Position numbers and translations under genes: made by a program. Below the pieces are notes generated by a model. The model did no database searches. It was not told where the DNA came from and worked only from the letters and a program-made list of their open reading frames with translations. A DNA stretch of 64,000 nucleotides, taken from contig CALVAR010000005.1 of the NCBI GenBank assembly GCA_944325575.1, positions 1 to 64,000 on the forward strand, given 5' to 3'. Positions 1-64,000 of the stretch are shown here, piece by piece (the stretch's first letter is position 1; the number at the start of each line of letters is the position of its first letter). The DNA is from Candidatus Gastranaerophilales bacterium. GTDB taxonomy: Bacteria; Cyanobacteriota; Vampirovibrionia; Gastranaerophilales; Gastranaerophilaceae.

Positions 1-68
1 CTTGAACCCGCACGGGTTTCCCCACACGCCCCTCAAACGTGCGCGTATACCGATTCCGCCACGTCGAC
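1..68 (-). tRNA. tRNA-Leu(GAG), 3' end beyond window
   Basis: Read on the minus strand from 68, a 7-nt acceptor 5' strand (GTCGACG) leads to a D-arm with GGTATAC. An anticodon stem CACGT/GCGTG follows, enclosing the loop TTGAGGG (anticodon GAG). A long variable arm and half a T-arm (GGGTTCAAG) come next before the window ends. The long variable arm and GAG anticodon fit tRNA-Leu. The 3' acceptor strand is outside the window. The 5' end is followed at 94-161 by a second copy of its own 5' sequence carrying an insert. Confidence 0.85.
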
Positions 69-93
69 ATCAATATTCACTTGTCAAATGTCT

Positions 94-161
94 GCGTATA
101 CCTCCCCTCTCCTCAAAATGACATTTAGTCATTTCTCGTCGGCAGAGTGCCACGTCGACAT
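94..161 (-). repeat. Duplicated tRNA-Leu 5' fragment with hairpin insert
   Basis: The tRNA pieces gcgtatacc (43-51) and gccacgtcgacat (58-70), 6 nt apart in the gene, recur at 94-102 and 149-161 but 46 nt apart. The extra sequence contains a 7-bp hairpin, AAATGAC (116-122) with GTCATTT (128-134), and ends in cggcagagt. The same architecture recurs beside the second tRNA-Leu at 977-1035 with a different stem sequence. This copy cannot fold as a tRNA. Whether it is an insertion scar, a decayed pseudo-tRNA or a functional RNA is unknown. Confidence 0.7.
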
Positions 162-224
162 AAGTATTAAATTTTCAACAAAAATTATATTACCATAAAC
201 ATAATTTTTGTAAAACTTCTTATT

Positions 225-256
225 CCCTCTCCTTGGGAGAGGGTTAGGGTGAGGGT
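225..256. repeat. Left inverted repeat flanking DUF559 gene
   Basis: A 32-bp sequence containing the palindrome CCCTCTCCTTGGGAGAGGG followed by ttagggtgagggt. An inverted, nearly identical copy lies at 651-682 on the other side of the DUF559 gene. From memory, this palindromic repeat type is common beside DUF559 genes in many bacteria. The gene's stop codon abuts the repeat. Confidence 0.8.
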
Positions 257-597
257 CAATTGTTTAGCTCTTCTATGATTTTAGCAATTACTCCTTCAAT
301 ATTTTCATCAATCTCTTTGTTCCAAAATCTAATAACTTTGAAACCTCTTTGATTTATATATTCGCTTCTTAGAAAATCATAATTGATATTAACAGCTATA
401 TTATGCTGTCCGCCGTCTAATTCTATAACTAATCTTTTCTCACGGCAAACGAAATCAACAATATAATTTCCCATAGGATATTGGCGTTTAAACTTGTAAC
501 CCAACAATTGTCTGTTTCTTAGCAGATTCCATAGCTTTTGTTCTTGCGGAGTTTGCAATTTTCTTAAATTACGTGCCAACAAATTGTATTTATTCAT
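256..597 (-). CDS. DUF559 domain protein (PD-(D/E)xK nuclease-like)
   Basis: A 113-residue protein matching the DUF559 family, small proteins related to Vsr-type endonucleases. The family core is visible: basic N-terminal helices with T-x-x-E-x-x-L-W near 16-23, then D48, then E59 and D61 in L-V-I-E-L-D-G-G-Q-H (56-65), the usual metal-binding arrangement of PD-(D/E)xK folds. Length is typical. Substrate and role are unknown for the family. The start has only a weak ribosome-binding site. It sits alone between inverted repeats (225-256, 651-682) and may be a passenger of, or the driver of, that repeat unit; this is inference. Confidence 0.85.
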   Translation of the reverse strand: MNKYNLLARNLRKLQTPQEQKLWNLLRNRQLLGYKFKRQYPMGNYIVDFVCREKRLVIELDGGQHNIAVNINYDFLRSEYINQRGFKVIRFWNKEIDENIEGVIAKIIEELNN

Positions 598-650
598 ATT
601 ATTTTTTATGAGGAAAAAACAAGAGATGTAATTAAATTCCGGTTTATAAT

Positions 651-682
651 ACCCTCACCCCTGCCCTCTCCCAAGGAGAGGG
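651..682. repeat. Right inverted repeat flanking DUF559 gene
   Basis: Inverted partner of the 225-256 repeat: accctcacccctg followed by the palindrome CCCTCTCCCAAGGAGAGGG. The pair brackets one nuclease-like gene. Immediately right of it begins the duplicated tRNA-Leu 3' fragment (687-). Confidence 0.8.
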
Positions 683-686
683 AGAT

Positions 687-825
687 AAATTGCCGATGAA
701 GGGACTCGGCTTGCAATGTAGGCGAAGAATGAGCCGTACAGTGCAGGATACTCGAACGGGTAAACCACCGTTGTTCCTTTGGAACAACCGGGGTGAAGAG
801 TCCAAGTATCAGACCTTCTTTTTTT
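687..825 (-). repeat. Duplicated tRNA-Leu 3' fragment with insert and nested hairpin
   Basis: The 22 bases at 687-708 are identical to 826-847, the 3' acceptor/T-arm end of the tRNA-Leu(CAG) gene. In this copy a 46-nt insert (704-749) separates the acceptor part from a T-loop-like actcgaac (750-757; 844-851 in the real gene). The insert contains ggcttgcaatgtaggcga, which closely matches 59083-59100 of the element upstream of lipA. Downstream, GTTGTTCC (770-777) pairs with GGAACAAC (781-788), nested inside GATACT (747-752)/AGTATC (805-810). Confidence 0.65.
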
Positions 826-829
826 AAAT

Positions 830-910
830 TGCCGATGAAGGGACTCGAACCCCCATGAGTTTCCTCGCACGCACCTGAAGCGTGTGCGTCTACCATTTCG
901 CCACATCGGC
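830..910 (-). tRNA. tRNA-Leu(CAG)
   Basis: An 81-nt tRNA. Acceptor strands GCCGATG (from 910) and CATCGGC pair, with discriminator A at 830. The D-arm contains GGTAGAC. The anticodon stem CACGC/GCGTG encloses TTCAGGT, giving anticodon CAG. A long variable arm (GAG-GAAA-CTC) and T-loop TTCGAGT follow. CCA is not encoded. Both ends of the gene are duplicated in flanking sequence (687-708 and 1024-1074). Confidence 0.93.
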
Positions 911-976
911 AAAGTCCAAAATTTAATTTCAAAGTTCAGTTATTGCGCCTCAATGGCGAAGGTACTCACTAACGTT

Positions 977-1074
977 CGTACACCTCTCGAAAAACGATAC
1001 TTAATCGTTTTTCTCGGCAGAGTGCCACATCGGCAAAGTCCAAAATTTAATTTCAAAGTTCAGTTATTGCGCCT
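977..1074 (-). repeat. Second duplicated tRNA-Leu 5' fragment with hairpin insert
   Basis: Bases 900-950, covering the tRNA-Leu(CAG) 5' end and its leader, are repeated exactly at 1024-1074. In the second copy the D-arm side cgtacacc (977-984) is separated from gccacatcggca (1024-1035) by a 39-nt insert. The insert carries a 9-bp hairpin, AAAAACGAT (990-998) with ATCGTTTTT (1004-1012), and ends in cggcagagt. That matches the insert beside tRNA-Leu(GAG), but with an unrelated stem sequence, so the stem rather than its bases is kept. Confidence 0.7.
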
Positions 1075-1264
1075 TCATCGGCAACAATGTATATATAATA
1101 AAATTAACATTCTATTTTTGCAAGTAACAGATTCTAAAGACCTGTTTGACCTTTATTGTTTTTATTTTTTACTCCTTTTATTCCAAATAATATGCTACTT
1201 TTGGCGAATGAAATAAGATATGGTTTCCTTTAATTTAAAAAAGAAAAAATTAAAGGAGATGCAA

Positions 1265-1678
1265 ATGAAACATGAAGAAATTCTAAAACGTACAAAAGAT
1301 ACAAATAAAGCAAAAGATTTTTTTCTTGAAAAATTGGCTTTTATGATTGGTCCGGACAGACTTAAACACCTTATGGAAAAACATCTGGAGGACTTTAATC
1401 TTATAGATGTACGGGACTATGAAGATTACATAAAGGGGCACATACCATATGCCGTTCATATACCGTTTGAGCAAATGGAGGAGCAGCTGGTTAAACTTTC
1501 AAAAGATAAAGTGAATATTTTATACAGCCATTCTTTTTTGTGTCAAAAAAGTCAAAAGGCCGCTTATATACTTGCGGATGAAGGATATCCGGTTATGGAA
1601 CTTTTGGGAGGATTTAAAGGATGGAAAAAACGTGATTTTGATATTATAGAAACGGATGATGCCGATTATCCGAATTAA
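1265..1678 (+). CDS. Rhodanese-like domain protein
   Basis: A 137-residue single rhodanese domain. It shows the N-terminal signature L-I-D-V-R-D-Y-E-D-Y followed by G-H-I-P-Y-A-V-H-I-P and the C-terminal L-L-G-G-F-K-G-W. The active-site loop reads L-Y-S-H-S-F-L-C-Q-K-S: serine occupies the usual catalytic-Cys place after the beta strand, and a cysteine (C93) lies five residues later. Sulfurtransferase activity is therefore uncertain. The start at 1265 was chosen over an in-frame ATG at 1220 because AAAGGAG (1252-1258) sits 6 nt upstream. A strong terminator follows at 1683-1717. Confidence 0.85.
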   Translation: MKHEEILKRTKDTNKAKDFFLEKLAFMIGPDRLKHLMEKHLEDFNLIDVRDYEDYIKGHIPYAVHIPFEQMEEQLVKLSKDKVNILYSHSFLCQKSQKAAYILADEGYPVMELLGGFKGWKKRDFDIIETDDADYPN

Positions 1679-1682
1679 TTGT

Positions 1683-1717
1683 AAAAAGCGGGAAAATCAT
1701 AGTTTTCCCGCTTTTTT
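1683..1717 (+). terminator. Intrinsic terminator after rhodanese gene
   Basis: AAAAAGCGGGAAAA pairs with TTTTCCCGCTTTTTT across a 6-nt loop, followed by a T-rich tail. Confidence 0.9.
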
Positions 1718-1825
1718 GTGCAATATACTTTTGTTTTTGTTAAGATTTATAAAACAAGCCGTGCCAAAAGGTAAATTTTTTTTGTTAGCCGTTTTAAGAA
1801 AAATAAGGAAGTAAGAAGTCAATTC

Positions 1826-4774
1826 ATGAAGTTGGATGGTCTTAATATAAACAATTTTATACAAACGCCTGTGCAGGCTAATGTGCGTAATAACGTTTCT
1901 AATGCTTTAGAAAAAGAAATACCGCAGACGGCGCCGACACAGACAGACTCCCGCGATGCCGGGGGAAACGTCTCAAGCGCTGCTTCCAATCCTATCGACA
2001 CAAACAAAGCATCTGAAACGTTAAAAGCACAGGTGCTGGCACAGGCTCCTATTTCTTATACTTTTATTCGTAACATAAATCTTCCTTTTTCTAACAGTGC
2101 AAAGCTGTTTCAGCTTGCTAACGGACAAAAAGTAGTTGTACTTGAGAAAAAAGGTCCGACTGTTCTTGAAACCTATTACAATGTAGGTTCGATGAACGAG
2201 CCTGATGAAAAACGGGGAATCAGTCATTTTAATGAACATATGGCATTTAACGGTTCTAAAAGTCCATACGGAAGTTTAGGCTCCGGTGACTTTTTCAAAA
2301 TAGTCAATGATATGGGTGCTTCTACAAATGCCTCAACGGGCTTTTCCGCGACGAACTATTTTATTTCCTCTCAATTATTAGGGAAAGGCAATGTTTTTGA
2401 TACATCAGCATATATTCAGTCACAGCAGCTGCAGTATCCGGAGCATACGGCAGAAATGGTGGAAAAGGAAAAAGGTCCGGTAACCTCAGAGATTAGTATG
2501 GTAGGGGATGAGCCTGTAAATACAGCTTTGAATAACTGCATTAAAAATTTGTTTCAGATAGAATCCACATCTCCTGATCTTGTCGCCGGTACAATTTCCA
2601 ATATAAACAAGCTGACAAGAGATGATACTCTGGATTATTACAATCTCTGGTATACTCCTGACAACAGTGTAACAGTTGTAACAGGAGAGGTGCCTGCAAC
2701 AGAGGCAATTAATACAATAGCAAAATACTTTAATAAGAGTGCTTATGTACCTGTTCAAAACAGAAAATATCAGGATTTTAATGCTATTCAAAAGCCTGTA
2801 AGAGTTGACGTAAAACTTCCTAAAGCCCAATCAAGCGTTGCTGTTTTGGGCTTTGCAGGTCCTGCCAATAACGCAACAAAAGAAAATATTGAAATGGAAG
2901 TTTTGATGACGGCTATTCTTGGCTATAAAAATGCAAGAATCAGCAAAGAGCTTAACAAAATCCAGTCCGGTGCCGTGATGAATATAGAGCGTGTCGGCAA
3001 CAGACCTTCCGACCCCAAAACTATCTTAATTGCTTCGCAAACAACACCGCAGAAAACAGAAGAGGTGATAAAAACTATTTATGATGGAATAAACGGTGTT
3101 GTACAAAATCCGATTACTCCTGAGGAGCTTGATACTGCAAAAAAATATTTAAAAATGACTTATTCCAAAATTTCAGAAAATTCTCATGCGCTTAACTCGC
3201 TGCTTGGTAATGCAATTCTGGATAATGATTTAAATTATGCAGAAAATTATCTGCAAATTCTTGATAGTATCACTCCGTCTGACATTGTTAATTTCGCAAG
3301 AAAATATCTGGATTTGAACAGAGTATCTTTATCGGTTATACATCCGCAATCAATGGATAATTCGCAGATAATGAACAATTATCAAAATGCAAACAAAACA
3401 GCAAGTGCAAAAAAACAACCGGCACCGGCAAATCAGCCGCAAAAAATTGCCTTTAAAGCACGAATTGAAGACAAAATGTTTGATACATCAAAAATCAAAC
3501 AGTATAAACTTGCCAATAACATGGAAGTAATTTTGAATCCGAATAAATCAGATATTTGCACTTCTTATGTAAAATTGCAGACAACCGTTCCGGCTGATAT
3601 AAATCCCTGTGTTCCGCCTATACTGTCAATCATGCTGAATGAAGGTTCCAAAAACAAGAACCAGGACCAGTTTTACAAAGATGTTTATAAAGCAGGCATG
3701 ACACTAAAATTCGATGCAGATTTCAACAGTATTACCGCTGTTTCAGAATCACTGGCACAAGATACGGGATTGGCAATTGACCTTATAAAAGAAGTACTCT
3801 CAGAGCCCAGATTAAACGAAAAAAGTTTTGAATATGCAAAAGCTCTTTTTAAAGAAGCTCTTTTAAAGGTTGAAAATTCTGCCGGAGAAGATATGTTAGC
3901 GGCACTTTTCCCGAATATGAAAAAATATGCGCCAAAAGAAGAAGTACTAAAATCAATAGAAACAGTTACTCTGGCAGATATTGAAAACTTCTGCAATTAT
4001 ATAAAAAATAACGCAATGGCAAAAGCAATATTTACCGCTCCGATAGAAAAAAATCCGGATATTGCACAAACTGTTTTAAACAAGTTTTCATACGGAATAG
4101 GCAATTTTCAACAGTATAAAGTTGATACTTTTAAAAATTTTAAACCCGTAGAGCAAGACAAAATTTTGACAAAAGCAGAACCCAGAAATCAGGCTGAAAT
4201 TCTTCAGGCCTTTAAATTTAAAACAAATTATAACCCGAAAGACCAGATGACGTTTTCTCTTTTAAATACTATATTGGGCGGCGGCCCGTCTTCAAGATTA
4301 TTTAACGACTTGAGAGAGCAGCAAAAGCTTGCATACCGTGTGGAATCAGATATTGACTATGAAGGCGATACAGGTATTATTTCTCTGGGTATCAAAACAA
4401 CAACGGATAACCCTTCCGAAAATATCGAACAATTTGACAATGTAAAAAAATCACTTGACGGATTTAAAAAGCATATTGAAATGCTAAAGACACAACCTGT
4501 ATCGCAGGATGAACTTGACAGCGCAAAATTGGTTGTAAAAACAAAACTGCTTAATGTTCTTGAGACATCGGACGGACAAACCGGTGTACTGTCCGGTTCA
4601 ATGGATTCGTATTACGGAATAAATATGGTAAACAAAAATCTTAAACTGATTGATGAAATTACTGCGGCTGATATTCAAAACGCAGCAAATTATATATTCA
4701 ATTCAAATTCTGTTATTTCAATTCTTGCAAGCCAAAAAACTCTGGATAATATGAATATAGGACAACAGGTTTAA
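1826..4774 (+). CDS. M16 family zinc metallopeptidase, two-domain
   Basis: A 982-residue protein with two tandem M16 (pitrilysin/insulinase-like) halves. The N-terminal half is catalytic. The inverted zinc motif H-F-N-E-H lies at 134-138 inside G-I-S-H-F-N-E-H-M-A-F-N-G, and a downstream E-K-G-P-V-T-S-E-I segment can supply the third ligand. The C-terminal half lacks HxxEH and carries G-G-G-P-S-S-R-L-F and L-A-Y-R-V, the substrate-clamp Arg/Tyr region. The first ~75 residues are a polar, low-complexity extension without an obvious signal peptide. Substrate is unknown. It converges on the TPR gene, overlapping it by 4 bp. Confidence 0.9.
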   Translation: MKLDGLNINNFIQTPVQANVRNNVSNALEKEIPQTAPTQTDSRDAGGNVSSAASNPIDTNKASETLKAQVLAQAPISYTFIRNINLPFSNSAKLFQLANGQKVVVLEKKGPTVLETYYNVGSMNEPDEKRGISHFNEHMAFNGSKSPYGSLGSGDFFKIVNDMGASTNASTGFSATNYFISSQLLGKGNVFDTSAYIQSQQLQYPEHTAEMVEKEKGPVTSEISMVGDEPVNTALNNCIKNLFQIESTSPDLVAGTISNINKLTRDDTLDYYNLWYTPDNSVTVVTGEVPATEAINTIAKYFNKSAYVPVQNRKYQDFNAIQKPVRVDVKLPKAQSSVAVLGFAGPANNATKENIEMEVLMTAILGYKNARISKELNKIQSGAVMNIERVGNRPSDPKTILIASQTTPQKTEEVIKTIYDGINGVVQNPITPEELDTAKKYLKMTYSKISENSHALNSLLGNAILDNDLNYAENYLQILDSITPSDIVNFARKYLDLNRVSLSVIHPQSMDNSQIMNNYQNANKTASAKKQPAPANQPQKIAFKARIEDKMFDTSKIKQYKLANNMEVILNPNKSDICTSYVKLQTTVPADINPCVPPILSIMLNEGSKNKNQDQFYKDVYKAGMTLKFDADFNSITAVSESLAQDTGLAIDLIKEVLSEPRLNEKSFEYAKALFKEALLKVENSAGEDMLAALFPNMKKYAPKEEVLKSIETVTLADIENFCNYIKNNAMAKAIFTAPIEKNPDIAQTVLNKFSYGIGNFQQYKVDTFKNFKPVEQDKILTKAEPRNQAEILQAFKFKTNYNPKDQMTFSLLNTILGGGPSSRLFNDLREQQKLAYRVESDIDYEGDTGIISLGIKTTTDNPSENIEQFDNVKKSLDGFKKHIEMLKTQPVSQDELDSAKLVVKTKLLNVLETSDGQTGVLSGSMDSYYGINMVNKNLKLIDEITAADIQNAANYIFNSNSVISILASQKTLDNMNIGQQV

Positions 4775-5541
4775 TTTAATCTGTCCAGTATTTTTTGTAT
4801 TTTGTCTTTTTCTTCCTGCGGGATATCAAATTTCAGATATTCTTCATAATATTCTTTTGCATCTGCAATATCTCCGCGTGCGGCAAAAAGCATTCCAAGA
4901 CGCTTATACCCGAGCGGAAATTTGTCATTTACCGCTATGCTTTTTAAAAGATTGGAAATTGCCTTGTCGATTTCATCATTTGCTTCATAAGCCAGCGCTG
5001 TCTGATAGAATATAAGTTCATTGTCTTCTATGTACTTTAGTACCTCTTCAAAGTTTGAAATAGCGCTGTTGTAATCGCCAAGTTCATAATAAACCATACC
5101 GAGATCCCAGTTTGCATCATAATTTTTTGGTGCAATATCCAGAACGGAATCCAGTGCATCTATTGCATCATCATAGCGTTTGTCTTCTATATAAATACGT
5201 CCAAGATAATGTCTCAGTGCTGCGTTGTCAGGGATAAGCGCGATTGCCCCCTGCAAAATTTCTATTGCGTCCCACAGACGGTTTTCTTTGTAGTATAAAT
5301 CAGCAATATTTATATATGTTTCTACAAGCTTATCATCTATAAAAATTGCCTTTTTATAATATTCTTCGGCTTCGGTATTTTGTCCGAGATGTGCATAACA
5401 AAGACCCGCATTGTTATAAAGGTGTGCATTTTTGTTATCAAGCTCAATAAGCTGTTTAAATTCTGTAAGAGCATTTGCATAGTCTCTTTTTTTAAAAAAG
5501 TCCATGGCTGTTTTAAGCTGATTTTCAAAATTTTTATCCAT
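4771..5541 (-). CDS. Tetratricopeptide repeat protein
   Basis: A 256-residue protein made almost entirely of about seven TPR units of 34 residues. These show the usual small-residue pattern, for example N-N-A-G-L-C-Y-A-H-L-G near 42-52 and D-L-G-M-V-Y-Y-E-L-G near 146-156. There is no signal peptide or other domain, so it is probably a cytosolic scaffold. AGGAT lies 8 nt upstream of the start. It is convergent with the M16 gene and shares its last 4 bp. The partner is not identifiable from sequence. Confidence 0.88.
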   Translation of the reverse strand: MDKNFENQLKTAMDFFKKRDYANALTEFKQLIELDNKNAHLYNNAGLCYAHLGQNTEAEEYYKKAIFIDDKLVETYINIADLYYKENRLWDAIEILQGAIALIPDNAALRHYLGRIYIEDKRYDDAIDALDSVLDIAPKNYDANWDLGMVYYELGDYNSAISNFEEVLKYIEDNELIFYQTALAYEANDEIDKAISNLLKSIAVNDKFPLGYKRLGMLFAARGDIADAKEYYEEYLKFDIPQEEKDKIQKILDRLN

Positions 5542-5642
5542 AATTAATATCCTGTTAGTTGTGTTAATTGAATTATATTAAAAATACATTTTACTTTGTA
5601 GTGCCATGCATTTTTATAAAATGTAATTTTATAAGAGCAGTG

Positions 5643-7028
5643 CTAATTGATTTCAACTTCGATTTCAAAAAATCTGTGCCATGGATATGAGTATTTTATG
5701 TTTTGAAAATTAGTTTCAAAAACTTGATTCAGTTTTTGTTCAAACGGTTCCATTTCTTGTTTTAATGCGGATATTTCAGGCTTTTCAAGATAAGACTTGA
5801 GTTTTTTTCTGACATTTGCCTGATATGCCCAGTCATCCAAAAATCTTATCATTTGCAATTTTTTAAACGCATCTGTATCAGGTTTTGCTGCAAGATATTT
5901 TGTCAAAGCACAGCATAACGCACTGCCAAGCGTATTACCGGTTGTATTCCAGCCGGCATAACCAAGAAATAAATCCGTGTTAATATTTTTTTCCAAAAGT
6001 CTGTTTACAAAATTATTGTCAGCTCCGTTAGCATTCAGGATATCAACCGCAAGAAACGGCTTTTGTGGCAGATTTATATCTTTGTTGAATAAGGGAACAT
6101 CTACACCCATGACAAGCTCGCCCTGTTCTTCTTTAAAGTTATTAACGAGCATTATTATATCCGCATTATCGCTGTCGGAAAGTTTGCATCCGGCAAGCTC
6201 TATTTGGCCTTTTACTGATTCAAAAACAGATACATCTTCATATTTTGATATTCTTCCGGTAAATTCAGGCTGCATAAAAACCGGAGCAATTTTTATACTT
6301 TTATTTTCCGCAACCGCTCTTGCAAAAAGACTCAAAGGAATTTCATCCGCACCGGTTTTTACAAAAGCATTGATATTGTTTTCTTTTATATTTTGTTCCA
6401 GTGCCTGTGCCTCTGCTACATTCAGCCCGTATTGTGCACAATCATCTTTTGAAAATACGAGTGTGTCAAAAACGCCGTCTTTTGCCCAATCCAGATACAT
6501 CAGGTTTAAATCAAAATTTCTTTTACGTGTTTTTAAATAATCCTGAAGGATTTCCTGCGGAATATCAGTCTCTATGTTAGATTCAGGTGCATTCTTATGA
6601 ACCTCGTATGAATATTGAAAAATCTTTTTACCGTAAGATGACCAGTAATCTTTTTCTTCTTCATTAATATTATTGTTTGAAATTCGCATGATGCTTGAAA
6701 ACGCATAGATTTTTGCGTTCTTATTTGATAGAATCTGCCTGAATTCTTCCATCCGTTTTTTTATTGCTTCAAAACCGTCAGTTGAACGTCTGGAAGGTAT
6801 AAGACCTCCGTATGCAATTGTATCTAAAGATACAATTACTTTGTCAGCTTGCGTAACTGTTTTTAGCCATCGTATAATTCCGTCCGTGTCAGCGGTTTTG
6901 GTTAAGTCACCCAATAATTCACGAGGCGGGAGCAATAACCGTAAATTCTTATCAACGGCGGCAATTTGCTGCGCAAGTGTATAGCACACGGGTCTGTTAT
7001 CTATAGGAATAAAAACAATTGTGGTCAT
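5643..7028 (-). CDS. DUF4127 family protein
   Basis: A 461-residue protein recognisable as DUF4127 from its N-terminus, with I-P-I-D-N-R-P-V-C near 7-15, P-P-R-E-L-L-G near 34-40, and the S-L-D-T-I-A-Y-G-G-L-I-P-S-R stretch near 67-80. A late G-Y-A-G-W-N-T-T-G-N-T-L-G-S-A segment also matches the family. No function is established. It begins 1 bp past the stop of ilvN on the same strand and is probably the last gene of the ilvB-ilvN transcript. No signal peptide or membrane segment is evident. Confidence 0.85.
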   Translation of the reverse strand: MTTIVFIPIDNRPVCYTLAQQIAAVDKNLRLLLPPRELLGDLTKTADTDGIIRWLKTVTQADKVIVSLDTIAYGGLIPSRRSTDGFEAIKKRMEEFRQILSNKNAKIYAFSSIMRISNNNINEEEKDYWSSYGKKIFQYSYEVHKNAPESNIETDIPQEILQDYLKTRKRNFDLNLMYLDWAKDGVFDTLVFSKDDCAQYGLNVAEAQALEQNIKENNINAFVKTGADEIPLSLFARAVAENKSIKIAPVFMQPEFTGRISKYEDVSVFESVKGQIELAGCKLSDSDNADIIMLVNNFKEEQGELVMGVDVPLFNKDINLPQKPFLAVDILNANGADNNFVNRLLEKNINTDLFLGYAGWNTTGNTLGSALCCALTKYLAAKPDTDAFKKLQMIRFLDDWAYQANVRKKLKSYLEKPEISALKQEMEPFEQKLNQVFETNFQNIKYSYPWHRFFEIEVEIN

Positions 7029-7029
7029 G

Positions 7030-7554
7030 TTACTCTGCTGACTTTGTACTGCTAAACTGGTTTGCTCTTGTAATACCTACTTTGCCGGAACGTACAAGCT
7101 CTCTTATGCCGATAGGTCGCAGGAGTTCAATTAATGAACGTATTTGTCTTTCATCGCCGACAGCTTGCAGTGTGTATGTTCTTGGGGTAACATCTATAAT
7201 TTTTGCACCGAAAATTTCCGCAATTCTCAAAATTTCCGAACGATCTTCATCTTTTGCAACGACTTTGCACAGTATAAGCTCACGTTCTATAGATTCTACG
7301 TCACCAAGATCAACAACCTTTAATACAGGTATTAGCCTGTTTAATTGTTTTGTAATTTGTTCAATAACATCGGCGTCTCCGCCAGATGTTTCTATTGTTA
7401 TTCTTGCATAACCTTTTTCGCTTGTTTGTGCGGCCGTTATACTTTCAATACTGTATCCTCTTCCGGAAAACAGTCCGCTGACACGTGAAACTATACCCGC
7501 CTCATCTTTTACCATTACGGAAATTACATGATTTTTGTTATTGTTATTATTCAT
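7030..7554 (-). CDS. ilvN: Acetolactate synthase, small regulatory subunit
   Basis: A 174-residue regulatory subunit that binds valine and activates the catalytic subunit for branched-chain amino acid synthesis. An N-terminal ACT domain runs over ~8-80 (V-K-D-E-A-G-I-V-S-R-V-S-G-L-F-S-G-R-G-Y). The second ALS small-subunit domain contains the family's E-I-F-G-A-K-I-I-D-V. Length is normal for the IlvN/IlvH family. It lies 16 bp downstream of ilvB, matching an operon and a joint holoenzyme. Confidence 0.95.
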   Translation of the reverse strand: MNNNNNKNHVISVMVKDEAGIVSRVSGLFSGRGYSIESITAAQTSEKGYARITIETSGGDADVIEQITKQLNRLIPVLKVVDLGDVESIERELILCKVVAKDEDRSEILRIAEIFGAKIIDVTPRTYTLQAVGDERQIRSLIELLRPIGIRELVRSGKVGITRANQFSSTKSAE

Positions 7555-7570
7555 TATTTACCTTTATTTC

Positions 7571-9301
7571 TTAATTTATAGGACAGTCATTTGACAGAAG
7601 AATCTTGTTTAGAGGATTACCTGCAAGAACCCAGGGATAAACCATTTCGCACTCTTCTACAACAAAATCAATAAATACAGGCTGTCTGCATTCTATTGCC
7701 TGCTGTAATACAGGGATAATTTCTTCTTCTTTTGTAACTCTGAACCCTTTTGCTCCGTATGCTTCCGCAACTTTAACAAAATCAGGACCCGAGATTTTTG
7801 TCTGCGAATAATGCTTGTGATAAAGTTTTTCCTGCCATTGACGCACCATACCGAGATATCCGTTATCAATAATTACATTAATAACCGGAAGTTTGTATTG
7901 TACACAGGTTGCCAGCTCTTGAATATTCATCTGAATACTGCCGTCACCGGCAATATTTATAACAACTTTATCAGGTGAGCCTACACTAGCACCCATTGCA
8001 GCCGGAAAGCCGAATCCCATTGTTCCAAGACCGCCTGATGTAATAAATCTTCTGGGCTTATCCACTTTAATAATCTGTGCAGCCCACATCTGATGCTGTC
8101 CGACTTCTGTTGTGATTATAGGATCCATTGCTTTTGTGTATTCGTATATTTTTCTGATAACTGTGATTGCACTAAGCTTGTCGGAATGATGTTCAATTGC
8201 CGGACGTTTTTTCTTCCATTCATTGATTTGTTCACGCCATGATTGTTTTACTTCATAGTTAATTTCATACTTGTTTGAATCATATTCTTCAAGCATTGCT
8301 CGCATAACATTTTTGGCATCGCCTATTATCGGAATATCAATTTTTACATTTTTGTTAATAGAGCACGGGTCAATATCAACATGTATAATCTGTGCATCTT
8401 TTGCAAAACGTTTAAGACAGCCCGTAATTCTGTCGTTGAATCGTGTGCCGATTGCAAAAAGTACATCGCAATTTGTTACCGCATGGTTTGCCCAAAAATT
8501 GCCGTGCATACCAAGCATTCCCAATGAAAGTTCATGTGTCTCGGGGAATGCACCTTTTGCCATCAATGTATTTGTAACGGGTATATTTAATTTTTCAGAA
8601 AGCTGTTTTAATTCATCCATTGCATCTGCTGCAATAATACCTCCGCCGGCAAGGATTACAGGTCTTTCCGCATCACATAGCAATTCGAGTGCTTTGGAAA
8701 TCTGTTTTGGATGCCCGTTGTAGTTTGGATTGTATCCGGGAAGCTTTACACTGTCCGGCCAAACAAATTCACACGATGCACTCAAAATATCCTTTGGCAT
8801 ATCAACTACAACAGGTCCGGGTTTACCCGTTGTCGCAATATGAAAAGCTTCTTTTATTATTCTGGACAAATCTTTAACATCTTTTACGAGATAGTTGTGT
8901 TTACAGCAAGGACGGGTAATTCCGATAATATCCGCCTCTTGAAAAGCATCATTACCTATCTGGTTTACACCGACCTGCCCCGTGAAAACAACAAGCGGAT
9001 ATCCGTCATAATATGCATTTGCAATGCCTGTTATTGCATTCGTTGCCCCCGGACCGGATGTCACCAGAGCAACTCCGGCTTTGCCAGTTACTCTTGCATA
9101 GCCTTCTGCTGCATGGATAGCTGCCTGTTCATGCCTTACAAGAAAGTGTGTAATATCACTTTGATTGTATAAAGCTTCATATATTGATAAAATAACCCCT
9201 CCGGGATAACCGAAAATCTTATCAACGCCTTCTTTTTTTAAACACTCTAAAAATATTTCCGCTCCGGTTAGTTTTGTTGTTTTTGTTTCAATTTCTGTCA
9301 T
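7571..9301 (-). CDS. ilvB: Acetolactate synthase, large catalytic subunit
   Basis: A 576-residue thiamine-diphosphate enzyme condensing pyruvate (or pyruvate with 2-oxobutyrate) in the first common step of valine, leucine and isoleucine synthesis. The catalytic glutamate is in R-H-E-Q-A-A (E58). The ThDP/Mg motif starts G-D-G-S and includes the later N-G-Y-L-G. The start at 9301 is preferred over an in-frame ATG at 9319 because GGAG lies 6 nt upstream and the other has no Shine-Dalgarno. It leads the ilvB-ilvN-DUF4127 run. Confidence 0.96.
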   Translation of the reverse strand: MTEIETKTTKLTGAEIFLECLKKEGVDKIFGYPGGVILSIYEALYNQSDITHFLVRHEQAAIHAAEGYARVTGKAGVALVTSGPGATNAITGIANAYYDGYPLVVFTGQVGVNQIGNDAFQEADIIGITRPCCKHNYLVKDVKDLSRIIKEAFHIATTGKPGPVVVDMPKDILSASCEFVWPDSVKLPGYNPNYNGHPKQISKALELLCDAERPVILAGGGIIAADAMDELKQLSEKLNIPVTNTLMAKGAFPETHELSLGMLGMHGNFWANHAVTNCDVLFAIGTRFNDRITGCLKRFAKDAQIIHVDIDPCSINKNVKIDIPIIGDAKNVMRAMLEEYDSNKYEINYEVKQSWREQINEWKKKRPAIEHHSDKLSAITVIRKIYEYTKAMDPIITTEVGQHQMWAAQIIKVDKPRRFITSGGLGTMGFGFPAAMGASVGSPDKVVINIAGDGSIQMNIQELATCVQYKLPVINVIIDNGYLGMVRQWQEKLYHKHYSQTKISGPDFVKVAEAYGAKGFRVTKEEEIIPVLQQAIECRQPVFIDFVVEECEMVYPWVLAGNPLNKILLSNDCPIN

Positions 9302-9375
9302 TAAATGCTCCAAGACCATAATTTTCTATAATATTCTATCATTTTTTGTAAGAAATACCAAAAATTCATATAAAA

Positions 9376-10557
9376 TTATGAGTTATTGTTAATATTTTTT
9401 CTATTTCTATAAATATTTATAAAATTTTGCAATATTAATGCTAACAAAAATATTAAAGCAAATAATTTTACCAGAATGATATTTATACAAAAATCATGCA
9501 CTACAATTTGTAGAGGATTAAAAATTATCACAAAACATAACAAATAAATATAATCAATTTTTTTGTAATTTATTTTATTCATAAACAGAATAAAACATGG
9601 AAATAACATTAAAAGCACATACAAAGCATTATTTAAAAATAAAAAATAAAAAGACAAAACAAATACTGATATTTTTTCAAAATTTTCTTTAACATAAGGA
9701 ACAATGAAAAAACCTGTACAGGCTGATAAAAAGCCCATTATTGCAAACAAAACATTACATTTTTCTTCAATTACAGATGAAAGAAACGGCAGTTCAAAAA
9801 AATAAGACAAAGAATATCTTGCAGCATGTATTTTAAGATTGTCAAAAAATAAATAAATATTGTTAAATTGTCCTTTAAAAAATATAAACGGTATTAAAAA
9901 ACAAATAAGGGATAATATGCAAAATTTAAAAAAATTTCTGTAATCTTTTTTATACAGATAAAATAAAGAAAACACTCCCGGTGTAATTTTTAATGCCGTA
10001 GCACAAACTAGTGCAATTAATGCATTATTTTCACCAATATTAAGCCTATCTTTCAATAAAAACAAAGAACAACAAATAACGGACAACAAAATAAGATTAC
10101 CTCTTTCAAGAGAATAAAGAAATATGCCCGAAAATATTAAAGAGAACAAAACCCAAAATTTATTCTTAAAACTAGCAGCCTTTTGTAAAATATAAAATAA
10201 AACAAAAGAGCAAATAGTGAAAAAACAAGTTACAAATGCCAAACCCAATTTAGGATAGACATTTACATTCATTGTGATATCATTACAGGAAAATATTTTT
10301 GAAAAATAATAAAATAAAAGATACGTAAAAGGCGTATAAATTTTATCCCCTGCATTTTGTGACGCTATATCAATATTAAACTCATACGGATTTAAATCCT
10401 TAACATAATAGACATGGTTAAAAAAATCCGCCATAAAATCTTTTCCCTGACGGAAAAACACTAGCGTCTGAGTATCCGGAGACACAAACAAAAATATCAA
10501 AAACAGTAAAATTAAAGAATAAGCAAAAACTAAATATAGCTTATTAATTTTCGACAC
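9376..10557 (-). CDS. Multi-pass membrane glycosyltransferase, GT87/DUF2029-like
   Basis: A 393-residue, very hydrophobic protein with about ten transmembrane helices. After the first helix comes an extracytoplasmic loop with D-F-F-N-H-V-Y-Y and L-N-P-Y, then the family-like I-Y-T-P-F-T-Y-L-L-F. This pattern resembles GT87 polyprenyl-phosphate-sugar mannosyltransferases (DUF2029); assignment is by resemblance only. The start is GTG with GGAG 5 nt upstream. It is more AT-rich than its neighbours and lies alone between metK and ilvB, with a metK terminator just upstream. Confidence 0.65.
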   Translation of the reverse strand: MSKINKLYLVFAYSLILLFLIFLFVSPDTQTLVFFRQGKDFMADFFNHVYYVKDLNPYEFNIDIASQNAGDKIYTPFTYLLFYYFSKIFSCNDITMNVNVYPKLGLAFVTCFFTICSFVLFYILQKAASFKNKFWVLFSLIFSGIFLYSLERGNLILLSVICCSLFLLKDRLNIGENNALIALVCATALKITPGVFSLFYLYKKDYRNFFKFCILSLICFLIPFIFFKGQFNNIYLFFDNLKIHAARYSLSYFFELPFLSSVIEEKCNVLFAIMGFLSACTGFFIVPYVKENFEKISVFVLSFYFLFLNNALYVLLMLFPCFILFMNKINYKKIDYIYLLCFVIIFNPLQIVVHDFCINIILVKLFALIFLLALILQNFINIYRNRKNINNNS

Positions 10558-10573
10558 ACTATCACTCCAATGG

Positions 10574-10608
10574 AATAAAAAGAATGAGCTGTAAAAAACA
10601 GCCCATTC
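10574..10608 (-). terminator. Intrinsic terminator after metK
   Basis: On the minus strand GAATGGGCTG pairs with CAGCTCATTC, followed by TTTTTATT. It lies between metK and the GT87-like gene. Confidence 0.85.
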
Positions 10609-10622
10609 CTTTAAAATTTATC

Positions 10623-11897
10623 TTACTTACATCCGCAGCAGCTGAGCCCGGCCTGTTCTTTTAACAGATCAGCCTTATCAGTGTGTTCCCACGGAACATC
10701 GATATCAGTACGTCCCATATGACCGTATGCAGCAAGCAATTGATAGAATTTACCGCCGTTTTTAGCAGGTAAACCGCGCAAATCAAACTGCTTGATAATA
10801 GCTGCAGGTCTGAGGTCAAAGTTCTTTTGAACGAGTGCTGAAATTTCGTCATCAGATATAACACCTGTACCGAATGTATCAACCATGATAGAAACAGGTT
10901 CTGCAACACCAATAGCATATCCCAGCTCTACTTCACATTTTTGAGCAAGCCCTGCTTTTACAACGTTTTTGGCAACATATCTTGCTGCGTATGCTGCAGA
11001 ACGGTCTACTTTTGTAGGATCTTTACCGGAGAATGCACCACCGCCGTGACGAGAATATCCGCCGTAAGTATCAACGATGATTTTTCTTCCTGTTAAACCG
11101 GCATCACCCTGAGGTCCGCCGATTACAAATCTACCCGAAGGATTGATTAAATATTTTGTGTTTTCATCAGGTTTGATATCACAGTTTTCAAATACGGGTT
11201 CGATAACTTTTTCTATCAAATCCTGTCTGATGATTTCCTGTACTTCTTTGTTATCGGAAACCCCTTTGATTTCAGGATCATGTTGAGTTGAAAGAACGAT
11301 TGTATCGATTCTTGACGGTCTGCCGTCAACATATTCAACAGTAACCTGAGATTTTCCGTCCGGTCTTAAGTAGCCTAGAGAACCGTTTTTTCTAACCTGA
11401 GCAAGTCTGTATGCCAGTTTATGAGCAAGGCTAATCGGTAAAGGCATAAGTTCAGGTGTTTCATCACACGCAAAACCAAACATAATACCCTGATCGCCTG
11501 CGCCTACATTTTCTGTTTCCGAAACAGAAGTGTCAGCATTGTTATTTCTTGATTCAAGAGCTTTGTTAACACCGCCTGCAATATCTGTAGACTGTTCGTC
11601 AATAGATGTTAAAACAGCACAGTTTTTGTAATCAAAACCGCCGCCTTCCGCTCCTGCATAACCGATATTTTTAATAGTATTTCTTACTACTGCGGGAATA
11701 TCCACGTAGCAGTCAGATGTGATTTCCCCGCAGACAAGAGCCATACCTGTTGTAACCGTAGTTTCTGCAGCTACTCTGGAGCTTTTGTCTTTTGTAAGAA
11801 ATTCATCTAAAATTGCGTCAGAAATCTGGTCGCATACTTTGTCGGGATGACCTTCAGTAACGGATTCCGACGTAAAAAGAAATCTTTTTGATGTCAT
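10623..11897 (-). CDS. metK: S-adenosylmethionine synthetase
   Basis: A 424-residue enzyme making SAM from methionine and ATP. Signatures include [11 protein letters not shown] at 10-20, [10 protein letters not shown] and the P-loop-like G-G-G-A-F-S-G-K-D. It is slightly longer than most bacterial MetK and ends in a cysteine-rich C-C-G-C-K tail. It stands as a single gene with its own promoter, a short hairpin leader (11898-11980) and a terminator (10574-10608). Confidence 0.97.
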
Positions 11898-11980
11898 TTT
11901 GTTATGTTCCCTTTCATAATTCTACCCGGGTGACTCTCCGGGATTGTGAACATGGTAAATCAAAAGAAAACACAGGTCAA
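11898..11980 (-). promoter_or_regulatory. metK promoter and short hairpin leader
   Basis: On the minus strand TTGACC (11980-11975) and TACCAT (11957-11952) are separated by 17 bp. The expected ~50-nt leader contains CCCGG-AGAGTCAC-CCGGG, a GC-rich stem in an AT-rich genome, followed by GGGAAC before the ATG. It does not match the SAM-I, SAM-II or SAM/SAH riboswitch consensus as I know them. Any regulatory role is unproven. Confidence 0.55.
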
Positions 11981-12020
11981 ACAAGGTTTCCGACAACGTT
12001 ACATAGCTTAATTTTTTGAA

Positions 12021-12659
12021 TTAATTGTTTTCACTTGCCAGATATTGCAATGCTTCTTTCAAAATTTCTTCGGATGAATCTTTTTTAGCTGTTTGGCACG
12101 CAATTTTTATGGCATTTTTAGCTTCATTTACCGAATAACCGAGAGATAACAGCACAGCTTGTGCTTCTGTTATTGCTTCGTCAGAAACTTCTTTTACTTC
12201 CAAATTAATATCAGAAATATCTATCGGGGCAGTTTTTTGCCAATTGATGAGTTTATCTTTAAGTTCCAGAATTATTTTTTGAGCAAGCTTCGGACCTATG
12301 CCTTTGGCTCTTGAAAGCTCTTTAAAATCGCCTCTTATAACAACTGATATTAAGTCGCATCCTGAAAATTCATCCAGAAGGACAAGTGCAACTTTCATCC
12401 CGACTCCGGATACAGTCATAAGGATATTAAAAATATCTCTGTCCTCTCTGTTTAAAAAACCGCACAAAAGCATTGCATCTTCCCTGTGAATAAGGCAGGT
12501 ATAAATTTTTATCTCTGCACCTGTTTCTCCTGCAAGAGCAATGTTTCTGTTAGTTGTGTTGATTAAATATCCTATATTATTATTTTCTATAACAATAGAA
12601 GCACCTTTTGCTCCCGATGACTGTTTGGAAACAAGCCTGCCTTTTATGTAATCTAACAT
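12021..12659 (-). CDS. ruvA: Holliday junction helicase subunit RuvA
   Basis: A 212-residue protein that binds Holliday junctions as a tetramer and recruits RuvB. It starts M-L-D-Y-I-K-G-R-L and has an OB-fold N-terminus and two helix-hairpin-helix motifs (V-S-G-V-G-M-K-V-A and A-K-G-I-G-P-K-L-A-Q-K-I). The C-terminal RuvB-binding helical domain includes A-V-L-L-S-L-G-Y. Its start overlaps the end of bioB by 7 bp, so the two are translationally coupled. ruvB and ruvC are not in this window. Confidence 0.95.
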   Translation of the reverse strand: MLDYIKGRLVSKQSSGAKGASIVIENNNIGYLINTTNRNIALAGETGAEIKIYTCLIHREDAMLLCGFLNREDRDIFNILMTVSGVGMKVALVLLDEFSGCDLISVVIRGDFKELSRAKGIGPKLAQKIILELKDKLINWQKTAPIDISDINLEVKEVSDEAITEAQAVLLSLGYSVNEAKNAIKIACQTAKKDSSEEILKEALQYLASENN

Positions 12660-13573
12660 ACTATATTCTTCCCGATTCTTTTTACCATTTCTATATCCTG
12701 CTGAGGTTCCTGGCCTATCGTTGTAAGATAGTTACCGACCATTAACCCCTCAACGCAGCACTTTAATGCTTTTTCCTGATTTTCGATGCTTAATCTCATT
12801 CTGCCGCCGCAAAATCTTAAAATTGATGTAGGATTGGCAATTTTAAATATTGCCAGTGTTCTCAATATATGTCCTTCATCAATTTTATCCAAATAGTTTT
12901 CAAACGGAGTTTTTGCTATAGGCATCAAAATATTTATGGGAATAGATTCCGGCTGAATATCAGAAAGCGTCATTGCCATCTCAATTCGCTGTTCAATACT
13001 CTCTCCCATTCCGAGAATCACACCGCAGCAGAGCTCCATACCGTATTTTTTTACAAGTCTGCAGGTATTTATGCGTTCTTCAAAAGTATGTGTTGTGCAG
13101 ACTTCCGTATAATATGATTCCGCCGTATTAATGTTGTGATGAAACCTTTTTAAACCGGCTGCAGACAGTTTTTGTGCCTGCTCTTCGTTTAATATTCCGA
13201 TAGATGCACAACTCTTAAGCCCCTTTATGTTATTAATTTCTTTAATCATCTCAAGCATTTTATCAAAGTCGCTTTCATCCGGCGTTTTGCCTGATGTAAC
13301 TATTGCAAACCTTGATACTTTATTTTTAAGAGCGTCTAATGCCGATTTTTTAACATCCTGTATATCAACAAGCGGGAAAGATTCTATATCAGTATTATAA
13401 TGTGAGCTTTGTGCACAGTATTTACAATTTTGTGAACATTTACCGTTTCTTGCATTTATCAATGAACAGAACTCTACATTATTTTTGACATACATGGAAG
13501 AAATGTTTAACAGTTCTTCCAAATCCAGATTATATAATCTTAATAGCTCTGTTTTGTCTTTTAATAAACTCAT
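12653..13573 (-). CDS. bioB: Biotin synthase
   Basis: A 306-residue radical-SAM enzyme inserting sulfur into dethiobiotin. The [4Fe-4S] motif C-x3-C-x2-C is C46-S-Q-N-C50-K-Y-C53, preceded by N-A-R-N-G-K as in BioB. Later conserved pieces are S-C-A-S-I-G and G-G-R-M-R near the C-terminus. It is the last biotin step; bioG-bioC for the pimelate moiety are at 60156-61579, while bioF, bioA and bioD are not seen here. It is co-transcribed with ruvA, an unusual pairing. Confidence 0.95.
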   Translation of the reverse strand: MSLLKDKTELLRLYNLDLEELLNISSMYVKNNVEFCSLINARNGKCSQNCKYCAQSSHYNTDIESFPLVDIQDVKKSALDALKNKVSRFAIVTSGKTPDESDFDKMLEMIKEINNIKGLKSCASIGILNEEQAQKLSAAGLKRFHHNINTAESYYTEVCTTHTFEERINTCRLVKKYGMELCCGVILGMGESIEQRIEMAMTLSDIQPESIPINILMPIAKTPFENYLDKIDEGHILRTLAIFKIANPTSILRFCGGRMRLSIENQEKALKCCVEGLMVGNYLTTIGQEPQQDIEMVKRIGKNIVC

Positions 13574-13591
13574 AAACCAATATTACAACAA

Positions 13592-13630
13592 ACAGCGGAC
13601 TTTTAAAATTTATAAAGTCCGCTGTTTTGA
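13592..13630. terminator. Bidirectional-looking terminator upstream of bioB
   Basis: AAACAGCGGACTTT pairs with AAAGTCCGCTGTTT across a 10-nt AT loop. It separates the 178-residue gene from bioB on the minus strand. Confidence 0.8.
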
Positions 13631-13650
13631 TTTTTTTAACTTAAATTATT

Positions 13651-14187
13651 TTATGCTTTATGAGCCGCTTTACTAAAAAGAGCAACTGCCTTTTGCCAGA
13701 GAGAAACTACGAAATCTTTTACAAATTTTGCACCTTCAACAACTTTTCCCCAGACCATTTTAGCAATTTCTACCGCTTTTGTTTTTACATTTGAAAATGC
13801 ACCGGCAACATTGTTGCTTACATTAAAGTTTTTAAATTTGTCTTTTATATTTTTTACAGCTTCTGCACCTTTTTCTTTAACAAAAGTTACAGATTTTTTA
13901 AATCCGCCTTTTAAACTTTCTGCTGCATTATGAGCTGTATTCTTGAGATTTTCCATAGATGGTAATTTCAATGATTTAACAAAGTTACCGATAGGCTTTC
14001 TAAAAGCAATACCTGCTGCAACTGCTGCTGCCAAGCCTACGCCTGCTGCTATATAAGCACCTTTATGGCTTTTGGGTGCTTCTGTTTTGCCTGTTTCTTC
14101 CTGTCGTCTGGCAAAACTTACGTTGTTATCTTTTCTTAACGGAGTACAACCTACACTACTTTTAAAATTAACTGAACTTACCGACAT
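13651..14187 (-). CDS. Lineage-specific membrane-anchored helical protein
   Basis: Not a family I recognise. It has 178 residues from the ATG at 14187, chosen because AGGAGA lies 7 nt upstream (an in-frame ATG at 14229 has none). A polar N-terminus carrying N-V-S-F (22-25) resembles the S-F-K-G peptide of other proteins in this window. One Ala/Gly-rich transmembrane helix (44-62) follows. The rest is a Lys-rich amphipathic helical region with K-x-x-F/V repeats and aromatic V-W-G-K and L-W-Q-K patches. A membrane-associated structural role is possible but unproven. Confidence 0.75.
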   Translation of the reverse strand: MSVSSVNFKSSVGCTPLRKDNNVSFARRQEETGKTEAPKSHKGAYIAAGVGLAAAVAAGIAFRKPIGNFVKSLKLPSMENLKNTAHNAAESLKGGFKKSVTFVKEKGAEAVKNIKDKFKNFNVSNNVAGAFSNVKTKAVEIAKMVWGKVVEGAKFVKDFVVSLWQKAVALFSKAAHKA

Positions 14188-14321
14188 TTTTAATCTCCTA
14201 TTTTTACTTCTGTGCTCATGTAAAAGCAACTGAAGCTCATGAATTGCCTAAATTTTCCAATTTTGTAATATTTGTTTACAATTTATTCTCTGAGTTGCAC
14301 AATGTTATTTGAAACAATACA

Positions 14322-14357
14322 CAAAAAAACATCCTCATTTGACGAGGATGTTTTTTG
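14322..14357. terminator. Terminator after the 51-residue small gene
   Basis: CAAAAAAACATCCTC and GAGGATGTTTTTTG pair across a 7-nt loop. Seen from the minus strand it lies 16 nt past the small gene's stop. Confidence 0.85.
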
Positions 14358-14372
14358 TTTGAATAAATTAAA

Positions 14373-14528
14373 CTATTTTTTTATTTCAATAGGCACAGTA
14401 GCATATCTTGCATATCGATACATAACTCTTTCATACGGAGTTTTTTGATTTTCATCATTTTTTTCTTTTGTTGTAAAATCGTCTGCGTCTCGGCCTACCA
14501 AAAATCTCATAAATTGTGGACTATACAT
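14373..14528 (-). CDS. Small 51-residue protein of unknown function
   Basis: A short minus-strand gene starting M-Y-S-P-Q-F-M-R-F-L-V-G-R-D-A and ending P-I-E-I-K-K. It is charged (K-E-K-N-D-E-N-Q-K) with a Tyr/Arg-rich segment (Y-E-R-V-M-Y-R-Y-A-R-Y). Support for coding is an AAGGTG ribosome-binding site about 8 nt upstream and an intrinsic terminator just after the stop, making a complete monocistronic unit. No homologue comes to mind. Confidence 0.6.
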   Translation of the reverse strand: MYSPQFMRFLVGRDADDFTTKEKNDENQKTPYERVMYRYARYATVPIEIKK

Positions 14529-14684
14529 TAAAGAACACCTTCACTTTCCTTACATATATATAAACACAAAAAAGAAGAAATATTTTCAAAAAATCATAAG
14601 AATATTTACAATGTAAACAAAATTGTTACAAACTGTCACGATTGTAGTAGTTAATTGTGAATAAATTCACGAATGCTTTTTGGT

Positions 14685-14721
14685 TAAAAAATTACGAACA
14701 ACTCTTGCATAAAGCTGTTCG
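14685..14721 (-). terminator. Intrinsic terminator after leuS
   Basis: On the minus strand CGAACAGCT pairs with AGTTGTTCG (one G-U pair), followed by TAATTTTTTA, just past the leuS stop. Confidence 0.8.
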
Positions 14722-14732
14722 TATTTTTTTAC

Positions 14733-17222
14733 TTATTTAACTACTATATTTACAAGTCTGCCCGGGACAACAATAGTTTTTATTATTTGTTTGCCCTCTA
14801 TATTTTCTTTAATCTTTTCACTTTGCAGGGCAGCTTTTTCCAGTTCCTCTTTTGAAGATTCGGAATCAACTTCTATTTTATCTTTCACTTTGCCGTTGAT
14901 TTGTACAACAAGCGTGATAGCAGAAGTTTTTGCAAGCTTTTCATCATACTCCGGCCATTGAGTTTCGTGTATAGATTCTTGTCCGCCCATAGCATGATAG
15001 AGTTCTTCTGTCAGATGAACAGTAGTAGGCGCCATAAGCTTAAGCAATGTTACCATAGCAAAACTGAATACGTTTTTATCTTCATCGGAAAATTCCGATT
15101 TTTTGCCTGCATAGTCATATATAGCATTCACAAATTCACGGTACTTGGATATAACAGTGTTGAACTGGAATTCGTTGGATATATCCTGAGTGATACCTTT
15201 GATTGCTATATGTGTGGTTCTGACAAGGTCGTTATTTTCCTTGGAAAGTGAAGAAACATCCTCAGGCAGTTTGTAATCCAGAATAAGATTTTGCTGCTGC
15301 GAAGCGTACAATCTCCACACTCTGTTTAAAAATTTATAACAGCCTTCCACACCTGCATCAGACCAGTCAAAATCTCTTGCCGGCGGTGAATCCGAAAGGA
15401 TGAACAGTCTTGCTGTATCTGCACCGTAGTTTTCAAATATTTCATCGGGGTCAACTGTGTTGCCCTTGGATTTAGACATTTTAGAACCGTCTTTTAATAC
15501 CATACCCTGTGTCAAAAGATTTTTAAAAGGCTCATCAAAATCAAGCAAGCCCAAATCTTTTAAAGCTTTGGTAAAGAATCTTGAATATAAAAGGTGCAAA
15601 ATAGCATGCTCAATGCCGCCCACGTACTGGTCAACAGGCAGCCATTTGTTAACAAGCTCTTTGCTGAACGGCGCATTTGAATTTTTTGCATCCGCATATC
15701 TCAGATAATACCAGCTGGAACAAATAAATGTATCCATGGTATCTGTTTCTCTTGTAGCTTTTCCGCCGCAAACAGGACATGTTGTTTCGAGGAAAGTTTT
15801 TGAAGTAAGAATAGGAGATTTTCCTACCACTTTAAAATCAACATCTTCCGGTAGTTTTACAGGCAGCTGGTCTTCCGGTACAGGCTGAGGTCCGCAATGT
15901 TCACAATATACTATCGGAATAGGAGCACCCCAGTATCTCTGTCTTGAGATAAGCCAGTCACGAAGTCTGTATTGTGTTTTAAATTCTCCGTATCCGCCGT
16001 CAACCGCTTTTTGGGTAATAGCTTTTTTAGCTTTTTCATTTTCCATTCCGTTAAATTCTTCGGAATTTACAAGCACTCCGGGGTCTGTATAAGCAGCATC
16101 TTTGCAATCAGAAGGATTTTCCGGATTTTGAATTACAACCTTCATAGGCAGATTATATTTTTTTGCAAAATCAAAGTCTCTTTCATCGTGTGTCGGTACA
16201 GCCATTACAGCGCCGGTACCGTATTCTACGAGTGCATAATCCGCAGTCCAGAGCGGGAATTCCTCTCCGTTAAACGGATTTATAGCATGAGTCCCCAATG
16301 GAACACCTGTCTTTACTCGCTCTGTAGAAAGTCTCTCTATTTCCGTCATTTTACGAGCATTTGCTCTATATGCTTCAACAGTCTCTTTTTGTTCAGGTGT
16401 AGTTAATTTTTCAATATCGTGATACTCGGGTGCAACAACAAGATAAGTAATACCATATACAGTATCAGGTCTTGTTGTATAAACAGGAATTTCCATTCCG
16501 TCTATTTCTTTTACTTTAAATTTAAGTATTGCACCCTGTGACTTGCCTATCCAGTTTCTTTGCATTGTTTTAACACTGTCGGGCCAGCCTTCGAGTTTAT
16601 CAATATCTTTTAGAAGAACTTCCGCATAATCAGTGATTTTTAAAAACCATTGTGAGAGGTATTTCTTTTCAACAACGCTGTCGCATCTCCAGCATTTGCC
16701 GTCAATTACCTGCTCGTTAGCAAGAACTGTTGCGCACTTGTCACACCAGTTTACGGCAGCTTCTTTTTTGTATGCCAGACCTTTTTTATAAAGCTGCAGG
16801 AAAAGCCATTGAGTCCATTTGTAATAATCTGGCTTGCAGGTTGCGACTTCTCTGTCCCAATCATACATAAGACCGAGCTTTTTGAGCTGCATTTTCATAT
16901 AAGAAATATTTTCATCAGTCCATTTTTCGGGATTTTCATTGTGTTGAATTGCTGCATTTTCTGCAGGAAGCCCGAAACTGTCCCATCCAATCGGATGCAG
17001 TACATTAAAACCATGCATTTTCTTAAAACGGGCAATTACATCCGTAATTGTGTAGTTTCTGACATGTCCCATATGTAATTTGCCTGACGGGTAAGGAAAC
17101 ATCGACAGTGCATAGTATTTGGGTCTGTCTGAATCATCGTAAGTTTTGCCAAACTTGTTGTCTTCCCAGATTTTTTGCCACTCTTTTTCAATTTCCTGAG
17201 GAAAATATTGCTCTTTTATCAC
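14733..17222 (-). CDS. leuS: Leucyl-tRNA synthetase
   Basis: An 829-residue class I synthetase charging tRNA-Leu, two of which are encoded at the window start. The HIGH-type motif H-M-G-H (50-53) is in P-Y-P-S-G-K-L-H-M-G-H. The editing CP1 domain contains T-T-R-P-D-T and G-T-G-A-V-M-A-V-P. K-M-S-K-S is intact near residue 560. Zinc-type cysteine pairs occur around W-C-D-K-C. The GTG at 17222 is chosen: AGGTGG is 6 nt upstream, and the protein then begins at the family's usual place. Confidence 0.95.
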   Translation of the reverse strand: MIKEQYFPQEIEKEWQKIWEDNKFGKTYDDSDRPKYYALSMFPYPSGKLHMGHVRNYTITDVIARFKKMHGFNVLHPIGWDSFGLPAENAAIQHNENPEKWTDENISYMKMQLKKLGLMYDWDREVATCKPDYYKWTQWLFLQLYKKGLAYKKEAAVNWCDKCATVLANEQVIDGKCWRCDSVVEKKYLSQWFLKITDYAEVLLKDIDKLEGWPDSVKTMQRNWIGKSQGAILKFKVKEIDGMEIPVYTTRPDTVYGITYLVVAPEYHDIEKLTTPEQKETVEAYRANARKMTEIERLSTERVKTGVPLGTHAINPFNGEEFPLWTADYALVEYGTGAVMAVPTHDERDFDFAKKYNLPMKVVIQNPENPSDCKDAAYTDPGVLVNSEEFNGMENEKAKKAITQKAVDGGYGEFKTQYRLRDWLISRQRYWGAPIPIVYCEHCGPQPVPEDQLPVKLPEDVDFKVVGKSPILTSKTFLETTCPVCGGKATRETDTMDTFICSSWYYLRYADAKNSNAPFSKELVNKWLPVDQYVGGIEHAILHLLYSRFFTKALKDLGLLDFDEPFKNLLTQGMVLKDGSKMSKSKGNTVDPDEIFENYGADTARLFILSDSPPARDFDWSDAGVEGCYKFLNRVWRLYASQQQNLILDYKLPEDVSSLSKENNDLVRTTHIAIKGITQDISNEFQFNTVISKYREFVNAIYDYAGKKSEFSDEDKNVFSFAMVTLLKLMAPTTVHLTEELYHAMGGQESIHETQWPEYDEKLAKTSAITLVVQINGKVKDKIEVDSESSKEELEKAALQSEKIKENIEGKQIIKTIVVPGRLVNIVVK

Positions 17223-17302
17223 AGTTATCCACCTATAATTAAATGTACATTTGCAATTCAATTATAGTCAAAAAATAATCCTGTGCCAAACATTTCAAAA
17301 GC

Positions 17303-17335
17303 TAAAAACTCCTGATAAAAAATCAGGAGTTTTTA
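17303..17335 (-). terminator. Intrinsic terminator after accC
   Basis: TAAAAACTCCTGAT pairs with ATCAGGAGTTTTTA across a short A-rich loop, in the gap between accC and leuS. Confidence 0.9.
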
Positions 17336-17355
17336 CTTTATACAAATTTGACATA

Positions 17356-18732
17356 TTAAACTTTTGCAGTTTCTTCTTCAGGTTCTTCTTTTTTGGGTGT
17401 CATATGTTCAGGAATAAATCCTGTATTGAAGTTGCCTGATATAAATACTTCATTTGTAAGGATTTTTTTATGATACGGAATTGTTGTTTTGATTCCCGTT
17501 ATAACATATTCATCAAGGGCTCTGAGCATTCTTTTTCTTGCATCTTCTCTATCAACACCCCAGCAGATGAGTTTTCCTATCATTGAGTCATAGTACGGAG
17601 GAATTTTATACCCTGTATAAGAATGAGAATCCACTCTTACACCAAATCCGCCGGGTGCAATATAACCTTTGATTTCACCCGGACAAGGCATAAAGTCTTT
17701 ATCTGCATCTTCCGCATTGATACGGCATTCAATAGCATGACCTCTCAATACGATATCATCCTGTGTAAAGGACAATTTTTCGCCTGATGCAACTCTGATT
17801 TGCTCTTTTAATAAATCTACGCTGGATATCATTTCCGATACACAGTGTTCAACCTGAATACGTGTATTCATTTCCATAAAATACCAGCTTCCGTCATGGT
17901 CAAGTAAGAATTCTATTGTACCTGCACCTTCATAGCCGATAACTTTTGCTGCCGTAACTGCTGCAGCGCCCATTGCTTTTCTTGTTTCTTCATCGATAGC
18001 AGGAGAAGGAGCTTCTTCAAGAAGCTTCTGGTGGCGTCTTTGAACAGAACAATCACGCTCGCCCAGGTGTACAACATTTCCGTAACTGTCGGCAATAATT
18101 TGAACTTCGATGTGGCGTGGATTTATGATGTATTTTTCTATGTAAACACCGGCATTACCAAAGGCATTTTGCGCTTCTGTCTGGCAGAGTTTTATTGCTT
18201 CTTCCAGTTCATCTGCGTTGTTTGCTATTCTCATACCTTTACCGCCGCCGCCGGCTGTTGCTTTTACAATAACAGGGTATTTTGCTTTTGCCGCAAATTC
18301 TTTTGCTGCATCCATGTCATCCACAAGGTCGGTACCCGGTGTAACAGGAACACCGTTTGCTGTCATTGTTTTTCTTGCTGTGGCTTTGTCGCCCATTTTC
18401 CTCATTGCTTCGGCAGAAGGTCCGATAAATTTGATTCCGTGGTCTGTGCAGATATCTACAAAGTCTGCACGCTCCGACATAAAACCGTAACCAGGATGTA
18501 TTGCATCAGCACCGCTTGTAAGTGCAACAGAAATAATTGCAGGAATGTTTAAGTAGCTTTTTGCACTTTGTGCAGGACCTATACAATATGCTTCATCGGC
18601 AAGGCTAACATGCAGTGAGTCTGCATCTGCCTGCGAATAAACCGCTACCGTTTTTATCCCGAGCTCCTTACAAGCTCTGATTATTCTGACGGCAATTTCG
18701 CCTCTGTTAGCAATTAAAACCTTTTTAATCAT
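17356..18732 (-). CDS. accC: Acetyl-CoA carboxylase, biotin carboxylase subunit
   Basis: A 458-residue ATP-grasp enzyme carboxylating the biotin on BCCP for malonyl-CoA synthesis. It shows [14 protein letters not shown] at the N-terminus, the Gly-rich [13 protein letters not shown] loop, and M-N-T-R-I-Q-V-E-H with catalytic glutamate and arginine. The acidic E-E-P-E-E-E tail is an extension of about ten residues. It lies downstream of accB but is separated from it by a terminator-like hairpin, so expression may be partly independent. Confidence 0.96.
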
Positions 18733-18787
18733 ATATTTCTAAATTCCCTAAGTCTCATTCAATAGTTTAATTTTATATCAAAAATAA

Positions 18788-18816
18788 AAAAGAGGGTCAA
18801 AAAATCCCTCTCTTTT
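18788..18816 (-). terminator. Terminator-like hairpin between accB and accC
   Basis: On the minus strand AGAGGG pairs with CCCTCT across ATTTTTTGA, followed by TTTTTTATT. It could attenuate readthrough from accB into accC. Confidence 0.7.
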
Positions 18817-18858
18817 TCAAAATTATTAATAATTTGTTTTTGTTGACCAATAAAACTG

Positions 18859-19317
18859 CTATTCTACGTACATTAATACTTGACCGTATTCAACAGCTTC
18901 GCCGTCTTTAACACAAATTTCGGTAATTTTGCCTGAAACTTCAGATTCAATTTCATTCATAAGTTTCATTGCTTCAATTATGCATACAACCTGTCCTGCA
19001 GAAACAGTCTGACCAACTTCAACAAAAGGCTTAGCCCCCGGTGAAGATGCCATATAAAAAGTACCGACCATAGGAGATGTTATCGGTGTGCCTTTTTTAA
19101 CTTCTTCTTTTTTCTCTTCTGCTGTTGCAGGTATTTGTGCAGACTGCATTGCAGGAGCAGCAGCAACTGCCTGCGGAAGTATAGTCTGAGCCTGAACTAC
19201 TTCTTTTTCTTTTCTTATTACAATTGCTGATTCTTTTTCTTCCAGTGTAAGTTCCGTCAATTCACTGTCAGAAACCATTTTTACCAGCTTTTCTATATAT
19301 TCTAAATCAAAATTCAT
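18859..19317 (-). CDS. accB: Acetyl-CoA carboxylase biotin carboxyl carrier protein
   Basis: A 152-residue protein with the biotinyl domain at ~78-152. The biotinylated lysine is K118 in E-A-M-K-L-M. An Ala/Pro-rich flexible linker (~43-75) joins it to an N-terminal helical region that holds it to the complex. Length and layout are typical of AccB. It is preceded on the same strand by efp, a gene order (efp-accB-accC) common in cyanobacteria and many other bacteria. Confidence 0.96.
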
Positions 19318-19375
19318 ATAATCGTCCTTTTATAAATTCAAATTTCATTAGATTTAAACTATGTCGAAATTTATT

Positions 19376-19402
19376 GCTGCACGAAAATTTATTTTGTGCA
19401 GC
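19376..19402 (-). terminator. Hairpin downstream of efp
   Basis: GCTGCAC and GTGCAGC pair perfectly with a 13-nt AT loop. The tail is only weakly T-rich, so it may be a leaky terminator or an RNA-stability hairpin between efp and accB. Confidence 0.5.
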
Positions 19403-19413
19403 AAATAAATCCG

Positions 19414-19971
19414 CTATACTCTGTCGAGATACTCGTTTGTTCTTGTATCTACTCTGATTCTGTCTCCGTTAGAGATAAAGAACGGAACGTTAACAACTGC
19501 GCCTGTTTCAAGTGTAGCAGGTTTTGTACCGCCCTGAGCAGTGTTGCCCTTTTCTGACGGAGGTGTATCAACAACTTCAAGTTCAACGTGATTCGGCATA
19601 TCAAGACCGATGATTCTGCCGTCGTGAAGAAGAATGTTAACATTCATATTTTCTTTCAAATATTTTACGCCGTCGCCGATGTGATCTTCCGTAACAGCAA
19701 GCTGTTCATAGCTTTCTGTATCCATCATTATGTAATCAGAACCTTCTTTATAAAGATATTGCATTTCTCTTTTATCAAGAGTAGCTTTAGCAACTTTTTC
19801 ACCGGCTCTGAATGTTTTTTCAACTACGTTGCCTGTTTCAACATTTTTTAGCTTTGTTCTTACAAAAGCTGCACCTTTACCCGGTTTTACGTGTAAAAAT
19901 TCAACAACTGACCACAAACCGTTATCCAGTTCAAGTGTCAAACCTGTTTTTAAGTCGTTTACTGAAATCAT
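19414..19971 (-). CDS. efp: Translation elongation factor P
   Basis: A 185-residue, three-domain KOW/OB protein relieving ribosome stalling at polyproline. The tip loop reads V-K-P-G-K32-G-A-A-F; K32 is the residue modified in many bacteria (lysylated, or aminopentanolylated in Bacillus). The C-terminal signature G-D-R-I-R-V-D-T-R-T-N-E-Y ends close to the terminus as usual. No epmA/epmB-type modification gene is seen nearby. Confidence 0.96.
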   Translation of the reverse strand: MISVNDLKTGLTLELDNGLWSVVEFLHVKPGKGAAFVRTKLKNVETGNVVEKTFRAGEKVAKATLDKREMQYLYKEGSDYIMMDTESYEQLAVTEDHIGDGVKYLKENMNVNILLHDGRIIGLDMPNHVELEVVDTPPSEKGNTAQGGTKPATLETGAVVNVPFFISNGDRIRVDTRTNEYLDRV

Positions 19972-20073
19972 ATATAGTCCTCATTTTCTGATGTTTAAAA
20001 TCTTAACACAAAATATAACATATGAAAAACCCTAATACTGTTTTTGGTAACAATTTATAAGGATAAAATTTTG

Positions 20074-20230
20074 AGTGTCATTTGAAAAGGTGAGCAGGTG
20101 CCGGCTGCGATCAGCGGAATCAGACTGGCACGCCGTGTGAGGTAACACCGAACCCAGTGCCACTACGAAGGAAAACGTTGAGTTTTCCGAAGTGTCTGAT
20201 TACAAGACAGCCGGCGGCAACTGCGACACT
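20074..20230 (+). repeat. Structured intergenic element C (covarying module)
   Basis: A 157-bp element between efp and folK that folds along its full length. AGTGTC (20074-20079) pairs with GACACT (20225-20230), GCAG (20094-) with CTGC (20221-), and GCCGGCTG (20100-20107) with CAGCCGGC (20208-20215). AATCAGAC (20118-20125) pairs with GTCTGATT (20194-20201). Inside are hairpins TGGCAC/GTGCCA (20126/20157) and GGAAAAC/GTTTTCC (20170/20182). The inner module recurs at 58904-58985 with compensatory changes. It could be a non-autonomous mobile element or an RNA leader of folK. No known riboswitch matches. Confidence 0.7.
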
Positions 20231-20272
20231 AGATTAGTTGTAAAAGACGCTGAAAAATTATAAAATTTAAAT

Positions 20273-20773
20273 ATGGCAATAGCATATTTATGTTTGGGTA
20301 CAAATATCGAAGACAGGAAGAAATTTATCGAGCAGGCGGTAAGTTTTCTTGATATGTCTGAAAATATAAAAATCATAAGGACCTCTGCTCTTTATGAAAC
20401 AGAGCCGTGGGGGGTTAAAAACCAAAACTGGTTTTTAAATCTTGCGGTTGAAATAAAAACATCTTTAAGCCCTCAGGACTTGCTTATAAAATGTCTTAAT
20501 ATAGAAAAAACGCTTGGCAGAGACAGAAATCAAGAATCCCGCTGGGGCGAGCGGCCTATTGATATAGATATAATATTTTATGATAATGCGATTATACAGT
20601 CAGAGATTTTGACTGTACCGCATGAAAGAATGCACCTTAGGGCATTTGTGCTTGTGCCTTTGCTTGAACTTATACCGGATTTTAGACATCCTGTTTTAAA
20701 AAAGACGGTATCAGAACTGTATGACAGTCTTGAAGATGTGGAAGATATCTTTTTATACGGAACAAAATTATGA
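20273..20773 (+). CDS. folK: HPPK: hydroxymethyldihydropterin pyrophosphokinase
   Basis: A 166-residue folate-pathway kinase transferring pyrophosphate from ATP to 6-hydroxymethyl-7,8-dihydropterin. Signatures are Y-L-C-L-G-T-N-I at 5-12, A-L-Y-E-T-E-P-W-G and the P-I-D-I-D-I-I-F-Y motif carrying the two Mg-binding aspartates, then P-H-E-R-M-H-L-R-A-F. Length is normal. It overlaps the next gene by the ATGA quadruplet, so the pair is translationally coupled. Element C lies just upstream. Confidence 0.96.
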   Translation: MAIAYLCLGTNIEDRKKFIEQAVSFLDMSENIKIIRTSALYETEPWGVKNQNWFLNLAVEIKTSLSPQDLLIKCLNIEKTLGRDRNQESRWGERPIDIDIIFYDNAIIQSEILTVPHERMHLRAFVLVPLLELIPDFRHPVLKKTVSELYDSLEDVEDIFLYGTKL

Positions 20774-21987
20774 AAAAAATATGCATAGCGGGCGGCGGGC
20801 CCGCAGGGATTATGGCTGCTGTTTTTGCGGCAAAAAATCCGCAAAATCAAATTTTTATCTTTGACAAAGGGATTATTTTAAATACCCTTTTACCCACAGG
20901 CGGCGGAAGGTGCAATCTTGCGTATGATGAATATAATTTTAAAGAACTGGCAAAATTTTACCCGAGAGGCGAAAAATTTCTATACAGCGTTTTTTCAAGG
21001 TTTTCCACAAAAGATACACTGGAATTTTTTAAAAATATCGGGATAAAAACATACGTGCAGGCTGATTCAAGAATTTTTCCCGTATCCGATTCGGCAAAGG
21101 ATGTAAAACAGGCTCTTTTAAAACAGATTGATAAGAAAAATATCAAAAAAGTCTTTGAAAAAATCGAAACTATAACGAAAAATGGTGATATTTTTCTGGT
21201 GAAGACGGACAAAAATACCTATAAATTTGATGCAGTTATAATAGCCTGCGGAGGCAGAGGAAACGGACAAAAACTTGCAAAAGGCTTAGGTCATACCATT
21301 ACGGAATTGAAACCTTCTTTGTGTGCAATGGTGACGAAAGAAAAAGATTTTACAGCGGTATCCGGTATCAGTTTGAAAAATGTTAGAGCAGAAGTATTTT
21401 TTGAAAATAAAAAAATCAAAATACCCGCAAATATGCTGACAGGAGATATTTTATTTACCCATAAAGGTGTGTCAGGACCTCTTGTGTACAGAATATCTGC
21501 GTACTGTGCATATCTCGATTTTAATAAACAAAAACCTTTAAAAATTATTTTTAATCTTACAGGTATGGATTTTAAGGACTTTGATGATCTGTTTTTGCAG
21601 AGTTTAAAGTCCGAACCTCAAAAAGAAGCGGTCAATGTGCTGGCCCGTTTTTTGCCCAAAAATCTTGCAAATGCAATCTTTTGCAAAGAAAATATTAACG
21701 CATTTCAAAAAGCAGGACAGTTTACAAAAAACGACAGACAAAAAATATCAAAATCAGTAACAGCTTTATCTCTTAATATAATTTCCGTCGAAAAGGGAGA
21801 GGAGATTGTTACTGCAGGCGGTGTTGATTTAAAAGAAATAAATCCAAAAACTATGGAGTCAAAACTTGTGGAAAATCTTTACTTCTGCGGAGAAGTTCTT
21901 GATATAGACGGACTGACAGGAGGTTTTAATCTTCAAAACTGCTGGTCAACGGGCTTTATAGCGGGTAACTCCTTAAGTACAATCTGA
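20770..21987 (+). CDS. FAD-dependent oxidoreductase, HI0933/BaiN-like
   Basis: A 405-residue flavoprotein. The dinucleotide-binding G-G-G-P-A-G-I-M-A-A begins at ~8. The G-G-G-R-C-N-L-A signature (~44-51) and the C-terminal G-G-F-N-L-Q-N-C-W-S-T-G are diagnostic of the HI0933/YhiN family (TIGR00275). Some members reduce bile-acid or flavin-linked substrates (BaiN), but the substrate here cannot be read. It is coupled to folK by a 4-bp overlap, although a folate role is not established. Confidence 0.88.
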   Translation: MKKICIAGGGPAGIMAAVFAAKNPQNQIFIFDKGIILNTLLPTGGGRCNLAYDEYNFKELAKFYPRGEKFLYSVFSRFSTKDTLEFFKNIGIKTYVQADSRIFPVSDSAKDVKQALLKQIDKKNIKKVFEKIETITKNGDIFLVKTDKNTYKFDAVIIACGGRGNGQKLAKGLGHTITELKPSLCAMVTKEKDFTAVSGISLKNVRAEVFFENKKIKIPANMLTGDILFTHKGVSGPLVYRISAYCAYLDFNKQKPLKIIFNLTGMDFKDFDDLFLQSLKSEPQKEAVNVLARFLPKNLANAIFCKENINAFQKAGQFTKNDRQKISKSVTALSLNIISVEKGEEIVTAGGVDLKEINPKTMESKLVENLYFCGEVLDIDGLTGGFNLQNCWSTGFIAGNSLSTI

Positions 21988-22102
21988 TGAAACATAAAAA
22001 TCATCCTGCATGATCTTTATTTCTTCTCAAAATTTTGTTTGTATTTGATTTGAGTTTTTTGTAAAATTTTACCGATAGCAGTTGCGCATGTGTGGATTTT
22101 TT

Positions 22103-23428
22103 ATGAAGTTTAAATTTGAAGAATTAGTAAAAGCGACAAATGCTCAAGTACTCCAAAAAACAAATATTTCCGGTACCTTTAGTATTTCCACTGATTCAAG
22201 GAAGATAAATACTTGTGATGTTTATATACCATTAAAAGGTGAAAATTTTGACGGTCACGATTTTATCGAAAGTGCCGTTGAACAGGGTGCAAGAGGCTAT
22301 TTTACAAGTGATAAAGATAAAATTGTTCCGGGTGCAAAATTTATACTGTATGTAGAAAATACTTTGATTGCATATATGCAGATTGCACTGATGTATAAGA
22401 AAAAAATTAACCCTATAACGGTTGCAATTACGGGCAGTTCAGGAAAAACAACAACAAAAGAGATGATGGCATCCGTTCTTGCTGAATCTTATAAAATTCA
22501 TAAAACTGCGCTAAATCATAATAACGAAGTGGGGCAATGCCAGACAATACTCTCCATGCCGGAAGATACTGATGTCCTAATACTTGAGATGGGTATGAGA
22601 GGGCTTGGCGAAATCGAACTTTTGTCAAAGTATTCAGAACCCGATATTGCATTGATAATAAATACCGGCACAACTCATATCGGACGTCTCGGTACAGTAC
22701 GCAATATTGCAAAGGCAAAATGTGAAATAGCTAAATATCTGCATGAAGAAGGTCTTTTAATTGCACATGATACCGAACTGATAAGAAAAATTAACAAATA
22801 TAAGGGACATACCCTGTATGTAAGTTTGGAAAACAAAGATCTTAAAGATATCAAACTACATCAGAATTCCAGTGATTTTGTGTATAAAAATTCAAAATAT
22901 ACACTGAATATTGAGGGTAAACATAACATACAAAATGCACTTTTTGTAATTAATACAGCTCTAAGGCTCGGTATGTCCTCGGAAAAAATAGCTGCAGGAC
23001 TTGCAAAATTTAAACCTATTGAAAAAAGATGGGAAGTCTCTGAAATCGGCGGATTAAAAATAATCAATGACAGCTATAATTCCAACCCCGAGTCTTTAAA
23101 AGCTGCAATATCAACATTCCTGTCAACGCAAGAACCGCCGAGATGGCTGGTGCTGGGTGACATGAAAGAACTCGGAAAAAAAGAAAGAGCTTATCATAAA
23201 GAAATAGGTGAGTTTTTAAATAAATTTGATAATTTAGAATTGATAACAGTAGGTGATCTTGCAAAGTTTATAGCAGCATCAACAATTCATAAATATAAAT
23301 GCTTTTCTGATAATAAAGGAGTAGCATCTTTTATAAAAGAACATGCGCCGCAGGGAACAAAGCTTTTGTTCAAGGCATCACGTTCTATGAAATTTGAGGA
23401 AATAATCAAGGAGTTAGGTGAAAAATGA
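22103..23428 (+). CDS. murF: UDP-MurNAc-tripeptide--D-Ala-D-Ala ligase
   Basis: A 441-residue Mur ligase adding D-Ala-D-Ala to complete the peptidoglycan stem peptide. The N-terminal UDP-binding domain has S-T-D-S-R-K. The P-loop G-S-S-G-K-T-T-T lies at 112-119. The central E-M-G-M-R and C-terminal N-D-S-Y-N-S-N-P motifs follow. The start at 22103 is preferred over an in-frame ATG at 22082 because it gives the family's usual N-terminus, though the ribosome-binding site is weak. First gene of the murF-mraY-murD-ftsW-murG run, overlapping mraY by 4 bp. Confidence 0.95.
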   Translation: MKFKFEELVKATNAQVLQKTNISGTFSISTDSRKINTCDVYIPLKGENFDGHDFIESAVEQGARGYFTSDKDKIVPGAKFILYVENTLIAYMQIALMYKKKINPITVAITGSSGKTTTKEMMASVLAESYKIHKTALNHNNEVGQCQTILSMPEDTDVLILEMGMRGLGEIELLSKYSEPDIALIINTGTTHIGRLGTVRNIAKAKCEIAKYLHEEGLLIAHDTELIRKINKYKGHTLYVSLENKDLKDIKLHQNSSDFVYKNSKYTLNIEGKHNIQNALFVINTALRLGMSSEKIAAGLAKFKPIEKRWEVSEIGGLKIINDSYNSNPESLKAAISTFLSTQEPPRWLVLGDMKELGKKERAYHKEIGEFLNKFDNLELITVGDLAKFIAASTIHKYKCFSDNKGVASFIKEHAPQGTKLLFKASRSMKFEEIIKELGEK

Positions 23429-24390
23429 TTCTGTCAATAGTAGCAGCACTTGTGGCATTTGTACTGGCGCTGCTTTTTGGTGTTCCCTATATAGATTTTT
23501 TAAAGAAAAAAATGCTCGGGCAGTACATAAGAGAAGAAGCCCCTGAAACGCATGCACAAAAATGCGGAACCCCTACAACGGGCGGTGTTTTTCTTGTTAC
23601 GGCTTCTGTAATTTCTGCCGTTGTATCTCTGTTTATGGCGGAAAAAACATCTACCGGCGCATTTTTGCTTTTAATAACTTTTATTTTTTATATGTTTGCG
23701 GGATTTCAGGATGATGCCCAAAAATTTGCCCATCACGAAAATAAGGGACTGAGTGCAAGGGGAAAACTTCTTTTGCAGATAGCTATTGCGTGTCTTCCTG
23801 TTATGTTTGTGACAATAGGCGGAAGAACTTTTCTGACTTTTGGTGAATATGCTATTAATCTCGGGTGGTTGTATCCGGTATTTGGAATCTTTTTGATTAC
23901 CGGAGTATCAAATGCTGTTAATCTTACGGACGGGTTAGACGGTCTTGCTGCTTCTAATATGGTAATCTCAACCGCAGCTTTGACAGCGATAAATTTAATA
24001 ATGGGAAATGTTGATATTGCTATAATATGTGCATCTGTAGCCGGTGCATGTCTTGGATTTTTGTATTTTAACAGACATCCTGCAAAGGTATTTATGGGCG
24101 ATACGGGCTCGCTTGCTCTTGGCGGGGTGCTCGGAACCATCGCAGTTATGGGCAAATTTGAATTGTGGCTTATACCGATAGGATTTATATACTTAATCGA
24201 AACTCTGTCTGTTATGATTCAGGTAACAAGCTATAAGCTGACAGGCAAAAGGGTTTTTAAAATGAGTCCTATCCACCATCATTTTGAACTCTGCGGGTGG
24301 AAAGAAACAAAGATTGTAAAAGTATTTACTTTTATAAATTTCATTTTTTGCGCAGGTGCAGTAATATTATTCTGGTATTTGAATAAATAA
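23425..24390 (+). CDS. mraY: Phospho-MurNAc-pentapeptide transferase
   Basis: A 321-residue, ten-helix inner-membrane enzyme forming lipid I from UDP-MurNAc-pentapeptide and undecaprenyl phosphate. The catalytic and Mg-binding motifs are intact: F-Q-D-D-A-Q-K, N-L-T-D-G-L-D-G-L-A, F-M-G-D-T-G-S-L-A-L-G-G and the S-P-I-H-H-H-F-E loop. T-P-T-T-G-G-V in the first cytoplasmic loop also matches. Overlaps murF by 4 bp; murD follows after 10 bp. Confidence 0.97.
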   Translation: MILSIVAALVAFVLALLFGVPYIDFLKKKMLGQYIREEAPETHAQKCGTPTTGGVFLVTASVISAVVSLFMAEKTSTGAFLLLITFIFYMFAGFQDDAQKFAHHENKGLSARGKLLLQIAIACLPVMFVTIGGRTFLTFGEYAINLGWLYPVFGIFLITGVSNAVNLTDGLDGLAASNMVISTAALTAINLIMGNVDIAIICASVAGACLGFLYFNRHPAKVFMGDTGSLALGGVLGTIAVMGKFELWLIPIGFIYLIETLSVMIQVTSYKLTGKRVFKMSPIHHHFELCGWKETKIVKVFTFINFIFCAGAVILFWYLNK

Positions 24391-24400
24391 GGCATTAATT

Positions 24401-25756
24401 ATGATAAGAAAATGGTTTGATAAAAAAGTACTGATTCTCGGATTGTCAAAAAGCGGTATAGCTGCCGCCAAATACCTCAATTCTAAGGGCGCTGACTGCT
24501 ATATTACAGAGAAGAAACCACTGGATACTAAAGACGAACAAATTGTTAAAGAATTAAATGATTCAGGGATAAAAACAGAATTTGAACATCACTCTGACGA
24601 ATTTATGGAAGATGCTTATATTGCGGTAACAAGCCCGGGCATACCTCCTAAATCAGAGCTTATGCAGAAGCTTAAAGAAAAAAATATAATGGTTATAAGT
24701 GAGATAGAGCTTGCTTATCTGGAAACCCAGATTCCTTTTATTGCAATTACCGGCACAAACGGAAAAACAACAACAACGGAACTTACAAATTTTATAATTA
24801 ATAAAGAATTTAAAGCGGAAAAATGCGGTAATATCGGCATACCGCCATGCTCGCTGCTGGAGGATAAAATTGATTATTTTGTCTGCGAGGTTAGCTCTTT
24901 TCAGCTGCAATACAGCCCGAGCTTTCGTCCGCAAATAGCCGTTTGGATGAATTTTACTCCGGATCACATTGACTGGCATGGAGGGCTTGAAAACTATTTT
25001 GAAGCAAAGGCTTCTTTGTTTTCTCCCAATAAAAGACCCGGATTTGCCGTATTTAATGCGGAAGATGAAAGGCTGCTTGCTTTCGGTAATGAATATGCAG
25101 GAGAAAAATTCTTTTTCGGCAAAGAATTTGAAGAAAACTGTGCATATATAAAAGATAATGCTATATTTTACAAACGAGGTAAAGATACCGAAGAAAAGGT
25201 AATTGCTCTGGCAGATGTTCCTCTTGTCGGAAATCACAATTACCAGAATGTAATGGCTTCTTTGATATGTGCCAAGCTTGTCGGTGTAAGTACGGAAAAA
25301 ATAGCGGAAGCAATTAAAGAATTTAAAGCGCCGGAGCACAGATGCGAGTTTGTTGCAAATATACAGGGCAAAGATGTGTACAATGACTCAAAAGCAACAA
25401 ATCCTGAGGCTGCAATTTTTGCGCTAAAATCTTTTGAAGGCCGCACACTGACACTTATAGCAGGCGGAACAGATAAAAATACTGATCTTACAGAGTTTTG
25501 TGAGACTGTAAAAAAATATGTTAATAATGTGGTACTGCTTGGTGCTGCAAGAGAAAGATTTGAATCCGAATTACGCAAAAACGGATATGAAAATATAATA
25601 ATGGTGGACGGCAGCTTTCAAGACGGCGTGGACAGAGCATTTGAAACGTCTGATGAAGTGATTCTGCTTTCACCGGCATGTTCAAGTTATGACATGTTCA
25701 CAGGATATGAAGAACGGGGAAGAGTTTTTAAAGACTATGCCTTATCGAAAAAATAA
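24401..25756 (+). CDS. murD: UDP-MurNAc-L-alanine--D-glutamate ligase
   Basis: A 451-residue cytosolic Mur ligase adding D-glutamate. The N-terminal Rossmann domain starts V-L-I-L-G-L-S-K-S-G. The ATP loop I-T-G-T-N-G-K-T-T-T-T-E-L, the S-S-F-Q-L segment, and N-D-S-K-A-T-N-P with G-G-T-D-K in the last domains are all present. Its 3' end overlaps ftsW by 20 bp. Like the other genes in the run, it belongs to the cell-division and cell-wall cluster. Confidence 0.96.
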   Translation: MIRKWFDKKVLILGLSKSGIAAAKYLNSKGADCYITEKKPLDTKDEQIVKELNDSGIKTEFEHHSDEFMEDAYIAVTSPGIPPKSELMQKLKEKNIMVISEIELAYLETQIPFIAITGTNGKTTTTELTNFIINKEFKAEKCGNIGIPPCSLLEDKIDYFVCEVSSFQLQYSPSFRPQIAVWMNFTPDHIDWHGGLENYFEAKASLFSPNKRPGFAVFNAEDERLLAFGNEYAGEKFFFGKEFEENCAYIKDNAIFYKRGKDTEEKVIALADVPLVGNHNYQNVMASLICAKLVGVSTEKIAEAIKEFKAPEHRCEFVANIQGKDVYNDSKATNPEAAIFALKSFEGRTLTLIAGGTDKNTDLTEFCETVKKYVNNVVLLGAARERFESELRKNGYENIIMVDGSFQDGVDRAFETSDEVILLSPACSSYDMFTGYEERGRVFKDYALSKK

Positions 25757-26954
25757 CAACAGAAATAAAAGATATAACAGATATAATAATATAGAACAAC
25801 AGCATTCCGGCAATACTGATGTAGTGCTGTCTCCTCCGGATACAACACTTATGGTTGTGGTTGCATTCCTTGTTGTAATAGGGCTGATGGCAATATTTTC
25901 CGCAGGAGCGCCAAAAGCAATGGATCTCGGGCAAAATCCTGCATCTTTTGCTCTAAAACAGTTTGCATATCTTATAGTCGGCTTTTTCGGGCTCAAATAT
26001 TTTATGAAGCTCGATTATAAAAAGCTCAAGGACTGGGCTGTGCCTTTTGCATGGTTTGTTATCATAATGCTTGTTCTTGTCGATTTTACACCTCTTGGTG
26101 TTGTTGTAAACGGTGCAAGACGCTGGATTATGCTCGGGCCTATTCAGTTTCAGCCCTCAGAAATGACAAAATTTGCAGTTATTATGCTTCTTGCCAATGC
26201 ATTTTATCGTGATTCGGATATATTCAGTTCAACAAAATGGGTAAGATATTTTATACCTATTTTGATAATGGTTTTTCTTGTTTTTAAACAGCCTAACCTG
26301 TCAATGGTAATTTTGCTGTTTTTAACTTCTATGGTTATGTATTTGAGTGTCGCAGGTTCTATAAAATATATGCTGGCAACAGCTGTTGCAGGTATATCAA
26401 TGGCAGCGGCAACATTTTTAATGTTCGGTAAAAAACTTTTGCACGGATACCAGATGCAGCGTATACAAATATGGCTGAATCCTAATTCCGACCCGTATGG
26501 TGCAGGATACAATATTATACAGTCATTGCTGGCATTTGCAGCAGGAGGCTTCTGGGGCGTGGGCTACGGAAACTCAAAACAAAAACTTGCCTGGCTGCCA
26601 GAAGGTCATACAGACTTTATTTTTGCAGTCATTGCGGAAGAATTGGGATTTTTGGGATGCTTCCTTATAATAGGTTTGTTCTGGACATTTATTCACCGTG
26701 GAATTATAATTTCTTCACGGGCAAACGACATGTTTGGAAAACTTCTTGCGGTTGGTATTACTCTTTCAATCGGTTTGCAGGCTTTCATTAATATGAGCGT
26801 ATCAAGCTCGCTTATTCCGGCAACTGGTGTTCCGCTTCCGTTTATCAGCTACGGCGGTACATCTTTAATTGTTTCTTTATGCATGGTCGGAGTATTATTG
26901 AATATTTCTAAAAAAAGGATAAAAAGGATAAGAAATTATGAACGAAACTACTAA
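25737..26954 (+). CDS. ftsW: SEDS peptidoglycan glycosyltransferase FtsW
   Basis: A 405-residue SEDS membrane protein polymerising septal peptidoglycan from lipid II. About ten transmembrane helices follow a basic, Asn/Arg/Tyr-rich cytoplasmic N-terminus (~1-30). The signature P-E-G-H-T-D-F-I-F-A-V-I-A-E-E-L and G-V-P-L-P-F-I-S-Y-G-G-T-S are intact, as is Q-P-S-E-M-T-K. The start at 25737 lies inside the 3' end of murD. FtsW rather than RodA is chosen because of the mur/div neighbourhood. Confidence 0.92.
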   Translation: MPYRKNNNRNKRYNRYNNIEQQHSGNTDVVLSPPDTTLMVVVAFLVVIGLMAIFSAGAPKAMDLGQNPASFALKQFAYLIVGFFGLKYFMKLDYKKLKDWAVPFAWFVIIMLVLVDFTPLGVVVNGARRWIMLGPIQFQPSEMTKFAVIMLLANAFYRDSDIFSSTKWVRYFIPILIMVFLVFKQPNLSMVILLFLTSMVMYLSVAGSIKYMLATAVAGISMAAATFLMFGKKLLHGYQMQRIQIWLNPNSDPYGAGYNIIQSLLAFAAGGFWGVGYGNSKQKLAWLPEGHTDFIFAVIAEELGFLGCFLIIGLFWTFIHRGIIISSRANDMFGKLLAVGITLSIGLQAFINMSVSSSLIPATGVPLPFISYGGTSLIVSLCMVGVLLNISKKRIKRIRNYERNY

Positions 26955-28071
26955 TAACAAGGATAAAATATATTTTGTTACAGGCGGCGGTACTGGCGGG
27001 CATATCTATCCGGCTGTTGCCGTAGGTTTTGCACTGCAAAAAGAAGCAGATACTGACAAGGTCTATTATGTCGGCAATCCTGAAAATCTGGAAAAAAAGA
27101 TTGCCGAAGACAAAGTTTTTGAAGACTTTTTGCCTGTTGATATAACAGCATTGCCTAAAACATTTAGTTTCGATTTTGTTAAATGGTCATTTAAGCTTGC
27201 TTTTGCAACAGCAAAGTCTATAGGTTATATTTTAAAATATCATCCTAACCTTATTTTTGGTACAGGCGGTTATGTAAGTGCGCCAATGTTATTTGCAGGG
27301 ATTTTGACAGGTACACCCGTTGTAATACACGAATGCGACGCAATAGCAGGTAAAGTAACAAAACTTGTTGCCCCTTTTGCAAAATCTATTTCAGTAGCAT
27401 TTGAATCGGTAAAGGATGAAATTAAATCCGATAAAATTCATATGAACGGAAATCCGATAAGAGAAGAATTTTTAAGTACTGACAGATATCATGCAAGACA
27501 GGCATGGAATCTGAAAGACAAGCTTACGATTATGGTAATGGGCGGTTCTCAGGGGGCCAAAAAGATTAATACCGTTCTTGTACAATGTTTAAAAGAACTT
27601 TTTAAAAAGCATGATGTACAGATAATTCATCAAACAGGTTTAAAAAATTATGATGAAACCGTAAAAGAATTGAAAAAGATTTATCCCAACTATACAGAGA
27701 ATTCTCAGTACTTAATCAGACCGTATTTCAAAAAAATGTATCTACCTATGCTTGCGTCTGACATAGCAGTATCAAGAGCAGGTTCTTTAAGCATATCGGA
27801 GATATGTGTTTCTGGTCTTGCATCCTTGTTAATTCCATACCCTTATGCATCTGCTGACCACCAGAGAAAGAATGCAAAAGAAATGGAAGAAATGGGTGCA
27901 GCTTTGTATCTTGATGATTCGGATTGTACTCCTGAAGCGTTTATGGAAAAGCTCGAAGAAATTATTAACGATACACAAAAAATGATAGAGCTTCAAAATA
28001 ACGCAAAAAAACTTGTAAAATACGATGCAACAAAGAATATCGTTGAACAGATAAAAGCCGTTGTAAAATAG
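26938..28071 (+). CDS. murG: UDP-GlcNAc transferase forming lipid II
   Basis: A 377-residue GT28 enzyme on the cytoplasmic face of the membrane, adding GlcNAc to lipid I. N-terminal G-G-G-T-G-G-H-I-Y-P-A (~17-27), G-T-G-G-Y-V-S-A-P, the H-E-C-D-A-I-A-G segment (usual form H-E-Q-N) and the C-terminal donor site with S-R-A-G-S-L-S-I-S-E and P-Y-P-Y-A-S-A-D-H-Q are clear. The E-C-D for E-Q-N change is a small oddity. Its start overlaps ftsW by 17 bp. Confidence 0.96.
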   Translation: MNETTNNKDKIYFVTGGGTGGHIYPAVAVGFALQKEADTDKVYYVGNPENLEKKIAEDKVFEDFLPVDITALPKTFSFDFVKWSFKLAFATAKSIGYILKYHPNLIFGTGGYVSAPMLFAGILTGTPVVIHECDAIAGKVTKLVAPFAKSISVAFESVKDEIKSDKIHMNGNPIREEFLSTDRYHARQAWNLKDKLTIMVMGGSQGAKKINTVLVQCLKELFKKHDVQIIHQTGLKNYDETVKELKKIYPNYTENSQYLIRPYFKKMYLPMLASDIAVSRAGSLSISEICVSGLASLLIPYPYASADHQRKNAKEMEEMGAALYLDDSDCTPEAFMEKLEEIINDTQKMIELQNNAKKLVKYDATKNIVEQIKAVVK

Positions 28072-28109
28072 CTTTTTAAGAGATTTTAAACCGTAAAAAC
28101 TTGCCTGAT

Positions 28110-28138
28110 TTGCTTTTTGGGCGTGTTAAAGTTATAAT
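28110..28138 (+). promoter_or_regulatory. Promoter for the FtsB/DivIC-like gene
   Basis: TTGCTT (28110-28115) and a perfect TATAAT (28133-28138) are 17 bp apart, 32 nt before the GTG start. This separates the gene transcriptionally from the mur run. Confidence 0.75.
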
Positions 28139-28170
28139 GTCAAAATAAGCAACATGTTAGGGGTTGGACA

Positions 28171-28608
28171 GTGAATAAACCTGACTTAATCGAAAAAACT
28201 CAGGAAAAGAATAATAAACGTAAAAATAAAATACGTTTTTATTACTCTTTCCTTACAATAGTTCTTTTGATTTGTCTTGTACAGATAGGTATAAGCGCTT
28301 TTAATAATATAACAAAAAGCATCAGCTATCACGGAAAAATCAAAAAGATGAAGGCGCTCAACCAACAGGCTTATGCGGAAAATCAGAGGCTTAAAGAAGA
28401 GCTTGAAGATTTCAGTTCATTAAAAAGTCTGGAGGCAATTGCCAGAAACAATCTTAAGATGGCCGGAGAAGATGAGGTTCTTGTAATTATTAATAAGCCT
28501 CAGCCGGCTGCTGATAGTTCAGATGACAATATAAAAAATGTAAAACATAAGACACAAAAAACACAAAAAGTTCAAAAGGCTCAAAAGCCACAAAAACAAA
28601 AAATATAA
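28171..28608 (+). CDS. FtsB/DivIC-like septum formation initiator
   Basis: A 145-residue bitopic protein. A basic cytoplasmic N-terminus leads to one transmembrane helix (~23-43), a coiled coil rich in K/E/L (~50-80), then A-R-N-N-L-K-M-A-G-E-D-E-V-L-V-I-I, the hallmark end of the FtsB/DivIC domain. A Lys/Gln/Pro tail of about 35 residues extends the usual length. It probably links FtsQ/FtsL-type proteins to the septal SEDS enzyme. GTG start with AGGGG upstream; a hairpin follows at 28614. Confidence 0.85.
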   Translation: MNKPDLIEKTQEKNNKRKNKIRFYYSFLTIVLLICLVQIGISAFNNITKSISYHGKIKKMKALNQQAYAENQRLKEELEDFSSLKSLEAIARNNLKMAGEDEVLVIINKPQPAADSSDDNIKNVKHKTQKTQKVQKAQKPQKQKI

Positions 28609-28613
28609 AAGAG

Positions 28614-28648
28614 AAAGCTCCTTTGTAATTCGTATTCAAAGGAGCTTT
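28614..28648. terminator. Terminator hairpin between convergent genes
   Basis: AAAGCTCCTTTG pairs exactly with CAAAGGAGCTTT across an 11-nt loop. The T-rich run lies on the minus-strand side, so it may serve both the FtsB-like gene and the small gene at 28740. Confidence 0.75.
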
Positions 28649-28739
28649 GTTAATAATGTTGCGACATCGAAGTAAAAACCTTACTTCTTCTTGCTTTTCA
28701 GCATTATGTTATAAAGCAAACCGCATATCCCTGTTTAGT

Positions 28740-28895
28740 TTACTTTACGGCTACCAGCTTTGCAGAAATGCCGATATCGGAATTAATCATTTTTGCACTT
28801 GCTATTGCCATTGAACGTCTTTTTTTAGCCCCTCTTAAAAGAAATGCTACACCTTCGCTTATATTGCTTGTTGATTTGTTTGATTTTTTTAACAT
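28740..28895 (-). CDS. Small basic 51-residue protein, unknown
   Basis: A minus-strand ORF starting M-L-K-K-S-N-K-S-T-S-N-I-S-E-G-V, with L-L-R-G-A-K-K-R-R in the middle and ending A-K-L-V-A-V-K. It is strongly basic. GGGGTG lies about 7 nt upstream of the ATG, and a hairpin with a T-rich minus-strand tail (28614-28648) lies downstream. It is not a family I recognise. Coding support is the ribosome-binding site, the open frame and the terminator only. Confidence 0.5.
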   Translation of the reverse strand: MLKKSNKSTSNISEGVAFLLRGAKKRRSMAIASAKMINSDIGISAKLVAVK

Positions 28896-29279
28896 TAATT
28901 GCACCCCTGTTTTTGATACGCTTTCTTTATATTTTTTTTATCGGGACAATTAAGATTTTCTTTAGGATTTTAATTCTCTTTGTTACATAAGTTTACAATG
29001 TGAAAACAAAGTACGCTTAAGACAGATTTCCGCTCACAAAATAAAAAGCCTTTAACTCTGGGTCAAAGGCGTTAATTCGGTTAGTAATTTTGGTAGTTAG
29101 GTTATAGAGTTTATGGAGTTATTAATTTTCAAACTTTATAATTTTAATTTTTACACATTAAAATTAACGGGTAATTTTAAAAACTTTCAAACACTTCTGT
29201 TTTTTTAAAGCTTGTGAAAGAAAAAAATTTACTCATTTAAAAAGATTTATTACAAAAATTAACAAAATCAGATAAAATT
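28896..29279. other. AT-rich intergenic region, no gene seen
   Basis: This 384-bp stretch holds the presumed promoter of the small basic gene and the priA terminator. The remainder is AT-rich sequence with no convincing frame, repeat copy or RNA gene. Confidence 0.5.
29037..29070 (-). terminator. Intrinsic terminator downstream of priA
   Basis: On the minus strand GCCTTT pairs with AAAGGC over an 11-nt loop, followed by TTTTTATTTT. Confidence 0.75.
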
Positions 29280-31538
29280 TTATAAAATATCAATCGGATC
29301 AACATCAATTGTCAGCCTGATATCCTCGGGGAGTTTTATTTGAGCAAGAAAATTGAGTATAAACCTTCTTCCTTTTTCTTCGAGCTTGTTTTTTATCAAA
29401 ATCTGGAATCTGTAATACTCCTGCAAACGTTCAATCACACAGGGATTTGGACCCAAAACAGCTATGGGCTCCGTGAGTTGTCTGTTATCGACAATATCGT
29501 TTAATCGCATTGCTATTTCCTGTGCACTGCGCTCTGCCCTGTATTGATTTTTTGAGGACAGAATAATCCGTATAATCTGGCTGAACGGAGGATAATCAAA
29601 GTTTTCTCTTGCATCTATTTCCGTTTTATAAAAAGTTTCGTAATCCTGCTCTTTAGCTGTTTCTAAACCGAAAAAGTCAGGGTTGTAGGTTTGAAAGTAT
29701 ACCTCACCGGGGTTATTTCCTCTGCCGGCTCTTCCCGCAACCTGTGTCAAAAGCTGAAAACCTCTTTCACAAGAACGAAAATCTGGAAGATTAAAGCCGT
29801 TGTCGGCATTTATTACCCCGACAAGCGTTACATTAGGATTATCCAGTCCTTTTGCCAGCATTTGTGTGCCTATAAGTATGTCAATTTTACCGTTTCGAAA
29901 ATCGTTCAGTATTTCTATATGTTGATTCTTTTTGGAAAGAGAATCACTGTCCAATCTTGCTATATTACAGTCCGGAAAAAGCTTTTGCGCAACAAGCTCT
30001 ACTCTCTGGACTCCCGTGCCGCAGTTTCTTATTGCATCGCTTCCGCATTTCGGGCATTCTGTAATCATCGGTTGTTCATGTTCACAGTAGTGGCATTTTA
30101 GAGTTTGTGTCTGTGAGTGGAATATCAATGGTATGGCACATTTCGGACATTGGATTACTTCACCGCAGGCCATGCACTGTGTATATGTCGAGAAACCTCT
30201 GCGGTTCATAAGCAGTATTGTCTGCTTTTTATCACGGAGATTCTGCTCGATTGCGCTGACAAGCGCACGGGAAAAAATACCGTTGTTTGCTCTGAAACGT
30301 TCTTCTCTCATATCCACCACACGCACCTTAGCGAGCGGATAATCATTGTAGCGTTTTTTCATTTCAATAAGATTACCCGAGTTTTTTGCATAATAATATG
30401 TGTTTATATCAGGTGTAGCGCTGCCGGACAGCACGGGGCAGTTGTTTAATTCCGCAAGTTTTTGCGCCACCTTTTTGGCATCATAGCGGGGAGACGGCAT
30501 TGTCTGTTTATAAGAGCTGTCGTGTTCTTCGTCTATTATAATAAGCCCGATATTTTTTAAAGGTGCAAAAACAGCAGAGCGTGCACCTGCCAGAATACGG
30601 ATTTCATTGTTTTTAATTTTATTCCATACATCAAATTTTTCACCGTCAGAAATGCTTGAATGCCATATGGCTGTTTTTTCTATGCCGAATCTTCTTGCCA
30701 TACGCTGTGTTAGTACAGATGCTAGTGCTATTTCCGGCGCAAGGAATAAGACATTTTTACCCTGTTCCAGCACTTTTTTTATTGCCGCAAAATATACTTC
30801 TGTTTTGCCGGAAGAGGTTACTCCGTGCAAAAGAATATTGTTATAGCTCCCCAGCCTTTTTTCTATTTCCTTATAAGCAGTTTGCTGTTCATCGAGAAGC
30901 TGCGGGAATGGTTCTAAATCCTGTTGTTTAAATATTTCAAGCGGATTTCTAAAAAGCTGCTGTTCTGTTATTTGTACACAGCCCAGATTTAGCAGTCTGT
31001 TTATTGTTGCTCTTGTTGTTTTTGCTTCTTTTTCAAAATCAATGAGTCTTATTTTGCCTTTGCTTTTTAACAGCTGCAAAATTTCCGTTTGTCTTTTCCC
31101 CGCATTGTCAAAAGTTTTAAACTCTATAAATTTTTCTGTTTGTTCTTTTTGGCTTCCTGACAAAAACTTAACAGGAACAGCGCATTCAAGAACATTTTGT
31201 ATGGAGCAAAAATAGTAATCCGCAACCCATTCAAGAAATTTTAGATATTTAAGGTCAAAAATAGGGGTATAATCAAGAATTTTTGATATATTTTTTGCTT
31301 TAATTTCTTCCGGAAGGTAGTTAGAAAACCCCACTACATAAGCATTTATCAAACCCATACGGCCAAAAGGCACAGAGACGGGCTGGCCTATTTTTATATC
31401 GGGTTTCATTTCTTCCGGAATTAAATAACTAAAAGTCTTTACCCCAATGCCTTTTATAGATGTAAGAACAAGGGCATATTTATTCAACATGCCCTCTTGC
31501 TGTTCTATAATTGTTTTTTCTTTGTTATTCAGCGTCAT
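29280..31538 (-). CDS. priA: Primosomal replication restart helicase PriA
   Basis: A 752-residue superfamily 2 helicase restarting stalled forks. An N-terminal 3'-binding domain is followed by the Walker A G-V-T-S-S-G-K-T-E-V-Y, the D-E-E-H box (I-I-I-D-E-E-H-D) and a cysteine-rich zinc insertion. That insertion contains C-M-A-C, C-P-K-C, C-H-Y-C and C-P-K-C pairs. G-R-A-G-R-G closes motif VI. The first ATG overlaps the upstream PC4-like gene; an in-frame ATG at 31490 is a possible alternative start. Terminator at 29037-29070. Confidence 0.95.
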   Translation of the reverse strand: MTLNNKEKTIIEQQEGMLNKYALVLTSIKGIGVKTFSYLIPEEMKPDIKIGQPVSVPFGRMGLINAYVVGFSNYLPEEIKAKNISKILDYTPIFDLKYLKFLEWVADYYFCSIQNVLECAVPVKFLSGSQKEQTEKFIEFKTFDNAGKRQTEILQLLKSKGKIRLIDFEKEAKTTRATINRLLNLGCVQITEQQLFRNPLEIFKQQDLEPFPQLLDEQQTAYKEIEKRLGSYNNILLHGVTSSGKTEVYFAAIKKVLEQGKNVLFLAPEIALASVLTQRMARRFGIEKTAIWHSSISDGEKFDVWNKIKNNEIRILAGARSAVFAPLKNIGLIIIDEEHDSSYKQTMPSPRYDAKKVAQKLAELNNCPVLSGSATPDINTYYYAKNSGNLIEMKKRYNDYPLAKVRVVDMREERFRANNGIFSRALVSAIEQNLRDKKQTILLMNRRGFSTYTQCMACGEVIQCPKCAIPLIFHSQTQTLKCHYCEHEQPMITECPKCGSDAIRNCGTGVQRVELVAQKLFPDCNIARLDSDSLSKKNQHIEILNDFRNGKIDILIGTQMLAKGLDNPNVTLVGVINADNGFNLPDFRSCERGFQLLTQVAGRAGRGNNPGEVYFQTYNPDFFGLETAKEQDYETFYKTEIDARENFDYPPFSQIIRIILSSKNQYRAERSAQEIAMRLNDIVDNRQLTEPIAVLGPNPCVIERLQEYYRFQILIKNKLEEKGRRFILNFLAQIKLPEDIRLTIDVDPIDIL

Positions 31539-31770
31539 CTGTAGTCATAAATTCTTGCATTGCTTCGTCAATAGCGTCTTTTAAGAGTTCCAGATTTTCC
31601 GGAGAAACAGTAACGCCTTTTTTTGTTGGCAGCCAGTTGAGGCCGTCATCTGTTGTGTAATAAATTCTCAAATCAAGGTAGCTTTTACCTTTATATTCGT
31701 TGATAGAGATTTGCAGCTGTTCTGTAGCGCTTCTCGGGATTGTTGCAATAATTTTTGCTTCTGATGCCAT
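31525..31770 (-). CDS. PC4/YdbC-type single-strand nucleic-acid binding protein
   Basis: An 81-residue protein resembling the C-terminal domain of transcriptional coactivator PC4 and its bacterial relatives. The core pattern Y-K-G-K-S-Y-L-D-L-R-I-Y-Y, then W-L-P-T-K-K-G-V-T-V and a final amphipathic helix fits the beta-strand ssDNA-binding face plus dimer helix. The acidic tail T-T-D-D-A-E is unusual. It overlaps priA by 14 bp, and co-expression with a replication-restart helicase fits ssDNA work; that link is inference. Confidence 0.8.
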   Translation of the reverse strand: MASEAKIIATIPRSATEQLQISINEYKGKSYLDLRIYYTTDDGLNWLPTKKGVTVSPENLELLKDAIDEAMQEFMTTDDAE

Positions 31771-31920
31771 AACTTATTTCTCCTCTTTTTCATCCAAAAT
31801 TTATTTTATCATGCATTTGGTGCTTTGTAACTTTTATAAAAAATGATAAAATATTTTCGAGACATAGAATCCGGGCTGGAAGTATTCGCACAAGTCTAAA
31901 TATTTAAATACGGGTAGTTT

Positions 31921-32934
31921 ATGGCAAAGATAAGAAATTTAGCTCTTCGGGATATTCCAAAACTCAAAAGAATGATTTCTATGATATCGAACCTTAGCAG
32001 CGCTGATGTCGGGTTTGGATACAAGTCTTATGTTCCTTTTCCCATCAACTGGATAAATCGTATTTTGCCTTTGCAGCTGAAATTTGCATCTGATTCTTAT
32101 GTGGCTTTTGACGAAAATAAAGTTTGCGGACTCATTACACTAAAACAGCAGGAAAAAAATCCTCAAAGCTGGAGAATATCAAAACTGTTTCTTGATGAAA
32201 ACGGTTATGATATCGGCAGACAGCTTGTCAGTTTTGTAATTGCCAGATACGGTGCAATGGGGGCAAATACTTTTACTGTAAAAGTTGATGAAAACCATGA
32301 AGAGCTTTTGGAGCTTTTTTCAAAAGGCTGCGGTTTTAGAGTTTGTGCATCGGAGCAGCTCTGGGAAATGCAAGAAATAAAACTTGCTCCGGCATCTTTG
32401 GATAAGAAATTCTTCAGACCGTTTAAAAATTCTGATGCGCAGGCAGCTGCCGGTATCTATAATGATTTGATATTTCCTCATTTTAGGTATTCACTTGCCA
32501 GAAAGCCTGCTGAATTTGAAAATGTCTTGTGCAGCGGTTTATACAAAACATCTTTCTTCCGCTATGTCTTGGAGGACGGCTCTAACCATTCAATAAAAGG
32601 ATACTTTTCAATACAAACAAGCGACAACGAGAACTTTATACTCAATGTAGACCTTGTGAGCGCATTTGATGAGTATCTCGGCGATGTAATAAATTTTGCA
32701 ATCAGCCAGATACTTATGAGAAAAAAGAATTTTAAACTATATTTCAGAAACAAAAAATATCAGACTAACGGGTCGAAAAATGAAAAATATCTTGCGGAAA
32801 ACGGTTTTAAAAATGTAAAAAGCCAGATCGTACTTGTAAAAGACTACTACAAACGCATTCAGGAAGATGACAGGTATACAAAACCTGCAATAGCATTTTC
32901 GGAAATTTCAAGAAAACCTGCATTTAAAATTTAG
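31921..32934 (+). CDS. GNAT-like acetyltransferase domain protein
   Basis: A 337-residue protein with an N-terminal GNAT-like fold (~1-150). It begins I-R-N-L-A-L-R-D-I, has the V-A-F-D-E-N-K-V-C-G-L-I-T-L strand pair, I-G-R-Q-L-V-S-F as the acetyl-CoA loop region, and C-G-F-R at the last strand. A second half (~155-310) repeats a GNAT-like pattern with F-R-P-F-K-N-S-D-A and E-N-G-F-K-N. Both acetyl-CoA loops are degenerate, so activity and substrate are uncertain. Monocistronic. Confidence 0.6.
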   Translation: MAKIRNLALRDIPKLKRMISMISNLSSADVGFGYKSYVPFPINWINRILPLQLKFASDSYVAFDENKVCGLITLKQQEKNPQSWRISKLFLDENGYDIGRQLVSFVIARYGAMGANTFTVKVDENHEELLELFSKGCGFRVCASEQLWEMQEIKLAPASLDKKFFRPFKNSDAQAAAGIYNDLIFPHFRYSLARKPAEFENVLCSGLYKTSFFRYVLEDGSNHSIKGYFSIQTSDNENFILNVDLVSAFDEYLGDVINFAISQILMRKKNFKLYFRNKKYQTNGSKNEKYLAENGFKNVKSQIVLVKDYYKRIQEDDRYTKPAIAFSEISRKPAFKI

Positions 32935-33146
32935 TTTTTTGCCAATTCTTTTTTTAGTTGAAGGATTTTGTATAATTGTGTATCAATTATTTCATAAATT
33001 GCATTTGATATTGCAATATAATCTATAATCCCCCTATTTTCTGAATTATTACCCTGCAAAGAATTGTTCAAAGTTTTAGACAAATATAGTAGTGTCGTCA
33101 TATCAGATATTAGTTCATCAAGATTTTGTTCCAGTGTTTTATTCAT
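32931..33146 (-). CDS. Small helical protein, unknown
   Basis: A 71-residue protein from the ATG at 33146 (an in-frame start at 33182 gives 83 residues; neither has a clear ribosome-binding site). It reads M-N-K-T-L-E-Q-N-L-D-E-L-I-S-D-M and ends L-Q-L-K-K-E-L-A-K-N, all predicted helix. It resembles small accessory proteins near phage-type regulators, but I recognise no family. It is divergent from the HTH gene at 33394, which might control it. It overlaps the GNAT gene end by 4 bp. Confidence 0.5.
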   Translation of the reverse strand: MNKTLEQNLDELISDMTTLLYLSKTLNNSLQGNNSENRGIIDYIAISNAIYEIIDTQLYKILQLKKELAKN

Positions 33147-33393
33147 AATAATAAATAATAAATAATAAATATTTTTATTCAATTATAAATGAATAAAAAT
33201 CCGAGTCAATATTAATTATTTTTACTATTATTTAAGATAGAGTTTTGTTAAAAAGTTTAAAAACATTGAGTTTATATTTTAAAAATTAAAGCTAATATTG
33301 TTGTTTTATTCAAATTTTACTTGTTAAAAAAACAGTCCGATATTCAATTATCATTGCATACTAATATTTTTGAATATTGTTTATGGTAATTGC

Positions 33394-33612
33394 ATGACCA
33401 AGAGGGACTTTTTAAAAAGAATAGGAAAAAATATTCAAAAAGCAAGAAAAGCAAAGGGATATACACAAGAATCTTTTGCTGAAAAGACGAATCTTTCTTG
33501 GAGTTATATTTCTAAAGTAGAATCCGGCATATTGAATATGTCCTGTGCCAAAATTTATGATTTTGCTGTTTATCTTGATGTCCCGTTAGAAGAACTTTTG
33601 TCTTTAAAATAA
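33394..33612 (+). CDS. XRE-family HTH transcriptional regulator
   Basis: A 72-residue single-domain repressor-like protein. The helix-turn-helix reads Y-T-Q-E-S-F-A-E-K-T-N-L-S-W-S-Y-I-S-K-V-E-S-G, followed by P-L-E-E-L-L-S-L. The ATG at 33394 is preferred to a TTG 24 nt earlier because it gives the normal domain start. Divergent from the small gene ending at 32931, with a ~250-bp AT-rich gap that could hold an operator. No palindrome stands out there. Confidence 0.85.
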   Translation: MTKRDFLKRIGKNIQKARKAKGYTQESFAEKTNLSWSYISKVESGILNMSCAKIYDFAVYLDVPLEELLSLK

Positions 33613-33792
33613 TTTTGCACTAATCGATATATTTTAATTTTTTATTAATAAGCTTAATTTATATTCTAACCTTTTAGGGTAATATTTGTTTCTTTATTTA
33701 TAAGCTTTCTTGAGTTTTTCCGGTAAAAAAGTATTAGACTTTTATGGCTGATATTTTCAAAAACAAACTGTAATACCGTCCAATTGAGAGAG

Positions 33793-33842
33793 TTCAAAAA
33801 TCCGTTTAAGTTGATTTTGGATACGTATAACGGGTTTTTGAA
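33793..33842 (+). promoter_or_regulatory. Inverted repeat immediately before a start codon
   Basis: TTCAAAAATCCGTT (33793-33806) and AACGGGTTTTTGAA (33829-33842) pair 14 bases with one G-T pair. The repeat ends 2 nt before the ATG at 33845, which has no visible Shine-Dalgarno. In mRNA the stem would sit where the ribosome must bind, so it may control translation, or be an operator if bound as DNA. Confidence 0.5.
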
Positions 33843-33844
33843 TT

Positions 33845-34837
33845 ATGCACAATAAAAAATTTCTCACAATATTATCCGTCTTTTTTTGCATTTTTTGTGT
33901 GTCTTCATTATGTGCATTTTGTCTTGATACTGTTACATCAAAATTGAACGAAATAGAAAAAAGTTTTTATGGCTATACTTATCAAGGCAGCAATGAGTCA
34001 AGACTCTCAAGGCTGGAAAAAAATCTTTACGGAAAAACTTATAACACTTCTCAAAAACAGCGAACAGAAAAAATATACAAAGATATGGGGCTTGGAGTAC
34101 CTGCGGGTGCAGCAGCACCTGTTCAGGAAACTGTGCCGAAATCAGAGGCTGATATAGGACCAAAAGCCGATGCCGGTATAAAATATCCTGTTGTTGATAA
34201 ATTGGAAGAAAAAGTATTTAAAAAATCATACCCTGACGATGATATTTACTTGAGGCTGTCAAGGCTTGAAAAGCAGACTTTTAAAAAAGAAAGCACCCTC
34301 TCTTTGAATGAAAGAGTGGATGCCTTGCGTGATAAAGTTCTGGGAGGGGACTCAAGAGCCGTTGCGGAAATTGACCCCGAAACAGAGGAAATTGTCCTCG
34401 ACAACGGTAAAAAATATATCGAAAACCCGTATATAGGGAATGGAAATAATGATTCACACTACAATTATTACAGCTATGAGGGGTCAAAAAACAGAATTCC
34501 GGCACCGGCCAGGTTAAGTGATGACAATGCAGAGGATTATTCACGGACTTACGGCGAAAGATACGCACAAAGCTATGATTTAGACATATTGGAAAAACAG
34601 CTCTTCGGTAAAAGATTTATACAAGAGCCGCCCTCCAAACGTCTTGCCCGCCTGGAAAACAAAGTGTTTCAGCGTACTTTTAATGACGACCAGGAGGCGC
34701 GTACCCAGAGGCTTCTGACTGTTACAACAGCACAAAAGACTTCTAAAGAATACGATTCCAACAAATGGGCACAGCGCCTGAATACGGGCATTCAAATCGG
34801 CAGTATCCTGCTAATGGTCCTTGCTATGATTCTTTAG
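33845..34837 (+). CDS. Secreted repeat protein with L-E-K-x-x-F/Y-G-K units
   Basis: A 330-residue protein of unknown family. A signal peptide (~1-26) ends near L-C-A-F-C-L-D. The mature part has degenerate units built on L-E-K/N-x-x-F/Y-x-K-x-Y/F: R-L-E-K-N-L-Y-G-K-T-Y, K-L-E-E-K-V-F-K-K-S-Y, R-L-E-K-Q-T-F-K-K, L-E-K-Q-L-F-G-K-R-F and R-L-E-N-K-V-F-Q-R-T-F. A hydrophobic helix closes the C-terminus. G-V-P-A-G-A-A-A-P-V (~86-95) recurs in the convergent secreted neighbour. Probably envelope-located. Confidence 0.7.
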   Translation: MHNKKFLTILSVFFCIFCVSSLCAFCLDTVTSKLNEIEKSFYGYTYQGSNESRLSRLEKNLYGKTYNTSQKQRTEKIYKDMGLGVPAGAAAPVQETVPKSEADIGPKADAGIKYPVVDKLEEKVFKKSYPDDDIYLRLSRLEKQTFKKESTLSLNERVDALRDKVLGGDSRAVAEIDPETEEIVLDNGKKYIENPYIGNGNNDSHYNYYSYEGSKNRIPAPARLSDDNAEDYSRTYGERYAQSYDLDILEKQLFGKRFIQEPPSKRLARLENKVFQRTFNDDQEARTQRLLTVTTAQKTSKEYDSNKWAQRLNTGIQIGSILLMVLAMIL

Positions 34838-34840
34838 GGA

Positions 34841-35140
34841 CTAGTATAATCCTGTAAATATCTGGCCGAATGTTGCATCATATACATTCTGGACAGGGGT
34901 AAATACTTTGCTAAAGAATCCTTTCTTTGCAGGGCTGTTGCACTGATTACAGGCAGGCAGGTATGTTCTTTGCTGCACGGGAGCTACAATATAACTATAA
35001 GTTATCGGAGCAGCCGCACCGGTTGGCACACCTATTGAACATGAGTTCTGCATCGGCATCGGCTTTAACGGACACGAAGCAAATGCTGTAGTTGCAGCCA
35101 TAATCATTGCAGCTGCTGTCAGCGCAAATATCTTTTTCAT
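34841..35140 (-). CDS. Small secreted cysteine-containing protein
   Basis: A 99-residue protein of unknown family. A classical signal peptide (M-K-K-I-F-A-L-T-A-A-A-M, cleavage after A-F-A-S) precedes a mature part with four cysteines (C-P-L, S-C-S, C-N-Q-C). The motif G-V-P-T-G-A-A-A-P-I nearly duplicates one in the convergent repeat protein, whose stop lies 4 bp away. An aromatic C-terminus follows. AAGGAGA precedes the start. The shared motif and location suggest the two act in the same place; this is inference. Confidence 0.65.
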   Translation of the reverse strand: MKKIFALTAAAMIMAATTAFASCPLKPMPMQNSCSIGVPTGAAAPITYSYIVAPVQQRTYLPACNQCNSPAKKGFFSKVFTPVQNVYDATFGQIFTGLY

Positions 35141-35331
35141 AAAAAAATCTCCTTTTATTCTGCGTGAGCTGTTTGTGTCTCACATACCCATTTTTACATT
35201 TTTGAGAAAAAATACATTAGACTAAACGGCTAAGTAAATTTATAACCCTGTTTAATAATAATTTCGTAAAAATAGATTAAAATATGATATAATCAACCTA
35301 ATTGGAATATTATCAGGGGGTGCTATTACCT

Positions 35332-36642
35332 ATGACAAGCAGCAATACTATTTATTTTGTGGATGTAACAAACAGAGACGGAGTCCAGACTTCCCGACTC
35401 GGGCTGGCAAAACTTCAAAAAACCATCATAAACATTATGCTTGATGATATGGGTATAACCCAGTCGGAATTTGGTTTTCCTACAACGAAACACGAGCTTA
35501 ATTACCTTAACGGAAATCTGGAGCTTGTTGATAGGGGTGTTATAAGAAAAACCAGATTGTCAGGATGGATTCGTGCACTTGCAAAAGATGTTGTAGAGTC
35601 ATTCAGCAACGTCCCCCGTCTTAAATATGTCAATCTCTCCCAGTCTACGTCCGATCAAATGATAAACGGAAAATACGGCGGCAAAAAAACAAAAGAAGAT
35701 ATTCTCGCACAAACAATTGAGGCTGTGGAAGCTGCAAAAACCTGCGGTGCCGAGATTATAGGCGTAAATGCAGAAGACGCATCAAGAAGCGATATTGATT
35801 ATCTTATAAAATATGCAAAAGAATGCAAAAAACACGGTGCAAGCCGTTTCAGATACTGTGATACTCTGGGATATGAGGACCCTCATACCGCTTATGAAAG
35901 GATATATGCTATTGCCAAAGAAGCTCAGATTGATATGGAAATGCATTTTCATAATGATCTCGGCATGGCTGTCGGATGTTCCGTACTCGGCGCAAAAGCA
36001 GCGATTGATGCCGGTGTTGATGCTTATATAAATACAGCCATAAACGGAATGGGAGAACGTGCTGGGAATGCCGATTTAATTTCCTGTCTTTTAGCTGTTA
36101 AAAAATCCGCAGGCTTTGCGGGGAAATATAATGTAGATCCTCAGATTGATTTGTCAAAAGCCTGGAAACTTGCAAAATATACATCTCATGCCTTCGGTGT
36201 TCCTATACCGGCAAATCAGCCTGCTGTAGGCGGAAATGCATTTGCTCATGAATCCGGAATACATGCAGACGGTGCATTAAAGGACAGAAGAAATTACGAA
36301 CTTTATGATTTTGAAGAACTCGGACGAGGTGAACCCGAAATTGTAGAAACCGGAAGAATGATTACAGTCGGTGAGTACGGCGGAATTAAAGGCTTTAGAA
36401 ACGTGTATAAAAATCTTGAACTTGAATTTCACGACGAAGATGAAGCAAGAAACATACTTGAACTTGCCCGTTATGCAAATGTACATACACAGCTGCCTTT
36501 AACAGACAGTGAGCTTCGTTTTATATATTATTATCCTGATATTGCGGCAAAGATTATGACGGTTACACCATACTATATGCCGACGGGAGAATTGAAAAAA
36601 CGTTTGGAAACACAGGGCAATATTTCTGCTTCTATAGTATAA
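35332..36642 (+). CDS. Homocitrate/isopropylmalate synthase-like DRE-TIM enzyme
   Basis: A 436-residue member of the DRE-TIM superfamily condensing acetyl-CoA with a 2-oxo acid. The start signature is D-V-T-N-R-D-G-V-Q-T-S, where the usual metal-site R-D-G-E-Q has Val for Glu. M-H-F-H-N-D-L-G-M-A and I-N-G-M-G-E-R-A-G-N-A are intact, and G-N-A-F-A-H-E-S-G-I-H-A-D-G matches the LeuA/NifV C-terminal part of the barrel. The LeuA regulatory domain is absent, favouring a homocitrate-synthase-like enzyme. ATG at 35332 with AGGGGG upstream. Substrate unproven. Confidence 0.8.
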   Translation: MTSSNTIYFVDVTNRDGVQTSRLGLAKLQKTIINIMLDDMGITQSEFGFPTTKHELNYLNGNLELVDRGVIRKTRLSGWIRALAKDVVESFSNVPRLKYVNLSQSTSDQMINGKYGGKKTKEDILAQTIEAVEAAKTCGAEIIGVNAEDASRSDIDYLIKYAKECKKHGASRFRYCDTLGYEDPHTAYERIYAIAKEAQIDMEMHFHNDLGMAVGCSVLGAKAAIDAGVDAYINTAINGMGERAGNADLISCLLAVKKSAGFAGKYNVDPQIDLSKAWKLAKYTSHAFGVPIPANQPAVGGNAFAHESGIHADGALKDRRNYELYDFEELGRGEPEIVETGRMITVGEYGGIKGFRNVYKNLELEFHDEDEARNILELARYANVHTQLPLTDSELRFIYYYPDIAAKIMTVTPYYMPTGELKKRLETQGNISASIV

Positions 36643-36665
36643 TAGACTTGTAAAGGATTTATATA

Positions 36666-37217
36666 ATGTCACTAAAAGCAAGAATTGAAGCAGTTTTATT
36701 TATAACGGCACAGGCTCTGGAAGTACAGGATATTGCCGAAATCCTCAAAGAAGAACCGGATACGGTAGAAGAAGCACTTCTTGAGCTTATTATGGATTAT
36801 TCCGCCCGTGAAGGTGCACTTGAAATAGACGATGAAAACGGCTATATTCTGCAGGTAAAACAGGATTATATGGATATAGTCGAACAGCTTTGTCCTGTGG
36901 AGTTAAAACCTCCTGTTTTAAAAACTCTTACAATAATTGCACTGAAAGAACCCATAAGACAATCGTATTTAAAAGAACTGCGTTCCAACGCTTATGAACA
37001 TGTGCAGGAACTTTTGAAAATGGGGCTTATTTCCCGCCACAGAGACAAAAACGGACGTTCTTTCAACCTTAAAACAACACCAAAATTCAAAGAATATTTT
37101 AAACTAAAAGGCGATGCCAAAACTCTTGCAAAAATTATAGATCTGGAAAAACAGGCAAGAGATAACGGTGAGGATGAAGACAGCATAGATCTGTCCGAAT
37201 TCGTGGAAGAAAATTAG
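36666..37217 (+). CDS. scpB: Segregation and condensation protein B
   Basis: A 183-residue winged-helix protein of the SMC-ScpAB condensin. N-terminal I-E-A-V-L-F-I-T-A-Q-A-L is characteristic, followed by L-I-M-D-Y and the two tandem winged helices. I-I-A-L-K-E-P-I-R-Q and G-L-I-S-R-H-R-D-K-N-G-R lie in the second. An acidic tail (E-D-E-D-S-I-D-L-S-E) follows. It lies 23 bp after the DRE-TIM gene; scpA is not in this window. Converges on the diguanylate cyclase gene. Confidence 0.93.
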   Translation: MSLKARIEAVLFITAQALEVQDIAEILKEEPDTVEEALLELIMDYSAREGALEIDDENGYILQVKQDYMDIVEQLCPVELKPPVLKTLTIIALKEPIRQSYLKELRSNAYEHVQELLKMGLISRHRDKNGRSFNLKTTPKFKEYFKLKGDAKTLAKIIDLEKQARDNGEDEDSIDLSEFVEEN

Positions 37218-37224
37218 AAGTATA

Positions 37225-38832
37225 TTATTCTCCCCTTGGTATAAGCGTACATCCTGTATTCGGGTTGTATTCGCATATACAGTTTTTGCCGTTATTTTTT
37301 GCATTATACAGAGCAACGTCAGCAAGCTCTATGAGTGTCTGTTCATCCAGTGCACAGGACGGGTATTCGCTCATACCGATACTTACAGTCGGACATATAT
37401 TGATATTGTCTCTTACATTTATTTTAATCTGGCTTATATTTTTTCTGATTCTTTCAGCAATAATCTTTGCATCCTGAATATTGGTTTCCGGCAGAATTAC
37501 CGTAAATTCCTCACCGCCGTATCTGGACGCAATATCAATTTTTCTTATTGTCTGTTGTATACAGCTGGCAATTTCTCTTAAGACCTGGTCTCCAACGGGG
37601 TGTCCGTAGGTATCATTTACACTCTTAAAGTTATCGATATCCATCATCAAGAGAGTCATTTCATGATTGTAGCGTGATGAACGTTTGATTTCATTTTCCA
37701 GCAATGTATAGAAGTGTCTGTAAATATATAATTTTGTAAGACCGTCTTTTGTAGCGAGTTCATACAATTTTGCGTTATCAATTGCAATAGCTGCCTGATT
37801 TGCAAGTGCCTCTATGAATTCCAGATCCTGTTTGTTGAATAATTTGCCGTTTTGTTTGTTCGTTATATTTATAACACCAATAGGCTCACCTTTGGCAATC
37901 AGCGGCACACATAAAAGAGAATTAACGTTCAATTCCTGTCCGTTATCAATAAATCTCGGGTCATTCTGTCCGAGGTTTGATATAATTGATTTCTTTTCTA
38001 CAAATACTGTGCCTGCAATACCCTCACCAACTTTTATTTTTGAGCATTCAATAAGTCCGTTGTTGATTTCTGTTTCAAGATTCTTATCCGCAAGCCCGTA
38101 TACAACTTTTGTCTGCAGTACATTTTCCGCAAAGTTGTATAACATCAAAGAACCCTTTTCCGCATCAATTGTTTCAAGAGCTTTATTTAAAATTACTCTC
38201 AAAAGACGTTTCAGGTCATCGATAAAGTTCACAGCCTGGGAAATGTTATAAAGAATAGAAATATTATGCAGGGATTTTTGTAATTTCTTTAAATCGTTTT
38301 CCTGCTCTCTTCTTTTTATATATTTTATTAATATAGGCCCGATATAGTTAAATACTTTGTTTAAATATAATAAATCTTCCGTACTGAATGGTGTTCCGTC
38401 AGTTTTTTCTCCTATAGAACAAACGAAATACGGAATGGAGTCTTTCTGAAATAGTTTAAAATAACAACTGTTAAGATTTTGCAGTTCATATTTTTCCCAA
38501 AATGATTTGTATATCGGCTTGTTGTTATCATCTGCAACTTTTATGAATTCATTTTTATTTAAAACTTCCCAGAAACCTTCTTCATCATTTTCAAATTGGA
38601 AAAATTCATGATCGTCAGAATTTGGGCTTGATACCATGTAATAAACTTTGTCATGATTAATAAAAAATCTGACATTGTCTATGCTGAGAGCCTGAGTGAT
38701 AAAAACGGTAACCTTCTCAATTAAGTCTTCAATCGAATCAGCCTGTGTAGCAATGATGCTCAATTCAAATAAACTGTTAAGATCATAAAAGTTTTTTTGA
38801 AGAGTGTTGATTTTTTCTGAAAGATTCTCCAT
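37225..38832 (-). CDS. GAF-GGDEF diguanylate cyclase
   Basis: A 535-residue cytosolic sensor. An N-terminal GAF-like region (~1-165) is followed by a second, clearer GAF domain (~190-350) with G-S-L-M-L-Y and A-N-Q-A-A-I-A-I-D-N-A. The C-terminal GGDEF domain (~360-525) has an intact active site R-Y-G-G-E-E-F and the metal-binding M-D-I-D-N-F-K. It should make cyclic di-GMP. An inhibitory R-x-x-D site is not obvious. Ligands of the GAF domains are unknown. No transmembrane segments. Confidence 0.92.
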   Translation of the reverse strand: MENLSEKINTLQKNFYDLNSLFELSIIATQADSIEDLIEKVTVFITQALSIDNVRFFINHDKVYYMVSSPNSDDHEFFQFENDEEGFWEVLNKNEFIKVADDNNKPIYKSFWEKYELQNLNSCYFKLFQKDSIPYFVCSIGEKTDGTPFSTEDLLYLNKVFNYIGPILIKYIKRREQENDLKKLQKSLHNISILYNISQAVNFIDDLKRLLRVILNKALETIDAEKGSLMLYNFAENVLQTKVVYGLADKNLETEINNGLIECSKIKVGEGIAGTVFVEKKSIISNLGQNDPRFIDNGQELNVNSLLCVPLIAKGEPIGVINITNKQNGKLFNKQDLEFIEALANQAAIAIDNAKLYELATKDGLTKLYIYRHFYTLLENEIKRSSRYNHEMTLLMMDIDNFKSVNDTYGHPVGDQVLREIASCIQQTIRKIDIASRYGGEEFTVILPETNIQDAKIIAERIRKNISQIKINVRDNINICPTVSIGMSEYPSCALDEQTLIELADVALYNAKNNGKNCICEYNPNTGCTLIPRGE

Positions 38833-38876
38833 AATACATATTTTATTAAAATTTTTCTAATAATTCAATCAATTAA

Positions 38877-39713
38877 ATGGAGGCTATTTTTCCTTTACTT
38901 ACAATTGTTTTGTACGACTTGATAATTATCGGGCTCCTTTATATAATTAAATATGCTATGGAATGTTTACACAGAAAAAAAGAACCGGTTCTTGGGTTCG
39001 GGGTGGATTTATTTACATTTGAAGAAGCTCTTCAGTATGTTCATACATGCTTAAAAGAAAATAACGGCATGCAAATTGTTACAATAAATCCTGAAATGAT
39101 TTCTTTAGGAAATAAAGATAAAGAATTTGCTGCCGTATTAAATAATGCTGATTTGGTAATACCTGATGGAGTCGGTGTTAAAATTGCGTTGAAAATAAAA
39201 GGAATATCTCAGGAAAACATTCCCGGAATTGAGTTTTCAAAGAAGTTAATTGGCATGTGCGAGCTTGAGGGCTTTAGTATAGGTCTTATCGGTGCAAAGG
39301 AAGAGGTAATTCAAAAAGCTGTACAAAATATACGTAAGGAACATGCGAATCTAAATATTACCTATATAAGAAACGGTTATTTTGACGAAGAACAGGAAAA
39401 GATAATAGTTGAGGAATTAAAAGCAGTTTCTCCGAGAGTTTTGTTTGTTGCTCTTGGTGCTCCAAAGCAGGAACTTTTTATTTCCAAACTCAAACCGCAA
39501 ATGCCTAACACTGTTTTTATAGGTGTTGGAGGAAGTTTTGATGTATGGTCCGGAATGGTAAAAAGAGCGCCCAAAATATATCAGACACTCGGATTGGAAT
39601 GGCTGTACCGCACAGTGAAAGAACCTGCGCGTTTTAAGAGAATTTTTCCTGCTTTGCCATTGTTTTTGATTCAGGTTATAATAGAAGCAATACACGAGAA
39701 CTTGGTAAAATAA
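38877..39713 (+). CDS. WecG/TagA/CpsF family glycosyltransferase (GT26)
   Basis: A 278-residue protein with an N-terminal hydrophobic helix (~5-27), then the GT26 domain. The domain shows T-I-N-P-E-M-I near 76-82, the D-G-V-G-V motif, L-I-G-A-K-E-E-V, V-A-L-G-A-P-K-Q-E and G-V-G-G-S-F-D-V-W-S-G. These enzymes add an N-acetylmannosamine-type sugar to a lipid-linked acceptor; the exact sugar is unknown. The extra transmembrane helix is unusual for the family. ftsE begins 2 bp after it. Confidence 0.88.
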   Translation: MEAIFPLLTIVLYDLIIIGLLYIIKYAMECLHRKKEPVLGFGVDLFTFEEALQYVHTCLKENNGMQIVTINPEMISLGNKDKEFAAVLNNADLVIPDGVGVKIALKIKGISQENIPGIEFSKKLIGMCELEGFSIGLIGAKEEVIQKAVQNIRKEHANLNITYIRNGYFDEEQEKIIVEELKAVSPRVLFVALGAPKQELFISKLKPQMPNTVFIGVGGSFDVWSGMVKRAPKIYQTLGLEWLYRTVKEPARFKRIFPALPLFLIQVIIEAIHENLVK

Positions 39714-39714
39714 A

Positions 39715-40389
39715 ATGATTCAATTAAGAGGTGTTACAAAAAAATATAAGAACAATTATGCTTTAAGAAACATTAATCTTGACATAATGTCCGGAGAATT
39801 TGTTTTTATCACGGGTTCTTCCGGTGCAGGCAAATCCACCCTCATGAAGCTTTTGTATAAAGAAGAAACACCAACCTCAGGCAGTGTAATGATTGGCGGG
39901 ATAAATATAGCTAATCTGCCTTCGGAAAAGGTTCCAAACCTGAGAAGATGTATGGGTATTGTTTTTCAGGATTATAAACTTCTTATGAATCAAAGTGTAT
40001 ATGACAATTGCGCTTATGTAATCAGAACTCTCGGAATGAGCTCAAAAGAAATAGAAGCGAGAGTTTCCGGTGCTTTGAAAGTTGTAGGACTGTACGATAA
40101 AATGAAAGCAAAAGCATCAGAACTTTCCGGCGGTGAACAGCAGAGAGTGTCTATTGCACGTGCAATTGTAAACGGACCTCCGCTTTTGATTGCGGATGAG
40201 CCTACCGGAAATCTTGATCCTAAAAACTCTATGGAAATTATGCAGATTCTGGAGCAGGTAAACCAGAAGGGTATTACCGTATTGGTTTCTACTCATGACC
40301 ATGCTATGGTTGATTACTTCAGAAAGAGAGTTTTAACACTTGAAGACGGTCAAATTATCCGTGATGTTCAGGCCGGTACATATGAATAG
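39715..40389 (+). CDS. ftsE: Cell-division ABC transporter ATPase FtsE
   Basis: A 224-residue ABC ATPase. Walker A is G-S-S-G-A-G-K-S-T, the Q-loop F-Q-D-Y-K-L-L, the signature L-S-G-G-E-Q-Q-R, Walker B L-L-I-A-D-E-P-T-G-N-L-D and the switch histidine T-H-D-H. The D-Y-K-L-L context is typical of FtsE. With FtsX it transmits ATP-driven changes to periplasmic peptidoglycan hydrolases or their activators at the septum. Operon with ftsX. Confidence 0.95.
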   Translation: MIQLRGVTKKYKNNYALRNINLDIMSGEFVFITGSSGAGKSTLMKLLYKEETPTSGSVMIGGINIANLPSEKVPNLRRCMGIVFQDYKLLMNQSVYDNCAYVIRTLGMSSKEIEARVSGALKVVGLYDKMKAKASELSGGEQQRVSIARAIVNGPPLLIADEPTGNLDPKNSMEIMQILEQVNQKGITVLVSTHDHAMVDYFRKRVLTLEDGQIIRDVQAGTYE

Positions 40390-40431
40390 TATTGGATGAA
40401 GATTTTAATAAAATTAAAATGAGAATGATAT

Positions 40432-41346
40432 ATGAGTGAAGAATCAACAAAAGCAATTATAAAAAAGAAGGTTAAAGCACATATCCCTAAGGATTGGCTG
40501 AAAGAGCTTAGGATTGTGTACAGAATTTCTCTGGAGACAATTTACGGCATAAAAAGAACCGGCTGGATAAATCTTGCCATAATAACGACTATGGCTGCTA
40601 TCTTAACTATATTCGGCAGTCTGTTCAGGTTCACAATTTCTCTTAATTCTTTTGTTCATGAATTGGGAAATGCTCTTGAAATTTCAGTATATATTAAGTC
40701 TGATGCAAAAACAGAGTCTGTTGCGCAGGAGATAAGAGGACTCGAACATGTAGAACGGGTTAAAATTATTCCGAAAGAAAAGTCCTGGGCTGATTTAAAA
40801 AGAGAATTTGATGTTCCGAATATGGAAAACCCTCTTCCCGATACTTTGCATGTTAAGGTTGACAAACCGGAGAATATAACGATTGTGTTTAACAAGATTA
40901 AAACATATTCGGGCGTTGAAGATCTTAATTATGCACAGGATATTGCAAAAAAAATGCAGATGTTTAACAATGTAGTTCACACTATAACTGTGCTTGTTGT
41001 TATATTGACTGCTGTTTTGACAATAACCATAATAAATAATACAATACAATTGGTAATTCAATCACGCAAAGAAGAAATAGAAATAATGCGTCTTATGGGT
41101 GTGAGCAACTGGTATATCAAAATTCCTTTGATATTACAGGGCGCAATATACGGCTTTTTAGGTGCATTGATTTCTTTGCTCCCGTTGAATGCCGTTCATA
41201 ACGGGCTTTTAAAGGTGCACGAGTTCTTTATGGTTCCTGCTCCCGTTCTGGCCAACAATACGGTAATTCTGGTATTATTTATTATAGCTGTCGGTTTTGG
41301 CGCCGGCGGAAGTTTACTATCAATAAAGAAACATTTACAGGTATAA
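40432..41346 (+). CDS. ftsX: Cell-division protein FtsX
   Basis: A 304-residue permease-like partner of FtsE with four transmembrane helices. The first (~45-68) follows a basic cytoplasmic tail. An extracytoplasmic domain (~80-175) contains the family's V-Y-I-K-S-D-A and V-E-R-V-K-I-I-P-K-E. Then come three helices with R-K-E-E-I-E-I-M-R-L-M-G-V-S, the conserved cytoplasmic coupling segment. A candidate hydrolase target, the LysM-amidase fusion, lies at 56786; that connection is speculative. Confidence 0.94.
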   Translation: MSEESTKAIIKKKVKAHIPKDWLKELRIVYRISLETIYGIKRTGWINLAIITTMAAILTIFGSLFRFTISLNSFVHELGNALEISVYIKSDAKTESVAQEIRGLEHVERVKIIPKEKSWADLKREFDVPNMENPLPDTLHVKVDKPENITIVFNKIKTYSGVEDLNYAQDIAKKMQMFNNVVHTITVLVVILTAVLTITIINNTIQLVIQSRKEEIEIMRLMGVSNWYIKIPLILQGAIYGFLGALISLLPLNAVHNGLLKVHEFFMVPAPVLANNTVILVLFIIAVGFGAGGSLLSIKKHLQV

Positions 41347-41349
41347 AAA

Positions 41350-42147
41350 ATGGATGCACAACAGGTATTAGATCAAATAAAAGAAATTCCGGCAATGCCT
41401 AACGTAATTGTCAAGGCACTTGGTATTATAAAAGATGACACATCTGGAACAAAAGAATTGTCAGAGATTATGGCATATGATCAGGCTTTGACTTCACAGG
41501 TGTTAAAACTTGTAAATTCTGCATATTACGGATTTGCTCAGGAAATTACATCAGTGGGTAAGGCACTGGCTCTTTTGGGAATGACTCAGACAAGAAATAT
41601 TATTATTGCTGTGGCAATGAAGCCAATGCTTACATCACAGGGCGGCCGTGATATGTGGAAGCATTCGTTAAGATGTGCTGTGGCATGTGAATATTTGGCT
41701 GAAAAAACAGGCGTTGTTGACGCTGGTGATGCTTTTACAATAGGCTTTTTACATGATATTGGTAAAATCCTTTTAAATATTGTTGATACAATGTTGTATC
41801 AAAAAGTGAGAACAGCCGTAAAAAACGGTATGGATATTATAGAAGCTGAAAATGAAATGTTTGAAACAAATCATGCTGATATGGGATTTTTGCTTGCAAA
41901 AAAATGGAAGCTTTCAGTTTTGCTTGCAAATTGTATAAAATATCACCATGATCCTCTGTCTTCTTCTATGCCGCAGGTTAGCACTCTTGCTTATATTGCA
42001 AACAAAATTTCACACGATGAACCTGATGTGTTTGACGAAGCACTTGTAAAAGAGCAATTGGGTCTTGATGTAAATACTTTGATGCAGTACAGGGAGAAGA
42101 TAGAAGAAAAAACTAATGTGCTTTTTGCATCGCTCAATGCAGGCTAA
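41350..42147 (+). CDS. HDOD domain signalling protein
   Basis: A 265-residue protein made of a single HDOD domain, a non-catalytic relative of HD phosphohydrolases found in signalling proteins. I-P-A-M-P-N-V-I and A-Y-D-Q-A-L-T-S-Q-V-L-K-L-V-N-S-A-Y-Y-G are diagnostic, with G-F-L-H-D-I-G-K-I-L retained in the middle. It begins 3 bp after ftsX and is followed by the prepilin array, so a role in pilus or division regulation is possible but not shown. Confidence 0.9.
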   Translation: MDAQQVLDQIKEIPAMPNVIVKALGIIKDDTSGTKELSEIMAYDQALTSQVLKLVNSAYYGFAQEITSVGKALALLGMTQTRNIIIAVAMKPMLTSQGGRDMWKHSLRCAVACEYLAEKTGVVDAGDAFTIGFLHDIGKILLNIVDTMLYQKVRTAVKNGMDIIEAENEMFETNHADMGFLLAKKWKLSVLLANCIKYHHDPLSSSMPQVSTLAYIANKISHDEPDVFDEALVKEQLGLDVNTLMQYREKIEEKTNVLFASLNAG

Positions 42148-42168
42148 TCTTTATTGAAAGGATAAACC

Positions 42169-42771
42169 ATGAAATTATTAAACAAAAAAGCATATACTCT
42201 TGCAGAAACGCTTTTGACTCTGGCTATTATCGGTGTTATTGCTGCAATGACGATTCCCACATTAAAAAACGACGCGGAAGAACGAAAATTTGTATCTTTA
42301 ACCCAAAAAGCATTTAATACGATTTCCGATGCTACTGCAAGGCTGGAAACAAAACATGGTAATTCGGAATTTTGGTCTGCATCAAAATATACTGAATATT
42401 ATAAGGAAGTAATAAATTTTGATACAGGTATATCTGTTAATACGGAATTAAAAAGTTCAGATTTTTCAGGTACGGAATACTCTCTTTGGAATAGTGAAAA
42501 TGTATTTGTTGGCACTGACGGCATGTATTGGAAAATAGATACAAAAGCAAATAATCCGAATTTTGTAGTCGATATTAACGGCCCTCAGCTTCCTAATGTT
42601 ATTGGTATAGATGTTCATGCATTTTATTTGACAGATGACGGAGTCGTTCCGCAGGGGGTATCCGGCACTTCAAATAAAAATCCTTGGTCGGCATGCTGTA
42701 CTGCTTATGTTATTAAATATGGGAAAATGCCTTGGTTAAAAAATCCTATAGCGAAATGTCCGTCTATTTAA
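42169..42771 (+). CDS. Prepilin-like protein 1
   Basis: A 200-residue type IV pilin/type II secretion pseudopilin-like protein. The processing site is K-K-A-Y-T-L-A-E, with Ala rather than the usual Gly at -1 and Glu at +5. A 20-residue hydrophobic helix ending I-P-T-L-K follows. The C-terminal domain has V-D-I-N-G-P-Q-L-P-N-V-I-G-I-D and ends with paired cysteines and K-M-P-W-L-K. First of four tandem paralogs; secretion/assembly genes are not in the window. Confidence 0.88.
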   Translation: MKLLNKKAYTLAETLLTLAIIGVIAAMTIPTLKNDAEERKFVSLTQKAFNTISDATARLETKHGNSEFWSASKYTEYYKEVINFDTGISVNTELKSSDFSGTEYSLWNSENVFVGTDGMYWKIDTKANNPNFVVDINGPQLPNVIGIDVHAFYLTDDGVVPQGVSGTSNKNPWSACCTAYVIKYGKMPWLKNPIAKCPSI

Positions 42772-42774
42772 TTC

Positions 42775-42804
42775 TTGACTAAAATTTATTAGTACCGCTA
42801 AAAT
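42775..42804 (+). promoter_or_regulatory. Promoter upstream of prepilin 2
   Basis: TTGACT (42775-42780) and TAAAAT (42799-42804) are 18 bp apart, just after the stop of prepilin 1, so later prepilins may be transcribed separately. Confidence 0.65.
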
Positions 42805-42823
42805 AACAAAAAGGATGGATATT

Positions 42824-43471
42824 ATGAAAAAGTTTGGTAGAATAAAAGCGTTTACTCTGGCGGAAGTATTGCTTACACTTGTTGTTGTGGGTGTTATTTC
42901 CGTGTTGACAGTTCCCACGTTAAAAAATCATGCGGATGAAGCCAAATATGTTGCTGCAACACAAAAGGCAATGTCAGAAATAGCTGCTGCAACAAGTAAT
43001 GCAGAGCTTGCATACGGTGAAGCATCCAACTGGAATTTTAAAAGTTCTACTGTAAAAGAATATTACAGAAAAGCTATGAACACAGTGCCTTTTCCAAAGG
43101 GCAGCAAAACATCTTGGCCGCGGTTAGGACTTGACGGAGCAAATGCAACATTTAGACCCGCATTTATGACTGCAGACGGTATGGCCTGGGAAGTTCATGA
43201 CGGCGGATACGGCTGCGGCGGAGGTTGTGCTCTTGTTGATATAAACGGATCTGAGCCGCCAAATACAGTTGGCATTGATATTCATGGTTTTAGAATCGGT
43301 TCATTATGCGATGGCAGCAATAAATCCGGTGATTTTGGCGTATATGCAATGGGTGATGGCAAGAATGATAAAAATTCGGAATGGGCGTGTACAGCTTATA
43401 TTATAAGAAATAAAAAGATGCCCTGGTTGTATACATCCACGGATAGTTGTAAATCATATCAAGGCAAATAG
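42824..43471 (+). CDS. Prepilin-like protein 2
   Basis: 215 residues from the ATG at 42824, chosen because AAGGA lies 9 nt upstream (an in-frame ATG at 42815 overlaps the ribosome-binding site). The leader ends R-I-K-A, followed by F-T-L-A-E and a hydrophobic helix to V-P-T-L-K. The globular part shows G-G-Y-G-C-G-G-G-C, a Gly/Cys loop unique to this paralog, then V-D-I-N-G-S-E-P-P-N-T-V-G-I-D and W-A-C-T-A-Y with K-M-P-W-L-Y. Confidence 0.88.
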   Translation: MKKFGRIKAFTLAEVLLTLVVVGVISVLTVPTLKNHADEAKYVAATQKAMSEIAAATSNAELAYGEASNWNFKSSTVKEYYRKAMNTVPFPKGSKTSWPRLGLDGANATFRPAFMTADGMAWEVHDGGYGCGGGCALVDINGSEPPNTVGIDIHGFRIGSLCDGSNKSGDFGVYAMGDGKNDKNSEWACTAYIIRNKKMPWLYTSTDSCKSYQGK

Positions 43472-43502
43472 AATATATAAATAAAAAAATAAGGGGTTAA
43501 AC

Positions 43503-44378
43503 ATGATTAAACAAAAAACAAAAGCATTTACACTTGCAGAAGTACTTGTCACACTTATGATTATAGGTGTTATTTCTGCATTAACTATTCCGACATTAAA
43601 AGAAACAGCGGACAGGAGTGCAAACCTTGCTGCATTGCAAAAAGCTTATTCTACAGCAACAAATGCCTTTGCTACATTAAAGGCTGAGTATGGAGCGCCT
43701 ATTTATTGGATGGTTCCGTCTGATGCACAGAATGCCCCCTCTGCTATTAAAGGTCAAAGAGTATTTAAAGATGGTACTGACCAAGGATTTTCATGGATGT
43801 TAAAACAAAAAATATCTGTAGGTCAGCAAAGTGGTATTCCTCCTGCTGGATATAAAATAAAAAAATTATCCGGAGCTGAAATGTCAACTGCAAAAATTGG
43901 GCAGACAGAAATTAACTTATCTGATTCATCGGGGAATGTATCTTTTCAGAGTGCAGACAATATGTACTGGTTCCCGTCAAAAACATACAGCGGTTGCAAG
44001 TATACAATAGATCTTAAAGCTCAGTATGCCGGTTCAGCTAATAAGAATAATTCGGCAGTACAATACAGAGGGACTAAGAGCCATCTTGATATATTCGGTG
44101 CTCCTGCATATGCTCTACCTATTTCATCATCTGCATCATCTAATTTGCATAAATTTAATAACGTTGTTCATATATGCGGACATATTATTGTTGATACCAA
44201 TGGTGCAAAAGCTCCGAATCGTATGGGTATTGATGTATTTGTTTTTGATGTTAGTTCAGATGGTGTTATTCCTCATACAGGAAATGATGATTGTAAAGAT
44301 ATGACAGGTGACGGATATACTTGTTCTTCTAAGCTGATTAACGGCGATGAGCATGCACTTGACTTTATTTATGAATAA
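43503..44378 (+). CDS. Prepilin-like protein 3
   Basis: The longest paralog, 291 residues. The site is K-T-K-A-F-T-L-A-E, then a hydrophobic helix ending I-P-T-L-K. An enlarged middle domain, rich in Ser, Gln and Ala, precedes V-D-T-N-G-A-K-A-P-N-R-M-G-I-D and a C-terminal Cys pair (D-D-C-K and Y-T-C-S). It lacks the W-x-C / M-P-W-L ending of paralogs 1 and 2. AAGGGG lies upstream of the start. It may be a tip or minor pilin, by its size. Confidence 0.88.
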   Translation: MIKQKTKAFTLAEVLVTLMIIGVISALTIPTLKETADRSANLAALQKAYSTATNAFATLKAEYGAPIYWMVPSDAQNAPSAIKGQRVFKDGTDQGFSWMLKQKISVGQQSGIPPAGYKIKKLSGAEMSTAKIGQTEINLSDSSGNVSFQSADNMYWFPSKTYSGCKYTIDLKAQYAGSANKNNSAVQYRGTKSHLDIFGAPAYALPISSSASSNLHKFNNVVHICGHIIVDTNGAKAPNRMGIDVFVFDVSSDGVIPHTGNDDCKDMTGDGYTCSSKLINGDEHALDFIYE

Positions 44379-44408
44379 TATCTCTATAACAATAGGAGAA
44401 AAAATCTT

Positions 44409-45098
44409 ATGAAAAAAGCATTTACTCTTGCGGAAGTTTTAATGACGCTGGTAATTATAGGTGTTATTGCTTCGATGACTATACCTACATTGAAAAAAAC
44501 TTCCGATGAAAAGGCTTATGTTGCAGGAGCTTTAAAAGCATATTCTGAATTATCTTCTGCTACAAAATCAATAAAAAGAACTGAAGGGCCTATCTCAATG
44601 TGGGCCAGTTATTCTTCAGCAAATGCGGCGGCAGATATTATTAGTAAATATAAGACAATAATGCCATCAGTTGGTGTTCCCTCAAATTCATATAAGATAC
44701 AAACTCTAAATAATGAAGACAGCAGTCTGGGCGAAGGGACATTTTCAAATTCTGATACAACAATCACTGCTGCTGACGGAGCTATTTATAATCTGGCTTT
44801 TGTTAATGATTGCACCGCAGCAAATGCAGCCTCAAAGGCTTGTTTTAGGTTTGTAGTTGATGTAAACGGAACAAAAGATCCTAATATGATAGGTGTTGAT
44901 GTTTTTGCTTTTGATGTAATGAAAAACGGAGATGTAAATCCCGCAGAAGGCAAATGTCCGCCTGATTCTTCGCAAAATAGCGATAGCGGAAATAATAAAG
45001 GTGATGAGGATAAAAATGATTCCTCACAGAATAATCAGGATTCAGACGGATGGGGCTGTACTGCCAGACTTATTAAAGAAAAAGACATAAGCTGGTAA
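44409..45098 (+). CDS. Prepilin-like protein 4
   Basis: 229 residues with the shortest leader (M-K-K-A before F-T-L-A-E). The hydrophobic helix ends I-P-T-L-K, as in its neighbours. V-D-V-N-G-T-K-D-P-N-M-I-G-V-D is followed by an Asp/Asn/Ser-rich low-complexity stretch (~190-215) absent from the others, then W-G-C-T-A-R-L-I-K. AGGAG precedes the start. A strong terminator at 45124 closes the array. Confidence 0.88.
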   Translation: MKKAFTLAEVLMTLVIIGVIASMTIPTLKKTSDEKAYVAGALKAYSELSSATKSIKRTEGPISMWASYSSANAAADIISKYKTIMPSVGVPSNSYKIQTLNNEDSSLGEGTFSNSDTTITAADGAIYNLAFVNDCTAANAASKACFRFVVDVNGTKDPNMIGVDVFAFDVMKNGDVNPAEGKCPPDSSQNSDSGNNKGDEDKNDSSQNNQDSDGWGCTARLIKEKDISW

Positions 45099-45123
45099 TA
45101 ATATTTTCAAAATACGTAATACA

Positions 45124-45158
45124 CAAAAAGACCTTGTTAAAACAACAAGGTCTTTTTG
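45124..45158. terminator. Bidirectional terminator after prepilin array
   Basis: CAAAAAGACCTTGTT pairs perfectly with AACAAGGTCTTTTTG over a 5-nt loop, between the convergent prepilin 4 and the acidic protein gene. Confidence 0.92.
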
Positions 45159-45185
45159 TTATAGATTATTTCAAATCACATTGGT

Positions 45186-45902
45186 TTAGTGTCTGTCAGT
45201 TAATACAAACAGACTGATAAGATCGTTCAGTGCAACTGCCTGTTTTTTATAATCCTGAACTTGTTTTTCAAGACTTTTAATATTATTTTTATATTCAGCA
45301 ATTTGTGTCATACAAACTTTGGCACTCGCCGTAAGGCTGTCTTGACCCTGTTGTGCTTCTTTTAAAACACTGTTCATAGAAATACCTAATGCTTCCATTG
45401 TCTGGCGGATAATTTGAGCGCCGGTTTGTTTTGTTACGCCCTGAGGAAGCTGCATGATTAATCTTTTTAACACAGCCACATTAGCAGGCATTGAATAATT
45501 TTTTTGCTGCTGCGGCATTGCATTTAAACGAGGCTGTTGTTGTGTATTAAACATTTCTTTTTCTTCAAACATTTGTGTATCCGTTTCTTCAAAATTAAGA
45601 TTTTGTGTGAATGATTGTTCAAAATCAGTTTGATTTGCTTCATCCAGCTCAATATCAAGATTATTATCAGTAAAATCAACCGGTTCTTCCGGTAAATCTT
45701 CAGCAAGTGAAAAATCCGAAAAATTATTATCAAGACTTATATTGTCAGTGATAACATTTTCTGCAGGTTTTTCTTTAACAGATTCTTGAATCAAATTATT
45801 TTTAGAACTGTCAGGTATGGGCTGAATTTCTATTTCCGCTTGTTTTTTTAATGCTTCAACAATTTTTTTGCCAACACCAGATGGAAGTTTATTTTCTGTC
45901 AT
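45186..45902 (-). CDS. Acidic low-complexity protein with C-terminal coiled coil
   Basis: 238 residues, unknown family. Residues ~30-115 are a disordered, Asp/Glu/Asn/Phe-rich region. A Gln-rich linker (Q-Q-Q-P and P-Q-Q-Q-K) leads to a helical domain (~140-185) with A-V-L-K-R-L-I-M-Q-L-P-Q-G-V and I-I-R-Q-T-M-E-A-L-G-I. A coiled coil (~200-235) follows: I-K-S-L-E-K-Q-V-Q-D-Y-K-K-Q. No signal peptide. AGGTTAG precedes the start. It lies downstream of the paralogous membrane pair on the same strand and may share their role. Confidence 0.7.
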   Translation of the reverse strand: MTENKLPSGVGKKIVEALKKQAEIEIQPIPDSSKNNLIQESVKEKPAENVITDNISLDNNFSDFSLAEDLPEEPVDFTDNNLDIELDEANQTDFEQSFTQNLNFEETDTQMFEEKEMFNTQQQPRLNAMPQQQKNYSMPANVAVLKRLIMQLPQGVTKQTGAQIIRQTMEALGISMNSVLKEAQQGQDSLTASAKVCMTQIAEYKNNIKSLEKQVQDYKKQAVALNDLISLFVLTDRH

Positions 45903-46032
45903 AATACTAACCTTTTTTGTTCTTTCATTTGAATTATATATAAAATAGAAATATTTTTCAAAAATAATTACGATATATTAAGTGTGGGTTACTTCTGCAC
46001 AAAAATAAATTAAGCATTACGGCATAGCCTTG

Positions 46033-47814
46033 CTAGTTAAGATAAGCACCAAAAGCAGAGAAGGTTTTGCTGGCAGGTTCTAATGGCTGTGCAAGAGGAG
46101 CAGGCATAACTTTCATCTTGTCCTGTGATGTATTTTTATTACCGGACTTTTGGCTTTTTTTACCTTCCACCGCATTTGTAATTGCTATGTTTAGCTTTGG
46201 TATACCCCAGCCGAGAACCACACCTGAGTATACATAACCAAGCAGCTGTGCAAAGTTTTTATATTTGAGTTTTGTAAGTGCTTCTGTGGCAATTTTTATA
46301 TCATTTTTGGATCCATTTTTAGCAATTTCTTTAACTTCTTTCATAAGCTTTCTGAACGGTATCTTTTTATCTCCGTCCATAACTTTTATGTTTAACTTTT
46401 GTAGTGCCGGGTAAAGAATTTCTTCATGGGTTTTTTCTACGGATTTTGTAATATAGTTCCACAAGCCCTTGCCCTGAGCTTCTTTATCATAGTTTACAAT
46501 ACCTTTATCAAAAACTTTTGCTGCAAGTTTAGAAACAAAGCCGCCTAAAATCAACCAGTTTGCAAAGCCGAGAGTATCTTTGATTGCAGATTCACGTGTT
46601 TCATTTTTATCACGTGCAGCAAAAATACGACTCATTATAGTCATACCGTATATAAACTTGAACTGATCCATCGTAGGCACTGCACCTTTGTACTGGAGTT
46701 TCTTGGCTATTTCCGCAGGTGCCTCTTTCCAGGCTTTTAACGCACCCTTTTTAACAAGTGCAAGAGGATTTTTTAATATACACGATACCATTGCAGTACC
46801 AAGTGCTAAGCCAAGAACAGTTTTTAGTACTTTAAATCCGAATGATTTATCAGGCTCTCTTCCTTCAACACCTACAAATCCGTCAGAACCCGTACGTTTC
46901 TTTGTCAAATATCTGTTAAACGGCTGTGATGACATACCTATAATAACAGGAATAGCAAGACCTGCTGCAACTGTAGCGGATTTTCTGCCTTTAATACCTT
47001 TAAGAAATTTTTCAAAGTCTTTGACAATTTCTGTTTTGTCATGGGCAGCCTTGTCGAGGACAGTCTTTCTCATTGCATAAGCATTGTTAATAAGATTGTC
47101 AATAGATCCCTCAACTTTTGTCGGTATTTTATCGACTATTTGTTCACCATTTGTTTTAACAAAATTCAATTTAAATGTTGAGCCGGCGCCGGTTTCTCCC
47201 GTAACTATTTCAATTGCTTTGGCAATAGCGGCTTTTGGCGCTTTATATTTTTCAGTACCTGCGTCAATCATTATTTTTGCAGCTTCTTGTGCAGATTCAG
47301 GCTTTAACATCTTCCAGGAGTTTGCTCCGTCCGTTGTATTAAAGCCTTCTAAGCCTTTAAAAAATTGTTCCCAATATTGTTTTGCATCATACTTGCCATT
47401 TGCAACGCTGTCAGCCATTAATTGACCGAACGTGTCTATCGCATCACTGTTAGCAAACAGCAGATGTGCTTTTACCCCGTTGGCTTTATTAAATGCTGCT
47501 GATACGGCATACCCTGCACCCAGCCCCACAATACCTGCAAGAGCATGGTTTATTGTACCTGCTGATTCTCTAAATCCTGTCTCCATGCCGGCATCTTTAG
47601 AACGTGAAAAATCAACAATGGTCCTTGGCATAACCATTGAAGAAAAGTCAACAAACACTGCCCCTATTGCTGGACTTGTATTCAAAAAATTCAGCACCTG
47701 AGTTCCCATTTCAACAGGACCTTTAAAACTCGGGTTTGTTTTGTTATCTTTATTATTTTCGTTCTGTGTTAATGTTTGCGGTTGTATCTTATAGGGTGTA
47801 ATTTGTGATAGCAT
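46033..47814 (-). CDS. Large lineage-specific membrane protein, paralog 1
   Basis: 593 residues, unknown family. A polar ~26-residue N-terminus leads to N-P-S-F-K-G-P-V-E (27-35), also present in the adjacent paralog. Shared blocks follow: P-R-T-I-V-D, F-R-E-S-A-G, a Gly-rich hydrophobic helix, N-R-Y-L-T-K-K, P-T-M-D-Q and S-R-I-F-A-A-R-D-K-N-E. Several hydrophobic helices suggest a polytopic membrane protein. The C-terminus is Lys/Ser/Pro-rich and ends F-S-A-F-G-A-Y-L-N, echoing F-Q-A-F-G-M-M in the partner. It starts 15 bp after the partner's stop. Confidence 0.8.
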   Translation of the reverse strand: MLSQITPYKIQPQTLTQNENNKDNKTNPSFKGPVEMGTQVLNFLNTSPAIGAVFVDFSSMVMPRTIVDFSRSKDAGMETGFRESAGTINHALAGIVGLGAGYAVSAAFNKANGVKAHLLFANSDAIDTFGQLMADSVANGKYDAKQYWEQFFKGLEGFNTTDGANSWKMLKPESAQEAAKIMIDAGTEKYKAPKAAIAKAIEIVTGETGAGSTFKLNFVKTNGEQIVDKIPTKVEGSIDNLINNAYAMRKTVLDKAAHDKTEIVKDFEKFLKGIKGRKSATVAAGLAIPVIIGMSSQPFNRYLTKKRTGSDGFVGVEGREPDKSFGFKVLKTVLGLALGTAMVSCILKNPLALVKKGALKAWKEAPAEIAKKLQYKGAVPTMDQFKFIYGMTIMSRIFAARDKNETRESAIKDTLGFANWLILGGFVSKLAAKVFDKGIVNYDKEAQGKGLWNYITKSVEKTHEEILYPALQKLNIKVMDGDKKIPFRKLMKEVKEIAKNGSKNDIKIATEALTKLKYKNFAQLLGYVYSGVVLGWGIPKLNIAITNAVEGKKSQKSGNKNTSQDKMKVMPAPLAQPLEPASKTFSAFGAYLN

Positions 47815-47829
47815 ATCTTAACCTGTTTT

Positions 47830-49530
47830 TTATTTTTGCGTTTGCTGCATCATCATGCCAAACGCCTGAAAAGTTTTTTTGTTGCTAGTAGAATTTATTG
47901 AAGGATAAAAGATTAAATTTTTCAACCTTTCTTTAAGTTTTAATTCTTCTTTTCTTTCTGTTTCTTTACGTACATACCATGGAACAAGAATACCCAGCAC
48001 CAGCATAGAAAAGCCCAGTGAACTTACTTCGCATATTGCACGCAGACCTTTTGCTTTTGTTCCGCCTTTGTATTCTTTTATTATTTTTTCACCATTTTTA
48101 ATGACGCCGTCTTTTATTGCATTTGCTTCATCAAAGCTCTTGAGTTTGGTATCTTTTACCCAGAACCAGAATTTCTTGAGCGGATTTTTTGTATCAGGCT
48201 TATCCGTCATGTAATTCAACATAGGAATACCTTTTACTTTTTGAATTATTGTTCCGACACCTTTAGACACATAATCGCCCAAGAAATACAAACTGCTGAA
48301 TGTAGCAATGTCTCTCCAGGTAACTTCATGTAATTCGTTTTCATCTTCAGATGCAAGCATACGGCTGGCAAATGTAGCTGTCGCAATCCATCTGCACTGG
48401 TCCATAGACGGCATATTTTTTGTAAATTGAAGCATCTTAAGGCTTGGCTTTTTCATCATGGACAACAGCGCTACACCTACCATTAAACCTGCCGCACCGA
48501 TTTTTTTAGTCCAGAAAGCAGACTTTTGCGCCGGTGACATTTCTTCTTTTTCTTTGCCTTTGCCAAAGTTTTTATAGATAGGAGCACCCTCTTGTCCGGA
48601 GGATTTTTTGGTAATCCATCTGTTTATAGACTGCATTGAAGCTGCCAGAGGGATAACAATAGCAAGACCCAAAAGGCTCTTTTGGTTAACAAATTTTGTT
48701 GCTTTTTTCACGAAGTTTGCAATTTCTTTATTGTCGCATTTGTGTTCGTGAATAAATTTTTGTCCGACTTCCACAGTATCTCTGAGCAGTGTAGTAATAT
48801 TGTCGTGGTAAACTTTTTCACCTGTTCTTTCAAAGACTTTAGCACCGTCTTTGACAACTTCTTTGTATGCGCCGATTTTGATATGTTCCGCACCGCCGGT
48901 GACTTCTAGAATTTTGTTGTATAATCCGTCTCTTGCTGCTTTAACAATTTTTTTGTCTTTTACATTGTCTTGGATTACACGTTTGTATTCTGTTATTTCC
49001 TGTTCCAAATCCTTTGTATTCAAAGGTGTCCAAGGTGTTGTATTTGCATTATTTAATACTTTGGCATCATTTAAAAGTGAATCCACAAATTTGCCGGCAG
49101 CATCCGGAGTGTTTTCTATATCATGGAAATGCTGCTGGAAAGTTTCAAGAGCTTCTTGATTTGCCCACATTTTTGATAAGCCTTTTTCACCGAAACCAAA
49201 AGCTTCTAATGCTTTGGCTACCCCAAGAACGATAAAGCCGGGGATTAAACAGTTAACAATCAAACCGGAGGATTCTCTTCTGAATGTTTCAGCAGCTGCA
49301 AAACCGTTAGTCTTTGCATCTACAATAGTTCTCGGTGCAATAGCCGTTACCATGTCTATAAGAGAAACACCCGCCATAGGGTTTGTATTGCAAAATTGCA
49401 AAACCGCCGTTGCAGCTTCAACAGGTCCTTTAAAAGAAGGGTTACCCTGTTTTACATTGTTATTATATGAAGACAGCCCTGTGTCTTTTTTATAAACTTC
49501 CTGATTATTTAAACTTATTTTGTTAATCAT
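47830..49530 (-). CDS. Large lineage-specific membrane protein, paralog 2
   Basis: 566 residues, unknown family, upstream partner of the 46033 gene. N-P-S-F-K-G-P-V-E lies at 30-38. The shared blocks recur in the same order: P-R-T-I-V-D, F-R-R-E-S-S-G, N-R-W-I-T-K-K, P-S-M-D-Q and S-R-M-L-A-S-E-D-E-N-E. The central ~100-260 region, predicted helical and charged, is diverged from paralog 1. The end is K-K-T-F-Q-A-F-G-M-M-M-Q. A tandem duplication kept as a pair suggests a heteromeric complex (inference). Confidence 0.8.
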   Translation of the reverse strand: MINKISLNNQEVYKKDTGLSSYNNNVKQGNPSFKGPVEAATAVLQFCNTNPMAGVSLIDMVTAIAPRTIVDAKTNGFAAAETFRRESSGLIVNCLIPGFIVLGVAKALEAFGFGEKGLSKMWANQEALETFQQHFHDIENTPDAAGKFVDSLLNDAKVLNNANTTPWTPLNTKDLEQEITEYKRVIQDNVKDKKIVKAARDGLYNKILEVTGGAEHIKIGAYKEVVKDGAKVFERTGEKVYHDNITTLLRDTVEVGQKFIHEHKCDNKEIANFVKKATKFVNQKSLLGLAIVIPLAASMQSINRWITKKSSGQEGAPIYKNFGKGKEKEEMSPAQKSAFWTKKIGAAGLMVGVALLSMMKKPSLKMLQFTKNMPSMDQCRWIATATFASRMLASEDENELHEVTWRDIATFSSLYFLGDYVSKGVGTIIQKVKGIPMLNYMTDKPDTKNPLKKFWFWVKDTKLKSFDEANAIKDGVIKNGEKIIKEYKGGTKAKGLRAICEVSSLGFSMLVLGILVPWYVRKETERKEELKLKERLKNLIFYPSINSTSNKKTFQAFGMMMQQTQK

Positions 49531-49887
49531 AATAATTTTCGTCTAATGTCTTTTAAACCCTAAGGTGATTGATAACCTTATGATATGAAAGACTTACTCT
49601 AAATACAAATCCACTCAAAAAAAAAGTTGCTACTTATAAATGTTAAAATTTTTGAAGCCTGCTTTGAAAATACGATTTTTTATTTAATAATAAAAATGTT
49701 TTTGTTTAATATGTGAATTTTATATTTATTTTAAATTTTATAATTTCAATTTTGTATTTAAATTTATTTTTACAAAAGTTAACAATTATTTTAATATACA
49801 TTTCTTTACAAAGAATAAAAAATTATTAAAGTTTAAAAAGGGCCGGGTCGATATATTGGTTAGAACAGCTACAGGGGTGATAAAAAC
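49531..49887. other. AT-rich intergenic region between divergent genes
   Basis: A 357-bp, strongly AT-rich gap. It contains the inverted repeat TAAGGT/ACCTTA at about 49560-49582 and the ribosome-binding site AGGGGTGAT of the 85-residue gene. No other gene, RNA or repeat copy is evident. It presumably holds divergent promoters. Confidence 0.5.
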
Positions 49888-50145
49888 ATGGCGGACAATT
49901 TTATAAAACAGCCTTTTGGCCTTAATGTAAAAATACCTTCAAGAACAATAAAGCAGATTGAAAAAACTGCAGGCGGAACTGTAAACGGAATTTGGGAGCC
50001 ATTGTTTAATTTTATCGATGAAAACCAGAACGTTTTTACCGGAAATGTTTCAATGCAGATAGCAAAGTATAATGCAATGATGTATAATATCGGGGCTGCA
50101 TTAAGAGCAGACAGCACAAACGGCGGTTTTGACGTAAAAGGGTAG
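49888..50145 (+). CDS. Small 85-residue protein, unknown
   Basis: An 85-residue soluble protein with a strong Shine-Dalgarno (AGGGGTGAT, 8 nt spacing). It starts M-A-D-N-F-I-K-Q-P-F-G-L-N-V-K-I-P and continues with I-K-Q-I-E-K-T-A-G-G-T-V-N-G-I-W, then a helix with M-Q-I-A-K-Y-N-A-M-M-Y-N-I-G-A. It is not a family I know. Divergent from the paralogous membrane pair. It ends 1 bp before the end of alr, which is convergent. Confidence 0.65.
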   Translation: MADNFIKQPFGLNVKIPSRTIKQIEKTAGGTVNGIWEPLFNFIDENQNVFTGNVSMQIAKYNAMMYNIGAALRADSTNGGFDVKG

Positions 50146-50146
50146 T

Positions 50147-51277
50147 TTATCTTGTGTAAACTCTTGGCAATCTTACTCTAAGAGCACAGGTGAGTTCATA
50201 ATGAATTGTATTTAATATTTTTGCCCATTCATCTATTCTTATTTCTTCGTTTCCGTCTTTACCGATGAGTGTGATAATATCGCCTTCCTGCGCATTACAA
50301 TCTGTTATATCAAACATCATTTGATCCATTGTAATGTTACCGATTTGTTTGACTTTTTTTCCGTTTATAATACCGTATATTTTGTTTGATAAACCTCTAA
50401 AAACTCCATCTGCATAGCCTATAGGAATTGTGGCTATCTTTGTCTCTTTTTGGGTTTCAAAGGTGTGTGAATAACTTACACCCTCATCTTTTTGTGCAGT
50501 GTGTATATTTGTTATTCTTCCTTTTAAGGACATTGCCGGTTTTATTTCGGGAGGAGTTACCCCCTCTGGCAAATCAGGCTGCATTCCATAAATTCCCACC
50601 CCAACTCTTGCCATATTGTAATTAAAATCATTGTAGCTTATTACTGCAGCAGTGTTGCAGCAGTGTATAAGCAAACCCTGTGTGTTAACGGAACGTACTA
50701 CATCATTGAATTTTTTGTATTGTTCTTCTGCAAGCTCTTTTGTTTCTGCTGTTGCAAAGTGTGTGAAAATTCCTTCAAGCTTTATAAATTCACAGTTTTG
50801 GATTTTTTTTATAAATTCTGCTGCATTTTCAGGCCTTACACCTATCCTGTTCATGCCTGTATCTATTTTTACATGAACTTTGGGCTTTATTTTTAATTTT
50901 TCGTAGGTCTGTCTGCAGGCCTCGATATGTTCGTCAGAAAATACTGAAACAGAAATATTATTTTGTGCGGCACGGTCAAAAGACCAGACAGGCACCGCAC
51001 CAAGAACAAGGATTGGTGCTTCTATATCATTTTCTCTTAATTGCAGTCCCTCATCAATTGACGACACGCCCAAAAAATCCACACCGGATGCAAGCAAAAC
51101 CGGTGCAATCATGACTGCTCCATGCCCGTAAGCATCTGCTTTTACTACTGCAAAAAGTTTTGCATCTTTTTTTAAATATTTTTTGAACTCTAAAATATTA
51201 TGCTCTATACAATCTAAATTTACTTCTACCCATGCGTCTCTGTGGGTGTTTAGAAAAGATGTTCTGTTAAATTTCAT
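50147..51277 (-). CDS. alr: Alanine racemase
   Basis: A 376-residue, PLP-dependent enzyme supplying D-alanine for the D-Ala-D-Ala used by MurF. The PLP lysine is K46 in V-V-K-A-D-A-Y-G-H-G. The C-terminal catalytic tyrosine lies in G-V-S-Y-S-H-T-F. R-V-G-V-G-I-Y-G and G-Y-A-D-G binding loops and M-D-Q-M-M are present. Length is normal. Single gene divergent from the phosphoesterase. Confidence 0.96.
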   Translation of the reverse strand: MKFNRTSFLNTHRDAWVEVNLDCIEHNILEFKKYLKKDAKLFAVVKADAYGHGAVMIAPVLLASGVDFLGVSSIDEGLQLRENDIEAPILVLGAVPVWSFDRAAQNNISVSVFSDEHIEACRQTYEKLKIKPKVHVKIDTGMNRIGVRPENAAEFIKKIQNCEFIKLEGIFTHFATAETKELAEEQYKKFNDVVRSVNTQGLLIHCCNTAAVISYNDFNYNMARVGVGIYGMQPDLPEGVTPPEIKPAMSLKGRITNIHTAQKDEGVSYSHTFETQKETKIATIPIGYADGVFRGLSNKIYGIINGKKVKQIGNITMDQMMFDITDCNAQEGDIITLIGKDGNEEIRIDEWAKILNTIHYELTCALRVRLPRVYTR

Positions 51278-51368
51278 CGTATTGTACCTATAAATAATAA
51301 ATTAATTTTATCTCAAAAAACATATTGCATGATAAAATTTTATAGTCAGTTAATAAAAAGGGAAAATA

Positions 51369-52115
51369 ATGAAAATAGCTGTTATATCGGATATCCATGG
51401 CAATATGCAGGCACTGGATGCTGTTTTAAAAAATATTGAACAGGAAAAATGCGACAGGATTTTTTGTTTAGGAGATCTTGCAATGGCCGGACCGGAACCG
51501 GAAAAAACAGTTGAAACAATAAAAGAATTTGTTCAGAATAGTGATTTTGTATGTATTCAGGGCAATACAGATGAAATGATTGCAAATTGCGATAATCAAA
51601 TGATTCATATGCTGGAAGAAAATAATCCTGTTATGGCGCATGCTCTGGAGTGTGATGTTACTGTTCTTTCAGAAGATTCAAAGAATTTTTTAAGGAATCT
51701 TCCTGCAAAAAAAGAATTGGAAATTGAGGGAATAACTATTCTTCTCGTACATGGCAGCCCCCGCAAAAATAATGAAAATATTTATGACAATTTAAAAGTT
51801 GAAGAGGTTGAAGAAATGATTGCCGGTACAGATGCAAATGTTATTTTTTGCGGACATACGCATGTTCCATGCGGCTATCAGACCAATACAAAACAAACGG
51901 TTGTAAATGTAGGCAGCGTTGGCCGTCCTTTTGCAAAAGAGCCTAAAGCCTGCTATGCAATTATAGATGTACAGGGCAATGAGTTTACAATTAAGCATAA
52001 TCTTGTTGATTATGATGTTAAAACAGCTTCTGAAATTCTTAAAAGCAGAGGATTTAATGGCGCTGATAAACTTGCGGCAATGCTATTGAGCGCAACAAGC
52101 AGATATCCGCAATAA
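51369..52115 (+). CDS. Metallophosphoesterase, YfcE/DUF2437-like
   Basis: A 248-residue calcineurin-like phosphoesterase. The metal-binding motifs are in order: S-D-I-H-G-N at 7-12, L-G-D-L-A, Q-G-N-T-D-E, a late L-V-H-G-S-P and G-H-T-H-V. They give the full dimetal site. This subfamily hydrolyses phosphodiesters or acts as a small phosphatase; the substrate cannot be read. The C-terminus is a short helical extension. Element B begins 3 bp after its stop. Confidence 0.88.
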   Translation: MKIAVISDIHGNMQALDAVLKNIEQEKCDRIFCLGDLAMAGPEPEKTVETIKEFVQNSDFVCIQGNTDEMIANCDNQMIHMLEENNPVMAHALECDVTVLSEDSKNFLRNLPAKKELEIEGITILLVHGSPRKNNENIYDNLKVEEVEEMIAGTDANVIFCGHTHVPCGYQTNTKQTVVNVGSVGRPFAKEPKACYAIIDVQGNEFTIKHNLVDYDVKTASEILKSRGFNGADKLAAMLLSATSRYPQ

Positions 52116-52117
52116 TT

Positions 52118-52291
52118 TTGTCTGAGGCGGCCTCGCTTGTAGAAGTGGTACACGGAGGGCGAGTGACGCCAAGTCTAGCATTTTGCGGAAGTGACCCCAT
52201 GCACTTGTTGGCTGTGCCGGACTTGTTGGCAAAAATGTACTTGTTTATAGCACAGGTTCATTAAGTAGTCGGAGTCAGTTGACAACATGAA
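52118..52291 (-). repeat. Structured MITE-like element B
   Basis: A ~170-bp element filling the gap between the phosphoesterase and purB. Read on the minus strand, the first 86 bases match element A (58818-58903) at about 74 positions by eye. This includes the end TTGTCAACTGACTCCGACTA, the stem CTGTGC/GCACAG (52212-52217/52250-52255) and loop motif caacaagtc. A second matched block has GGGGTCACTT and GCAAAAT. The ~80-nt covarying module present in A is missing here. The ends carry short inverted repeats TTGTC/GACAA. No ORF. Confidence 0.75.
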
Positions 52292-52307
52292 GATTCGAAA
52301 GGCAGTT

Positions 52308-53603
52308 ATGATTGAGCGTTACAGTTTAAAAGAAATGAAAGATTTGTGGGAACTGGAATCAAAATTCGGTTTCTATTTACAGGTTGAGCTTGCCGTTTGC
52401 GAGGCTTATAACGAAACGGGCAAAATAAGTGATGACGATTTAAAAACAATAAAAGAGCGTGCTTCATTCAGTATAGAGAGAATTGATGAAATTGAAAAAG
52501 AAGTCGGACATGATGTTATTGCTTTTTTGACAAATGTGAATGAAAATGTCGGTGATGCATCAAGATTTATACACATGGGGATGACAAGTTCTGATGTTAT
52601 AGATACTGCATTTGCTCTTCAGATAAAGAAAGCTTCGGAAATTATAGAAAATGACCTTAATAAAGTTATTGAAACAATAAAAAGTAAAGCCGTTGAGCAT
52701 AAAAATACAGTTTGTATAGGCCGTTCACACGGTATACATGCAGAGCCGATGACATTCGGGGTTAAGCTTTTAAGCTGGCTTGATCATTTTGAAAGGGTAA
52801 AAAAACGTTTTGATATTGCAAAGGAAGAAATTGCTCAAGGACAAATATCAGGACCGGTCGGTACATACAGCAATATATCTCCTGAAATAGAACAGATTGT
52901 TTGCAAAAAATTGGGATTAACACCGGCAAAAATTTCTACTCAGGTGATAGCAAGGGACAACCATTCATATTATTTGCAGTCACTTGCACTGATTGCAAGC
53001 GCAATAGAACAGTGTGCGGTAGAAATCAGACATCTGCAAAGAACAGAAGTTCTTGAGGTTGAAGAAGCTTTTAAAAAAGGACAAAAGGGAAGCTCTGCAA
53101 TGCCTCACAAAAAAAATCCGATATCTTCCGAAAATTTATCCGGCCTTGCAAGAGTTGTAAAAAGTAACGCACAGGCGGCAATGGATAATATTGTGCTCTG
53201 GCATGAGAGAGATATTTCTCACAGTTCAGTTGAACGTATAATTTTTCCTGATTCAACCATACTTATCGATTATATGCTGAACAGATTTAACAGAGTTGTG
53301 GAAGGACTTGTTGTTCATAAAGATAATATGCTTAAAAATACAACACTCTTTGGCGGTATAGTTTATTCTCAGAGAGTTCTTCTTGCGTTAACAGAGAAAG
53401 GTCTTTCCAGAGAAGAAGCATATTCGATAGTTCAGAGAAATGCTTTATCTGCTTTTAATAAACAGGACGGAGATTTTAAAAATAATCTTTATAACGATGC
53501 TTCCGTCACGGGAGTTTTAACTGCGGAAGAAATTGAAAACTGCTTTGATTCGGAGTATTATTTAAGGAATATTGACACAATTTACAAGAGGTTTGGACTG
53601 TAA
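52308..53603 (+). CDS. purB: Adenylosuccinate lyase
   Basis: A 431-residue purine enzyme releasing fumarate from SAICAR and adenylosuccinate. It starts M-I-E-R-Y-S-L-K-E-M as usual. The signature S-S-A-M-P-H-K-K-N-P is intact, as is T-S-S-D-V-I-D-T and G-R-S-H-G-I-H-A-E-P. The start at 52308 is chosen because AAAGG lies 5 nt upstream; an in-frame ATG at 52287 falls inside the end of element B and adds a basic, non-conserved heptapeptide. Its stop overlaps the next start by 1 bp. Confidence 0.95.
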   Translation: MIERYSLKEMKDLWELESKFGFYLQVELAVCEAYNETGKISDDDLKTIKERASFSIERIDEIEKEVGHDVIAFLTNVNENVGDASRFIHMGMTSSDVIDTAFALQIKKASEIIENDLNKVIETIKSKAVEHKNTVCIGRSHGIHAEPMTFGVKLLSWLDHFERVKKRFDIAKEEIAQGQISGPVGTYSNISPEIEQIVCKKLGLTPAKISTQVIARDNHSYYLQSLALIASAIEQCAVEIRHLQRTEVLEVEEAFKKGQKGSSAMPHKKNPISSENLSGLARVVKSNAQAAMDNIVLWHERDISHSSVERIIFPDSTILIDYMLNRFNRVVEGLVVHKDNMLKNTTLFGGIVYSQRVLLALTEKGLSREEAYSIVQRNALSAFNKQDGDFKNNLYNDASVTGVLTAEEIENCFDSEYYLRNIDTIYKRFGL

Positions 53604-54229
53604 TGGGCTGTTTAAAATTAATAATAAAAATAGCAATCATTGTTCTTGCCGTGATAGGGTTTAGAGCAATAGGCGGCTGGGACTGGATGGTAAAAACTTT
53701 TCATATAGGAGAAAAACCGACTCAGGAGTCTTTGATTGAGAAAAGTAAAGATGTTGCTGATTTTTCTTCTATTCCGGATGAGTATGAGTTGTCTAAGTCT
53801 GCTAATATTCTTGGCTTTCGTGCAGTAGTTGCAAATCATGAGGCAACCGGACAAAAGCTTGCTGTTGTCAATGAAAGCAAGGCATTGAAGCTTACAAAAG
53901 ATGATTTTAAAAACGGACAGTTAAAAAAAAAGATTGACGGAATAAATGAAAAACTGGCATATCAGTATGTCCATGTTGAAAATTTTAAAATTTTAAAACA
54001 GGGTACAATGAAAGCTATGGGGCAAACCGTTCCGTATGCTCAGTTTGAAGCGGAGGTTACAAATCTGCCCGTAAAAAAGCTGCGTGGCATGATTTCCGTT
54101 GTATCTGATAAGGACGGTAAGAATAAAATTATGGTATCTGCCAATGACAGCGGTAAATATTCTCAAATTATTGCCGAGCAGTTTTTTAGAAATGTAAAAT
54201 TGACTAATGAATCTAAATCCAAGAAGTAG
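53603..54229 (+). CDS. Membrane-anchored protein of unknown function
   Basis: A 208-residue protein with one N-terminal transmembrane helix (~4-22, L-K-L-I-I-K-I-A-I-I-V-L-A-V). The predicted extracytoplasmic or cytosolic domain contains G-G-W-D-W-M-V-K, L-T-K-D-D-F-K and a beta-rich C-terminal half ending in K-K. No family recognised. Start and purB stop share one base, implying translational coupling. The last codons and TAG stop lie within a terminal fragment of the dispersed element family (54224-54252). Confidence 0.65.
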   Translation: MGCLKLIIKIAIIVLAVIGFRAIGGWDWMVKTFHIGEKPTQESLIEKSKDVADFSSIPDEYELSKSANILGFRAVVANHEATGQKLAVVNESKALKLTKDDFKNGQLKKKIDGINEKLAYQYVHVENFKILKQGTMKAMGQTVPYAQFEAEVTNLPVKKLRGMISVVSDKDGKNKIMVSANDSGKYSQIIAEQFFRNVKLTNESKSKK

Positions 54230-54252
54230 GCGGTGTCCGTTGACAATATGAA
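54224..54252 (-). repeat. Solo terminus of the element A/B family (copy D)
   Basis: 29 bases matching the right end of element B at 25 positions by eye (AAGTAGGCGGTGTCCGTTG versus AAGTAGTCGGAGTCAGTTG, then GACAAtATGAA). It contains the TAG stop of the upstream gene and lies before nusB. No other part of the element is present. Confidence 0.6.
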
Positions 54253-54324
54253 ATTAATTTCTTTATTTAAACTTTTTTTATGTCTATAATAGTCATAAGT
54301 AAAAGATAAAAAAAGGAATAACAA

Positions 54325-54999
54325 ATGCAAGCAAGAAGAGCTGCAAGAGAACTGGCTTTAATATTATTTTCTCAATTTGATAAAAAGATAGCGCAATACA
54401 ACCAGGCGGAATTTGAAGATATTATCTTAAAATCCGTGAGAACTCTCACCAATAATGCTATTGATGAATTAAAAGTTTCCGTAGGTGCAATCAATGCAAT
54501 GAAGGAATATGTAGATACTTATGAAGCGGAAAACCCGGAAAATCTTAACCGCCCGATGCATGCTACAAACATTCCTATTGCTCTTCCTATGACTTCAGAT
54601 CTTAGAGGAAGACTCGAGGAACTTTTGAATATAAGCGAAAAAGTTGTTTTAGCTTTAGAAATAGCAGAAATGACTGCGCTTGAGCATACGGGTGATGTGA
54701 AAAATTATGTAATTCAAATTGCCAATACTTTTAAAGAACATTCGCAGGAGATTGATTCTTTAATTCAAAAATTTGCACACGGCTGGGATATTGACAGACT
54801 TGTAAAAATAGACAAAGATATTTTGCGCATAGCTATAGCAGAGCTTCTGTTTATTGACGAAGCCCCTGTTAAAGTAGTTGTGGATGAAGCTTTAGAGCTG
54901 GCTAAAAAATATTCTACAGATGATTCATCTTCTTTTATCAACGGAATATTAGGCAAAATTGTTGATGAAAAAAAAGCAAGAGATAAAGAAAAAATTTAA
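54325..54999 (+). CDS. nusB: Transcription antitermination factor NusB, extended
   Basis: 224 residues; NusB proteins are usually about 140-160. The start M-Q-A-R-R-A-A-R-E-L-A-L and the C-terminal K-I-D-K-D-I-L-R-I-A-I-A-E and V-V-V-D-E-A-L-E-L-A-K-K-Y-S-T, then F-I-N-G-I-L, are diagnostic. The surplus of ~70 residues sits between the first helix and the C-terminal bundle. It contains a helical stretch around I-S-E-K-V-V-L-A-L-E-I-A-E. It probably acts with rRNA boxA/S10 in antitermination. A TATAAT -10 lies at 54285-54290. ftsY follows 11 bp later. Confidence 0.88.
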   Translation: MQARRAARELALILFSQFDKKIAQYNQAEFEDIILKSVRTLTNNAIDELKVSVGAINAMKEYVDTYEAENPENLNRPMHATNIPIALPMTSDLRGRLEELLNISEKVVLALEIAEMTALEHTGDVKNYVIQIANTFKEHSQEIDSLIQKFAHGWDIDRLVKIDKDILRIAIAELLFIDEAPVKVVVDEALELAKKYSTDDSSSFINGILGKIVDEKKARDKEKI

Positions 55000-55010
55000 G
55001 TACTATAATA

Positions 55011-56000
55011 ATGTTCGATTTTTTTAAGAAAAAAGATGATAAATCGGGTGAAAATATCCCGGAACAGGAAAAGACGCAGGAAGAGAAAAAAAATATTTTT
55101 TCTCTTACTTTTGAATCTTTGAAAAAAACAATCGCAAATACTTCTCAGTCTCTTGTAGGAAATGTTATCCAGCATGTTGAGCAGGAAGAAGAATTTGATG
55201 AGTTCATACTGGATGACATGGAAGAACTATTGATTAAAGCAGATCTGGGCGTAAATACCGCTTCTTCTATAGTCGACAAACTAAGAAAACAAAATAATAT
55301 GAAGCCGTCTCAGGTTAGGGAATATCTGCAAAATGAGTTTGCAAGTATATTAAATGCTGCGGGTTCGAATATTTTAAACTATAAAGAAAATGAATTAAAC
55401 ATATATTTTATAGTCGGTGTCAACGGAGCCGGCAAAACAACACTTATCGGCAAGCTTGCCCACAGATTCAAACAATACGGCAAAAGGGTTCTTGTTGCAG
55501 CGGGTGATACTTTCCGTGCAGCGGCAGAGGAACAGCTGAATATATGGAGTGAAAGAGCAGGTGCGGATATTGTTCGCAATGACGGTGCGGATCCTGCTTC
55601 TGTCGTTTTTGATGCAATAAAAAAGGCAAAATCAGAGAATTATGATGTGATTCTTGTAGATACTGCAGGCAGATTGCAAAATAAGTATAATCTTATGCAG
55701 GAGCTTTCAAAAATCAAATCCGTTATTGATAAAAATGCACCTGAGTCTTTAAGAGAATCGATTCTTGTGCTTGATGCAAATACAGGACAAAACGGGTTGT
55801 CGCAGGCAAAGGTATTTACGGAATGTGTAAATTTGACCTGTGTCGCTTTGACAAAACTGGACGGCTCAGCCAAAGGCGGCATAATTATAGCTATTGCAAA
55901 GGAAATGAACCTGCCCGTAAAGTTAATCGGTGTTGGTGAAAAGATGGAAGATTTAAAAGATTTTGATTCTGACGATTTTGTAAAAGCATTATTTGCTTAG
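55011..56000 (+). CDS. ftsY: Signal recognition particle receptor FtsY
   Basis: A 329-residue SRP GTPase targeting nascent membrane proteins. An acidic/Lys-rich N-terminal A region (~1-30) precedes the NG domain. G1 is G-V-N-G-A-G-K-T-T-L, the D-T-F-R-A-A-A insertion is intact, G3 is D-T-A-G-R-L, and G4 is T-K-L-D-G-S-A-K-G-G. Shorter A region than E. coli. It follows nusB closely. Its 3' end overlaps the convergent sigma-factor gene by 4 bp. Confidence 0.96.
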   Translation: MFDFFKKKDDKSGENIPEQEKTQEEKKNIFSLTFESLKKTIANTSQSLVGNVIQHVEQEEEFDEFILDDMEELLIKADLGVNTASSIVDKLRKQNNMKPSQVREYLQNEFASILNAAGSNILNYKENELNIYFIVGVNGAGKTTLIGKLAHRFKQYGKRVLVAAGDTFRAAAEEQLNIWSERAGADIVRNDGADPASVVFDAIKKAKSENYDVILVDTAGRLQNKYNLMQELSKIKSVIDKNAPESLRESILVLDANTGQNGLSQAKVFTECVNLTCVALTKLDGSAKGGIIIAIAKEMNLPVKLIGVGEKMEDLKDFDSDDFVKALFA

Positions 56001-56656
56001 ACAAGATTATTTTTTTCCAGTTCTTTTCTTATTTTATTTAAACCTGATTGTATAATTCTTGAAATACGTGACGGTGATATATTAAAGTCATCGGAGAGTT
56101 CTCTCAGCTTTTTGTCCTGAAAGAACTTTGCTTCGATTAAATCATGTTCACGCTGCGGCAATTTTTTTAAAGCTTCTTTTATTGCCGCACTCATTTCGTT
56201 AAAAGCAACAAGTTCTTCCGGTGTACGTGCATCATCTTTAATCTGTGTTGGATTTTCAGCTTCTGCCATTTCGTCAATTGAAAGAATTGTTTTGTAAATG
56301 GCTTCTCTTATATCATTATTGGCTTCCTGTGCTTCTTCCGAAGTCAAATGCGTATCTTGTTTTGTTTTTTGCGAATACCATTTGTATCTTCTGCGGACTT
56401 CGTTTCTTATTGCCCATTTGATTGCGGTAGAGATATATGAGTTATTGTAATTTGTAATATCAGTAGTAGAACAAAAATGATGTACAACCTGTGTACCGAT
56501 GTTTACAAGCTCTGAAAAATCTATTAAATATGAAGAAGAAAGCTTTTTAAACTCAATTTTTGCAATGGTTTCTATAAGTTCGTTATATTCCGACAAACTT
56601 TTTCTTATAGCAGCTTTTGTCTTGATGTCCAATTTAAACCCACTTTTTAAAGCCAT
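55997..56656 (-). CDS. Alternative sigma-70 family factor, SigF/FliA-like
   Basis: A 219-residue group 3-type sigma factor. Region 2 is represented by F-S-E-L-V-N-I-G-T-Q-V and Y-I-S-T-A-I-K-W-A-I-R-N-E-V-R-R-R. Region 4 shows L-P-Q-R-E-H-D-L-I-E-A-K-F-F and the helix-turn-helix L-R-E-L-S-D-D-F-N-I-S-P-S-R-I-S-R-I. Region 1 is absent. A gap before region 4 (~120-150) is acidic. The regulon is unknown. It is divergent from the LysM-amidase gene, a possible target. Confidence 0.88.
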   Translation of the reverse strand: MALKSGFKLDIKTKAAIRKSLSEYNELIETIAKIEFKKLSSSYLIDFSELVNIGTQVVHHFCSTTDITNYNNSYISTAIKWAIRNEVRRRYKWYSQKTKQDTHLTSEEAQEANNDIREAIYKTILSIDEMAEAENPTQIKDDARTPEELVAFNEMSAAIKEALKKLPQREHDLIEAKFFQDKKLRELSDDFNISPSRISRIIQSGLNKIRKELEKNNLV

Positions 56657-56785
56657 ACCGTCCTAATATCATTCTAAATTAAAAATAAAAAAGTGTAAAA
56701 TAATTATAAACTTTTGTAATTGTTTAATAAAACTTTAGCAATATTCACTGTCCAATGTTTTTTTAGAAAACAGGAAGGTGAAATA

Positions 56786-58810
56786 ATGAACGTATCTTTT
56801 AATAAATTATCTTTTAAAGGAATACCGCAAAATAAAGATAAAAGTAAACAAAAAACAAGAAAAACGGCAACTGCGCCTATTGATATAAGCAATTTCCCTA
56901 AAATAAGAAACGGTGCTATTGCAGCTTTATTTTTGCTGCCGACACTCGGTATAGTCAAAAACTGCAGCAGCAATACAAATAATATTAATCCCAATGAAAT
57001 AGTAATTGTTGACGCTCCTGCGGATACTACATATCGTGCAATGTATACGGATAAAGGGGATATGACTTTTTACAGGGTAAAATCCGGTGATTCTCCATAC
57101 TCTATTGCCAAGGAACACAATGTATCATTGAGAAGGCTTCTTTCTCAAAATGCTATGACCAAAACTTCCGTTATTTTCCCGGGCGATACATTGATTATCC
57201 CCGAATCATATACTGTAAAAAATATAAAAACTCTTGAAGATGTTGCAAAAATGCTTGGTCTGGACAAGGACTATATTGAATTTCTTTGCGAAATTGAAGA
57301 AAAACACGATACCGTCTATAAAGACAGAAATAATAACGAGACTATAGGCATAGGTCATCTTTTAAAAGGTAAAGAAAAAGAATTTTATAAAAATAAAACT
57401 CTTTCCGACAAAGAAATATACACATTGCTTGCACAGGATCTATTGGATGTGGATTTGAATTTGCAAACGGTAATAAATGAACATGCATACAAAAATATGC
57501 CTGCACATTTAAAAGAGTCAGTAATAGATCTTGCTTTTAATAAAGGTGTCGGTGCAATAAGCGACAACAAAGCATTATGCGATGCACTTAATGAACAAGA
57601 TTATCCTACGGCAGTTGCAAACCTTACACAGGACTACTCTGTTGTAACAAATGCAAAAGGCGAAAAAGTACATAAACCGGCAGCAGGTTTGAGCAAACGC
57701 CGTTTATATAATATTGCAAATGCCGGTAAAATATTTAAAAACGGAATGCCCGATGTTGTAAAAGATTCTGCAAATGCAGTCTATCAAAGAGGGCTTAAAT
57801 ATTTGGAAGCGGAAAAAAACAGAGGCGAAATGTCCCAAGCAGTATATGAAAATGTTTTGTCGGAATACAAAAATATTGCTTTTGATTTATATGACGGAAA
57901 GCTCGGCGAACAATCAACAGTAAAAGCTAAAGACAGAACACAGAATTCCGGAAATCAGATAACAAAAGATAAATCTGATAATATTTATGTGAACGGTGAA
58001 AAAACCGACTGGACAGTAAATTCGCTATACGCTGACTGGGAAAAAACAGCAAAAAGACAACTTAGATATGTTAAACGTCCTTTGCCCGAGGTAGATAAAA
58101 ACGGAAATATACAAGCTTATGTAAAAACTTTTGATCCAACCGGAAAGGGTATACTCTCCGGCCACACTATAATTATAAATCCCGGCCATGGCGGTGCAAT
58201 GAACAAAAAAGAAGCTAACGGAAAATTAAATGTAAACTTTGACCCCGGCACAAGCAATGCTGTTATGAGCAAAAAAAATCCGAATGTAGAAACCAATACT
58301 TTTATAGGCAACGGCGGTAAGGCACTGGAAGAATGGGTAGTAAATCAACGCATTGCCGAAGACCTTGTTAAAAAAATAAATAAAGAAGGCGGAAAAGTTA
58401 TCTATGTACAGGGTTCTGTTTATAGTGCCATGAAAGCAATCAGAGAAATACAAAATAAAAATCATATAGATCTTATTGTAAGTTTGCACAGCAATTCAAA
58501 CGGAGGCAAAAGGGGAATCTATGTGATTGCAAATAAACGCGGCAAACTTGATAAAGAAGATAGCGAACTAGCTTCGGTTATAACGAACAACCTTAATGAG
58601 CACAGCTGGTTTAAAGGTATTACTCATCAAAAAGCACAATCTTTAGGTGTTTTATCTTCCAGCAGCACAAAATCTTCGCCTGTTCCAGGCGTTTTAATAG
58701 AAACCGGTGATTTGAAGAATAAAGACGATGTCGCTAATCTTAATTCCAGAAACTTTAAAAATCAGTTGATTGATTCAATTCTTGAAGGAATAAAAGACTA
58801 TTTAAAATAA
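56786..58810 (+). CDS. LysM-lysozyme-amidase fusion cell-wall hydrolase
   Basis: 674 residues from the ATG at 56786, chosen because AGGAAGGTG lies 6 nt upstream (an ATG at 56720 is not supported). The order is an S-F-K-G peptide (9-12), a hydrophobic helix (~40-55), LysM (~90-140; Y-R-V-K-S-G-D-S-P-Y-S-I-A), a phage-lysozyme-like GH24 domain (~155-300; E-K-H-D then G-I-G-H-L), and a C-terminal Amidase_3 (~450-670). The amidase has N-P-G-H-G-G, S-L-H-S-N-S and the catalytic glutamate in L-I-E-T-G. Both glycan and stem-peptide bonds could be cut. Confidence 0.85.
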   Translation: MNVSFNKLSFKGIPQNKDKSKQKTRKTATAPIDISNFPKIRNGAIAALFLLPTLGIVKNCSSNTNNINPNEIVIVDAPADTTYRAMYTDKGDMTFYRVKSGDSPYSIAKEHNVSLRRLLSQNAMTKTSVIFPGDTLIIPESYTVKNIKTLEDVAKMLGLDKDYIEFLCEIEEKHDTVYKDRNNNETIGIGHLLKGKEKEFYKNKTLSDKEIYTLLAQDLLDVDLNLQTVINEHAYKNMPAHLKESVIDLAFNKGVGAISDNKALCDALNEQDYPTAVANLTQDYSVVTNAKGEKVHKPAAGLSKRRLYNIANAGKIFKNGMPDVVKDSANAVYQRGLKYLEAEKNRGEMSQAVYENVLSEYKNIAFDLYDGKLGEQSTVKAKDRTQNSGNQITKDKSDNIYVNGEKTDWTVNSLYADWEKTAKRQLRYVKRPLPEVDKNGNIQAYVKTFDPTGKGILSGHTIIINPGHGGAMNKKEANGKLNVNFDPGTSNAVMSKKNPNVETNTFIGNGGKALEEWVVNQRIAEDLVKKINKEGGKVIYVQGSVYSAMKAIREIQNKNHIDLIVSLHSNSNGGKRGIYVIANKRGKLDKEDSELASVITNNLNEHSWFKGITHQKAQSLGVLSSSSTKSSPVPGVLIETGDLKNKDDVANLNSRNFKNQLIDSILEGIKDYLK

Positions 58811-58817
58811 ACTATAT

Positions 58818-59155
58818 TTCATATTGTCAACTGACTCCGACTACATCTTGAACCTGTGCAATAAATAAGTCCGTTTTTATCAACAAGTCGGGCACAGGCA
58901 ACAGCGAAATCTGACGGGGCTGACTGAAAGGAACGCCCCTTGTGAGGGAAAACCACGCTTTTCCCGAACGTCTGATTTCAAGACAGTGCAAGGGGTCACT
59001 TTAGCAAAATTCATGCTTATGCGGCTTCGTTACTTCTTAAATATGACACCGGTAATTTAAGAGGCAGAGTGTGCACCACTACTGGCTTGAGATGTAGGCG
59101 AGTTGCAGTATATGTCATGATACTCTTGATTACAAACGAAGCCGTTTTAGACAAT
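58818..59155 (+). repeat. Structured MITE-like element A, largest copy
   Basis: A ~335-bp element between the amidase fusion and lipA with no ORF. The left end is ttcatattgtcaac; inverted ends are ATATTGTC/GACAATAT. Structure: CCTGTGC/GCACAGG (58853/58892), then the module AATCTGAC (58908)/GTCTGATT (58970) with hairpins GGGGC/GCCCC (58916/58935) and GGGAAAA/TTTTCCC (58946/58959). GTCT/AGAC (58970/58981) is an alternative hairpin. The right part has aggcagagtg and ggcttgagatgtaggcga, matching the tRNA-Leu-adjacent inserts. Its end overlaps lipA. Confidence 0.75.
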
Positions 59156-60007
59156 ATTTTCAAAAGTCTCAAATGCTTTGTATGAACTTCTGACAAGGCC
59201 GGAGGCGATGATGTGCTTTATTCCTGCTTTGTGTGCGAGTTCTTCAACTTGCTTAAAGTCATCATCAGTATAATATTTTTCCACTTCAAGATGTTTTTTG
59301 GAAGGCTGCATGTACTGCCCTACCGTTACTATGTCGCAATTTACGGATTTTAAATCGTTAAAAGTTTTGCCTAATTCGTCTAATGTTTCGCCAAGACCGA
59401 CCATAAGCCCTGATTTTGTTGTCATATAAGGATTTCGTTCTTTTATATGTTTTAAAAAATTAAGCGAACGCTCATATCCTGCAAGCGGTCTTGCTTTCGG
59501 ATACAGCCTTTTTACAGTTTCTATATTGTGATTAAATACATCAGGTTTTGCATCAACAACAATATCAATCAAGTCATCTATACCCTCAAAATCGGGCGTC
59601 AAAACTTCTATTTTTATATCAGGTGCAAGTTTTTTTGCTTCAACAATAACCTGAGCAAACATATCCGCTCCTTGCAGCGGCAAATCATCACGGGTTACGG
59701 ATGTTATGACCGCATACTTTAGCCCGAGTTCTTTTATTGCCTGTGCAACTTTATATGGCTCTGACCTGTCCAAAGGTTCAGGCTTGCCTCCTGAGATATT
59801 ACAAAAACGGCAGTTTCTTGTACAAATATTTCCAAGAATCAAAAATGTTGCGGTATTCTTGGCATAGCATTCTGCTTTATTCGGACATCTTGCCGCTTCG
59901 CATACCGTATTCAGGCATTTGTTTTTTAAAATCGAACGAACAAGTTTTGTCTTTTCCGTATCTATTATTCCTCTTTTTAGGTAATCAGGTAATCTTTTTC
60001 TTTCCAT
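59147..60007 (-). CDS. lipA: Lipoyl synthase
   Basis: A 286-residue radical-SAM enzyme inserting two sulfurs into octanoyl-lipoyl domains. The auxiliary-cluster cysteines C36-x4-C41-x5-C47 and the radical-SAM C62-x3-C66-x2-C69 are intact, and the fourth auxiliary ligand lies in R-S-S-Y near the C-terminus. The final codons (I-V and TAA) lie in the conserved end of element A, so the original end has probably been replaced. The element sits directly downstream. lipB is not in this window. Confidence 0.96.
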   Translation of the reverse strand: MERKRLPDYLKRGIIDTEKTKLVRSILKNKCLNTVCEAARCPNKAECYAKNTATFLILGNICTRNCRFCNISGGKPEPLDRSEPYKVAQAIKELGLKYAVITSVTRDDLPLQGADMFAQVIVEAKKLAPDIKIEVLTPDFEGIDDLIDIVVDAKPDVFNHNIETVKRLYPKARPLAGYERSLNFLKHIKERNPYMTTKSGLMVGLGETLDELGKTFNDLKSVNCDIVTVGQYMQPSKKHLEVEKYYTDDDFKQVEELAHKAGIKHIIASGLVRSSYKAFETFENIV

Positions 60008-60155
60008 ATTTTTAGTTTACTTCATAATTTCAAAATTAAACAGAGGTTATTTGATACAAATCAGATAATCCATGTATCAATACACAAGTTTTTTATAAAA
60101 CTGCTTGAGATATAATAAAAATTGTAAATAGAATAAAAATCATTTTTAATAAGCA

Positions 60156-60812
60156 ATGAAACTATATTTAGAAAACAACAACAGTGACAATTTAATTTTA
60201 TTCTTTTGCGGCTGGGGAATGGACGAAGCCCCTTTTTCCGTTATGAAAAACGACAGTGACATTTTGTATGTCTACGACTATACAAGCCCGGATTTTCCGG
60301 AGTTTGATTTTTCAAAGTACAAAAGCGTAAAACTTTTATCATTTTCATACGGAGTTTATGCAGGAGCAATCGCAAAACTGCCCGAGAATCTAGAATTAGA
60401 TGAGCGTGTTGCAATCAACGGAACACTAATGCCAGTAGATGACAAATACGGTGTACCCGTACGGCAATTTGAATTGACGGAAAAAATGGACTCAGCGTCC
60501 GTGGTAAAATTTCGTCAAAGGCTTTTTGGCGGGGAAAAAGCAGGTGAACATTTTGAAATTTTTGAACATCACCTGCCGAAAAGAAGTGCAAAAAGCTGCA
60601 CGGACGAGCTGCTCGGTATGAAGCAATATGTCCCTCAAATTCCGGTACCTCAAAAAACTTTTGACAAAATATACGTTGCAAAACATGATCGTTGTGTACC
60701 GACACGCAATCAGCTGAATTTTTGGCAAAAAGCTGGCGTTAATAATATAATAGAGCTCGAGACAGGGCATTTCCCGTTTTACAACTATGAAAGACTTGAA
60801 GATATATTATGA
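60156..60812 (+). CDS. bioG: Pimeloyl-ACP methyl ester esterase BioG
   Basis: A 218-residue alpha/beta-hydrolase (DUF452/BioG) releasing pimeloyl-ACP by hydrolysing its methyl ester. F-F-C-G-W-G-M-D (16-23) is the family's oxyanion segment, the nucleophile is S64 in S-F-S-Y-G, and the catalytic histidine lies in L-E-T-G-H-F-P-F. It overlaps bioC by the ATGA quadruplet, so the pair gives the start and end of the methyl-protected pimelate route. A TATAAT -10 lies at 60111-60116. Confidence 0.9.
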   Translation: MKLYLENNNSDNLILFFCGWGMDEAPFSVMKNDSDILYVYDYTSPDFPEFDFSKYKSVKLLSFSYGVYAGAIAKLPENLELDERVAINGTLMPVDDKYGVPVRQFELTEKMDSASVVKFRQRLFGGEKAGEHFEIFEHHLPKRSAKSCTDELLGMKQYVPQIPVPQKTFDKIYVAKHDRCVPTRNQLNFWQKAGVNNIIELETGHFPFYNYERLEDIL

Positions 60813-61579
60813 TAAATAAAGATCTTGTAAAATTCAGATTTAAAAAAAGTATTGCCACTTACGACAACTCTGCCGTGATACAAAAGGAAATGGCACACCG
60901 TCTTGTGGGCAAAGTTCTTGAATATTGCGGAAATAATTTTGATAAGGTGTTTGAATTCGGAGTCGGCACGGGATTTTTATCTAAAAGTATTTTGAATGAG
61001 ATAAATTTTGAAGAATACTATGCAAACGATATTATAGAAGAGTCTGAATTTTGTATAAGAAATATTATTAAAGATGTAAAATTTTTACCCGGTGATATTG
61101 AAAAAATAAACATCAAAGAAAATTTTGACCTTGTGCTTTCAAATGCGGTAATGCAGTGGATATACGATACAGACGAGCTTTTGCTCAAAATAAAAAATAA
61201 TATGAATAGCGGCGGATATTTTGCATTTACAACTTTTGGCGAAAGAAATTTTGAAGAAATAAAGCAGACGACGGGGGTTGCGCTTAATTATTTAAAAACG
61301 GAAACGTTAAAAGAAAAATGTTCCCATTTTTTTGAAATTATTAATTACGAAGAAAATCTGGAGACCCTTTATTTTGATACACCGTTAGATGTTCTAAAAC
61401 ACATAAAATATTCCGGTACAAACAGCATAAAAACCTTAAACTGGACTATATCTAAATTGAAAACTTTTGAAGAATATTACAGAAAAAATTTTTCTTCCGG
61501 AACGAAGGTCGCTCTTACTTATAATCCGATTTATGTGGTTTTGAAACTAAATCAATTAAATGATTTGAATCTGTTATAA
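60809..61579 (+). CDS. bioC: Malonyl-ACP O-methyltransferase BioC
   Basis: A 256-residue SAM methyltransferase that methylates malonyl-ACP to disguise it for fatty-acid chain elongation. The SAM motif is V-F-E-F-G-V-G-T-G-F, preceded by the family's F-x-x-S-I-A-T-Y-D-N-S-A-V-I-Q. A later S-N-A-V-M-Q-W matches the L/S-N-x-x-x-Q-W of BioC. It is coupled to bioG. bioB (12653) completes the biotin branch elsewhere in the window. Confidence 0.93.
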   Translation: MINKDLVKFRFKKSIATYDNSAVIQKEMAHRLVGKVLEYCGNNFDKVFEFGVGTGFLSKSILNEINFEEYYANDIIEESEFCIRNIIKDVKFLPGDIEKINIKENFDLVLSNAVMQWIYDTDELLLKIKNNMNSGGYFAFTTFGERNFEEIKQTTGVALNYLKTETLKEKCSHFFEIINYEENLETLYFDTPLDVLKHIKYSGTNSIKTLNWTISKLKTFEEYYRKNFSSGTKVALTYNPIYVVLKLNQLNDLNLL

Positions 61580-61619
61580 CTAATTTATAATTTAGTAGTA
61601 TTTATCAACGGAAATTTTT

Positions 61620-62606
61620 ATGTCAACAGAAAAATATGATGCTATTCAATTTGCAGCTTCAATGAAGTCACAATCCTATGATCTAATCCCTCAAGAGTTT
61701 TCCGAAGAAGAAAAAGACTTTATTGCAAATAATTTGTATGACTATACCTGTAAAGCATACGAAGCTTTAAATAATGATAATGAATTGAATTTGTCGGAAG
61801 AAAATATTCGATTTATCTCTCAGGTTGTTGCAGAATGGTCTTTTCACAAAGCTGTTGATCTTATAAAATCCAATGTTCAAAAAGAATACTGGGAAACTAT
61901 TCTTTCAAAGATTGCTTTTACAATTTTTGAAATTGCAAAAAAAGGAGTTAAAAAAGAACTGCCCGAAAATAGTATATTGCAAGCTGTGGAAGACAATGTT
62001 AATAAAGTATGGAAAGAAAGTATTGAAGAATTATACTTAAATAATTCAATAGACCTGAAAACAAAACAAACGGCTCAAAAACAATCAAATATCGATGATA
62101 TGGCGAAACAATCAGAGAACGAAAAAAACGCACCTGCAGAAGATACGGGCATAATTGCTAAATCTGGAATAATAGTTAATCTGTTTTTCTTTATAACTAC
62201 AATTATCTCTGCAGCAATAATGACAGCGATTTTTGTTTTTTGTTACAAACATTTTAAAGTTGATAAATTAATAGCGGACAAGATTATTTTTTACAGCAGG
62301 TATATAGGCTGGAGTGTATTATCGGTATTTTTTATTTCATGGCTGTTTTTGAGCCGTTTGGGTTCCGTATCAAAAGTTACATTCAAATTAGCATCAATAA
62401 TACCGAATATTTCAAAACATGCGCTATTTTATTGCGGATGTCTTATTTTGAGTTCTTTAATCGTATATAAAAACAGCACCGTTCTTAATTCCGCAGATAC
62501 ATTGACGGCCATATTTTTTATAATGGCAAGCGCAACGGCAACTGTAAAATCATTTATAATGGGATTAATAAATAAAGCTTTAATCGCAAGTTCCAACCGC
62601 TTGTGA
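61620..62606 (+). CDS. Membrane protein with soluble N-terminal domain, unknown
   Basis: 328 residues, unknown family. The first ~185 residues are soluble and helical, with F-S-E-E-E-K-D-F-I-A-N-N and W-S-F-H-K-A-V-D-L-I. A low-complexity linker (~150-175) follows. About four transmembrane helices (~188-215, 230-250, 262-285, 290-312) complete it. No enzymatic motif. It lies between bioC and holA on the same strand with small gaps, so probably a read-through position rather than a functional link. Confidence 0.6.
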   Translation: MSTEKYDAIQFAASMKSQSYDLIPQEFSEEEKDFIANNLYDYTCKAYEALNNDNELNLSEENIRFISQVVAEWSFHKAVDLIKSNVQKEYWETILSKIAFTIFEIAKKGVKKELPENSILQAVEDNVNKVWKESIEELYLNNSIDLKTKQTAQKQSNIDDMAKQSENEKNAPAEDTGIIAKSGIIVNLFFFITTIISAAIMTAIFVFCYKHFKVDKLIADKIIFYSRYIGWSVLSVFFISWLFLSRLGSVSKVTFKLASIIPNISKHALFYCGCLILSSLIVYKNSTVLNSADTLTAIFFIMASATATVKSFIMGLINKALIASSNRL

Positions 62607-62618
62607 TAAAATATAGCT

Positions 62619-63590
62619 ATGCTCTATTTTTACTACGGACAGGAAGATTTTAATATTGAATCCGAGCTTCAAAAGCTAAAATCAAAAATTGTGGACAAGG
62701 CTTTTATATCCACAAATTACAGGGTATATGACAATCCTAAATTTCAGGAATTAATCGATATTCTTCGCACACCTTCTTTGATGTTCGGAAATATTTTATG
62801 TGTCATCAACTGTGAAAAATACTTTTTTGATACAAAAGGCAAAATAAGCTTTGATGATAAAGAACTAAAACAGCTGGAAGAAATTCTGGAAACAATGCCT
62901 GAGAGCCTGTATGTTGTCTTTGTCTGCAGGATAGAAAGAGAAAGCACAAAAAAAATCGATACAAGAAGAAAGCTCTATAAGATAATTTCCAAATATGCGT
63001 CCGTCACGGAGTTTCCCGAGTACAAGCCGTATCAAAAAGAGCTTGCAACGTGGATTCAAAAACAGTCTAAGAAAAAAGATTTGATTATGTCATCAGAAAC
63101 CGTGCAATTCTTGATTGAACGGCTTGGAACAAACCTTAGAGTAATAGACAATGAGCTTGAAAAACTCAAGCTTGCTGTTTACCCCGAAAAAATGATAAAA
63201 AAAGAACATATCCAGAATATCTGTACATCTAGCGAGGATATCTTCGCACTTGCGGATTATATTTTAAAAGGACAAAAGGATAAAGCACTTTTAGAATTCG
63301 GAAAATTATGTACAAACAAACATTATCTGGAAATTCTGGCAGTTTTGCAGACAAATTTTTCACGACTTGCCGCAATAAAAATTGACTCCGTGGATAAAAA
63401 TGCTGCAGAAATTGCTCTAAAAAATCATATGAACGAATTTATTGTAAAAAAACAGCTGGAAAAGTTAAGAAATGTACCTATGGACAGACTGGTACAAATA
63501 AGAAAAAATCTTTTGGAAGCGGAATACAGAGTAAAAACGGGCGAGATTTCTTTTTATGAATTACCCGTAGAAATGGCATTGCTTGGATAA
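62619..63590 (+). CDS. holA: DNA polymerase III delta subunit
   Basis: A 323-residue clamp-loader subunit that opens the beta clamp. It begins M-L-Y-F-Y-Y-G-Q-E-D-F, the family's N-terminal strand. Domains I-II lack Walker motifs, as expected for delta. E-R-L-G-T-N-L-R-V-I-D-N-E-L-E-K-L (~170-186) is the conserved collar-proximal helix. L-A-D-Y-I-L-K-G follows. It is 3 bp ahead of the delta'-like gene. Confidence 0.9.
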   Translation: MLYFYYGQEDFNIESELQKLKSKIVDKAFISTNYRVYDNPKFQELIDILRTPSLMFGNILCVINCEKYFFDTKGKISFDDKELKQLEEILETMPESLYVVFVCRIERESTKKIDTRRKLYKIISKYASVTEFPEYKPYQKELATWIQKQSKKKDLIMSSETVQFLIERLGTNLRVIDNELEKLKLAVYPEKMIKKEHIQNICTSSEDIFALADYILKGQKDKALLEFGKLCTNKHYLEILAVLQTNFSRLAAIKIDSVDKNAAEIALKNHMNEFIVKKQLEKLRNVPMDRLVQIRKNLLEAEYRVKTGEISFYELPVEMALLG

Positions 63591-63593
63591 ATT

Positions 63594-64000
63594 ATGTTTA
63601 ATCCGATATTAAAAAGAAAATTTGAATATATTACAAACTACTTTGAAACTGCTCTAAAAAACACAAAACGCAGTTTTGCACAGTCTCTTGTGCTATACGG
63701 ACAGGACAGTATTGCACAGTACTATCTGGCTCTGGATATAGCAAGACAGCTGAATTGTTTGAAAGACGGTGCTCCTGATTGCGACTGTATAAACTGTAAC
63801 TGGATAAGAAACAATCAGCATCCTGCTGTATTAACAATTTCCAAAAACGACAACAAGCCGTCTGATGATACATCAAGCAAGGTTATTTCAATAAAACAGA
63901 CCCTTATGATAAATAACAGCCTTGTAAATTCATCCGACTATTACAGAGTATTTATTTTTTGTGATTCCGAGCTTGCAGAGCCTTCTAATATAGAAACAAC
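63594..64000 (+). CDS. holB: DNA polymerase III delta' subunit, N-terminal part
   Basis: The first ~135 residues, cut by the window edge. An AAA+-like start has S-L-V-L-Y-G-Q-D-S-I-A-Q-Y-Y, the position of a P-loop but without G-K-T/S, as delta' proteins often show. The zinc-type cysteines C-D-C-I-N-C follow, then I-S-I-K-Q and Y-R-V-F-I-F-C-D-S-E, the Walker B-like strand. ATG at 63594, just after holA. The pair would supply both non-tau subunits of the clamp loader. Confidence 0.85.
   Translation, partial: MFNPILKRKFEYITNYFETALKNTKRSFAQSLVLYGQDSIAQYYLALDIARQLNCLKDGAPDCDCINCNWIRNNQHPAVLTISKNDNKPSDDTSSKVISIKQTLMINNSLVNSSDYYRVFIFCDSELAEPSNIET

Follow-up and report, generated by a model that had tools for sequence, protein, structure and literature searches.

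The folded sequence located 5' of folK represents a single copy of a non-coding repeat of about 96 nt, here called the module, which occupies positions 20114-20209 (plus strand) of the window, i.e. the 64,000-nt stretch of Candidatus Gastranaerophilales DNA analysed in this study. Its length of 96 nt (GCGGAATCAGAC...GTCTGATTACAAGACA) equals the difference between filled and empty sites exactly, and the covariance model matches it with 108.7 bits. The module forms a three-way junction on the plus strand that, according to the covariation alignments, consists of i) the closing stem P1 (20116-20125 with 20194-20203, with 20117/20202 mismatched in the folK copy), ii) the stem P2 (TGGCAC, 20126-20131, with GTGCCA, 20157-20162) and iii) the P3 arm (20165-20193), whose letters vary with compensatory changes and here read GGAAAAC/GTTTTCC (20170-20176 / 20182-20188). 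P2 encloses an asymmetric internal loop (20132-20156) made of GCCGTGTGAG, a small covarying hairpin (20141-20143 / 20147-20149) and GAACCCA, as defined by pattern search. The module starts with GCG and ends, by end parsing, with the tail CAAGACA (20203-20209); column conservation marks both loop and tail as near-fixed across copies.

This unit is inserted inside another palindromic repeat, outer repeat C, whose left part (20065-20113) lacks the first ~35 nt (TGTCCGAG...) known from other copies and whose right part (GCCGGCGGCAACTGCGACACTAGATTAG) spans 20210-20237, both on the plus strand and delimited by blast and by the comparison of empty and filled copies. Between the element and the neighbouring gene folK (20273-20773, plus strand), an open reading frame outside the element that owes its name to the initial annotation, lies a promoter-like block TTGTAA-17-TAAAAT (20238-20266, plus strand). 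This block is conserved in relatives without the module, many of which have TTGTAA...TATAAT at the corresponding place in front of the ATG at 20273. A second module in the window (58904-58985, plus strand; element A, the folK element being C) belongs to a subtype with a short P2 arm, sits in a different outer repeat and was recognised by its helices GGGGC/GCCCC and GGGAAAA/TTTTCCC together with a model match. By sequence comparison, the left part of an A-type outer repeat without a module (empty site CAACAAGTGCATGGGG) is found at 52206-52291 on the minus strand.

All helices that the initial annotation had named in A and C are present, including AATCAGAC/GTCTGATT (20118-20125 / 20194-20201) in C, and both elements have a common compensated fold far above chance. 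In the larger alignment (97 model matches, 76 of them distinct), 26 of the 28 base pairs show two-sided changes, with 309 such cells against 79 in shuffles, which bears out the proposed compensatory change between the helices. True partners pair at 95%, and partners slid by 1-3 columns at 22-50%. As this alignment was fitted to the model it leans towards structure, but a hand-made alignment of 14 copies agrees (97.7% paired cells; 11 pairs with two-sided change versus 3.8 in shuffles), so that the covariation test suggested at the outset was strongly positive with both. Fold energy z-scores range from -2.9 to -3.7. The hairpin within the P2 arm takes forms such as GGTAACACC, GCGAAAGC, TGCATGGCA and GTGCGTAGCAC, in every case flanked by GCCGTGTGAG and GAACCCAG, although these flanks are fixed by the search pattern itself. 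Near-pairs comprise 72 G-T and 20 A-C cells, counted over related copies and hence not independent, a bias that points to conservation of the fold on the plus-sense strand of the module.

The second of the two mutually exclusive folds postulated in the initial annotation finds no such backing. The sequence GTCT..AGAC (20194-20208) exists in C, but this pairing occurs in 73.3% of cells compared to 72.9% in shuffles and has no excess of compensatory change, as AAGA stays fixed while its partner changes. The helix GCCGGCTG/CAGCCGGC, described as closing the module in C, is present as well; however, it lies outside the module and is part of the outer repeat, which is also found without a module.

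The host genome harbours about 40 copies (41 model matches). A blast search with 20060-20245 returned 31 matches in this genome: three near-complete composites, many matches to the inner part only and several outer repeats that lack this part. The covariance model matches 31 of 59 genomes, including all 23 of the genus (the window's own counted), with up to 46 copies per genome, and the module also occurs in scattered Gastranaerophilales genomes beyond the genus. Its carriers are gut bacteria related to the cyanobacteria but non-photosynthetic. At the level of the order, the exact loop pattern is found in 56 of 286 genomes, while reversed-pattern controls gave zero. Among the matches listed for the core pattern in the GTDB collection, those with the pairing arms and the CAAGA end come from Gastranaerophilales/Melainabacteria-type or unnamed bacterial records, and most of the named genomes that contain true members are Candidatus Gastranaerophilales/Melainabacteria; matches listed from Streptomyces, Nitrospinota and similar lack the pairing arms. 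For the 12-mer of the 3' end (AATAATCCAAGA), enrichment was seen in several of the family's genera, and levels in other Cyanobacteriota were close to the control. Separately, two IMG/VR contigs (L201, L205) carry the module, which raises the possibility that phages or prophages of these bacteria spread it.

The boundaries of the module are best seen in outer repeat C, which is found with 0, 1, 2 or 3 modules inside. Without a module its core measures 18 nt (GTTGA|GCCGGC or GGTCA|GCCGGC), with one module 114 nt, which is exactly 96 nt more, and with three units, in a single case, 328 nt. Accordingly, the comparison of empty with filled outer repeats revealed no target duplication. Immediately 5' of the module, 94 of 125 copies have an A; after the CAAGA end, the next bases are C and A, each in 78 of 117 cases. 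The usual insertion point lies between A and G. Among versions with parsed lengths of 58-150 nt, none was seen to carry a gene; four further spans are longer (265-361 nt). Head-to-tail arrays show an exact period, as in three copies at G020:C18:44473-44760, and one array (L042), for which misassembly is possible, combines an A-type left flank with a C-type right one, the outcome expected from recombination between modules. Several copies lie at contig ends, so the module may explain assembly breaks. In its own right, outer repeat C is a palindromic element with multiple copies (TGTCCGAGAAAATTTTGC...GACACTAGATTAG; window 20065-20237 and L009, L010, L023, L025-L028, L030), and some of its copies hold a further insert of ~53-57 nt (TTCACTGTACGTGAAGACATTTTGCACTGAATC...GAAGTC) after GTCATTTG.

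With respect to genomic context, the first base of some copies doubles as the final base of a stop codon (rpmJ, rpsM and atpE; TA|GCGG). In the genomes of the genus, what occupies the rpmJ-rpsM and rpsM-rpsK gaps varies: these are GCGGATT...CCAAGA modules in changing combinations or an unrelated folded sequence at the same place. Looking at these ribosomal-protein gaps (rpmJ-rpsM-rpsK, L240-L260) species by species, almost every species of the genus has a different structured module there, often starting from the last base of the stop codon. The flanks could be read for 87 copies: 58 have the upstream gene in the same direction and 29 in the opposite one, and this becomes near even after setting aside the stop-codon copies. 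Further copies follow a T tract (6 of 58 independent sites), and many reside in hairpins of other repeats. Targeting of hairpin loops was considered as a rule and rejected, since at least 5 bridging pairs around the site were found at 72% of sites and at 63% of random sites, only weakly above the control.

Several explanations can be weighed against these data. A cis-acting leader RNA of folK that switches between two alternative folds in a riboswitch-like manner, along the lines of the structured regulatory RNA suggested by the initial annotation, is highly improbable: although the module lies 5' of folK and GTCT has two possible partners in this copy, the alternative hairpin does not covary and about 40 copies are located at other genes. 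In addition, of the genus genomes in which the region upstream of folK could be read, the window's genome alone has the module there, and since the promoter-like block sits between the module and the folK ATG, the module is not expected in the folK transcript. In the closest relative (G014, L218), a different insertion occupies the same folK promoter position and ends with TTTTTCTCGGACA, the reverse complement of the outer-repeat start. An origin from IS200/IS605-type elements, moved as single-stranded DNA by resident Y1 enzymes, has little probability too. The window's genome encodes three Y1 loci, and scarless insertion and folded ends resemble the behaviour of this family. However, the two Y1 genes with clear flanking palindromes are bordered by repeats of other sequence (e.g. 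GTAGGTTGGGCATACTTGCCCAAC); these GTAG palindromes were examined as candidates and represent a repeat different from the module. Moreover, a Y1 match was obtained for 18 of 59 genomes but for none of six copy-rich ones (G002, G006, G010, G014, G018, G021). Beside one Y1 transposase gene with its own GTAG-type palindromes, a tandem array (GGAACCCCGTTTGGGTTCGAATCAATAAAGTAGTGGGTG...) of yet another repeat lies just 3' of the gene (L038 1600-2654, at the end of G000:C7).

A structured RNA that acts in the transcript, for instance as an intercistronic mRNA stabiliser or insulator in operons such as rpmJ-rpsM-rpsK, with its spread being secondary, is unlikely but deserves more weight than the two preceding explanations. 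It would account for the strong strand-specific covariation, the near-fixed internal loop and the sense copies directly 3' of ribosomal-protein stop codons in many species. Against it stand the occurrence in both directions near genes once the stop-codon copies are set aside, the copies that follow T tracts or lie in the loops of other repeats, the lack of conserved gene contexts and the folK copy, which is 5' of the promoter and unique to the window's genome. We consider it probable that the feature in front of folK is a copy of a structured mobile module, BOX-like, non-autonomous and gene-less, which is specific to this lineage, spreads at the DNA level and multiplies in arrays by recombination. 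Structured mobile DNA was the other option offered by the initial annotation, and it is this one that gained ground from the number of matches within one genome (31 by blast, 41 with the model), exact empty sites, tandem arrays and differing modules at one site across related species. Sequence comparison firmly establishes that the module has clean ends, has been mobile over evolutionary time, forms arrays, keeps its fold by compensatory change and resides at stop codons as well as in several unrelated host repeats. On the other hand, the difference between empty and filled outer repeats may stem from loss of the module as well as from its gain, the strong covariation could reflect an RNA function, and a new insertion between strains of one species was not observed. 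A broader version, in which lineage-wide gene-less mobile modules, recognised by their fold and not by their end sequence, insert scarlessly at A|G via an undescribed trans-acting enzyme and repeatedly settle right after stop codons in essential operons, is more tentative and rather doubtful as a whole.

In organisation, with no claim to a sequence relation, the family is reminiscent of the streptococcal BOX elements (boxA-boxB(n)-boxC), in which the inner module occurs 0 to n times between outer modules and each folds on itself (PMC3049150). In both cases outer modules flank a variable number of inner ones in interspersed, intergenic, gene-less repeats, and repeats are nested in one another. 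In contrast to BOX, the module shows no target duplication, has a GC content of 51% versus 36% for the genome, has covarying ends, belongs to another lineage and also lives alone and in unrelated outer repeats. REP/REPIN sequences with their RAYT (TnpA-REP) are likewise small, palindromic, multicopy and extragenic and fold as single strands (PMC3116915, PMC3733652), but the module has three arms instead of a simple hairpin, ends in GCG...CAAGACA without a GTAG/CGTC tag and is not linked to the presence of RAYT (Y1), as copy-rich genomes lack Y1. With MITEs it shares being non-autonomous, short, folded and multicopy; unlike them, the module is not AT-rich, makes no target duplication and has a terminal inverted repeat, P1, whose letters vary in a paired way, and no partner transposase was found among the resident families searched (Y1, RVT_1, IS110). 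Group IIC introns are another group whose insertions, located behind terminators and in hairpins, leave no target duplication. The module is likewise found after T tracts and in hairpins without target duplication, but it is far too short, matches neither domain V nor any Rfam family, and its genome lacks a reverse transcriptase (RVT_1).

The search for a mobilising enzyme found none among the Y1, RVT_1 and IS110 families, and none of them follows copy number: RVT_1 has no match in the window's genome (G000), and IS110 is nearly absent. The 4227 models of Rfam 15 gave no match at the gathering score nor at E up to 10, and, with regard to integron attC arrays, no attC-type GTTRRRY box was visible by eye at the module ends. 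Among openly licensed papers we found no published description of this module family; an earlier description is possible.

For the mobile module, we propose that it moves as DNA via a trans-acting enzyme that recognises the folded single strand. The cue of this enzyme would be the closing stem, the fixed loop and the CAAGACA tail rather than a fixed terminal-repeat sequence, and such fold recognition would explain why stem letters drift in pairs with loop and tail fixed. Since the module's own junction ACA|GCG resembles the target A|G, it can adjoin itself, and homologous recombination between modules may then lengthen, shorten and mix the arrays. Stop-codon copies presumably persist because the first G of the module rebuilds TAG. 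At folK, the module would be a passenger in an older outer repeat upstream of the promoter. Gastranaerophilales are a lineage with almost no genetic tools, and structured intergenic sequence in them is not by itself evidence for a riboswitch. The rich covariation, exact boundaries and natural empty sites mean that the enzyme and the insertion rule can be sought directly.

Apart from the module, two further observations were made in the window. A perfect 51-nt direct repeat with 124-nt spacing (900-1074) overlaps with the beginning of a tRNA gene (830-910, minus strand) and is possibly the mark of an integrated element. At 42184-44497, four consecutive genes start with a similar stretch (AAAGCATTTACTCTTGCGGAAGT...) that has the appearance of a type IV pilin-like N-terminal signal.
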